DNA of 34,949 nt. Source: a virus. The position numbers and the translations under genes are program-made. The stretch covers positions 1 to 34,949 of the IMG/VR virus record IMGVR_UViG_3300031952_000074. One strand, given 5' to 3'. The notes beneath the pieces were generated by a model. It saw nothing but the letters and a program-made list of their open reading frames with translations. It had not been told where the DNA came from and did not search any database. Positions 1-34,949 of the stretch are shown piece after piece; position 1 is the first letter of the stretch; each line of letters starts with the position of its first letter.

Positions 1-127
1 GGAGCTGGTGACCTTGCGGTCAAGAATGCCGCGCTACTCGCTGGCACTGTCGCTGGCAGCATGGTCGGGGCTGGACTTGCCAGCACCTACGGTGGCATCT
101 CAGGCATTGCGGGAGTATTGGAAGGTT
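1..127. repeat. Terminal direct repeat, left copy
   Basis: These 127 bases are identical to the last 127 bases of the window (34823-34949). The repeat lies inside the tape measure gene and keeps its reading frame, so the window is a circular sequence of about 34,822 bp written with an overlap. A length of 127 is a common maximum assembler k-mer, so I read this as a circular or circularly permuted genome and not as a biological terminal repeat. Confidence 0.95.
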
Positions 128-393
128 ATTCTCTCACCGGGGGGGCAAGCGCGGCTACTGGTGTTGGTGCTGGGACACTAATTGGCGGTATTTTGGGTGG
201 TGGGATCGCTGGCGGATATGTCGGGGGGAGAGCTGTTGCCGGATATGTGACCGAAACACCACCGACACCGAGACCTACCGTACATATTGAGAAGTTAGAG
301 ATCAACTCACTTTCAGAAATCGATGATGATACAGCTAGGATTGTGGCTGAGAAGATCGCGTCGGAAGTTGGCAAGAGAGGAGGGCCAATTTGA
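1..393 (+). CDS. Tape measure protein, C-terminal part (continues from the right end)
   Basis: This is the end of the gene that starts at 33377 and runs through the circle junction; the frame is open from base 1 to a TGA at 391-393. The joined protein is about 612 aa. This part holds a Gly/Ala-rich hydrophobic stretch (about residues 487-563 of the full protein), common near the C-terminus of tape measure proteins, then a Pro-rich linker and a charged helical tail. The next gene starts with TTG at 390, inside the stop codon (TTGA overlap), with a GAGAGGAGG ribosome binding site just before it. The hydrophobic part may reach the host membrane during DNA ejection. Confidence 0.88.
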   Translation, partial: GAGDLAVKNAALLAGTVAGSMVGAGLASTYGGISGIAGVLEGYSLTGGASAATGVGAGTLIGGILGGGIAGGYVGGRAVAGYVTETPPTPRPTVHIEKLEINSLSEIDDDTARIVAEKIASEVGKRGGPI

Positions 394-2552
394 CCTACAC
401 ACCAACGAGGATAGTTCCGGTCCTTCAGCCGATGGTCTTCACGAACTTGGGCAACGACGGCGCGGCCACGCTCTATGTTTCAGGGATGCAGTCTGGAGAG
501 AAGGTCGAGGTCTATGAGGGCGTAACGTTAGTCGGGACGGCGACCGCTACTGGCAACACCATGACGATCTCTCTGTCCGGTCATTCTGGTTTGCCTTTCA
601 TTGGATCATTCAAGACTTATTTTGTGGGCGGGGCATTGGCCTATACTTCCGAAACCCGAAGCGTTCACGGCAACGACGAATACTATTACGGAATCCCGAT
701 AGCGCCAGACCTTATGGTTCGCAATTCAGGAACCGAGCAGATAGCTTCAGCCGAAGCAAAAACGAAGGACACCCATTTCACCATAAGTCAGTTGTTCGAA
801 TGCGAGGACGAGTTCGACATCTACATCGGTTCAACAAAGGTCAAGCGGTTCCTTCTCAAGAACGTCAAGCAGAAAATCGACGTGCCCAAACTGAAGATAA
901 TCTCTTGGACTTTTCAGGATCATCTGGCATGGTTCAAAGGTTTCGTGATTGACAAGGATTACGGTACTTCTTACGATGGCGAAATCATCAAGGATCTGGT
1001 GACTCTTTCAGTCCTATCGATTGACACGACCAATGTGGACAGCATAAACCAATACACGACATACACGGCTGGCGACAAGTCCGCGCTGACGATCATGCAG
1101 GAATTCGCCTCTGCCGCCGATGCGATCTTCTACCTGAACGCTTCCGACTATCTGTATTACAAGGCCAAGTCCGGTCTTTCGGTCATCAAGACGGTAACTT
1201 GGTCGGATGTCCTAGAGTTCGGCGAGATTACGACGGACGCAACCGAGCTGGTCTATAAAGTAAAGGTGATGGGTGGAGTGGTCGGCGGGAGACAGATCTA
1301 CGTCGAGAGAACCAAGGTGGGCATATCCGAGGACGTGGCGCAACTATACACCCATGTCGTTTCCGACCCGACGATAACCGACTGGAAGTATGCCGAGGAG
1401 CTGGCCGATTCGATTCTCGATGATAGACAAAACCCGAAGGCACAACTGAGGATAACGGTTGAGGGCGACCTGACAGTCTATCCGGGCGCGAAGGTGGCAC
1501 TGAACCTAACGGAGATCGGCTATGTCGATGATTACTATGTTGTCGAGGCAGTCCACAGGGTCAAGGGCGGGATCTTCCTGACTGAGTTATTGGTGGGCCA
1601 CTATGTTCCACGGATAAGTCTCGACGTTGCGACCCTATACGAAAGGCAGCGGGTAATCGATAGGTCTCTGACTCAGGCAAGGGAGGCAATCCTTTCACAG
1701 TTGTCTCTGGAAGCCGGAGAACTTTCGGACTATGAGCCCGCTTACTCGATGATCGAGACGCTCACGAATACCGAGGTTAATTTGACTAGCGCGGAGGAAA
1801 AGATCGTGCTGACCGCAGGATCGACAACCGGTTCGGCGACCTGTTTGCTTTCACCGAGCAGGGAATCATTCCAGTTCTGGAGAGATGTTGCGTGGCGTTC
1901 TGATGTCAAGGAGGGAGCGATAACCGTGAATCTTCTCGACTCACGGGATAACACACTCTATTCGAACATAACCAGTCCGCTCGACCTCTATCCCTATCCG
2001 GGGAATCTCGACTTCGCCGAATGCCTTTCAAGTGAATGGACAACGACCAACTGCAATGTCTTCAATTCCATCTCCGCGATCTTTGGCACTTATTCTCTCA
2101 GGCAGGCGGCCGCAACCGGAACGGAAAGGAAAGCAAAGTATCCGTTCACGGACACGATCTCTGGGAACGATTACCGTTACCTGACCTTCCAGCTTTACGC
2201 CCCTGTGACTGGCACATTGCAGGTTCGACTTCATTCCGGCGCGGGCTACTATCAGCAAACCATACTTGTCACTCAAATCGATAGCTGGGAGGAATACGTC
2301 ATCAACATGACGGTTGGAGACTGGTCGGTCGTAGGTTCGCCGACTGGCTGGACTTCGCTTGAGGCGATTGAGTTGATTCTGCCTTCGGCCTACACTGGAA
2401 GTTATGTCTTCTGGGATTCGATTCGTTTTGAGAAGGTTCGCTATGAGACTCTGAAGATAGTCTTTGCGCTAACTAGAGTGAGTGCTGGTCTTGCTTCGCC
2501 TGAAATCTATGAGCGCGTGTACAACTACAGTTCTGGAGGTGTGTTCGCCTAG
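390..2552 (+). CDS. Tail tip / baseplate hub protein with C-terminal carbohydrate-binding-like domain
   Basis: A 720-aa protein directly after the tape measure gene, where siphoviruses place distal tail and hub proteins. It starts with TTG overlapping the previous stop and has a strong SD (GAGAGGAGG). Residues about 1-110 are a small beta domain. Residues about 110-440 look like a gpD/gp27 or Gp37-like hub: a long alpha/beta stretch ending in the pattern of an OB-like domain (YPGAKVALNL, then DDYYVVEAVHRVKGG). A helical linker follows at about 450-480. Residues about 540-690 resemble a jelly-roll carbohydrate-binding module (Trp/Tyr-rich, SSEWTTTNC to FWDSIRFEK). Inference: it caps the tube and begins host recognition. 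The hub call rests on position and pattern, not on a catalytic motif. Confidence 0.7.
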   Translation: MTYTPTRIVPVLQPMVFTNLGNDGAATLYVSGMQSGEKVEVYEGVTLVGTATATGNTMTISLSGHSGLPFIGSFKTYFVGGALAYTSETRSVHGNDEYYYGIPIAPDLMVRNSGTEQIASAEAKTKDTHFTISQLFECEDEFDIYIGSTKVKRFLLKNVKQKIDVPKLKIISWTFQDHLAWFKGFVIDKDYGTSYDGEIIKDLVTLSVLSIDTTNVDSINQYTTYTAGDKSALTIMQEFASAADAIFYLNASDYLYYKAKSGLSVIKTVTWSDVLEFGEITTDATELVYKVKVMGGVVGGRQIYVERTKVGISEDVAQLYTHVVSDPTITDWKYAEELADSILDDRQNPKAQLRITVEGDLTVYPGAKVALNLTEIGYVDDYYVVEAVHRVKGGIFLTELLVGHYVPRISLDVATLYERQRVIDRSLTQAREAILSQLSLEAGELSDYEPAYSMIETLTNTEVNLTSAEEKIVLTAGSTTGSATCLLSPSRESFQFWRDVAWRSDVKEGAITVNLLDSRDNTLYSNITSPLDLYPYPGNLDFAECLSSEWTTTNCNVFNSISAIFGTYSLRQAAATGTERKAKYPFTDTISGNDYRYLTFQLYAPVTGTLQVRLHSGAGYYQQTILVTQIDSWEEYVINMTVGDWSVVGSPTGWTSLEAIELILPSAYTGSYVFWDSIRFEKVRYETLKIVFALTRVSAGLASPEIYERVYNYSSGGVFA

Positions 2553-2555
2553 CAC

Positions 2556-5081
2556 ATGGTCGTGATTCGTCAATTTCAGGGAAGGAAAGCAAAGCGGTTC
2601 GAGTATCCATATCTTGACGCGGTTCCTGCCGAAGTCCTGACGACTGACGACGACGCGAAAAGCCCGGTCGCTCTGGGCGCGGACAACACCACCGCCTCTT
2701 ACGTTGACATCAAAGTTTATGGTGACAACCAGTGGGGCCAGACGTTCAACACGAACGAACTGGGCGTAACCACGGATTCATTTATCACTGAAACCACCAC
2801 TGGTGATGAAATCATAGGTGCAGCTTGGAGAGCGCAGACTTTCACGGCTGGCTCGTCATATACTATCGGAAAAGTCAGACTCATGCTCGCCAAAAACGGG
2901 GCGGCGACCGCGGGTACAGTCACGGCCAGCATAAGGGCCACTGCCGGAGGACTTCCGACGGGAGGCGACTTGTGTTCGGGTTCGCTGAATGGGAATTTAT
3001 TCAATGACTTCAGTCCTATGGCTTGGTACTGGTTCTATCTGGGGGCGGGAACGCCTCTCACTTCAGGAACGGTGTATGCCATAGTGATTCGTGCCCCAGC
3101 GGCATCCGTGGCGATTCGCCACCGATACAATAACGCCAATGCCTATGCGGGAGGACAAAAAGCAAACTCGGCGGATTCAGGTGCAACTTGGGCGGCGAAT
3201 GCAGCGAACGACATAATATTCCAGACTTCCAGACCGGAGACTTCCATATCGAAGGTCACGATTTACGGTAAGAAGGTAGGGAATCCAAGCGCATTATTGA
3301 TGAACGTCTATGCGACAAGCGCGGGACTTCCAACTGGTGCGTCCCTGAAATCAGGGACGAGTTCGACGCTGATCGAAACTCTGGCAGAGAACGAAATCAC
3401 TCTATCCTCTGCCCTAACCGGACTAACCGGAAATACCGTCTATGCCATCATGTTCAGCCAGAGTGGAACGAGCGCCTCTGATTACTATGTATTGATGTTC
3501 GGCAAGGATTCGTTCGGCGAAAGCATTGTCAAAAGCACCAATGGTGGATCTTCCTATTCGGCACTTGCCAATGTGAATCTTTACTCCAAGATATACAAGA
3601 ACACTGAGGCCGCCTATGAAACAATCAATACCGAGATGTACACGATTTTCACGACTCAAAAGATAGCCCAGACATTTCTCGGCATAGTGTCAACCTGCCG
3701 AACCATCTATCTGAAACTTCGCAAGCACGGAACCTTCGCAAGCGCAGTAACGGTTGAATTAAGGGACACGAGCGAGACCGGGACGCTTCGCAACACGACC
3801 ACGATAGCCGCCGCCGACATCCCGACAGACTGGGCACTGATACCGGCGGTATTCTCTGCGACCTATACTCTGGCGGCTTCCGGTTACTGCATCGTCGCCT
3901 ACCCTTCCGTCTCAACCGGGGATTCGGCCAACTGCGTTGAATTCGCCCAGACAAGCTCGTCCACATACGCCACTTACAACATGAGCCACTACATTTCTGC
4001 TTGGACGCAATACACGAACTTCGACCTGATCTTTGGCGTCGCTATGCTCCAGACTCAGAATCACATTGCACAGGAAGATGTAACTGGTGGTGGCAAGTAT
4101 GACGTTTACGCTGCAGTCTGGATATTCCAGACTCTCAAGGTCACAACGAAAACCAATGTGAGAATCGTCCAGTTCAAAGGGTACAAGACTGGCGCCCCGG
4201 CGGACAGCCTCTATTGCATGCTGGAGAAGATGGACACCTCGACCGCGAAACCGGACGGCACGGCCCTCTATACTGGCTCGATTGCGGCCGCTTCGGTTGG
4301 AGGCTCCCCCGGTGGTTGGTACAGCATCACGATCTCCTATCCGCTTGAGATGAACACCTACTATGCCATCGTATTCAAGTCGCCCGGTTCTGCGGCCGCT
4401 GCCAACGGCTATCAAATCTATTATTCAAACGCCAATCCCTACGCTAATGGCAATGTGGGAACGTCGGCCGATTCGGGCGTGACATGGACGGCAGTCGCGG
4501 CGAACGACCTGGCGTTCAGGATAACCGTCCCGACCGAGCAGAAGATATTCGACGAAACGATTGATTGCGCCGACACCGATCTGATCTCGGCTCTGGCAAA
4601 CATCCACTTCGGCATGGACGGAACCCTGAAAAGTTACGACGGGAATTACGTCACCCTGAGAGTCACCTTTGACGACGTTGAACAGACTGATTGCGGCGCA
4701 CAAATCAACGGCACTACGGCTTACTTCACCGTGGAACTCATAAGCGAACTGAAGGAGATAAGTCAGGCGAGCGTCAGTGTGGAAATGTACGGCGCTGGAG
4801 ACGGCATCATAACGGAACTGGTCTATTGCCGCTACCGCTACTTCGATAATGACGCGCCCACTGCCGCGAACTTCGGCTGTTCCGAGATGATAATGGTCGC
4901 CTATAAACTTCCGGTTGGCTCTTACTTCTACCTGAACGACGATTCCGATCAGATGTATTACAACCCGCTTGGCGCGAGTAGGGACAAAGTAGAAGATTTT
5001 GGGGCATATCAGCGCGAGGTCAATGTCCGCAAGATAACGTTCGCCAGTGGCAAGGCGACAATCGTCCTCCTTGGTAGGTGA
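2556..5081 (+). CDS. Large repeated beta-sandwich tail adhesin
   Basis: An 841-aa protein, 3 nt after the hub gene, following the same transcription unit. It contains about four copies of a beta-sandwich of 120-150 aa, near residues 86-228, 232-350, 365-495 and 515-662. Recurring signatures are QTFTAGSSYTIGKVRL-like openings, LPTGxxLxSG loops and, in the first and last copies, an AN(A/P)YAxG...SADSGxTW block (about residues 190-225 and 624-660). These resemble jelly-roll domains of secreted cell-surface proteins. Residues about 665-841 form a different C-terminal domain. No cysteine or protease motif stands out. Inference: receptor-binding or side fibre protein that binds host surface glycans; the repeats probably arose by internal duplication. 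Confidence 0.7.
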   Translation: MVVIRQFQGRKAKRFEYPYLDAVPAEVLTTDDDAKSPVALGADNTTASYVDIKVYGDNQWGQTFNTNELGVTTDSFITETTTGDEIIGAAWRAQTFTAGSSYTIGKVRLMLAKNGAATAGTVTASIRATAGGLPTGGDLCSGSLNGNLFNDFSPMAWYWFYLGAGTPLTSGTVYAIVIRAPAASVAIRHRYNNANAYAGGQKANSADSGATWAANAANDIIFQTSRPETSISKVTIYGKKVGNPSALLMNVYATSAGLPTGASLKSGTSSTLIETLAENEITLSSALTGLTGNTVYAIMFSQSGTSASDYYVLMFGKDSFGESIVKSTNGGSSYSALANVNLYSKIYKNTEAAYETINTEMYTIFTTQKIAQTFLGIVSTCRTIYLKLRKHGTFASAVTVELRDTSETGTLRNTTTIAAADIPTDWALIPAVFSATYTLAASGYCIVAYPSVSTGDSANCVEFAQTSSSTYATYNMSHYISAWTQYTNFDLIFGVAMLQTQNHIAQEDVTGGGKYDVYAAVWIFQTLKVTTKTNVRIVQFKGYKTGAPADSLYCMLEKMDTSTAKPDGTALYTGSIAAASVGGSPGGWYSITISYPLEMNTYYAIVFKSPGSAAAANGYQIYYSNANPYANGNVGTSADSGVTWTAVAANDLAFRITVPTEQKIFDETIDCADTDLISALANIHFGMDGTLKSYDGNYVTLRVTFDDVEQTDCGAQINGTTAYFTVELISELKEISQASVSVEMYGAGDGIITELVYCRYRYFDNDAPTAANFGCSEMIMVAYKLPVGSYFYLNDDSDQMYYNPLGASRDKVEDFGAYQREVNVRKITFASGKATIVLLGR

Positions 5082-5088
5082 TAGGAAC

Positions 5089-5901
5089 ATGAGCTGGACA
5101 AGCAAATCCGAAATGATGGAGGAAATCTATGCTCTCAGGCAGGAACTCGATCATTTGCTTCACGAGGACGGCGGCGACATCGCCCAAATCAACGATAAGA
5201 TTCTGGCCCTTCAGAAGGCGAACACGGAAATCCTCGCATGGCGCGACAGCATGAGCAAGCACATCACCACCGCGATAACCGCCCCCGCGACCGGAACCAC
5301 ACAATACGGATCCATCTCTGTAACGGCAACCGCAGTAGATACTCTGGCCCATGCCATAGCGAAGGTCGATTTCTACATAGACGACGTTTTCTTTGCCACG
5401 GACGCCGCTTCGCCCTACACGGTCACGCTGGACACGACCAAGTATTCAAATGCCTCTCATACAATCAAGGTACTGGCCTACTGCACCAACGCGGCGGTCG
5501 GCTGGGGTTCGGCGACCATCACCATAACGATAAACAACGTCATCCCAACTGGAGGAACGACCGTCGGGGGAGGAACGGCCAGCTATGGCGATGTGGTAAG
5601 CGTCCAGATTACAGCTCCTACGCCGGGTTCAAGCGTGCCAATGAATTTTTCTATTGATGTCCTTGCCGTATGCTCCTCACAGCATCCAATCACTACTTTT
5701 AGCCCGACACCTGCGATGACATGGCATGTTTCCCCGACTGGAGGCACTGGGGCACTAATCCGAGTGAGTTTCGACAGCGCGAACCAACTCAAAAAGACCT
5801 TTACGATTACGGCCACTTGCGCCCACGGCACGACTGGAACCGCTACCGGGACCTACATCAATGCAGGCTATACTGGGCCACCGACAGGCGGGCAAGTATA
5901 G
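5089..5901 (+). CDS. Coiled-coil plus Ig-like domain tail fibre protein
   Basis: A 270-aa protein. I chose ATG 5089 over an upstream in-frame start at 5047 because AGGTGAT at 5075-5081 is a good SD and the start then follows the previous stop (TGA 5079-5081). Residues 1-60 are charged and heptad-like, a probable coiled coil that would trimerise. Residues about 65-150 match the Ig-like fold of surface proteins (KVDFYIDD..., then SPYTVTLDT and SHTIKVLAY). A second beta domain follows a Gly/Thr linker and ends in a Gly/Pro tail. Position after the adhesin suggests a fibre or baseplate decoration. It is the last gene of the tail unit; the stop codon lies just before a TATA element. Confidence 0.65.
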   Translation: MSWTSKSEMMEEIYALRQELDHLLHEDGGDIAQINDKILALQKANTEILAWRDSMSKHITTAITAPATGTTQYGSISVTATAVDTLAHAIAKVDFYIDDVFFATDAASPYTVTLDTTKYSNASHTIKVLAYCTNAAVGWGSATITITINNVIPTGGTTVGGGTASYGDVVSVQITAPTPGSSVPMNFSIDVLAVCSSQHPITTFSPTPAMTWHVSPTGGTGALIRVSFDSANQLKKTFTITATCAHGTTGTATGTYINAGYTGPPTGGQV

Positions 5902-5913
5902 AAGGCTTAAATA
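5902..5913 (+). promoter_or_regulatory. Archaeal-type promoter (BRE + TATA), leaderless start at 5935
   Basis: AAGGCTTAAATA with TATA core CTTAAATA at 5906-5913. The ATG of the next gene is 21 nt downstream and has no SD, which fits a leaderless archaeal transcript. The element is almost identical to the one at 8711-8722. Confidence 0.7.
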
Positions 5914-5934
5914 GACAAACTTGGGAATAGGTTC

Positions 5935-6264
5935 ATGGGCGACATAAGAACGGTACTTCTGGTGACAGGAGAATGTCTGGCCGTCCTACTCGCAATTATG
6001 TTGATTCACGAGGCTTTTCATATCGCCGTCTATGGCGCTTTTGGAGTTTCTTCGTGGTTGGCTTTAGGGGATGATGGCAGGCCATATGCCGCCTATGATG
6101 TCGCCGAGATGTCAAGTCTACCCTCACAGAAAAGCACCGAACTCTTCCGCATACAATACTTCATAGATAGCATCCCAGTTTCCTTGGCTACACTTTTGTT
6201 GGATGCGGGTCTCTCCCTATTCGTCCTGAAAAGGAATCTACGGCAGAAAAATGAAATACTGTAA
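5935..6264 (+). CDS. Small membrane protein with HExxH motif (possible minimal M50/S2P-like protease)
   Basis: A 109-aa protein with two hydrophobic segments (about 6-44 and 76-98). The first contains H25-E26-A-F-H29, the HExxH zinc-binding motif, followed by a V/FGV stretch as in membrane-embedded M50 (site-2) proteases. The second contains D78-x-x-P81 and L89-D90-A91-G92, which resembles the NxxP...LDG motif that supplies the third zinc ligand in that family. M50 enzymes usually have four or more membrane segments, so this would be very small. It starts a separate transcription unit with its own TATA promoter and overlaps the next gene. If not a protease, it may only be a metal-binding membrane protein. 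Function is inference. Confidence 0.6.
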   Translation: MGDIRTVLLVTGECLAVLLAIMLIHEAFHIAVYGAFGVSSWLALGDDGRPYAAYDVAEMSSLPSQKSTELFRIQYFIDSIPVSLATLLLDAGLSLFVLKRNLRQKNEIL

Positions 6265-6436
6265 CAACTGTCAGAGGATGGTCGAACCGACCAAGCACTT
6301 CAACTGGGCGATTTTCCTACTTGGGTGGTTCACATTGGGGTTAATCTCGGTAGGCTATGTAATCTTCTATTTCTTTATGAGCGGCAGATGTCCCATGTGC
6401 AACTCTCAGAACTGGGGCGTTCCCCCGCCGAGCTAA
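6251..6436 (+). CDS. Membrane-anchored zinc-ribbon protein
   Basis: A 61-aa protein overlapping the HExxH gene by 14 nt. C4-x-x-C7 and C47-x-x-C50 flank a hydrophobic hairpin (about residues 19-43), so both halves of one zinc ribbon would be brought together on the same membrane face. It is co-transcribed with the HExxH protein and may act with it. No specific function is recognisable. Confidence 0.7.
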   Translation: MKYCNNCQRMVEPTKHFNWAIFLLGWFTLGLISVGYVIFYFFMSGRCPMCNSQNWGVPPPS

Positions 6437-6441
6437 TTAGA
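6429..6441 (+). promoter_or_regulatory. Candidate late promoter motif 1 (CTAATTAG)
   Basis: GAGCTAATTAGAA, core palindrome CTAATTAG at 6433-6440, with a diverged GC flank. The TTG start at 6465 is 24 nt downstream and has no SD. Confidence 0.5.
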
Positions 6442-6464
6442 ACCATCCAAACTTCACGGTCAGA

Positions 6465-6671
6465 TTGCTGTCGCTTGAGACAATCGTTCAAGTCGTCAAT
6501 GTCGTGGCTCTGGCCCACCTCGCCCTGATCTTCTTCGCCATCTGCGTCCGGCCAGATCATAGCGTCGTCGTGAAAGAACCGAACCAAGTCATAAGGATCT
6601 CAGAACTTCTGGTCTGCCTCATCGTCTTCGTCGTCGACCTCTGGATTCTCTGGGTTTCGATATTCGGATAG
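6465..6671 (+). CDS. Small two-helix membrane protein
   Basis: A 68-aa protein with hydrophobic segments at about 8-27 and 45-66 and a short charged loop between them. The TTG start has no SD and lies 24 nt after a CTAATTAG motif, consistent with a leaderless transcript. I do not recognise a family. Membrane topology and its place beside the holin-like cluster leave a role in lysis or membrane change open. Confidence 0.55.
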   Translation: MLSLETIVQVVNVVALAHLALIFFAICVRPDHSVVVKEPNQVIRISELLVCLIVFVVDLWILWVSIFG

Positions 6672-6687
6672 CCCGCGCTAATTAGAC
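6672..6687 (+). promoter_or_regulatory. Candidate late promoter motif 2 (CCCGCGCTAATTAGAC)
   Basis: Full form of the motif, core at 6678-6685, 24 nt before ATG 6710, which lacks an SD. The bases 6674-6696 are identical to 31720-31742 (23 nt), where the same motif precedes the tail tube unit. Confidence 0.65.
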
Positions 6688-6709
6688 GCCCGACTCACTC
6701 AGAACCCAA

Positions 6710-7999
6710 ATGGGACTCAAAGATTTCCTGAGATGGGTTTTTGGAGTGAAGGAATCTTCTGGCGGTGTCGTCGTTGTTGTGCCGGAAGGAACCACAAAGA
6801 TCGGGATAGGCCGCCCGGATGATTTGCCAGAAGGTCAGGCAGAGATTTTCGTAGATGTCGCGTTCAAACTCAAAAGAAACGAGGAAAAGAATCAGTTGGA
6901 AGGGGACTATATTTCTCCGTGGGACTATCTCTATGCTGGAAACTTTATCGGCGTCTATGCTAACGACCAGTTGCTTGGAACCCTGACGGGGAAAAGTCTG
7001 GGAACGGGAACACCAGAAGATCCTTACGGTTCAAAGCAGAAGTTCAGGGCTATCCTCAAGCCCGGCAAGTATCAACTATTCGTTGTCCCTATGGCGTTCT
7101 CCGCAAAGGTCGAATCGTCTCACGATGAGGAGGTTATCGCTGGCTATGAGGTCTATCCTTGGACGAGTTCCCCAGTCTATGTCACATTCAAAGTAACCGA
7201 TTCAAAGGAGACGTTCTATTCTTGTGCGCCGCTTGAAATCGAACTGGAGGGCGAGATTTGGAACGCGCTTCACACTCTAACCTTCGTTGAGGGAGATACT
7301 ATCACTAGGTCGGTCAGCGACAAGGCACTGAAGGTAGCGGAGGCAAAGATTCCCGCACCAGTCAAGGTTGGAGATCCAATCGTTGATGGGGGCAAGGTCT
7401 GGGTAGCGAGACAGAACGGAATGGAGGCAACGCCTTACAGGACGCTCGATGAATACAACAAGGCCGTAGCAGTGAAGTCGGTCAAGGTAGATTTGGTTCC
7501 AGTCGGACTTCCGACAGATCCAACCTTCATACCCTGTGAACACGACCCGACGAAGATTCTGCTTGAGCTTCCGTCCGTCGCAATGGGAGGAAAGAATACC
7601 GTCCTTGAACTCAATTATCAGTACGTCAAGTTCACTGGCAAGAACTGGTGGATTCACATTTTCAGGGGGATAAAGACGCTTGCGAATCTGGGTTGGGATT
7701 CTGTCGCCCCAAGCTACGAACTCAATATGTTCGATGTGAAACAGGAACTCGGTCAGGGCGAACCGCCAGTAGCAAAGCCAGCACCGGAACCACTGGGCAC
7801 GAAAGAGGTAGCAAAGGAATTCGCCGAGAAGGGGAAGCCGTTGCCAGCCGAGACGCCTGAAGGATATATCCCCTATCTTTCAGCATACGACCTCTCAGAT
7901 TATTACAGGCACAAGGACGAGGGCTACAACGACGCTGACGCGAAGGCACTGGCGATCAAGGACAGGCAGACTAAAAACAAAGGAGGTGAAAGAGATTAA
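6710..7999 (+). CDS. Unrecognised 429-aa protein, probably virion-associated
   Basis: I do not recognise this protein. It has a short amphipathic N-terminus, then a beta-rich region up to about residue 320 with no clear catalytic motif, a Pro/Lys/Glu-rich linker near 345-385 (PVAKPAPEP) and a charged C-terminal helical part with YNDADAKALAIKDRQ. It has only two cysteines and no signal peptide. It opens a unit that has the late motif and ends with holin-like genes; its stop overlaps the next start (TAATG). Late-type control suggests a structural or exit-related role, which is inference. Confidence 0.75.
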   Translation: MGLKDFLRWVFGVKESSGGVVVVVPEGTTKIGIGRPDDLPEGQAEIFVDVAFKLKRNEEKNQLEGDYISPWDYLYAGNFIGVYANDQLLGTLTGKSLGTGTPEDPYGSKQKFRAILKPGKYQLFVVPMAFSAKVESSHDEEVIAGYEVYPWTSSPVYVTFKVTDSKETFYSCAPLEIELEGEIWNALHTLTFVEGDTITRSVSDKALKVAEAKIPAPVKVGDPIVDGGKVWVARQNGMEATPYRTLDEYNKAVAVKSVKVDLVPVGLPTDPTFIPCEHDPTKILLELPSVAMGGKNTVLELNYQYVKFTGKNWWIHIFRGIKTLANLGWDSVAPSYELNMFDVKQELGQGEPPVAKPAPEPLGTKEVAKEFAEKGKPLPAETPEGYIPYLSAYDLSDYYRHKDEGYNDADAKALAIKDRQTKNKGGERD

Positions 8000-8292
8000 T
8001 GATATTGTTTGGGATTGATGTTGTCGCAGTTCTCATCGGCGCACTCTCCGGCGCGGCCATAGCGATAGGAGGTTACCTGAAGACAGTGGACGGCGGTGCA
8101 CTCGAACCTTTCGACCTCCAGAAATTCGTGATAACTCTCGTGATCGGTTTGGCCGCTGGAGGATATGCTGCTTGGACTGGTACAGGATACGATGTCGGAT
8201 TGACCTTCTTGGTTGCTGGCGGGTACACGATCCTGATTGACACCTGGCTCAAGGTCGCGTATAGATGGGTCAAGGAGTGGCTGGCGAAGTAA
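7999..8292 (+). CDS. Holin-like membrane protein
   Basis: A 97-aa protein with three hydrophobic segments: about 5-25, 43-60 and 64-80, the last two Gly/Ala-rich. It ends in a short basic tail (WVKEWLAK). This size and layout fit phage holins, but sequence alone is not decisive. It is translationally coupled to the 429-aa gene (TAATG; SD AGGAGGTGA just upstream) and followed by two more small membrane or amphipathic proteins, a grouping like a lysis cassette. Confidence 0.6.
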   Translation: MILFGIDVVAVLIGALSGAAIAIGGYLKTVDGGALEPFDLQKFVITLVIGLAAGGYAAWTGTGYDVGLTFLVAGGYTILIDTWLKVAYRWVKEWLAK

Positions 8293-8293
8293 C

Positions 8294-8425
8294 ATGCCCC
8301 GAAAGAAGAAACCAAAGAACCTATGGATAGGCGGATTGGAGATGGCCTTGACTGAAAAGAAGAAGTCTTGGCTCGATAAGGTTAGGGCGTTCTGGCGCGA
8401 GTTCTGGAAGGCGACCAAGGCATGA
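8294..8425 (+). CDS. Small basic amphipathic protein
   Basis: A 43-aa protein starting at ATG 8294, 1 nt after the previous stop. The N-terminus is basic (PRKKKPK); residues about 18-41 form a Trp/Lys-rich amphipathic helix (KKSWLDKVRAFWREFWKATK). It could sit on the membrane surface beside the holin-like proteins on either side. Its stop overlaps the next start (ATGA). Function unknown. Confidence 0.55.
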   Translation: MPRKKKPKNLWIGGLEMALTEKKKSWLDKVRAFWREFWKATKA

Positions 8426-8664
8426 GCGAAGTCCTCCTCGGGATGGAATGGGTCGTCGGTTTCACGGTCACGATCTTTCTGGCCATAATGGGAATCTACG
8501 TCTTCCTGATGAGGCATGAGCGCGAGCTGGGCGAGCTGAACACCAAGATGTCCTTCATGCTGCACAAGATGGGCATGAACCCCGGCTACCAGAACTGGAA
8601 GAAGCAGCGCAAGAAGGCCGGAAAGAAAGCCGTGATCGTGGACGAAGAACTGCCAGACGAATAA
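8422..8664 (+). CDS. Single-pass membrane protein with charged coiled tail
   Basis: An 80-aa protein: a hydrophobic segment at about 10-29, then a charged helix (RHERELGELNTKM) and a Lys-rich, finally acidic tail. This matches the general form of small lysis accessory proteins, but no family is recognised. Last gene before the early promoter. Confidence 0.6.
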   Translation: MSEVLLGMEWVVGFTVTIFLAIMGIYVFLMRHERELGELNTKMSFMLHKMGMNPGYQNWKKQRKKAGKKAVIVDEELPDE

Positions 8665-8710
8665 CAGTCCTATATTGAGACGCCATAGATAACAGAGTTA
8701 CCTACCCCCA

Positions 8711-8738
8711 AAGGCTTAAATACCCTCCCTACGGGGTA
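8711..8738 (+). promoter_or_regulatory. Early promoter with overlapping inverted repeat
   Basis: AAGGCTTAAATA (TATA core 8715-8722), 23 nt before ATG 8746. An inverted repeat, TACCC...GGGTA (about 8721-8738), overlaps the end of the TATA box and the start-site region and could be an operator. This promoter would drive the whole 8746-17804 operon. Confidence 0.65.
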
Positions 8739-8745
8739 GCTCCAA

Positions 8746-8826
8746 ATGGAACCGAGTCTGCACTTAATTCGGACTAAAAGTTTGTGTGAAAATTCTATAA
8801 GGATTCAGGGGGAGAGCCAACCATGA
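8746..8826 (+). CDS. Possible leaderless leader peptide
   Basis: A 26-codon frame starting at the ATG 23 nt after the TATA box, exactly where a leaderless mRNA would begin. It ends in a TGA that overlaps the next start (ATGA at 8823). The peptide MEPSLHLIRTK... has no known domain. Its role could be to couple translation into the first early gene. Short length makes the call uncertain. Confidence 0.4.
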   Translation: MEPSLHLIRTKSLCENSIRIQGESQP

Positions 8827-9227
8827 ACACCAAAACAAATGGTAACGTATTGGATGAGGCATGGAGGATCTGGCATGTCTTTGGACCCTATGTGAGAGGA
8901 AAAGGTACCGTAACTTGGGCCTCGATAGAACCGAAAATGATTGAGGTTGCTAAGGAAATCCTCAGAGCGGCAGAGCCGCAAATTCATCAGGAAGAAAACG
9001 AAAAGCAAGCGCCGATAATGACGGGCACCGAAGGACCAATCGACAATTTAGCGGACGAATTCATGGGCGCCCTCACCGGTCTTGACGGCCTTCAGGGAGA
9101 CATCATGGGGGAAGGTATCGAGGGCGGCGCGTCTATCGAAAAAGAAGTGGTCGCTGCAAAGGAGAGGATTGCACTGGCTCTCAATCTCTATGTGTCTGCC
9201 TGTTATCTGAAAGGTGAACAATCCTGA
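8823..9227 (+). CDS. Acidic early protein, unknown
   Basis: A 134-aa acidic protein with an SD (GGGGGAG). Residues 9-50 form helices with aromatic residues (WRIWHVFGPY). The middle is Gly/Asp/Glu-rich and the last 30 residues are helical and end near a Cys. It is the first full gene of the early operon, a place often taken by host-takeover proteins. I recognise no domain. Confidence 0.7.
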   Translation: MNTKTNGNVLDEAWRIWHVFGPYVRGKGTVTWASIEPKMIEVAKEILRAAEPQIHQEENEKQAPIMTGTEGPIDNLADEFMGALTGLDGLQGDIMGEGIEGGASIEKEVVAAKERIALALNLYVSACYLKGEQS

Positions 9228-9427
9228 AGACCAAGGATCTGATAAGACAAGTAGCCCTCCAGCATCCCCCGACCTGTGAATGGCACCTTGACCCGCCATG
9301 TTGCAAACCCGGAAGAACCCGCGTGAACTTCGAGGACGGTCCGGTAAATGTCTGTGATGACGCCGCCGAGGAGATCAAGAAATCTTGGCCGGACGCAATC
9401 TCGAATGAGGTTGAACTGAAATGGTGA
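9224..9427 (+). CDS. Small Cys-rich protein, non-standard start
   Basis: An open frame of 67 codons filling the gap between two genes. No ATG, GTG or TTG lies near its start; the best candidate is CTG 9224, overlapping the previous stop (CTGA), with AGGTGA at 9212-9217 as SD. C18, H21, C26, C27 and C44 could bind zinc. It overlaps the next gene by 7 nt. The exact start is uncertain, but the dense packing around it favours a real gene. Confidence 0.45.
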   Translation: MKTKDLIRQVALQHPPTCEWHLDPPCCKPGRTRVNFEDGPVNVCDDAAEEIKKSWPDAISNEVELKW

Positions 9428-9645
9428 GCGAAGTCCTAACAATCAAAGCGAAGCGGAAGGTATTGAAAGCGGCAGCAGTAATCTGGCAGGAATTATCCGT
9501 TTCGGGCTTGAATTTCTACAGCGAACTCACACTAAGCTATTTCGGTTATGATTACGATTGTTACAATGAGCTATTTTCAAGAACAGTCAAAGCGGCGAAA
9601 CGCATCTGCGAAGCGGCAGGTTACGAGGTGAGCAAGAAGCCATGA
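9421..9645 (+). CDS. Small helical early protein, paralogue of 29892 gene
   Basis: A 74-aa protein, mainly helical with an aromatic centre (LSYFGYDYDCYNELF). The C-terminus AKRICEAAGYEVSKKP matches AKAIVEAMGYEVKEKTKP of the gene at 29892-30089, so the two are probably paralogues. Overlaps both neighbours. Function unknown. Confidence 0.65.
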   Translation: MVSEVLTIKAKRKVLKAAAVIWQELSVSGLNFYSELTLSYFGYDYDCYNELFSRTVKAAKRICEAAGYEVSKKP

Positions 9646-9914
9646 ACCCGAGGTCTGAGAAGTTGCTGAGGATGGCTGCGGAGAAGTTCAGGGAGTGCTC
9701 CAATCCTTTCGACACCGACGTTCTCATAGAGCATGACATAACTGCCAGCGAATGCTACGACCTGAGCCAGTCCATCGCTCACGCCATAGATTTCTTCGTG
9801 AGAAATCACGAGCAGTTCTTGAAGCAATACGCGGAGATCATCGCAGTTCATGTTGTGGAGGAGTTGAGGAAGGATGCGGAGGCTGCACGGGCTGAGGTGG
9901 TGAGCGAGCCATGA
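9642..9914 (+). CDS. Helical early protein, unknown
   Basis: A 90-aa protein, almost all helix, beginning MNPRSEKLLRMAAEKF and ending in an acidic/Ala-rich helix. ATGA overlaps on both sides. It may be a distant relative of its helical neighbour at 9421. No functional motif. Confidence 0.65.
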   Translation: MNPRSEKLLRMAAEKFRECSNPFDTDVLIEHDITASECYDLSQSIAHAIDFFVRNHEQFLKQYAEIIAVHVVEELRKDAEAARAEVVSEP

Positions 9915-10150
9915 CTGAGAAGGAGAGCGCGGTCAGCAGGGTCAAATTAGGCATATGTTGTTATTGCAGTAAGCCACTCTTCGACTATCACACGATAATC
10001 TGCATAGATGCTCTCAAGGACAGAGCTGCACATCTCGGTTGCTGGAATAAGTCGGGAGATTTCATACCTCCGCCAAGACGGACTATTAACAGAAAGCCAT
10101 TCGTCGTGCGCGACCTTGAGGCGAACCAGAAGGAGGTGAGTGAGCCATGA
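9911..10150 (+). CDS. Zinc-finger miniprotein
   Basis: A 79-aa protein with C16, C17, C19, C31, H41 and C44, followed by a basic Pro/Arg tail (PPPRRTINRK). The layout suggests one treble-clef-like zinc site. Overlaps both neighbours by ATGA. Could bind nucleic acid; not proven. Confidence 0.65.
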   Translation: MTEKESAVSRVKLGICCYCSKPLFDYHTIICIDALKDRAAHLGCWNKSGDFIPPPRRTINRKPFVVRDLEANQKEVSEP

Positions 10151-10350
10151 CTAAGACTAATCGGAAGAAGTCTGAGGAGCACGGCTTACCTAGTCTGTCT
10201 TTGGTTGCTGGGTACATTGCGGTCAAGGAACTTGGCCGACTGGAAGATAGTGTGGAAGTGCTCGCAAGACTAGGATATGGCAATGCTGAGATCGCCACGA
10301 TCTGCAATACCACAGCGAGGAAGGTGAAGGGGGTGAAAATTGAAAGATGA
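10147..10350 (+). CDS. Small HTH DNA-binding protein
   Basis: A 67-aa protein with a basic N-terminus. The C-terminal half, VLARLGYGNAEIATICN then TTARKVKGVK, fits a helix-turn-helix as in sigma region-4 or transposase-like HTHs: Y/A-x-x-EIA followed by a recognition helix. A candidate regulator of viral transcription because it is early and small. Confidence 0.65.
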   Translation: MTKTNRKKSEEHGLPSLSLVAGYIAVKELGRLEDSVEVLARLGYGNAEIATICNTTARKVKGVKIER

Positions 10351-10589
10351 AAGAATTGAATGATCTCAATACCGCCAGTTACGAAATCGAATCGTTACTT
10401 GACGATTGGAAGAATCACGAGGAGGTTCGCGGCCTCTGCAAGAAGCGCGGGTATTCGCTTGAGAATCTGAAAGCCGTTCTGAAGTTCACCAACAAGAAGA
10501 TAGACCAGTTAGAAGTAGAAGAGAGACTGTCCGAGACCAAGCGTCGTTTGCAGTTGGTGGACAAGGCGGGGTACAAGGAGGGCGACTAA
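10347..10589 (+). CDS. Helical coiled-coil early protein
   Basis: An 80-aa, highly charged helical protein; residues about 45-75 (KKIDQLEVEERLSETKRRLQ) look like a coiled coil. Overlaps the HTH gene by 4 nt and could be its partner. No known family. Confidence 0.6.
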   Translation: MKELNDLNTASYEIESLLDDWKNHEEVRGLCKKRGYSLENLKAVLKFTNKKIDQLEVEERLSETKRRLQLVDKAGYKEGD

Positions 10590-10592
10590 GAA

Positions 10593-10724
10593 ATGAGCAA
10601 GGACGAAGAGAACATTCTGAACGAGGGTCAGGACCTCGTTCTGAACGACGAGTGGGACGAAGGGGACTGGGACGAGGAGGACGACGAGGAAGGCGAGGGG
10701 TTGTCCGGAGGGGTGGGACGATGA
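10593..10724 (+). CDS. Very acidic miniprotein
   Basis: A 43-aa protein with a C-terminal Asp/Glu/Trp block (residues about 19-34, nearly all D, E, W, G). Such DNA-mimic-like composition is seen in small phage inhibitors of DNA-binding proteins, but composition alone does not prove that role. ATGA overlap with the next gene. Confidence 0.5.
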   Translation: MSKDEENILNEGQDLVLNDEWDEGDWDEEDDEEGEGLSGGVGR

Positions 10725-10897
10725 AGCTGTGTCCGCTCCTTCGTGAAAGGTCTCTGTCGTCTTCGGGGGGAGAAGTCACGAACGGAATCGAGTGCTTGGG
10801 CGAAAGATGTGCTTGGTGGTGTGTCGTGAATCAAGAATGCTCGATATTGAATGTTGCTCGGGCTCTAGACAAAATGAACGAGAGGCGGCCAGAATGA
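10721..10897 (+). CDS. Cys-rich miniprotein (C-x4-C, WW type)
   Basis: A 58-aa protein with C4, C25, C30, C34 and C40; the core is ECLGERCAWWC. The gene at 13599 has the same order (CP near the start, then C-x4-C followed by W), so they appear to be paralogues or a small family seen in phages. Overlaps both neighbours by ATGA. Probably a metal or Fe-S site; function unknown. Confidence 0.6.
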   Translation: MKLCPLLRERSLSSSGGEVTNGIECLGERCAWWCVVNQECSILNVARALDKMNERRPE

Positions 10898-11037
10898 CCG
10901 AGGTTGCTTGTCCGCTTGAGTGGAGATGCACTGGTTATCCAGTAAAGTGTTCTGAGTGCAAACACAACGAAGTGGGAGATTACTATGAACCGCGTCCGCT
11001 AGTGTCGCAACGAGTGAGAGTGAGGCAGAAGAAATGA
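10894..11037 (+). CDS. Zinc-finger miniprotein
   Basis: A 47-aa protein with C6, C12, C19 and C22 and a basic C-terminus (RVRVRQKK). ATGA overlaps on both sides. Probably one zinc site; could bind nucleic acid. Confidence 0.55.
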   Translation: MTEVACPLEWRCTGYPVKCSECKHNEVGDYYEPRPLVSQRVRVRQKK

Positions 11038-11513
11038 AATGCGATAGTTGCGGCAAAGTCGAGGCACACCCAATCTGTATTGATTGCTTCCTAAAAGAGA
11101 TGAATCCACTTCTGAAAAGCGAGGGCGTCGTTATAGCTACACCTGAGAATCCAATTAAGTGTGGAAGATTCTATCAAGACAAGGGCGCTGGCGCGGTCGA
11201 TCCGGTTCCGATAGCGGAGATTCACCTTCGGGCCTTGCAGATGCTCAAGATGATTTGCGCCTTTGACGAGGATTCTGCTGCCCCCATGTATTACATCAGG
11301 AAAGAACTGGCTTGGCGTGGAATGAACCTTTCGAGCGGAACCGTGAGTGGGAGACTTTCGGAACTGAAGGGCATGGGATATTCCGATTTTGTAATGAAGC
11401 CATTAACCGAGTGGAACCCAGAAACACACAGAACCGAATTCGGGGTCAAACCATTCCACTGGATCACGTCGAAGGGCTTGGAGTTGCTCAAGGAGAAGGT
11501 CGAGGCAAAATGA
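11034..11513 (+). CDS. Zinc ribbon + winged-helix regulator
   Basis: A 159-aa protein. C3, C6, C15 and C18 form an N-terminal zinc knuckle. Residues about 62-155 look like a winged helix: IHLRALQMLKMICAF, a recognition segment around SGTVSGRLSELKGMGY, and a beta wing (HRTEFGVKPFHWITSKGLELL). Zinc plus wHTH is common among archaeal transcription factors. Early position makes it a candidate regulator of the late motif. Inference only. Confidence 0.7.
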   Translation: MKCDSCGKVEAHPICIDCFLKEMNPLLKSEGVVIATPENPIKCGRFYQDKGAGAVDPVPIAEIHLRALQMLKMICAFDEDSAAPMYYIRKELAWRGMNLSSGTVSGRLSELKGMGYSDFVMKPLTEWNPETHRTEFGVKPFHWITSKGLELLKEKVEAK

Positions 11514-11671
11514 TTTGCGACTGGTGTGGAAAATCAATCGAGGGGAACTATTTCGAGATTCACTCTTGCTCGGTAATGGAAGAAAAGACGGTGAGTTTCA
11601 ATCCACGCTTCTATCACTCTGAATGTTTCATGGAATGGAATCTCGTCGAAAGGAATCGTGAGAGAAAATGA
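11510..11671 (+). CDS. Zinc-finger miniprotein
   Basis: A 53-aa protein with C3-x-x-C6, C20 and H36-x-x-C39 (FYHSECF), a treble-clef/LIM-like ligand pattern. ATGA overlaps with both neighbours. Function unknown. Confidence 0.6.
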   Translation: MICDWCGKSIEGNYFEIHSCSVMEEKTVSFNPRFYHSECFMEWNLVERNRERK

Positions 11672-12081
11672 GACAACCAATCGCCAAGGAGTTCAACTTG
11701 GTCGAGCAGAAGCTGTTCAAGGCACTCGCGGACATCGGCGCACGATGCTTCCTGACGCAACAACCCATAAAGATCAGCGAGGATAGGGGTTACAGGGCAG
11801 ACTTCCTGTTCTATTCCGTTGATCCGGGATTGGTTGTCGAGGTAGATGGTGAATTCTGGCACAATCGGACGGTGGGGCAGAGGAAGAAAACAGAGGTCAA
11901 ACGCGAGGATCTGGAAGCCAAGGGCCTGAAAGTCCTGACGTTCACGGATAAAGAGGTCAACAAGGACGCCCTAGGTGTGGCCGGAAAGGTCCTCGAAGAA
12001 CTAAAGCGTCTCTGGAAAGCCATGCCGTTCAAGAACGAGTTCTACAAGCCTTGGAAGGAGGAATCCAGCTATGTCACCTGA
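11668..12081 (+). CDS. DUF559 / Vsr-like PD-(D/E)xK endonuclease
   Basis: A 137-aa protein. R43-A-D45 followed by LVVEVDGEFWH (E58, D60, W64, H65) and a K/R-rich helix, then a GLKVLTFTD strand, is the pattern of the DUF559 group related to very-short-patch repair nucleases. D45 and the E58-x-D60 pair are the likely metal-binding residues. Full length for a stand-alone domain. It could nick DNA in repair, recombination or host DNA degradation; its substrate cannot be read from the sequence. The next gene starts 11 nt before its end. Confidence 0.75.
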   Translation: MRQPIAKEFNLVEQKLFKALADIGARCFLTQQPIKISEDRGYRADFLFYSVDPGLVVEVDGEFWHNRTVGQRKKTEVKREDLEAKGLKVLTFTDKEVNKDALGVAGKVLEELKRLWKAMPFKNEFYKPWKEESSYVT

Positions 12082-12382
12082 AATGACCGAAGACGAGGCA
12101 AAGGTACTAGGGGGTAGGCCAGAAGATGCCAGTTTATCGCAACTATCCGAGACTTCGCCGGACGCCGTGGACTTGGAAGGGAGTTCCCGTGGAGTTTCCG
12201 TGGATACCGGAGAGGTTCGAGTCCAACTGCCTATCGGCCTGAAAGACGACATTGAACTGATTGTGGTCTATCTCAAGCGCTGGAAGACCATCGCCGAATT
12301 CGTCAGGTTCGCGCTGTTGAATGAAGTCAAACGATGGATTAGGGAAGCATTGCGCAAGAAGAAGGAGGCCGAAAGCGAATGA
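12071..12382 (+). CDS. Ribbon-helix-helix DNA-binding protein
   Basis: A 103-aa protein. An acidic, disordered N-terminal half is followed by VRVQLPIGLKDDIELIV and KTIAEFVRFALLNEVKRWI (about residues 49-95): a beta strand and two helices typical of RHH/CopG repressors, then a Lys/Glu-rich tail. Such dimers bind short palindromes, so this is a candidate reader of CTAATTAG or of the early operator. Confidence 0.7.
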   Translation: MSPEMTEDEAKVLGGRPEDASLSQLSETSPDAVDLEGSSRGVSVDTGEVRVQLPIGLKDDIELIVVYLKRWKTIAEFVRFALLNEVKRWIREALRKKKEAESE

Positions 12383-12681
12383 CCTTGGAGATTCTCTGGG
12401 GGTTAGTTCTTCTCTTCTTCGTCTGTCTGGGCCTTCTTACTTTGCTTGCCCTAATTGTCGCAACTTGCTCGCGGCCAAGCCGTGTCAATAGCAGTTGCGG
12501 TTCTGGCTTGCGCCGCCGGGTTCTTGGAGGAGAAACAGGAATGAGATGTCCCAAGTGCGGGGATGAAGAAATGTTCAGGATTGTAGCTTTGCATCATATT
12601 GATGAGATTGACCTTGAAACTGGAAGAATATACCCGCTTGGCAAGGTTTCGTTGAAGGTGAGGGCGAAAGACGATGTGTGA
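12379..12681 (+). CDS. Membrane anchor with C-terminal zinc-ribbon half (or two genes)
   Basis: A 100-aa frame: a strong hydrophobic segment at about 5-30, a basic linker, then MRCPKCGDEEMFRIV. An internal ATG at 12541 has its own SD (GGAGG, about 12524-12529), so the last 46 aa (CPKC type) may also, or only, be made as a separate protein. The 12379 start is supported by an ATGA overlap with the previous gene. Confidence 0.5.
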   Translation: MTLEILWGLVLLFFVCLGLLTLLALIVATCSRPSRVNSSCGSGLRRRVLGGETGMRCPKCGDEEMFRIVALHHIDEIDLETGRIYPLGKVSLKVRAKDDV

Positions 12682-12883
12682 TCATTTCAAACTGGAGCGC
12701 GACCCGCAACGGCCCTGGCTCTGGGTCTGTCCGGACTGCCTCAAGCGGGGTGTCTGGAAAGAAGAGGCCGAAGAAACTAAGGGTTCGGTCAGGATCATAG
12801 AGTTGGACCCGCCAGTCCGGTTGCCTAAAGGGACGTATTTGTTTGATGATGAGGGCAATTTTTTCATCAAAGGTGAGGACTGA
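12674..12883 (+). CDS. Zinc-binding miniprotein
   Basis: A 69-aa protein with C2-x-H4 and C19-x-x-C22 (WVCPDC), then a beta-rich C-terminus. Overlaps the previous gene by 8 nt. Function unknown. Confidence 0.6.
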   Translation: MCDHFKLERDPQRPWLWVCPDCLKRGVWKEEAEETKGSVRIIELDPPVRLPKGTYLFDDEGNFFIKGED

Positions 12884-12884
12884 A

Positions 12885-13130
12885 ATGTTCTGGCTTTACG
12901 TCTGGAAGTATCAAGAGGTGGAAGCATATTCAGCTGGGAGAACCGTGACCATTATTGGAAAGGGAGATATTCCATTTCTTCCAGTTGGGGCATGGCAATC
13001 TTCTGGGTTCGAGAGGGTAGACGAACACAAGTGGATACTAACGAGAAGACAGGCCCAGAAATTGGCGCTTGACCTTCAGAGAGTATTGAATTCAACTAAG
13101 CATAAACGAAAAGGGGGTAAGAAACAATGA
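12885..13130 (+). CDS. Unknown early protein
   Basis: An 81-aa protein. ATG 12885 is preferred because of the SD AGGTGAGG (12871-12878) and because it follows the previous stop by one base. Beta-rich with many aromatics at the start (FWLYVWKYQ), a helix with RRQAQKLALDLQ, and a basic tail (KHKRKGGKKQ). No family recognised. Confidence 0.6.
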   Translation: MFWLYVWKYQEVEAYSAGRTVTIIGKGDIPFLPVGAWQSSGFERVDEHKWILTRRQAQKLALDLQRVLNSTKHKRKGGKKQ

Positions 13131-13423
13131 ACACCAAAGATCACGCGAAGGCTCTGGCCGTCCTGAAGACATTGTCGAAAAATGACCTTGTGCAGATTGA
13201 GTTGATAGATCACTATGACATGGAGGGGCGCGTGACCGTTCCCGAAGCAATCAAGGACGCAAACGAAAATCCAATGACGATTACGACAAATGGCTACTAT
13301 CAGAGTCACGACGGAAATTTCATCTGGATCTCAGAGGAGGAAGCAACAGAAGGCAAGGAGAACCAAGTCCGGGTTCGACTAGCAAGATACCTCATTCGAG
13401 TTACGAGGTTGAAAGAGGCATGA
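13127..13423 (+). CDS. Unknown early protein
   Basis: A 98-aa protein: N-terminal helix (DHAKALAVLKTLSKND), then beta strands with a Tyr-rich loop and a basic last strand (VRVRLARYLIRVTRL). ATGA overlaps at both ends. No motif that indicates function. Confidence 0.6.
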   Translation: MNTKDHAKALAVLKTLSKNDLVQIELIDHYDMEGRVTVPEAIKDANENPMTITTNGYYQSHDGNFIWISEEEATEGKENQVRVRLARYLIRVTRLKEA

Positions 13424-13602
13424 ACAAGAACATCAAGAAGACGATAACGTGGAACGCCTTCGCTACTATTGCCTCGTCCACCGTCTATTACCTAGCCACT
13501 GGAACATTCGCCGTGATCGCCTATGTCGTCGTGATGAACTTCGTGATCTTTCCGGTCTGCTACTACCTTCACGAAAAGCTATGGGAGGGTGAATCGAAAT
13601 GA
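13420..13602 (+). CDS. DUF2061 membrane protein
   Basis: A 60-aa protein with the DUF2061 pattern: K(K)TITWN near the start, two hydrophobic helices with ATGTFAVIAYV, and the closing YYLHEKLWE signature. The family is found as small stand-alone membrane proteins and as part of larger proteins; its role is not established. ATGA overlaps on both sides. Confidence 0.75.
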   Translation: MNKNIKKTITWNAFATIASSTVYYLATGTFAVIAYVVVMNFVIFPVCYYLHEKLWEGESK

Positions 13603-13766
13603 CCTCGCGGGGAATATGTCCAGCGCTTTCGGTTCTGCTTCCTGATGGAATTGTTATGAGGATATGCTTTGGCTCTAAGTGTGAACATTGGCGACCTAAG
13701 AAAGACTACTGCCATTATCAGGTCGTCTTGTACGGAAAGATGGTGGATGGCGTGGAGGAGGACTGA
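13599..13766 (+). CDS. Cys-rich miniprotein (C-x4-C type), paralogue of 10721 gene
   Basis: A 55-aa protein with C7, C23, C28 and C38. ICP near the N-terminus and CFGSKCEHW match CPLL and CLGERCAWW of the 10721 gene. Start ATG 13599 overlaps the previous stop (ATGA). Likely metal binding; function unknown. Confidence 0.6.
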   Translation: MTSRGICPALSVLLPDGIVMRICFGSKCEHWRPKKDYCHYQVVLYGKMVDGVEED

Positions 13767-13767
13767 G

Positions 13768-13989
13768 TTGGTTCTAACGCTCCTTAGAATAGTCGAGTGG
13801 AAGGACTACATCCCAACCATCTATCGAATAGTGCCAGCCAAGCATAAAATCATCTTTCTTCCAGATGGAGGATTAGACTTCAACCCGCCGTTACCTCCCA
13901 TACAGGTTCCTGAGGATGAAGATATGCCCGAAGTTGAATATGTCTGGATCGAAGAAGTAGGACCGCGTGCATGGAGAGGGAAGGACTGA
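13768..13989 (+). CDS. Unknown small protein, TTG start
   Basis: A 73-aa protein. TTG 13768 follows the previous stop by one base and has the SD GGAGGAGG. A longer upstream frame (from 13669) is rejected because it would overlap the 13599 gene almost entirely. Pro-rich middle (NPPLPPIQVPED) and an acidic C-terminal part. No domain recognised. Confidence 0.5.
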   Translation: MVLTLLRIVEWKDYIPTIYRIVPAKHKIIFLPDGGLDFNPPLPPIQVPEDEDMPEVEYVWIEEVGPRAWRGKD

Positions 13990-13990
13990 G

Positions 13991-14266
13991 TTGACCGAAT
14001 CACCTGTGGCCGACTCTGCCCCTCCCGTCTATTGCCCCCAGTGCGGGAACAAGCTGACCTATCATCCGCAAGTCATGGATGCCTATCGAGAGGGAAAAGG
14101 CCCCTATGCTCAGGGCGGGGTTCGCTGCAAGAAGTGCGACAGTTTGTTCTGGCTCGATGGCGACAAGTTGGTCTTGAATACCTCATCAGAAAATATCGCA
14201 GAAATTAGAGACCGTGATGGACAGACGAAAGAGTTGTTGGAGCAATGGCGGAAATCAAAGAAGTAA
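13991..14266 (+). CDS. Zinc-ribbon protein, TTG start
   Basis: A 91-aa protein. TTG 13991 lies 1 nt after the previous stop. C15-x-x-C18 (YCPQCGN) and C46-x-x-C49 (RCKKCDSLFW) form a zinc ribbon; the C-terminus is a charged helix. The next gene begins 22 nt before its end. Probably binds nucleic acid or protein. Confidence 0.65.
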   Translation: MTESPVADSAPPVYCPQCGNKLTYHPQVMDAYREGKGPYAQGGVRCKKCDSLFWLDGDKLVLNTSSENIAEIRDRDGQTKELLEQWRKSKK

Positions 14267-15030
14267 GTTTAGAGGACATCCTTCCACCGGAGAAGGACTT
14301 CAGGGAAGAAGAAGATCCCGAACATCTCCGGTTCATCGCGCAGTCTGTCCTGACTGAAGGAGGGAAATTGAGGCGGCCTATTGACGTGCGAAGGAAAGAC
14401 GGCAAGTATCAGATCCTCACTGGGCAGGGATTGACGCGCTATCAGGCGTTGCTCAGTGTCAGGCCCAAGATCGAGACGACCTTGGTGGCGATTCACGAAC
14501 TGGACGACCCTCATGCGGCGGCCTATGGCTTGGGCGAGGACGCGGCGACAAAGCAACACACACCGAAGGAAAAGGGCAACTGGGTCCGCTACATCTTGGA
14601 TCAATATGGCGTTACTATCGATTGGGTTGCTAGCACGACTGGGATTCCGAATAGCACGATAGACTTTTGGCTCGGTAAAACAAAAGACGAAACTGTCTCT
14701 CAACTTAATAAGGAACCCCAGACGCTCGAAGAACTTTATCAGGACGAAACCGAAGACGAGAAACGCGCCAAATCGAGACTGTTTGACGCCATAGTTGGAG
14801 ATTTCAAGGACAAACTCGATGGCTTTTGTGAAGAGAAACATCTGAAGCCCATAGTGGCTCTAAACCAAGTGTTAGGGAACGGATTCAGGTCTTTGGAACT
14901 GATAACCTTGGAAGCCACGCTCAGGCCAAAGCAATCCCGCATCGAGAAATTCATGGCCGAAAAGAAGGTGGGCCTCGTGGCACTAATCAGTCAGGCGGTC
15001 GAGGTGCTTCTGACAGAGGAGGGATTCTAA
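14245..15030 (+). CDS. ParB/KorB-like nuclease-domain DNA-binding protein
   Basis: A 261-aa protein. Residues 1-95 match a ParB/Srx domain: VSLEDILPPEKDFRE, RRPIDVRRKDGKYQILTG, and GLTRYQALLSV in place of the usual GERRxxA. Residues about 105-150 form a KorB-like HTH (VTIDWVASTTGIPNSTIDFWL). The last 110 residues are helical. Phage ParB-like proteins act in partition, transcription control or as nucleases. No ParA is present, so partition is unlikely on this evidence; a DNA-binding or replication-linked role is more plausible. Confidence 0.75.
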   Translation: MAEIKEVSLEDILPPEKDFREEEDPEHLRFIAQSVLTEGGKLRRPIDVRRKDGKYQILTGQGLTRYQALLSVRPKIETTLVAIHELDDPHAAAYGLGEDAATKQHTPKEKGNWVRYILDQYGVTIDWVASTTGIPNSTIDFWLGKTKDETVSQLNKEPQTLEELYQDETEDEKRAKSRLFDAIVGDFKDKLDGFCEEKHLKPIVALNQVLGNGFRSLELITLEATLRPKQSRIEKFMAEKKVGLVALISQAVEVLLTEEGF

Positions 15031-15048
15031 AGGAGGTGAAAACTGAAG

Positions 15049-15288
15049 ATGACTAAGAAGAAAAGTCTCAAAGAGAGGATATTGAAAGAGATGATGGTTC
15101 CACAGCTAAAGTTCCCGCGCGATTTCAAACCTTGGGGCGGAGAGCCGCTTGGTGTTCAAGAAATACAGGAGATGCTCGATAAAGGCGGCTGCTTATGTGG
15201 GAACACTCTCGTTATTGACTTGGGCGAGGATTGGGGTTGGGGCATAGCGACGCTCGACTGGATTCAAAAGAAGGCGAACCAGAAATGA
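15049..15288 (+). CDS. Unknown early protein
   Basis: A 79-aa protein with a strong AGGAGGTGA upstream, though about 10 nt from the ATG. Basic helical N-terminus, a CLC pair in the centre and a Trp-rich end (EDWGWGIATLDWIQKK). No family recognised. Confidence 0.55.
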   Translation: MTKKKSLKERILKEMMVPQLKFPRDFKPWGGEPLGVQEIQEMLDKGGCLCGNTLVIDLGEDWGWGIATLDWIQKKANQK

Positions 15289-15506
15289 GTCTCGATTCGG
15301 TCTTTGACTACATCCGGCACGAACTGCCAACCTTGGGTTATGATGTGACCTGGGGCGGGAGTGTAGCTGGTGCTAAGGGGAGACTTGGTCAAGCCGTGGA
15401 AGAGAGGACCACCCAGGGGACGAGGGACAAGTTACTTCGCGCTGCCGTCCTGACGGTTCGTGCGATCTTGGAGCTTGAGAAAATTGGGGCGGTTGTTGGT
15501 GACTAG
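15285..15506 (+). CDS. Unknown helical protein
   Basis: A 73-aa protein beginning at ATG 15285 (ATGA overlap with the previous stop). Helices with a Gly-rich loop (WGGSVAGAKGRLGQ) and a long hydrophobic C-terminal helix. No known domain. Confidence 0.55.
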   Translation: MSLDSVFDYIRHELPTLGYDVTWGGSVAGAKGRLGQAVEERTTQGTRDKLLRAAVLTVRAILELEKIGAVVGD

Positions 15507-15511
15507 ATGAA

Positions 15512-16339
15512 ATGGTCATAAGATTGTTTGGGAAGAAAGGTAAACAATGGGAACCAAAGATCAAGATCCTGATTTGTTCAGACCTGCAAGTCGGTAGCCA
15601 GTATGCCGTGAAGCCACGCAACTTCGTGGATTGCCACGGCAAACCAGAAGCATTGAACCCAATTCAGGAGCAGATAACCGCAAAGTGGGAACAGATGGCG
15701 AAGAAGGAAGGAGCAGTCGATTACTTCATCATCAACGGGGAAAGTGTAGATGGCAAGCAACCAGCAAACAAGGGCAAGGAACTGTGGACTGCCGACATGG
15801 GCGATCAGATTGCCGCTGCTGTTCAATTAGTCAAGCAAGTCAAGTACCGACACTTGATTGTCACCTACGGCACACCGTATCACACGGACGAGAACCTGAA
15901 CGCCGACCAAGTATTCGCTGAGAAGATTGGTGCCGAGAAACATGGTTGGGAAGTGAGTTTCAAACCGAAGGATTCCGACTCAATCTTTCACATCTCGCAT
16001 TCGATTGGCGTGTCCACTTCAGCTTGGCAGTACAGAACCACGGGAGTAGCAAAGGAATTGGTCGCCGCACTGTTGAACGAAAAGGAATTGTACAACTACA
16101 GTGGCATTATCAGGAGTCATGCCCATTACTTCGTTAGTGTGTCTTTCGCCAAGGCGTTTGGACTGATTACTCCGTGCTGGCAAACAAGGACGCCCTACAT
16201 GGTCCGGAAAGGTCTGTCATTGATACCCAAACTCGGTTATGTGGTTCTCGAAAGTATGGATGGCGACGAAGGGCCGAATTCGTGGATGATAAGGGCCGAA
16301 TGTTTCGATATGCCTAGAATGGAGTTGACCGTCCTTTGA
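15512..16339 (+). CDS. Divergent calcineurin-like metallophosphoesterase
   Basis: A 275-aa protein with all blocks of the metallophosphoesterase fold in order, but altered: SD24-L-Q26 (usually DxH), IINGESVDG (usually GDxxD), VTYGTPYH (usually GNHD/E), ISHSIG and IRSHAHYF (usually GHxH). The substitutions at the first three metal sites recur in an altered way but keep polar ligands, so it could be an active subfamily or a structural relative. The fold includes nucleases such as Mre11/SbcD; with no polymerase or helicase nearby, a DNA-processing role is only a guess. The next gene starts with TTG within its stop. Confidence 0.7.
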   Translation: MVIRLFGKKGKQWEPKIKILICSDLQVGSQYAVKPRNFVDCHGKPEALNPIQEQITAKWEQMAKKEGAVDYFIINGESVDGKQPANKGKELWTADMGDQIAAAVQLVKQVKYRHLIVTYGTPYHTDENLNADQVFAEKIGAEKHGWEVSFKPKDSDSIFHISHSIGVSTSAWQYRTTGVAKELVAALLNEKELYNYSGIIRSHAHYFVSVSFAKAFGLITPCWQTRTPYMVRKGLSLIPKLGYVVLESMDGDEGPNSWMIRAECFDMPRMELTVL

Positions 16340-16695
16340 GTCCTACCACAACGCGCGACGAGAGAATCAATCTGCCATCGGAAATCTGGGCGGCGGTTGA
16401 CAATGAAGTGGATGAGGCAATCGGGCGATTGAATGTGACGGAGCCAAAGAACGCCGCTGGATCCCTAACACATGGGCAAATCATGATAGTAAGGTTGATC
16501 GAAAAGGTAGGACGACCGCTATGTGTTCGTGAGATCGGTACTGCCCTTGATCGGAGTTATTTTAACGACCTCTACATACAAATGAGTCGATTGGTGGCAC
16601 ACGGGATTTTGGGGCAAACTATCGTTAAGGGAATTCAATTCTATTCCATCGCTAACAAGGACTGGAAAAAGATGGCTGGGGGTTCTATCCGATGA
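16336..16695 (+). CDS. Winged-helix DNA-binding protein, TTG start
   Basis: A 119-aa protein starting at TTG 16336 (TTGA overlap). Residues about 45-112 fit a winged helix: HGQIMIVRLIEKVGRPLCVREIG, YIQMSRLVAHGILGQ and a GIQFYSIAN wing. A candidate viral transcription regulator. Confidence 0.65.
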   Translation: MSPTTTRDERINLPSEIWAAVDNEVDEAIGRLNVTEPKNAAGSLTHGQIMIVRLIEKVGRPLCVREIGTALDRSYFNDLYIQMSRLVAHGILGQTIVKGIQFYSIANKDWKKMAGGSIR

Positions 16696-16913
16696 GTAAC
16701 GAAGAGATTGTGGCGAAGTTGAAAGAACTGGACGAGCGCCTGAAACGGGTTGAAACAAATATCCCCCTAAAGCGAATAAGCGAGGCCCAGAAGAAGTTCA
16801 TCATTCAACTCTGCGCAGATCTTCATACTCCGCCCGGCAATCTGGATGACCTAACTAGAGTAGAGGCTAGTGCCAAAATTGATGGATTACTAAAAAGGAT
16901 GGAAGGTAGGTGA
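16692..16913 (+). CDS. Small coiled-coil + phage-type helical domain
   Basis: A 73-aa protein. Residues 1-25 are coiled coil; residues about 29-71 (EAQKKFIIQLCADL, then LDDLTRVEASAKIDGLLKRM) match a short helical domain often found at the ends of phage and plasmid DNA-metabolism proteins. Here it is free-standing. It ends at the ATGA repeat tract. Role unknown. Confidence 0.6.
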   Translation: MSNEEIVAKLKELDERLKRVETNIPLKRISEAQKKFIIQLCADLHTPPGNLDDLTRVEASAKIDGLLKRMEGR

Positions 16914-16967
16914 ATGAATGAATGAATGAATATGATGATAATCATTATCATATCATATCATATCATA
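16911..16967 (+). repeat. ATGA microsatellite, AT palindrome and ATATC repeat at a gene start
   Basis: About four ATGA units (16914-16929), then the palindrome ATGATAA-TCA-TTATCAT (16935-16951), then three ATATC units (16950-16964). The tract contains the stop of the upstream gene, four ATG codons in three frames and the first codons of the downstream gene. It is far more AT-rich than its surroundings. Confidence 0.85.
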
Positions 16968-17368
16968 CCGAACAAGAAGAAAAGAAGGCACTGACAGCCC
17001 GGACAACTTTCCTAATGACAGAGAACGAGAAGCGAAAATTCCTTGAACGTCTGGATAGAGAAGGGAAAGAAGCCAGCGAAGTCCTCAGATCTTTTGTTCA
17101 CGCCTATCTTGAAACGCCCGAAATAACCAAAGACCCGATCAGAGTAACCCTGGTGAATTCGCATCCGCTTCTGCAACCCCGAATATCAGGCAAGAAGGAG
17201 GTCTTCAATCTGTCGCTAGAAAACGCCAAGAACCTGTTTCTGACGCATGGCTTTGTCACGAAGGAGCTGAAGCGCAGGATCGTGGGGGCTCTGAAAGGCG
17301 TCTCGATAACGCCCGAGGAGAAGTCCGACCTAGACACGGTAATGAAAGCACCGGAGGCCAAGAAATGA
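16922..17368 (+). CDS. RHH-like DNA-binding protein with repeat-encoded N-terminus
   Basis: A 148-aa protein. Of the ATG codons in the tract only 16922 opens the long frame. The first 20 residues (Tyr/His/Ile-rich) are encoded by the repeat DNA. Residues about 24-65 (TARTTFLMTENEKRKFLERL, then ASEVLRSFVHAYLE) resemble a ribbon-helix-helix domain; the rest is helical. It may bind the palindrome over its own start and regulate itself. ATGA overlap with the next gene. Confidence 0.6.
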   Translation: MNEYDDNHYHIISYHTEQEEKKALTARTTFLMTENEKRKFLERLDREGKEASEVLRSFVHAYLETPEITKDPIRVTLVNSHPLLQPRISGKKEVFNLSLENAKNLFLTHGFVTKELKRRIVGALKGVSITPEEKSDLDTVMKAPEAKK

Positions 17369-17646
17369 CTAGCGGCGGAATCCCTGCGGGCGCGAAAGGA
17401 ATCAGAACCTATTCCGGCCATAGCCCCTACGAGAAATATGCCAAGTGTGGAATTCACGGCTTTCAACTTAGAGAAACACTCCATCGTGGCAAGAACGGCA
17501 AGCCCCTCTGTCCGGTCGAACTCTGGCCTGGCGGAAGATGCTGTCACATGCCCATGATCCAGTGGCCCCGCGAGCCGTCAGAAACAAAGCAACGAATCAA
17601 GAAGTTATTAAGGCTGGAAATCCCGCTATTGGTGAAGATCCAATAA
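17365..17646 (+). CDS. Cys-rich zinc-ribbon-like protein
   Basis: A 93-aa protein: C28-x-x-H31 (KCGIHG), GKPLC49P and GGRCC60HMP, a rubredoxin/zinc-ribbon-like ligand set, with a basic helical tail. Overlaps the next start by one base. Function unknown. Confidence 0.6.
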   Translation: MTSGGIPAGAKGIRTYSGHSPYEKYAKCGIHGFQLRETLHRGKNGKPLCPVELWPGGRCCHMPMIQWPREPSETKQRIKKLLRLEIPLLVKIQ

Positions 17647-17804
17647 TGTCGAACGAGGAAACGAAATATTACTGCAATACCTGCAAGAAATGGTTCCTAA
17701 AGAACGAATTGGGTTGGGACGAGGACTTTGACGAGAAAACATATGAAGAAGAACTTTGGCGAACTTGCCCAGATTGTGACCAGTTCATATGCGCCGACGA
17801 CTAA
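17646..17804 (+). CDS. Acidic zinc-ribbon miniprotein
   Basis: A 52-aa protein: C10-x-x-C13 and C41-x-x-C44 (plus C49) around an acidic centre. Its stop ends the early operon. Function unknown. Confidence 0.6.
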   Translation: MSNEETKYYCNTCKKWFLKNELGWDEDFDEKTYEEELWRTCPDCDQFICADD

Positions 17805-17805
17805 T

Positions 17806-17818
17806 CCGCTAATTAGAG
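17806..17818 (+). promoter_or_regulatory. Candidate late promoter motif 3 (CTAATTAG)
   Basis: CCGCTAATTAGAG, core 17809-17816, 32 nt before the TTG at 17849. No SD precedes that TTG. It would drive the terminase genes. Confidence 0.6.
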
Positions 17819-17848
17819 TGATGGCCGAATAGAATAATCGTCAAGATA

Positions 17849-18139
17849 TTGTCAGAAATTCCAATTCCCAAGAAAAAGGGCAGAGGTAGGCCCAGAGGTA
17901 GCAAGAACAAGCCGAACACGATACTCGTACCAGAGACAATCGAGGAACAGCTGGATGCCGCCATTAGAGATGCCTACGAACACGCCCAGAAGAAGGAAGG
18001 AATAGAGCGCCGGATGTGGTATAAGACCTTCGCAGACTTGATGCGGGCAAAGAGGATGGGCAAGTTGGAACTGACGACGACCGAGCAGATCAACGACCAA
18101 GTGAAGAAGACCATAGAGGCCATCCGGGTTGTCCGGTGA
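17849..18139 (+). CDS. Probable small terminase subunit with AT-hook
   Basis: A 96-aa protein directly before the large terminase. The N-terminus carries GRGRPRGSKNK, an AT-hook that binds the minor groove of AT-rich DNA. The rest is helical (EEQLDAAIRDAYEHAQKK to VKKTIEAIRVV). Small terminases bind the packaging site and form rings; position and size fit, but no standard HTH is visible. TTG start without SD fits a leaderless transcript. Confidence 0.6.
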   Translation: MSEIPIPKKKGRGRPRGSKNKPNTILVPETIEEQLDAAIRDAYEHAQKKEGIERRMWYKTFADLMRAKRMGKLELTTTEQINDQVKKTIEAIRVVR

Positions 18140-19403
18140 AATTACTGAAGTCTCGCTCTGGGATTTCTTTCGTCTAGTATTGGGGTATGATCCACATGAG
18201 GGGGGCCAGATTGAATTCCACGCCAGCACGAAGCGTTTCAGGATACTGGCTTGCGGTACCCGCTGGGGGAAGACGCTAGCAGCCGCCATGGAGGCAATCG
18301 CCCTGTTGATCTTCCATGTGGATTGGCGCGGGTGGATAGTCGCTCCTTCTTACGAATTGGCGAGCAAGACCTTCCGCTATGTGCTTGAATACAGTCTGGC
18401 AAAAATTCCCCACTTGGTTGAGACCTATTCATTTTCTAGGCAATCTATGTTCATACGATACCGGACTGGCGGGGAACTATTCTGCAAGTCGGCTGACAAC
18501 CCAATATCGCTCTTGGGCGAAGCGCTGGACTTCATTATCTTGGATGAAGGCACTGCCACGAAAGAAGAGATTTGGCCCGTATATTGCCGCCCTCGGCTTG
18601 CGGATAGGGAAGGAAGCGCCATATTCATAGGGACACCAAAAGGAAGGAACTGGTTCTATCCCTTGTTCATGCGCGGGCAGGATCCATTAGAGGAGGACTA
18701 TCAGAGCTGGCATCACACGACCATGGACAACCCATACATCAAGCCGGAAGAGATCAAGAAGCTGGAGCAGGATATGCCGAAGAGGGCCTATGAGCAGGAA
18801 GTCCTCGCCATGTTCCTATCAGACGCTGGTGGGGTATTCCATGGCGTGCGCGATGTGTTCGAGGGGCCATATCCCGATAATGGATTCGAGCCAGAAGCGG
18901 GTCATAGTTATGTCATGGGCGTCGATCTGGCCAAGTATCAGGATTTCACCGTCATCACAATTTGGGATAGGCAGGATCGCGGTCTCAAGTATTTCGACAG
19001 GTTCCAGAGAATCGACTGGCATCTTCAGAGGGCCAAGATCCAAGCGGCGGCCAAGCGATACAATGACGCTCAGGCGTGGGTAGATTCAACCGGGGTGGGA
19101 GACCCGAACTTCGAGGAATTGGTCAGGATGGGAGTGAAGGCCCAGGGTTACAATATTGTCACTGGGACGAAACAGCCCCTAATCGATAATGCTGTCATGG
19201 CGATAGAAGCCAAAACGGTCCACGGCCCAGAAATCCCCCAATTAGTCAATGAGATGGAAATCTACGAGTACGAGATGACCCATGCCGGAAATCTGAGGAT
19301 GAACGCCCCCTCTGGCTACCATGATGATTGTGTGATTTCACTGGCTCTGGCAGTCTGGGGTCTTGGAAAGGGAAGCGGCGAGCCCCTCATAGCTTTCGTC
19401 TAG
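18129..19403 (+). CDS. terL: Terminase large subunit
   Basis: A 424-aa packaging ATPase and nuclease. Walker A is CGTRWGKT (42-49), Walker B FIILDE (135-140), with a coupling FIGTPKGRNWF segment near 164-176. The RNase H-like nuclease is marked by GVDLAKYQDFT (about 264-274), VDSTGVGD (about 318) and YHDDCVISLALA (about 397-408). It lacks long extra domains and is complete. The TTG start lies 11 nt before the end of the small subunit gene. A noncoding region with iterons follows directly. Confidence 0.93.
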   Translation: MSGEITEVSLWDFFRLVLGYDPHEGGQIEFHASTKRFRILACGTRWGKTLAAAMEAIALLIFHVDWRGWIVAPSYELASKTFRYVLEYSLAKIPHLVETYSFSRQSMFIRYRTGGELFCKSADNPISLLGEALDFIILDEGTATKEEIWPVYCRPRLADREGSAIFIGTPKGRNWFYPLFMRGQDPLEEDYQSWHHTTMDNPYIKPEEIKKLEQDMPKRAYEQEVLAMFLSDAGGVFHGVRDVFEGPYPDNGFEPEAGHSYVMGVDLAKYQDFTVITIWDRQDRGLKYFDRFQRIDWHLQRAKIQAAAKRYNDAQAWVDSTGVGDPNFEELVRMGVKAQGYNIVTGTKQPLIDNAVMAIEAKTVHGPEIPQLVNEMEIYEYEMTHAGNLRMNAPSGYHDDCVISLALAVWGLGKGSGEPLIAFV

Positions 19404-19423
19404 GTAACGGTTCTGTAACCCTA

Positions 19424-19468
19424 GGGGGTTGAGTACTCAAGGGGGTTAAGTGCTTAAGGGGGTTAATT
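19424..19468. repeat. 17-bp iterons with palindromic centres
   Basis: GGGGGTT begins at 19424, 19441 and 19458, an exact 17-bp spacing. The unit is GGGGGTTRAGTRCTYAA; the third copy is partial and runs into TTAATTAG. Between the G-tracts lie TTGAGTACTCAA (19429-19440, a perfect palindrome) and TTAAGTGCTTAA (19446-19457, 5-bp arms). Such iterons are typical binding sites of initiator or small terminase proteins. Confidence 0.8.
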
Positions 19469-19598
19469 AGAATCGGCCAAGGCTTTAGAAACAGTCGGGC
19501 ACCACGGATGTCGAGATGACACCCAAGGCCTACGACTGAAATGATCGATCAATGCGGGAGCAACAGCGGACAACCGCGAGTCGTCCGAGAGACACCCC

Positions 19599-19626
19599 CA
19601 AAAAAGAGCTTGTGCCCCTTTTTCTC
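19599..19626 (+). terminator. Possible terminator hairpin
   Basis: An imperfect hairpin AAAAAAGAGC-TTGT-GCCCCTTTTT with two mismatches, ending in a T run. It could end a transcript from terL or from a small RNA in the noncoding region. Confidence 0.35.
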
Positions 19627-19629
19627 ATA

Positions 19630-19640
19630 GACAATTTGTC
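19630..19640. repeat. GACAATTTGTC odd palindrome, copy 1
   Basis: GACAA-T-TTGTC, perfect 5-bp arms, 26 nt before late motif 4. The same 11-mer occurs at 22464-22474, next to late motif 5. In both places GTAAGAT follows a few bases later. Possible operator. Confidence 0.5.
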
Positions 19641-19659
19641 CTTGTCCTCGTAAGATTGT

Positions 19660-19674
19660 CCCGCGCTAATTAAA
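19660..19674 (+). promoter_or_regulatory. Candidate late promoter motif 4 (CCCGCGCTAATTAAA)
   Basis: Same GC flank as the other copies but the core is CTAATTAA (19666-19673). The TTG start of the portal gene lies 26 nt downstream and has no SD. Confidence 0.6.
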
Positions 19675-19699
19675 GCAATCAAGAACGAAAACACGAAAC

Positions 19700-21373
19700 T
19701 TGTTAGAGGGTCTGTTTGGGCGGTTAGGTTACGCGAAAGCGACTAAGCCAGATCCATACGCCGGGTTCGCTGAGGATAGGCAGAGAAAAGGCAAGGCTGT
19801 CCAGCAGGGTTGGTGGTGGAATCCCAAGCGAGGCGCTCCCAGAAAGTTCGACCTGGTAGGGGTCCAGCAGCTTTCCAAGACACCTTTCGTGTCCATGTGC
19901 TTTCAGGCCATCTTAGATCGCGTTGCCGCTGTCGAGTGGGAGATAGTCTCCAAGGACCCGGACAGTGCCACAAACGAGACGGATAGTCATCTGGACGCAG
20001 TGCGCAGCTTCTTCGACAACCCGAACCAGAACGATGAATCGTGGCACGACATCCAGCGCCAGGTGGTAATGGACATTCTGAACTACGATGCTGGCTCTAT
20101 TGAGAAGGTCTTCGATAGATATGAGGATCGGACCATAGAAGTGAGGGACGAAAAAGGCAAGGTGACGGACACTTTCACGGCGAAGGTAGCTCCAGAGGGG
20201 GCAAAGCTGACCGAGATCTATGCGACCGATGGCTCGACGTTCCTCAAAGATCAGGACGCGCACGGCTACCTTAACGGCTACTGGCAGTACAACTATTCGG
20301 CAACCCACGCGGAACCGACCTATTTCAACTCCAACCCCCAAATCGGGAAAGGCGAACTGATCTATATCCCCCTCAACCGCAAAGCTGGGCAGCCCTATGG
20401 CACCTCGCGCCTTGAATCTCTGCTGGAAATCGAACTCGGGGAAGTCCTCGTGCAGGCCGTCCGGCTTAACCTGTCGTTTTACAAGAACTCCGCCATGCCC
20501 GGCCTTCATGTACACTTTCCAGACGTGACCGATAAGGTTGCGCTCAAGCATGCGCGGGATGCAATCGACCAGGAATACGGTTCCACCGATAAGGCGCACA
20601 GAACCATCGTGACCGGGGGGCAGACCGTCATCTCCTCGCCCGCCATGTCCAATCAGCAACTTCAGGCATTAGAGCTTCAGAACTTCTATTTGCGGCTGGT
20701 CATGGCGACGCTGGGCGTGACTCCTGCCATGATGGGATTCACTGAGACGGTCAACAAGGCGACCGCCATGACGCAGCGGCAGGAATTCAGGGATCGCACG
20801 CTCAACCCCATCCTTTCGGCCATGGAATACTACGTCAACACCCAATTGATCCCCGAGTTTGGTTTCGACGATGTTGAATTCCGGTTTGTGACCGAGCCAG
20901 ACATAGACTCCGAACTGTTAAGGGCACAAATCATGGAAATCTGGCTGAGGACTGGCTACAAGAAGATCAACGAGGTAAGATCGGAGCATGGGCTCGCCCC
21001 CGTACCCTGGGGCGACGCACCGTTTGCGATGCAGAGCCTTCTCGGCCCGACCCCCCCGACAAAGATAGCGAAGTCAGCCACGAAGATCGCGGACAGACTC
21101 GCCAGAGAGGAGAAGGACTTGCTCGGGGATGTCAGGGAGAATTACGGCAAGGTTCCGCTGGACAAGCTGAGGAAAGAGACGCTGGAGAAGGCCAAGACGA
21201 TAATCCGCAAGGCACTGACGGAATCCGCCCGAGACGGGTCCGATAGAGAATTGCCGGAGGCCATGAAGCTCAAGTTGGAGGCGATAATTATTGCTGCCTA
21301 CCGGGACTTCGAGCGGATACTGGAATCCCTGATCTTGGAGTTGATGACGAATGGATCCAGAGCAGCGAGCTGA
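19700..21373 (+). CDS. Portal protein
   Basis: A 557-aa portal. Supporting features are position after terL, the SPP1/HK97-type sequence VSMCFQAILDRVAAVEW near the start, the long stem/crown region, and ATLGVTPAMMGFTETVNKATAMTQRQEFRDRTLNPILSAME broken at residues about 335-375, typical of portals. Residues about 450-557 form an extra helical extension that resembles the N-terminal half of MuF/SPP1 gp7 minor head proteins; the next gene holds the C-terminal half. TTG start without SD fits a leaderless transcript. It forms the ring for DNA entry and tail joining. Confidence 0.88.
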   Translation: MLEGLFGRLGYAKATKPDPYAGFAEDRQRKGKAVQQGWWWNPKRGAPRKFDLVGVQQLSKTPFVSMCFQAILDRVAAVEWEIVSKDPDSATNETDSHLDAVRSFFDNPNQNDESWHDIQRQVVMDILNYDAGSIEKVFDRYEDRTIEVRDEKGKVTDTFTAKVAPEGAKLTEIYATDGSTFLKDQDAHGYLNGYWQYNYSATHAEPTYFNSNPQIGKGELIYIPLNRKAGQPYGTSRLESLLEIELGEVLVQAVRLNLSFYKNSAMPGLHVHFPDVTDKVALKHARDAIDQEYGSTDKAHRTIVTGGQTVISSPAMSNQQLQALELQNFYLRLVMATLGVTPAMMGFTETVNKATAMTQRQEFRDRTLNPILSAMEYYVNTQLIPEFGFDDVEFRFVTEPDIDSELLRAQIMEIWLRTGYKKINEVRSEHGLAPVPWGDAPFAMQSLLGPTPPTKIAKSATKIADRLAREEKDLLGDVRENYGKVPLDKLRKETLEKAKTIIRKALTESARDGSDRELPEAMKLKLEAIIIAAYRDFERILESLILELMTNGSRAAS

Positions 21374-21593
21374 GGTTCTGGCAGATAACTATGTCTTCCG
21401 CGTGAGGAACCTGACCGTCGCGGCGGCTGCAGAGGAAGAAGGACAGCGTGTGACTTGGATAACCGCCGAGGATGATCGTGTCTGTGAGGACTGTGATGGG
21501 CTTGCCGGGAGCTACGAGTCGGACGACATCAACTTGCTCCTGAACTTCCCTCCCGTTCACCTGAGATGCAGATGTGTGATAGTGCCAGAATGA
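21351..21593 (+). CDS. MuF/gp7-like minor head protein, C-terminal domain only
   Basis: An 80-aa protein overlapping the portal gene by 23 nt. VTWITAEDDRVCEDCDGLAG and FPPVHLRCRCVIVP are the hallmark of the MuF/SPP1 gp7 head-morphogenesis domain, with Cys and His that may bind metal. Family members usually have 200 or more residues, so this is a short C-terminal half; the missing helices are likely in the portal C-terminus. It lies in the +1 frame relative to the portal, so a frameshift fusion is also possible. Confidence 0.7.
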   Translation: MDPEQRAEVLADNYVFRVRNLTVAAAAEEEGQRVTWITAEDDRVCEDCDGLAGSYESDDINLLLNFPPVHLRCRCVIVPE

Positions 21594-21760
21594 CTGACTT
21601 AGCTGATTGGGTTGGTTCTCTTCAGAAACAAGAGACACAAGAAGAACGAGACCTACGAGAACTGTTAGAACTATTAGAATCATTGAAACCGAAAGAAACC
21701 GTCTATTGGCAATTCTCGTTCACATCTAACGACGATGGTACCGCCATTTGGAGGATTTGA
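21590..21760 (+). CDS. Small acidic protein, unknown
   Basis: A 56-aa protein beginning at ATG 21590 (ATGA overlap). A Glu/Leu-rich helix (QEERDLRELLELLESLK) is followed by a short beta hairpin. No family recognised. Confidence 0.5.
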   Translation: MTDLADWVGSLQKQETQEERDLRELLELLESLKPKETVYWQFSFTSNDDGTAIWRI

Positions 21761-21765
21761 GACAG

Positions 21766-21843
21766 ATGACACGCAGAACCGACTCCGATGGCCATGCGCT
21801 GACTCCAGTCTGGCCCAAGAAACCGAAGAGGCGAAAACGATAA
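21766..21843 (+). CDS. Very small basic peptide
   Basis: A 25-aa frame with SD GGAGG (21750-21754) ending in TAA that overlaps the next start (TAATG). The C-terminus is Lys/Arg/Pro-rich (PKKPKRRKR). I prefer this reading of the gap to a longer frame from 21735, because it gives proper coupling signals on both sides. Could bind nucleic acid. Confidence 0.4.
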   Translation: MTRRTDSDGHALTPVWPKKPKRRKR

Positions 21844-22043
21844 TGGTCTTCAGATGCGAAGATTGCGACGAAGAATTCAAAGATCCGGACACTATCTATT
21901 ACTGCGCTTCCTGTAAGTCCTACGTCTGCGAGGCCTGCCGTCTGGACAGCCACCTGAAGCACCGGGTCATGATTCGAGGGCCGGATGAGAAGTGGATTCG
22001 CTCGACCTTTGACTATGAAGCGGCAAGGGCTGAAACGAAATGA
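21843..22043 (+). CDS. B-box-like double zinc-finger protein
   Basis: A 66-aa protein with eight ligands in order: C5, C8, C21, C24, C29, C32, H37, H40. This cross-brace spacing resembles eukaryotic-type B-box/ZZ zinc fingers. The C-terminus is charged. ATGA overlap with the next gene. In B-box proteins the domain mediates protein contacts; the role here is unknown. An alternative in-frame start at 21735 would add 36 residues. Confidence 0.65.
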   Translation: MVFRCEDCDEEFKDPDTIYYCASCKSYVCEACRLDSHLKHRVMIRGPDEKWIRSTFDYEAARAETK

Positions 22044-22441
22044 CGCTCGATAAGATGGCGATAGTCAAGAAGGTGATCAACTCGTTCGTCCCCCTCCTGG
22101 GTGGCCAGATTCCAGAGATCAAAGAGGTCAAGCGCCCCATCACAAAAGAGGTCAGAAAGCTGTTCAAGCTGTTCGATGCGAGCCTGAAATCCCATCCGGA
22201 CCGCTTCTATGCCGACGGCAACTTTCCCAGACTGCTCGAAGTCACCGAAAGGGCACTGGTTTTTCTCTGCGAAAGCGACGGCCATTATGCGGGTTGGGTC
22301 GCCCAGGCCTTTCATTTCATCTATCACCTGACGGCTGAGTCGAGAAAAGAGGTTCTGGAAGGTCTGCCCGGAAGCGTCCTCTGGCTCGAATACATGGCAC
22401 AGCACAAGGTCAGCTCCGCCCAGAAGGTCGAAGTTGAGTAG
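22040..22441 (+). CDS. Unknown helical protein
   Basis: A 133-aa, mostly helical protein with ALVFLCESDGHYAGWVAQAFHFIYHL in two halves at about 73-98. Basic N-terminus and a soluble profile. Located between portal and prohead genes, so it may be a head assembly accessory protein. No family recognised. Confidence 0.65.
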   Translation: MTLDKMAIVKKVINSFVPLLGGQIPEIKEVKRPITKEVRKLFKLFDASLKSHPDRFYADGNFPRLLEVTERALVFLCESDGHYAGWVAQAFHFIYHLTAESRKEVLEGLPGSVLWLEYMAQHKVSSAQKVEVE

Positions 22442-22457
22442 CCCGCGCTAATTAGAC
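22442..22457 (+). promoter_or_regulatory. Candidate late promoter motif 5 (CCCGCGCTAATTAGAC)
   Basis: Full motif, core 22448-22455, directly after a stop codon and 27 nt before ATG 22483. Confidence 0.65.
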
Positions 22458-22463
22458 CCCCCA

Positions 22464-22474
22464 GACAATTTGTC
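22464..22474. repeat. GACAATTTGTC odd palindrome, copy 2
   Basis: Second copy of the 11-bp odd palindrome at 19630-19640. Here it lies 8 nt downstream of the CTAATTAG core, between the motif and the start codon. Confidence 0.5.
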
Positions 22475-22482
22475 CCAGTAAG

Positions 22483-22755
22483 ATGTCAAAGAAAAAGAAG
22501 GTAGATGTACAAGCCGAGGTTCTTGCTTTCCCTACGGCAGAGATTGACGATGTTCGGATTTTCTGCCATACCTGCGCTTACTATCAGCCGACTCACGTGA
22601 AAGAACATCAGGTAGCTTGGTGCCGCTGGAAGAAGAACCCGAAGAAGGAAATCTGGACTGACAAGAACTCCAACCCAGATGAGACCTGCCCCGGCTATGG
22701 ACCCGGCCCCATTGCGGCAGATGAAGCGTGGCCCGCAAACGGTGATGCGAAATGA
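22483..22755 (+). CDS. Cys-rich zinc-binding protein
   Basis: A 90-aa protein with C28-x-x-C31, C47 and C69 in a pattern seen in many small phage proteins (FCHTCAYY, AWCRWK, ETCPGY). Basic N-terminus (MSKKKK). ATGA overlap with the protease gene. Probably one zinc site. Confidence 0.65.
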   Translation: MSKKKKVDVQAEVLAFPTAEIDDVRIFCHTCAYYQPTHVKEHQVAWCRWKKNPKKEIWTDKNSNPDETCPGYGPGPIAADEAWPANGDAK

Positions 22756-24716
22756 CAGCGCCAGACGTCCAGAAGCCAATAGATGAGACCGAAGATTTTA
22801 TTCATATTCGTGTGAAAGACCCCGGCCAATTCAAGACCTGCAGGACAACCGATTTCTCGGGCAAGTTACCAAAAGGAGTGAGGGCCAAATACTGCCAATA
22901 CAAGGACAAGGATGAGTGGGCGGTCCAGGCTTGGATCTTCACGAAGGCGGACGGTTGGACGGTCGAAAAAGCGAAGGCGTGGGTCAAAGATCATTCTGAC
23001 GAGTTTAAGATAGCGAAAGTCGTTTCTCTCGTTGGGAAGACAATCGTCATGCCGGGCATCCTGCAGAAGTCAGAAGAGGACGACACTATTGAGGGCTGGG
23101 CAACCACTGGCGCCATCGATCTTGACAATCAGATAATCGAACCGACCGCTTTCGAGGAAGACCTTCCCGCTTTCATGAAGAACCCGATAATGCGTTTCAT
23201 GCACGAATATCCGGTAGGCAAGTGGCTCGACGCGAAGGCAGAGGTCAAGGGTCTGTACGTGAAGGGCAAATTCGCTTCCACTGAACGCGCGAAAGAAGTC
23301 AAGCAACTCGTGGACGAAGGAATAGTGAAGGGGCTTTCAATCGCCGCCAAGATCAAAGAGGACGGAACCGAATGGAGACACGACGACGAACTGGATCAGG
23401 ACATCCTGCATTTCACGAAGTTGCGTCTGCTTGAAATCTCGGTCGTGGACGTTCCTGCCAATCCAGAGGCCATGCTGGAGTTATCAAAGCGCCTGAAACT
23501 CGATTCTGAACCGATACTGATCGGCCAAGCAGCCCCTCCACCGCCACCCGAAGTTCCCGAGGGAGTCCCGAAGGAGAAATCCCCCCCACTTAGTGAAATA
23601 GAAATCAAAGACATAGAAGTCGCCCAAAAGGAATTGGCAGAAGGCAAGGGTAGAACATTCAATAGCGCGGAAGATGCTATCAAGTGGCTAAACACAGAGG
23701 AACCGGAGGAGAAGCCGAAGGAGAAGCCAGAACCAGAGGAGCCAGCCGTTCCGCCTGCCGCGCCGATGCCCGTGGATCTTGGTGCCGCAACTAATACAGT
23801 GCCGACCACCATCATCGTTGGTCTTTCAGATGTCTCTATGAAATTGATTCCGAAGATTACTGCGAGAGTGACGACCGAAGCAGATGGCAAGGTCACAAGT
23901 TCAGTACAGGAATTGGTAATGCCCGAAGTTGACAAGGATGTTCCCCCTACAATCCTCGGCTCGATTCAGGAATTCCGGGATGCCGTCCAAAATGCCCCGA
24001 TAGAGGTTCACAATGAGGATGGAAGTATTACCGTTATTCCCCCCGAAGGAGAATCAAACGAGAAGGTCAAGTTCTCACGAGGCGCGGTTGAAAGTCACGA
24101 ACCTCCGAAAGCAGAGGAAGGCAAGGCGTGGGACGCGAATGCAGCAATCGCACGACTGAAGGTATGGGCGGAGGCATTCGGCGACGAATACAAGACGGGG
24201 TTTGCGTGGTCCGACCCAGAAAACTCCGGTTCATGCAAGTTACCGCATCACGACATAGTTGATGGAGGTCTCGTTGTCGTATGGAACGGCGTCGCAGCTG
24301 CTATGGAAGAGTTGCTCAGAGCGAGAGGGGAAGTGGACATTCCAGCCGCAGACAGGAAGGGGGTGTATTCTCACTTGGCCCGGCACTATCGCCAGTTCGA
24401 CAAGGAGGTTCCGGAATTCAAGTCCGTGAAACAACTGTTGATCGAGGAGATGACCGCCTTGGATGTCGTCATAGCCGATAAGGACAAGATCATAGCGGAG
24501 AGAGACGCAACTGTCAAGGAACTCGTAGCCAAATTGTCTGAACTCGAAACCAAGGCGAAAGAACTCACGGATAAATTGTCCGGGCCTAAAGTCACAGAAC
24601 CGACTGAGAGACTGAAGAAATCGGGCGTGACTGTGCCAGCATCGGAATCAGAAACGGATGATAGCGGGCAAGAACCCGGATCTGTCGCTGAATTGTTCCC
24701 AGCTCGCGCTAATTAG
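22752..24716 (+). CDS. Prohead maturation protease fused to scaffold-like region
   Basis: A 654-aa multidomain protein. Residues about 24-80 hold a small phage domain (GVRAKYCQYKDKDEW..., WTVEKAKAWVKDH). Residues about 95-240 are a HK97-type (XkdF-like) protease: DLDNQIIEPTAF, MRFMHEYPVGKW (His near 151), VKGLSIAAKI (Ser near 195) and RLLEISVVDVPANPEA (acidic site near 227). A Pro/Glu linker follows. Residues about 458-556 hold a second phage domain (GSCKLPHHD..., HLARHY.QF). Residues about 570-620 are coiled coil, fitting a built-in scaffold. The stop codon TAG is part of the next CTAATTAG motif. Confidence 0.85.
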   Translation: MTAPDVQKPIDETEDFIHIRVKDPGQFKTCRTTDFSGKLPKGVRAKYCQYKDKDEWAVQAWIFTKADGWTVEKAKAWVKDHSDEFKIAKVVSLVGKTIVMPGILQKSEEDDTIEGWATTGAIDLDNQIIEPTAFEEDLPAFMKNPIMRFMHEYPVGKWLDAKAEVKGLYVKGKFASTERAKEVKQLVDEGIVKGLSIAAKIKEDGTEWRHDDELDQDILHFTKLRLLEISVVDVPANPEAMLELSKRLKLDSEPILIGQAAPPPPPEVPEGVPKEKSPPLSEIEIKDIEVAQKELAEGKGRTFNSAEDAIKWLNTEEPEEKPKEKPEPEEPAVPPAAPMPVDLGAATNTVPTTIIVGLSDVSMKLIPKITARVTTEADGKVTSSVQELVMPEVDKDVPPTILGSIQEFRDAVQNAPIEVHNEDGSITVIPPEGESNEKVKFSRGAVESHEPPKAEEGKAWDANAAIARLKVWAEAFGDEYKTGFAWSDPENSGSCKLPHHDIVDGGLVVVWNGVAAAMEELLRARGEVDIPAADRKGVYSHLARHYRQFDKEVPEFKSVKQLLIEEMTALDVVIADKDKIIAERDATVKELVAKLSELETKAKELTDKLSGPKVTEPTERLKKSGVTVPASESETDDSGQEPGSVAELFPARAN

Positions 24717-24718
24717 AG
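24703..24718 (+). promoter_or_regulatory. Candidate late promoter motif 6 (before major capsid)
   Basis: CTCGCGCTAATTAGAG, core 24709-24716. The TAG doubles as the stop codon of the protease gene. ATG 24748 of the capsid gene is 31 nt downstream and has no SD, as in a leaderless mRNA. Confidence 0.65.
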
Positions 24719-24747
24719 GACTGCCTTCAAACGAGAATCGAACCGAT

Positions 24748-25776
24748 ATGAAATTCGGAAGTGTAAGAGTAGACGAAAATCTAGCGTTCAAATCAGCATT
24801 CGGTAACATCACGCCAGACAGAGACGGCTATCGCTACGTGGATTACTTCAGGGGCATAGACCAGAGAGGCAAGCTGTTCGAGGACATCAAGAAGACTAGA
24901 GACACCACGACCGACACCTATGCGCTCACTCCAATCTATCCGAGCAGGGAGATCATCGACATCGCAAGGAGAAAAGACCCACTCTGGGAGCTATTCCCGA
25001 AGGTGGCAGTCAATCAGCGCACGTTTGAGTTCAACCAGCTCACAGATTACGGAACGAGCGTCGGAAGATTCTTGGGCGAATCCGGCACTTTGGTCGGAGT
25101 CGATGCAACCTATTATCGCCAGTCAAAACCAGTCAAGTTTGCATATGCGACCGGAGGACTAACGGGCCCGGCAATAAAGACCGAGTATCTCACAGACCCT
25201 CTGGCTGAGGAAGTGCGCGTCAAGGTTCTCGGCTTAACCGACTTCTTGGATCAGGCACTCATCAATGCAGATTCGACTTCTCACACCGTTCCATACGGAG
25301 ACGGCTCGACCGAACAATCTTGGGAGGGCTTGATAGAGCTGCTTGGATCGACCAACAGGGTTGATGCAGGTTCAGCCGCGGTCTCAATCGAGAAGATCAG
25401 GGAAGCGATAAGGAGCGGCATCATGGACGGTGGAGATCCATCACTTCTGGTCACTGACTTCGCTACGCTCGACTCGATCAAGGGCTTACTGATGAGCTAT
25501 CAAAGATTCGTGGATAAGATCGACCTCGCGTGGGGTGCCAAGACTGTCGAGTTTGACGGACTACCGCTAATAGGAGACTCGAAGATGCCAACCGGCTCGA
25601 ATGCAAAAAGACTGTTCGCGCTCGACATGGAATACGCCAAGGTCGGGGTTCTCCAGGACATAACCTATGAACCTCTGGCCAAGACTTCTGACATAGATTC
25701 CTTCATGCTGAAATTCTACGGTGTTCCAGTCCTGCAGGCAATTCCGTTCAACGGCCACATCTACCAGATAGCATAG
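24748..25776 (+). CDS. Major capsid protein (HK97 fold)
   Basis: A 342-aa protein following the prohead protease, the standard place of the capsid gene. I chose ATG 24748 over the in-frame start at 24658, which would overlap the protease and precede the promoter motif. Features include an N-terminal helical arm, LWELFPKVAVNQRTFEF, GESGTLVG, LLVTDFATLDSIKGLL and a C-terminal FYGVPVLQAIPFNGHIY strand, the pattern of HK97-fold proteins. It starts the longest head unit (24748-29412). Confidence 0.85.
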   Translation: MKFGSVRVDENLAFKSAFGNITPDRDGYRYVDYFRGIDQRGKLFEDIKKTRDTTTDTYALTPIYPSREIIDIARRKDPLWELFPKVAVNQRTFEFNQLTDYGTSVGRFLGESGTLVGVDATYYRQSKPVKFAYATGGLTGPAIKTEYLTDPLAEEVRVKVLGLTDFLDQALINADSTSHTVPYGDGSTEQSWEGLIELLGSTNRVDAGSAAVSIEKIREAIRSGIMDGGDPSLLVTDFATLDSIKGLLMSYQRFVDKIDLAWGAKTVEFDGLPLIGDSKMPTGSNAKRLFALDMEYAKVGVLQDITYEPLAKTSDIDSFMLKFYGVPVLQAIPFNGHIYQIA

Positions 25777-25789
25777 AGCTGACGCGAAG

Positions 25790-26116
25790 ATGGGAAAGAG
25801 GATAGTCGCTGCCACTATCGCATCCACTGACGACTTTGTATCATGGAAGGAACCGGTCGAGGACTACGGCCCGAACGTAAGGGTCTATGTCGCCAATCTC
25901 GGAGCTACGAATGACCTCACGTACAGAATTCTCAGCGCACCGGACTCGACCTATGCTGGCACATGGATCGTGGAAGCGACAGACGCGACCTTGGGAAAGG
26001 GTGCTATCGTGTCCTGGCGCAGCACGGACATGAAAGGCACGATCGGCATCGATATCAAGAATGCGACAACAAACACTCCATCCCAATACTCAATCTGGGT
26101 GGTCTTCTGGAGATAA
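25790..26116 (+). CDS. Small beta protein, possible capsid decoration protein
   Basis: A 108-aa, all-beta protein right after the capsid gene (VRVYVANLGATNDLTYRIL, TWIVEA, QYSIWVVFWR). The position and size fit a cement or decoration protein, but no family is recognised. No cysteines. Confidence 0.6.
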   Translation: MGKRIVAATIASTDDFVSWKEPVEDYGPNVRVYVANLGATNDLTYRILSAPDSTYAGTWIVEATDATLGKGAIVSWRSTDMKGTIGIDIKNATTNTPSQYSIWVVFWR

Positions 26117-26131
26117 GATGGTGAACGCAAG

Positions 26132-26365
26132 ATGAAGCGAGGGAAAGAAACTCGCATGGCTATTTTACGTGAGATTAGGGGGATCAAAGACGAGATGTCC
26201 CAACTGGACAACATGATCCAGATAGGCACTTTTGGTGAACAGGTTTCGGCTACTGAACGCTATCGCTCAAGAGCCGAGGAACTCCGGACCAGACTCTCGA
26301 CGCTTGAAAACCTGCTGAGGGAATTCGAGAAGCCCGCAATAGCGGATGTGATAAAGGTTGTCTGA
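26132..26365 (+). CDS. Coiled-coil protein
   Basis: A 77-aa, nearly entirely helical protein with heptad spacing (LREIRGIKDEMSQLD; EELRTRLSTLENLLREF). SD GGTGA. It overlaps the collagen-like gene by 8 nt and might anchor that fibre to the capsid or help it trimerise. Confidence 0.6.
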   Translation: MKRGKETRMAILREIRGIKDEMSQLDNMIQIGTFGEQVSATERYRSRAEELRTRLSTLENLLREFEKPAIADVIKVV

Positions 26366-27431
26366 AGAAGCATTCGGGGGATATACGAAGGTTTTGGTGA
26401 ATGACGTACCACTCGTAAAAAGGGGTCAACTGAATTTCAAGAGTGCATCCGCAGTCATCCGAGACAACCCGGACAAGAATACTACCGATGTTGAATTCAA
26501 TACAGGAGAAGGAGGAGGAAGTCAAGGTCCGCCAGGACCGCAGGGAGAAAAGGGCGATAAGGGTGACAAGGGAGACACTGGGTCACAAGGCCCGCAGGGT
26601 GAGCAGGGTTCGACTGGGTTACAGGGTTCACAAGGAGACATAGGCGACACAGGATCGCAGGGGGAGATTGGCCCCACAGGTCCGAAAGGTGACAAGGGCG
26701 CCGATGGTGAGACTGGGGCACCGGGAGCTAAAGGTGATACCGGTGCTGTGGGTCCGCAGGGAGAACCGGGTCAGCAAGGGCCGAAAGGCGATACTGGGTC
26801 GCAGGGAGAGCAAGGAATCCAAGGTATTCAAGGGTTGATAGGTCCCCCAGGGATTCAAGGAGAGCAGGGAATTCAGGGCGAGGTCGGGCCAAAAGGAGAT
26901 GTAGGGGATACTGGACAGCAGGGCATTCAGGGCGTTAAAGGAGACAAGGGAGATCAGGGAGACCCTGGGCCGGGTATTGTCGCTGGGATAATCGCAATGT
27001 GGTCGGGTTTGCTTGCTAGCATTCCTTACGGATGGGCTTTATGCGATGGCACAAATGGAACGCCAGACTTGAGAGATAGATTCGTATTAGGAACAAGCAC
27101 AGACGAGAACCCAGGAGCGACGGGAGGCAGTTCAACTTACAGCCATTCAGGAACGGCCGTAGGCGCCCATTCCACTTTGACGCACTCAGGAACCGCGGTA
27201 GCTGACCATCCCGCCACGGCTACGAGCCAAGCCGATGTCGGCGCGACAAAAATCGGTACTACGACTTCGACCGCAACCCTCAAGACGCATACGCACAATA
27301 CCCCCATTCTATCGCATAGCGTGACGCAACCCAGCGACCATTCCATTTCTGCTCATTCAGTAACGCAACCGAGCGACCACACCAATGTGAACCCACCCTA
27401 CTTCAAACTCGCGTTCATAATGAAACTATGA
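26358..27431 (+). CDS. Collagen-like fibre with tail-collar-type C-terminus
   Basis: A 357-aa protein starting at TTG 26358. Residues about 54-206 are some 50 unbroken Gly-X-Y triplets, enough for a triple helix of roughly 43 nm. Residues about 208-357 match a phage tail-collar domain: IPYGWALCDGTNGTPDLRDRF, and NPPYFKLAFIMKL at the end. Between them lie His pairs (HTH, HSG, SDHS repeats), like the metal-binding HxH tips of trimeric fibres. It lies among head genes, between capsid and connectors, so a head fibre is at least as likely as a tail fibre. Confidence 0.85.
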   Translation: MSEEAFGGYTKVLVNDVPLVKRGQLNFKSASAVIRDNPDKNTTDVEFNTGEGGGSQGPPGPQGEKGDKGDKGDTGSQGPQGEQGSTGLQGSQGDIGDTGSQGEIGPTGPKGDKGADGETGAPGAKGDTGAVGPQGEPGQQGPKGDTGSQGEQGIQGIQGLIGPPGIQGEQGIQGEVGPKGDVGDTGQQGIQGVKGDKGDQGDPGPGIVAGIIAMWSGLLASIPYGWALCDGTNGTPDLRDRFVLGTSTDENPGATGGSSTYSHSGTAVGAHSTLTHSGTAVADHPATATSQADVGATKIGTTTSTATLKTHTHNTPILSHSVTQPSDHSISAHSVTQPSDHTNVNPPYFKLAFIMKL

Positions 27432-27441
27432 GGTGACTTGA

Positions 27442-28125
27442 ATGGGCTACTGCAGCGAGACGGATGTTGAGGCCATAGTTGGATTCGCAATCGACAATAC
27501 AACAACTCCAAACACGACTCAAGTTGCAACTTTCACGACCTGGGCTGACGATTACATCAATCGTTTCACAGGTTCCGGTTACGTCTTCACCTTCGCCCCG
27601 ACTGCAGCCGTGACGGACGAAATTCACGAGGTCGAGGCTGCCAACAGGGACTACTTTTCCGGGGACGAAAAACTGGGCGAAAGGGTCCTTTTCTTGGACC
27701 ACTTCCCAATAGTCGGATCAATCACGAGTTGCTATTACAATTCTGGCTCGGACAAGGCGGTAACTTGGTCATCACTGACTGAGGGAACCGACTTCTTCAT
27801 CAGGAACGCGCGGATGGGCGAACTCTATTTCAACACGCGACCCTATCCTCTGCAGCAGGGCGTGAAAGTTTCGTATGTTCAGGGCCACTCATCCACCCCG
27901 ACTTTCATCAAGGAACTCTCTGCAACGCTCGTGGCGATAATGATCTTGATGGCGAAAGGAGGTTCTGCCAACGCCGAGGATCTTGGTTCAATCGCATTGG
28001 GAGATCTGCATGTTGATTATGGGGGGACTTCCACTTCGACTGGTTCGGGCGAGTTGATTTCTAACTTGGGGGCGAGGCGTGATACTCTGCTTGCAATGCT
28101 GAGGAAACCTGCGATTGGGGTGTGA
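27442..28125 (+). CDS. Head-tail connector (adaptor)
   Basis: A 227-aa protein with SD AGGTGA. The start YCSETDVEAIVG and the early helix FTTWADDYINRFTGSGY followed by a beta region (RVLFLDHFPIVGSITSCYY) match the gp6/gp15 connector family that binds under the portal. The last 60 residues are helical (ELSATLVAIMILMAKGG). Its stop overlaps the next GTG start. Confidence 0.72.
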   Translation: MGYCSETDVEAIVGFAIDNTTTPNTTQVATFTTWADDYINRFTGSGYVFTFAPTAAVTDEIHEVEAANRDYFSGDEKLGERVLFLDHFPIVGSITSCYYNSGSDKAVTWSSLTEGTDFFIRNARMGELYFNTRPYPLQQGVKVSYVQGHSSTPTFIKELSATLVAIMILMAKGGSANAEDLGSIALGDLHVDYGGTSTSTGSGELISNLGARRDTLLAMLRKPAIGV

Positions 28126-28514
28126 TTTCCTTGGTCGATCTCTCTAACAGTGTCGTGAATCTCCTAGCCACCTTCGGGGTTTCTTTCACGCTCTATGTCC
28201 GGCCGACCTCATCATCCGAGTCTTCAGACGGCTACCGCGATTATTCCTATGGAAAGGTGACAGCTTGGACGAACTCAACCGTCAAGGGCTGGATGTCTTC
28301 GCAGAACCCGCTTGAGAACCTACCTACAGGTGGCCAGATCGACCTCTATCAGCGAATCCTCTACCTCACTCCAGCAGCAACCGTGAAAGAGCATGATGTC
28401 CTCAAAGATCCAGACGGTCGATATTGGGAAGTCCTGAAGGTCGAGACCGAGAAACTTTCGGGAAATACACAATATCACAAGTTACTCGTGAAAGAGGAGA
28501 GCCAACAAACTTGA
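28122..28514 (+). CDS. Head closure (stopper) protein
   Basis: A 130-aa beta protein starting at GTG 28122. The second half (GQIDLYQRILYLTP, then EHDVLKDPDGRYWEVLKVE and QYHKLLV) has the pattern of head-completion proteins of the gp16/gpII-like barrel group. The position after the connector supports it. Confidence 0.65.
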   Translation: MISLVDLSNSVVNLLATFGVSFTLYVRPTSSSESSDGYRDYSYGKVTAWTNSTVKGWMSSQNPLENLPTGGQIDLYQRILYLTPAATVKEHDVLKDPDGRYWEVLKVETEKLSGNTQYHKLLVKEESQQT

Positions 28515-28963
28515 CCGACTCAACGATCTCTCTACTGACGACGATCGATAGTGCGCTCTGGACAGAGACGAATCCACTTAAGGCCAGCGTCAGGTTCCTC
28601 ACTTCGTTGCCAGATAGAGACATGGGGGCTTATACGATAGCCGTTCAGGAAGTGCCACACAGATTGAAAGTCCTAGGGGCGAAACACTTGATGCAACCTG
28701 CCGAGGCCACTACCGCCAGTCATGTCGTTCACATCTTCGTCAGACTGGACAGAACCTCGCAAACCTCTATGGGGGCGGCCAAGGTAATCAGATACAACAT
28801 GGTCGAGATGGTCAAGTCCATCCTGCTGAACAACCCCGACTACAAGCTCTCGGCGGATGGCGTCTATTTCTTCCTTTGCGGTCAGAGGGTGACGGACGAG
28901 GTTCAATTCAAGCCGCCGGTCCTCCACACAATTCTGGAAGTAGCTACCGTGAAGATCACTTGA
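28511..28963 (+). CDS. Tail terminator / completion-like protein
   Basis: A 150-aa protein starting at TTG 28511 (TTGA overlap with the stopper gene). An alpha/beta profile with an N-terminal helix, ASHVVHIFVRLDRTS and a late strand (PVLHTILEVATVKI). Its order between stopper and gp10-like genes suggests a neck or tail completion role. Assignment by position. Confidence 0.55.
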   Translation: MTDSTISLLTTIDSALWTETNPLKASVRFLTSLPDRDMGAYTIAVQEVPHRLKVLGAKHLMQPAEATTASHVVHIFVRLDRTSQTSMGAAKVIRYNMVEMVKSILLNNPDYKLSADGVYFFLCGQRVTDEVQFKPPVLHTILEVATVKIT

Positions 28964-29412
28964 TCCAGATAGACACTGATGCCATCGCCATGTTCGCGGA
29001 CGAGTTCGCCGACCTTGCGCCGCAGATTCGTGATGCGATAGACGAGGGTTTGGCAGAGATCGCAGAGAGGTTGGTGACAGAGATAGCGGCGATAGCTCCC
29101 GGAAGGTTGGGGACGGACATCCAGTTTCAACAACTGGGGGAAGGCGTCTATGACATAGGATACAATGACCCTGAGACGGAAATGATCGCCACTTTCATCA
29201 ACTATGGCACGGCACCCCACCTGATAACACCTGCCTTCGCGCAAGTCCTGCATTTCATAACGCCAGAGGGCGAGGAAGTGTTCACGCGAGAAGTGATGCA
29301 CCCGGGCATAGCCCCTAGATACTTCTTGGAGCAAGCAAGGATGGCCGTCGAGGGAGACATTGAGTCAATCATGGAAGCCAAACTGACGACAATTCCTGAC
29401 ATAGAATCTTGA
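28960..29412 (+). CDS. HK97 gp10-like neck / tail completion protein
   Basis: A 150-aa protein, TTG start in the TTGA overlap. An N-terminal helix (APQIRDAIDEGLAEIAERLVTE), then IAPGRLGTDIQFQ, a beta core, FINYGTAPHLITPA and HPGIAPRYFLEQA are classic for the HK97 gp10 family (APxxTGxL..., YGT..H.I.P, HPGxxxxxFL). Last gene of the capsid unit. Confidence 0.78.
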   Translation: MIQIDTDAIAMFADEFADLAPQIRDAIDEGLAEIAERLVTEIAAIAPGRLGTDIQFQQLGEGVYDIGYNDPETEMIATFINYGTAPHLITPAFAQVLHFITPEGEEVFTREVMHPGIAPRYFLEQARMAVEGDIESIMEAKLTTIPDIES

Positions 29413-29500
29413 CCGCCCCCCGCAACTATAACACGGCTAATAACACGTGAATTTCAGAATCTGAGGAATTAATGCCTGAAAGTGGCAAGAGGAGATAGAA

Positions 29501-29511
29501 GGTGTTAAATA
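29501..29511 (+). promoter_or_regulatory. TATA-type promoter of the 29536-30196 cassette
   Basis: GGTGTTAAATA, TATA core 29504-29511, 24 nt before ATG 29536, which has no SD. The upstream gap (29413-29500) also holds an imperfect inverted repeat, AATTTCAG-aat-CTGAGGAATT, near 29452-29472, a possible terminator or operator. Confidence 0.6.
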
Positions 29512-29535
29512 CCTACATACCTACTACTATACCAA

Positions 29536-29718
29536 ATGAACATGAAGGAAGGAAGAAAGAATCCCTTTGAGGCAATAGCCAAGAAACTTGTCGAGAATGT
29601 AGATAAGAGAGAACTGGCTCAGGCGATAAATGAAACGACCGCCGACCACCTCGTTGGCTGCCATTGTCGTCTATGCAAAGCCGCTGATGAGGCGATAAGA
29701 ACCGTTCTTGAGGATTGA
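29536..29718 (+). CDS. Small helical protein with CHCxxC motif
   Basis: A 60-aa protein: a helical N-terminus (FEAIAKKLVENVDKRELAQ), then H38 and C42-H-C44-x-x-C47 as a probable metal site. First gene of a small separately promoted cassette. Function unknown. Confidence 0.6.
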   Translation: MNMKEGRKNPFEAIAKKLVENVDKRELAQAINETTADHLVGCHCRLCKAADEAIRTVLED

Positions 29719-29722
29719 GACC

Positions 29723-29887
29723 ATGAAAGAAGTCAGGTTGAAAGTGTTTGGAACAAAAGCGGCAGAAATCGCAAGGCGCCTTGGACTAAGGAGGAACGGC
29801 GAAATAACCGACATGAACACAAAGATCACTTTCACATATGGTTCCGTTGAGGGCTATCCGAACATCGAGGTAGAGTTCGAGGTATAA
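29723..29887 (+). CDS. Small alpha/beta protein, unknown
   Basis: A 54-aa protein: strand (VRLKVFG), helix (AAEIARRLGLRR), then two strands. The fold order resembles small nucleic-acid-binding domains, but no family is recognised. The start at 29723 is supported by its fit between neighbouring genes. Confidence 0.5.
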   Translation: MKEVRLKVFGTKAAEIARRLGLRRNGEITDMNTKITFTYGSVEGYPNIEVEFEV

Positions 29888-29891
29888 GAAC

Positions 29892-30089
29892 ATGACCGGG
29901 AAAGGCGCGGTTCTATCTCCGAAGGCGCTGCAGGATATTCAATGGTGTATGAAGGAAATGGGGGAAGTATATGCCAACTATGATGATCCCGCTTGGGGCG
30001 AAGAAGAGGTTCTGCGGCGGGCATTTGAATTGGCTAAAGCAATAGTTGAAGCAATGGGTTACGAAGTCAAAGAGAAGACGAAGCCATGA
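29892..30089 (+). CDS. Small helical protein, paralogue of 9421 gene
   Basis: A 65-aa protein. The C-terminus AKAIVEAMGYEVKEKTKP matches the end of the 9421 early protein. Similar in size and helical content. Suggests that the cassette is made of early-type genes. ATGA overlap with the next gene. Confidence 0.6.
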   Translation: MTGKGAVLSPKALQDIQWCMKEMGEVYANYDDPAWGEEEVLRRAFELAKAIVEAMGYEVKEKTKP

Positions 30090-30196
30090 ACCTGAAGTGC
30101 AAGCGTTGCGGCCACAGTTGGGACTATAAGGGCAAAAGCGAGTGGTACACGAGCTGTCCTAGGTGTCGCACATCAATCCGAGTCCGAAAATCCTAG
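30086..30196 (+). CDS. Zinc-ribbon miniprotein
   Basis: A 36-aa protein: C5-x-x-C8-GHSW and C24-P-x-C27, one minimal zinc ribbon as in archaeal small zinc proteins, with a basic end (RVRKS). Start overlaps the previous stop (ATGA). Last gene of the cassette. Confidence 0.6.
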   Translation: MNLKCKRCGHSWDYKGKSEWYTSCPRCRTSIRVRKS

Positions 30197-30212
30197 CCCG
30201 CGCTAATTAGAC
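30197..30212 (+). promoter_or_regulatory. Candidate late promoter motif 7 (CCCGCGCTAATTAGAC)
   Basis: Full motif, core 30203-30210, immediately after the cassette's last stop and 30 nt before ATG 30241. A nearer ATG (30233) opens only a 5-codon frame. Confidence 0.65.
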
Positions 30213-30240
30213 ACGGACAGACAAACCAACCGATGAAGAA

Positions 30241-31065
30241 ATGGTTCTAAAAGCATGTCCATTGTTCAATCGGGATGGTATAGGCGTCGATGCTGGCAGT
30301 TCTGGCGTTGACATAAGGAACGGCATGGGCAGAAACCAGTGCTACTTTGCGGTCGGAACGTATAGCACACATCTCTCAGTCGACCTTTCATCGGCAGCGA
30401 CTTCGACCGACAGACTTTATGCGACTCAACTGTTCATTGACTCGACGGCCAATCCGGGCCACGCCAACGTGTATCTGCAGGGGGCCTATTATAGAATAGG
30501 CGTGATTACGGCAGATCAGGCGAACCTGAGTGCTGGCGTGATGTGCCCGACCCTAGTGATAGCGAAGAACGTCAAGAATGCTTATGGGTTGAAATCAGAA
30601 TTAGACATGACAGCAACGGGTCTGACAGTAGGACAGAACGCATTCGCTGTTTCGGGTTATCTTGAGGTCGCGGCCAGTGGTGCGCTCGACGTTCAGAATT
30701 GTTCCGGAATAGCGGCAGTTAATGCCGACTTTGCGGGCGGAACTGGTCTGACTCTTACGGGTACATCAAGAACGTTCGCATTGAAAGGCAACGTATATAC
30801 TGGCGCGACGGCGACGGGCGTGATTTGTGCCAGAGTAGATGGGAGCGGCATCGTAACGGACGGCATAAGCATCGAGTTGGGTGCAACTGCCACCATGACG
30901 AACGCTCTGGCGTTCAACGCAATGGGTGGTATGTCTTACCTGATGGACTTTGAATCGGTCGCGGGCTTCCTATCGACAAGTTCAGGTGCCACGACCCCAA
31001 CGCACAAGCTGAAAGTCAATGTTGCCGGGGCCGACAGATACATCAAACTATTCTCTGATGCATAG
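30241..31065 (+). CDS. Beta-rich virion-like protein, unknown
   Basis: A 274-aa protein rich in Ala, Gly, Thr and Ser, with regular beta strands and no long helix (YLEVAASGALDVQNCSGIAA, GTGLTLTGTSRTFALKG). This composition is usual for capsid, tail or fibre proteins. It has several separate cysteines. Late motif and neighbours suggest a virion component. Exact role unknown. Confidence 0.65.
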   Translation: MVLKACPLFNRDGIGVDAGSSGVDIRNGMGRNQCYFAVGTYSTHLSVDLSSAATSTDRLYATQLFIDSTANPGHANVYLQGAYYRIGVITADQANLSAGVMCPTLVIAKNVKNAYGLKSELDMTATGLTVGQNAFAVSGYLEVAASGALDVQNCSGIAAVNADFAGGTGLTLTGTSRTFALKGNVYTGATATGVICARVDGSGIVTDGISIELGATATMTNALAFNAMGGMSYLMDFESVAGFLSTSSGATTPTHKLKVNVAGADRYIKLFSDA

Positions 31066-31079
31066 AGGCGACTGGACGA

Positions 31080-31397
31080 ATGCGAAAGCTGGACGTCCGT
31101 AACTATACCGTTCAAGATCTTGAGGGGAAAGCCCAACCATACAAGGTTAAGGAAAGCATTGTCTTGGTTCTGCTTGCTTCTGGCCCAGTCACAACGCATC
31201 AACTCAATATGCGAGAGTTACTGGATAGAGCCAAAATCAAGGACAAGATCGAGAAGGCCAAAGACTTCGTGTTGCTTGAGGATGCCGAGTTTGCCCAACT
31301 GAAGGATGCGTTTGAATCTTACAGGGGGTATGGCCCGTTTGAAGTAGAACTCTGCAAGCGAGTCGAGAACGCTGAAGCCGTAGATCCCAACAAATGA
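31080..31397 (+). CDS. Unknown protein next to virion gene
   Basis: A 105-aa alpha/beta protein (MRKLDVRNYTVQDLEG, SIVLVLLASG, LNMRELLDRAKI, ending in KRVENAEAVDP). Likely co-expressed with the 30241 protein. It may be an assembly partner. No family recognised. Confidence 0.65.
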   Translation: MRKLDVRNYTVQDLEGKAQPYKVKESIVLVLLASGPVTTHQLNMRELLDRAKIKDKIEKAKDFVLLEDAEFAQLKDAFESYRGYGPFEVELCKRVENAEAVDPNK

Positions 31398-31717
31398 GAA
31401 CGGTCGCAAAGACAAAGAACTGGAAGATACAGCAGGACGAGACAACTGGCAACTTCTATCAGACCACACAGATAGACTCAAGCGAGGCTTACGGCTTCTG
31501 GGACTGCTGGAAGCATTCTCCCTGCGGACACAAACTCAGACGCCCCCACTGGAGTTGCATTCACTGTAGATTCAGGGCAGTGGCTAACGGAAGACTGCCA
31601 CGAGTAATCCCGGTCAAGCCCTTCACCCTGTTTATCAGGATCGGGAGAAAACACGAACGCATTAAATCAATCCTTCTGAAGAAGGCTCTGGAACTGGCAG
31701 AGTTTCTGATCAACTGA
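31394..31717 (+). CDS. Cys/His protein, unknown
   Basis: A 107-aa protein with C38, C44-x-H46 and C55-x-x-C58 in a Trp-rich centre, then a basic helical C-terminus. Likely one zinc site. ATGA overlap with the previous gene. Function unknown. Confidence 0.6.
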   Translation: MRTVAKTKNWKIQQDETTGNFYQTTQIDSSEAYGFWDCWKHSPCGHKLRRPHWSCIHCRFRAVANGRLPRVIPVKPFTLFIRIGRKHERIKSILLKKALELAEFLIN

Positions 31718-31733
31718 TTCGCGCTAATTAGAC
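31718..31733 (+). promoter_or_regulatory. Candidate late promoter motif 8 (before tail unit)
   Basis: TTCGCGCTAATTAGAC, core 31724-31731, 40 nt before ATG 31772. The longer distance is filled by a hairpin (31747-31763). Bases 31720-31742 are identical to 6674-6696. Confidence 0.65.
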
Positions 31734-31746
31734 GCCCGACTCGACT

Positions 31747-31763
31747 CTCCTCGATTCGAGGAG
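31747..31763 (+). promoter_or_regulatory. Hairpin covering the ribosome binding site of the tail unit
   Basis: CTCCTCG-ATT-CGAGGAG, a perfect 7-bp stem with a 3-nt loop. The 3' arm contains GAGGAG, the SD of ATG 31772 (8 nt spacing). When folded, the SD would be hidden. This is the only late unit whose first gene has a clear SD. Confidence 0.6.
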
Positions 31764-31771
31764 AATCGTAA

Positions 31772-31978
31772 ATGGTAAAGGATAAAACCGAGAAGGTAAT
31801 AGAAGTAGAAGATTTTTCAAGACGCGTGGTTGAACCCGTCAAGGAAGTTCAGAAGCCGTTTCTCGTCAAGCTGAAGTGCAAGCAATGCGGCCCGCAGGAA
31901 TATCACACCGAGAATCCACCGAAATTCTTCTGCCCGAAATGCAGGGGAACTGAAGTCAAGGAGGCGCATATCTTTTGA
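31772..31978 (+). CDS. Zinc-ribbon protein before tail tube gene
   Basis: A 68-aa protein: charged N-terminal half, then C36-x-x-C39 and C54-x-x-C57 as a zinc ribbon. Its SD lies inside a hairpin. It overlaps the tail tube start by 4 nt (TTGA). May regulate or assist tail assembly; unknown. Confidence 0.65.
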   Translation: MVKDKTEKVIEVEDFSRRVVEPVKEVQKPFLVKLKCKQCGPQEYHTENPPKFFCPKCRGTEVKEAHIF

Positions 31979-32859
31979 GTACCTATCCGACCGGAAGCTG
32001 GAGATGGAACGTTCTAAAGCCGCTCTCTTATTCTGAGGAAGCAACGCCCGGAACTCTAGTGAGTGCGGCATCATCGTGGATCGGGGTTGTTCAGGATTAT
32101 GACATGGGCCAGTCTTCAGACGATACGCCAATCCCACAATCCGCGAGCGTAGCGATGAGAGAGATTCTGCCGGGGACAAAGACTTACGACATAAGTCTCA
32201 CTTGGATTCCAAGCAATTCGACTTTTGCGAAGTATGGTGTCAATGTGCCAGTAGGAACTGGAACGATTGCCAAGACATTCTCATTGGTGGGACAGACAAC
32301 GGTAAGCTCAACGGCCGAATATCTGGCAGCGGTATATTGCGTTCCCAAGAAGTTCTCGATGAAGTGGACACAGGGCAAACCCCTGACGTTCAAGATGGAC
32401 ATAGCGGCCAAGTCAAAGGCGGCGACTGGATTGTTCAGTACAGTCGACCCGATAGGAACTGGAACCTGGGCGACCGATCCGGCAACTGCGTCTTGGGGCT
32501 TTGCGACTGGCGGGCTTCTGCCGTTTGCGTGGGGCGCGGCCAACCCGAACGCGATTGATTTCAATTGCGATGTTGACTGGGGAACCAAGTCGCTCAGTGG
32601 TGGCGGCGACGTTGAACCCTGGGCGAATCAATACACGCAGCAAACCGTCACTGGCTCAGTCTCATGCTACTGGGAAGACCTGACTTACCTGACAGATTTC
32701 CACGCACAGAATGGGCAAGATTTGGTCTGGGATCTTTCGTCCGGTTCGGCTCTGACCCTGACAGGCGCACATCTGAACAAAGCAGGTCATGACATCCCAA
32801 TCGGCAACGCTGTCATTGAGAAGTACAACTTCCTAGCGGAGACGGCCGCCCTGACTTGA
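31975..32859 (+). CDS. Major tail tube protein
   Basis: A 294-aa beta-rich protein, immediately before the tail chaperone and tape measure genes, which is the fixed place of the tube protein in siphoviruses. TTG start (TTGA overlap). Motifs include EEATPGTLVSAASSWIGV near the start, repeated Thr/Ser/Gly strands and VTGSVSCYWEDLTYL. Polymerises around the tape measure. Confidence 0.75.
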   Translation: MSTYPTGSWRWNVLKPLSYSEEATPGTLVSAASSWIGVVQDYDMGQSSDDTPIPQSASVAMREILPGTKTYDISLTWIPSNSTFAKYGVNVPVGTGTIAKTFSLVGQTTVSSTAEYLAAVYCVPKKFSMKWTQGKPLTFKMDIAAKSKAATGLFSTVDPIGTGTWATDPATASWGFATGGLLPFAWGAANPNAIDFNCDVDWGTKSLSGGGDVEPWANQYTQQTVTGSVSCYWEDLTYLTDFHAQNGQDLVWDLSSGSALTLTGAHLNKAGHDIPIGNAVIEKYNFLAETAALT

Positions 32860-32869
32860 GGTGAAAAAG

Positions 32870-33208
32870 ATGTCCTTTAAGTTGGCGGAGAAACCCGTCC
32901 TGATAGAAGGAGTAACGTTCATACTTCGAGAACTCACGTTCGGCGAGGAATGGGACTGCGTGAATCGGGCCTCGCATTTCGAGGGGCCAGTGAAGATCAG
33001 GGTTCTGAACAATATCGAGTTCGGCAAACTCATGTTGCAGGCGGCACTGGTGAAAGTCATAGATGTAGACGGCAAGGAATTTCAGATCCCTGACAAGGCC
33101 GAATACATACGCAACCTTCCAGCCAGAATAGGAGATGCCCTTGCATTGGAACTGACTAAGTTCTCAAGTCCCGGTGTCGAGGACCTGGCAAATTTTCAAT
33201 CGCAATAG
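32870..33208 (+). CDS. Tail assembly chaperone, short (G-like) form
   Basis: A 112-aa protein (ATG 32870; SD GAGGTG at 32858-32863). An in-frame GTG at 32861 lies too near the SD. Located between tail tube and tape measure, as is lambda gpG. Alpha/beta start (FKLAEKPVLIEGVTFILREL), helical end. The last codons before the TAG contain the slippery heptamer A-AAT-TTT at 33190-33196, giving a longer product. Confidence 0.72.
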   Translation: MSFKLAEKPVLIEGVTFILRELTFGEEWDCVNRASHFEGPVKIRVLNNIEFGKLMLQAALVKVIDVDGKEFQIPDKAEYIRNLPARIGDALALELTKFSSPGVEDLANFQSQ

Positions 33209-33375
33209 TAATTGAGGGGGAACATCCGTTGCTTTCGGTGATCTACTTGTCAATGGCGTGCGCCAAGTTAGGCATACCCATCTCTCTGCCCGAACTGTTG
33301 AACGCTCCCAAGAGACTCATCGAGTATCTGTCCTCATTCATAGACATCAAAGTCAAGATGTCGGGGGTGAACTGA
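32870..33375 (+). CDS. Tail assembly chaperone, -1 frameshift (GT-like) form
   Basis: A -1 slip on A-AAT-TTT (33190-33196) would read on as SIAIVIEGEHPLLSVIYLS and continue to TGA 33373-33375, adding about 59 aa for a total near 168. The extension frame has no start codon with an SD, is open from before the slip site, and fills the gap to the tape measure gene. Nearly all long-tailed phages use such a slip here to set the G:GT ratio. No strong downstream stem is visible. Confidence 0.68.
33190..33196 (+). promoter_or_regulatory. Slippery heptamer AAATTTT (-1 frameshift site)
   Basis: Read in the chaperone frame it is A-AAT-TTT, an exact X-XXY-YYZ heptamer, 9 nt before the zero-frame stop codon. 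Confidence 0.68.
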
Positions 33376-33376
33376 T

Positions 33377-34949
33377 TTGGAAATTCCGATAACGATCCGT
33401 GCCATAGACGAGTTCACTTCGGGCTTCAATTCAGTCGTCAATGTCTTCCAGCGCTTTGAATCTATCGCCATGCGAGTCGATGTTTCACAGCTCAGGCTCC
33501 AGAACTCTCAAGAACGAGTCGCACAGGCCGCCGACCGTCTCGCCGAGGCCCAATCGAGGGTAAGCGATGCCTATGATCAAGTGAATACAGCGGCACAGAG
33601 TCTTGCGAGTGCAGAACAAGGTTTGGCCTCTGCTCGTGTGACTGCAGGGATAACTGCCGCGTCGAGACTTGCCGACATTGAAGAACGCCTTAGCGGTCTG
33701 AGGGAGGACGCTACTGGAGCTGCGCTTTCAGTCAAGGAATCCGAACTTGGCGTTGAGCGATCTAGGACCAATCTAGTTGAGGCAAACGCGCGTGTAGTAG
33801 AATTAGAGACCCAACTTGCCGCCTTGCGATCTAAGGGTCAGGGCGGCACGGCTAAAGCCAAAGATCTGGAGGAGCAACTCGCAACCGCCAAATTCCGCGT
33901 ACGAGAGGCAGGACTTCAGGTCGAACGCTCTGAATACAATCTCGGCGAAGCAAGAAACAGAGTAACCGACATCAGCAAGGACTTGACTGACACGGAAGGA
34001 GATCTAGAGGAAGCGAAAGCGATTACTGTGGAGCAGGATGAGAATGTTATTGACGCAACTGACGCCGTAGAGAAAGCAAGGAAGGAACTCACTACCGCAA
34101 CCAAGGACGCGGAGAAAGCGGACAAGGGTGCAACTACCGCCAACTCCCAACTTGAAATAGCCCAGAGATCGCTTGAGGTTACCACCATTCGGGCGAATAA
34201 GGCGCAACAAGACTCCAATCTCTTGATGATTCAAGCCGGAGTGAATGTAATCCCGCAGATGCTTGGAAGTCTCACTATGGCGAGCGCGACTATGGGGCCT
34301 TTTGGTCTCGCCGTTGGCGCCCTAGGTATTGCGGTTGGTATTGGCGTTACTGCCATCACGCAGAACTGGGGTGGCGTTGGCACTGCGTTCAATAATGTCT
34401 GGAACAATGATGTTTCACCAAGGCTCGGTGACATCTCAACTGGAATTGACAAATTCAAGGATGAACACCTCACTCCCCTCATTGACAAGATAAACAATGA
34501 CTGGGGTCCAGCTTTTGCGGGACTTGGAGCCCCTGGAGGCCCTATCGATAAAGTTCTTGGAATATTGGGCAACCTTGCCACTGCCCTTAGCACGACCTTA
34601 GTCAATGCAATCGATGGACTCCTTTCTGGTATGAAGAAATTCTTAGATTCCCCCATCGGACAAGCCTTCAAATGGTTTTTCGAGACTCTTCTTGACACAA
34701 TCAGCCAGATAGCAAGTACACTAGCCTCGCTTGACATCAGCAAGATAGCTAGCAGGAATGTGATAACGCCCACTCCCGGAAGCATTCTGGCGCCAGCCAC
34801 ATTACCGGGGGCGATGACCTCGGGAGCTGGTGACCTTGCGGTCAAGAATGCCGCGCTACTCGCTGGCACTGTCGCTGGCAGCATGGTCGGGGCTGGACTT
34901 GCCAGCACCTACGGTGGCATCTCAGGCATTGCGGGAGTATTGGAAGGTT
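33377..34949 (+). CDS. Tape measure protein, N-terminal part (continues at base 1)
   Basis: TTG 33377 follows the GT-like stop by one base, with GGGGGTGA as SD. The frame is open to the window end and joins base 1 in register, ending at 393: about 612 aa. Residues about 30-280 are a long Ala/Glu/Arg coiled coil (e.g. ERVAQAADRLAEAQSRVSD); residues about 283-325 are hydrophobic (PQMLGSLTMASATMGPFGLA); the C-terminus is Gly-rich and hydrophobic. At about 0.15 nm per residue this predicts a tail near 90 nm. The protein sets tail length and probably aids DNA delivery through the membrane. Confidence 0.88.
   Translation, partial: MEIPITIRAIDEFTSGFNSVVNVFQRFESIAMRVDVSQLRLQNSQERVAQAADRLAEAQSRVSDAYDQVNTAAQSLASAEQGLASARVTAGITAASRLADIEERLSGLREDATGAALSVKESELGVERSRTNLVEANARVVELETQLAALRSKGQGGTAKAKDLEEQLATAKFRVREAGLQVERSEYNLGEARNRVTDISKDLTDTEGDLEEAKAITVEQDENVIDATDAVEKARKELTTATKDAEKADKGATTANSQLEIAQRSLEVTTIRANKAQQDSNLLMIQAGVNVIPQMLGSLTMASATMGPFGLAVGALGIAVGIGVTAITQNWGGVGTAFNNVWNNDVSPRLGDISTGIDKFKDEHLTPLIDKINNDWGPAFAGLGAPGGPIDKVLGILGNLATALSTTLVNAIDGLLSGMKKFLDSPIGQAFKWFFETLLDTISQIASTLASLDISKIASRNVITPTPGSILAPATLPGAMTSGAGDLAVKNAALLAGTVAGSMVGAGLASTYGGISGIAGVLEG
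34823..34949. repeat. Terminal direct repeat, right copy
   Basis: Identical to bases 1-127. Marks the overlap that closes the circle. Confidence 0.95.

Follow-up and report, generated by a model that had tools for sequence, protein, structure and literature searches.

A two-helix membrane protein of a likely archaeal virus carries an HExxH helix resembling that of site-2 proteases

This study concerns a small gene, P0001, in a 34,949-nucleotide stretch of viral DNA (IMG/VR record IMGVR_UViG_3300031952_000074), which was analyzed as a whole and is referred to here as the window. The translation of P0001 contains the residues H25-E26-A-F-H29, G37, V38, D78-S-I-P81 and L-L-L-D90-A-G. The gene is flanked by the last of a run of tail-fiber-like genes (390-5901) on one side and by small membrane genes (6465, 7999 and 8422) on the other, none of which has a confident family match; in tailed phages the region between tail-fiber genes and small membrane genes is a common place for exit genes. 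The 8-mer CTTAAATA at 5906, 5 nt past the preceding stop codon, is not rare by itself (2 found against 0.55 expected); the placement of the box would suit an archaeal-type promoter whose leader is very short. The 3' end of P0001 overlaps by 14 nt the 5' end of a gene for a zinc-ribbon-like membrane protein, which has no family match and no tblastn match in phages, while the following gene, 6465-6671, sits behind a promoter-like element separate from that of P0001. The open reading frame, the HEAFH motif at residues 25-29, D90, the TATA-like box and the overlapping CxxC-TM-CxxC gene all lie where an earlier note on this DNA had placed them (Table 1).

Table 1. Coordinates of P0001, its surroundings and the features compared with it.
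Feature	Position	Strand	Description
TATA-like box CTTAAATAG	5906..5914	+	29 nt before P0001 start codon
P0001	5935..6264	+	109-aa two-helix membrane protein, ATG start
HEAFH codons (P0001 residues 25-29)	6007..6021	+	from sequence
CxxC-TM-CxxC protein	6251..6436	+	61-aa zinc-ribbon-like membrane protein; C4xxC7, TM 21-39, C47xxC50
Promoter-like GCTAATTAGA	6432..6441	+	opens next transcription unit
Two-TM protein	6465..6671	+	68 aa, TTG start; Asp D58 inside second TM; speculative partner only
GCTAATTAGA copies	6432, 6677, 17808, 22447, 24708, 30202, 31723	+	exact match
HExxH two-TM gene of other virus contigs	L137:6733-7032; L153:939-1235		99-100 aa; pattern match

A 127-nt end repeat indicates that the window is probably a complete circular caudovirus genome of ~34.8 kb, and Terminase_6, portal, prohead protease and SU10-type capsid genes are present in it. 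Distant relatives of its large terminase subunit (TerL) occur in Thermus phages and in the haloarchaeal phage Hardycor1. Among the TerL sequences found in IMG/VR the closest has 50% identity (L008), and the virus with the 50% identical TerL (G002) has almost no other gene in common with the window; by this IMG/VR TerL comparison the virus apparently represents a deep lineage whose close relatives were not found. The element GCTAATTAGA is present in seven exact copies, every one of them about 30-50 nt before an ORF, where shuffled sequence leads us to expect none. It looks like a promoter-like element that splits the genome into transcription units, and with its short leaders it looks like a TATA element of archaeal type, from which we consider an archaeon the likely host of the virus. 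As a start for the capsid gene (24658-25776), the ATG at 24748, 40 nt after a copy of the element, is preferable to 24658, where the first in-frame ATG lies. The product of the gene at 26358-27431, among the head genes, is collagen-like (Gly-X-Y), ends in a collar-type C-terminus and is perhaps a capsid fiber; the gene at 21735-22043, between portal and prohead protease, encodes a small protein whose match to the B-box zinc finger is marginal (E 5e-5, slightly below the cut-off).

The coding score of the P0001 frame is +0.11 bits per codon, against -0.31 to -0.64 in the other five frames, so that it alone of the six looks coding; its GC3 (0.50) and its synonymous codon choice are both atypical for the genome. 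On the strength of the in-frame codon statistics P0001 is a real gene, and its product is a virus-encoded membrane protein with two helices. Hydropathy peaks at residues 6-24 and 80-98, the first peak being closed by the HExxH motif, and both P81 and D90 fall within the second helix. Two AlphaFold2 (AF2) models are of low confidence (pLDDT 67-70, pTM 0.36-0.40); the one predicted with three sequences has helices at 4-35, 65-79 and 84-108 and strand bridges at 44 and 50. These low-confidence models suggest a short hairpin at about residues 43-51 between two helices, and Foldseek searches with both AF2 models returned no M50 protein among the matches.

One alternative account is that P0001 is an ordinary small two-TM protein from the tail or lysis side, resembling a holin, an antiholin or an exclusion protein; the HExxH would then be coincidental and would have no metal-binding or catalytic role. 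The unconvincing structure models leave room for it, as does the clustering of genes for small TM proteins near P0001 (6251, 6465, 7999 and 8422), for which the label 'holin-like' reflects size and hydropathy only; no proven homologue of P0001 shows conservation of the motif, which was possibly picked out of many windows. Against this account stands the rarity of a charged HExxH terminating a TM segment: 80 other virus contigs yielded 1,205 ORFs with 202 TM segments, none of which has the motif in or beside it, so that its occurrence in P0001 is more than would be expected by chance. The glycine at +12 from the first histidine, discussed below, fits an S2P-like helix too, and the same layout recurs in a second small viral protein. 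Weighing both sides, we regard an ordinary membrane protein as only slightly less likely than the S2P-like reading proposed below, and as less likely than not.

This second protein came from a scan of 2.9 million virus contigs with a degenerate pattern that asked for a hydrophobic helix, HExxH and Gly at +12, which returned 64 stretches, the convincing ones among them belonging to one small two-TM protein in two records, L137 and L153. Other hits of the scan were set aside, L163 as antisense to a head gene and L156, L166 and L171 as open frames of 36 residues; the matches to HExxH with G34 or to HEAFH in further scans were all chance ORFs, antisense frames or soluble proteins. Relatives of P0001 itself were found neither by scanning virus and genome contigs for peptide patterns, nor by tblastn in phages and plasmids, nor in 33 virus records with related TerL; L002 and L003, fetched via neighboring or capsid genes, proved unrelated or too distant. 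The L137/L153 protein contains HEQVHVAIYSGYG[VI]ES, two TM segments and a proline-bearing helix at H+52, and shares with P0001 the string HExxHxAxYxxxG[VI]xS, a hydrophilic loop, the proline helix and a charged C-terminus. It differs in having glycine at the position of D90, and its gene lies between small genes adjoining an HNH gene. The genes in L137 and L153 are 92% identical in DNA amid adjoining genes that are mostly unrelated, and a dN of 0.031 against a dS of 0.281 (dN/dS about 0.11) indicates purifying selection; together these features suggest a mobile, selected cassette. L153 also has archaeal-looking TATA boxes. As both records were picked with a pattern derived from P0001, the motif match is partly by construction, the identities outside that selection within the motif helix being A31, Y33 and S40, and outside this helix the similarity of P0001 to L153 is not above that of shuffled sequences. 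Since the support is confined to the pattern-selected helix, we treat homology between the two proteins as possible.

The earlier note had likened P0001 to the catalytic core of the M50 site-2 proteases (S2Ps), and this likeness holds for one helix. In P0001 as in the M50 S2Ps (MjS2P, 3b4r; SpoIVFB, 8vjl; RseP) a TM helix ends with the HExxH, and the HExxH helix of P0001 is in the same register as S2P TM2. Glycine follows the first histidine at +12 in P0001, L153, MjS2P and the DUF3267 consensus, and valine at +13 in P0001, L153 and MjS2P, the MjS2P letters used for this comparison being equal to PDB 3b4r in full. SpoIVFB has Ser-Trp at these positions, and thus Gly-Val/Ile is common and not universal in S2Ps. 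The predicted hairpin of P0001 follows the HExxH helix, where S2Ps carry antiparallel strands, between TM2 and TM3 and in front of the HExxH (PMC11486902). A proline in the helix after the motif lies at +56 in P0001 (P81), compared with the TM3 AGP proline at +45 in MjS2P and +48 in SpoIVFB.

The rest of the core has no counterpart in P0001. In a passage of PMC9042235 that cites Kinch 2006, three conserved TM segments are given as the catalytic core of S2Ps; the metal ligands of SpoIVFB are H43, H47 and D137, the aspartate standing at +94 in TM4 (PMC9042235, PMC11486902). P0001 extends only 84 residues beyond H25, has two TM segments, and lacks both TM4 and an aspartate at +94. The proposed equivalence of DSIP...LLLDAG with the S2P motif NxxP...LDG thus breaks down: D90 is 65 residues from the first histidine, against 94 in MjS2P and SpoIVFB and 81 in the DUF3267 consensus, and P81 is nearer to the AGP proline of TM3. 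Nor is D90 kept in L137/L153, which have glycine there. With TM4 missing and D90 at +65 in the proline helix, D90 is unlikely to be the homologue of the S2P aspartate ligand.

Profile searches gave no Pfam match at E up to 5, whether with M50 and M50B (PF13398 absent) or with M48 and M56, while RseP, as a positive control, matches PF02163 at 3e-79. P0001 has no match in Pfam, PHROG, NCBIfam, PDB or BFVD; an hhalign comparison with S2P covers 19 columns only, at 9% probability, and outside the HExxH helix the similarity to S2P does not rise above shuffles. Because the resemblance is that of one helix and the comparison for a third ligand failed, the tests made here do not place P0001 in M50 or DUF3267. 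Membrane zincins of another type, M48 (HtpX-like) or M56 (BlaR1-like), would have a glutamate as third ligand, for which E69, at +44 from the HExxH, is available, and in these families too the HExxH lies near a TM segment. The usual M48 motif is HExxHxxxxD. P0001 instead reads HEAFHIAVYG, and with the M48 and M56 models silent as well we consider this assignment very improbable.

From the sequence resemblance of the HExxH helix we tentatively propose that P0001 is an S2P-like two-helix zincin, perhaps a minimal membrane metalloprotease or a subunit of one, a reading to which we would give somewhat less than an even chance; enzymatic and non-enzymatic roles are about equally likely, the latter either through a chance motif or as a mimic of S2P in the style of BofA. 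As a zincin, P0001 would bind metal at the membrane through H25 and H29 and would function as TM2, hairpin and TM3 do in a site-2 protease, most likely using zinc to cleave a segment embedded in the membrane or adjacent to it. The lacking third ligand might come from D90, from a second subunit or from a partner; its supply in trans, for example by D58 of the 6465-6671 neighbor, is conceivable, and L153 has no neighbor like this gene. In view of the tail-fiber and holin-like gene setting, the promoter-like box of its own and the overlapping CxxC membrane protein, the putative substrate would more likely be found at the interface of virus and envelope, in exit or exclusion, than in replication; the earlier note had named a host regulator, exit or superinfection exclusion as what the protein could act on or in.

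A bolder reading is that archaeal viruses encode a class of two-helix S2P-like enzymes, composed of an HExxH helix, a hairpin and a proline helix, with the third ligand taken from D90, a second subunit or a protein in trans such as that with D58. Split or minimal, such an intramembrane metalloprotease would be the smallest known; we consider this reading unlikely. An active two-helix viral version, if real, would show how little intramembrane metalloproteolysis needs, and it would also point to a means by which a virus acts on archaeal membranes, a setting in which little is known of exit and exclusion proteins. An inactive P0001 would be an ordinary orphan membrane protein.

Two further known systems offer a comparison for these readings. 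BofA, an inhibitor of SpoIVFB that is not known to have an HExxH motif, is a small membrane protein that acts on an S2P, and P0001 may share this with it as a possible mode only. In a reading modeled on BofA, P0001 would be a non-catalytic mimic that retains two helices of the S2P core and acts as a blocker by pairing with a host S2P or with the substrate of such a protease. The absence of the helix bearing the third ligand would suit such a role, and TMS2 of BofA fills the active-site cleft of SpoIVFB (PMC9042235); a blocker, however, has no need of the catalytic glutamate and both histidines, and BofA is thought to work by steric hindrance, without a zinc ligand (PMC9042235). We therefore hold a mimic to be improbable.

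For P0001 as an S2P-like zincin, the comparison is with DUF3267 (PF11667), a short domain of 108 positions whose consensus has the HExxH and the glycine at +12 as in P0001, with a proline at +47 compared with +56. P0001 lacks the TM segment that bears the distal aspartate of this family, and PF11667, on which the DUF3267 consensus used here scores 107 bits, matches neither P0001 nor anything else in the window. DUF3267 proteins belong to the S2P clan and mostly have four TM segments; one of them, TmcP, is active, its cleavage depending on a two-TM partner, TmcE, and being lost on joint mutation of the motif histidine and the distal aspartate (preprint PMC13252029). The activity of TmcP, in a family of mostly four-TM proteins, means that reduced forms of the S2P clan do exist.
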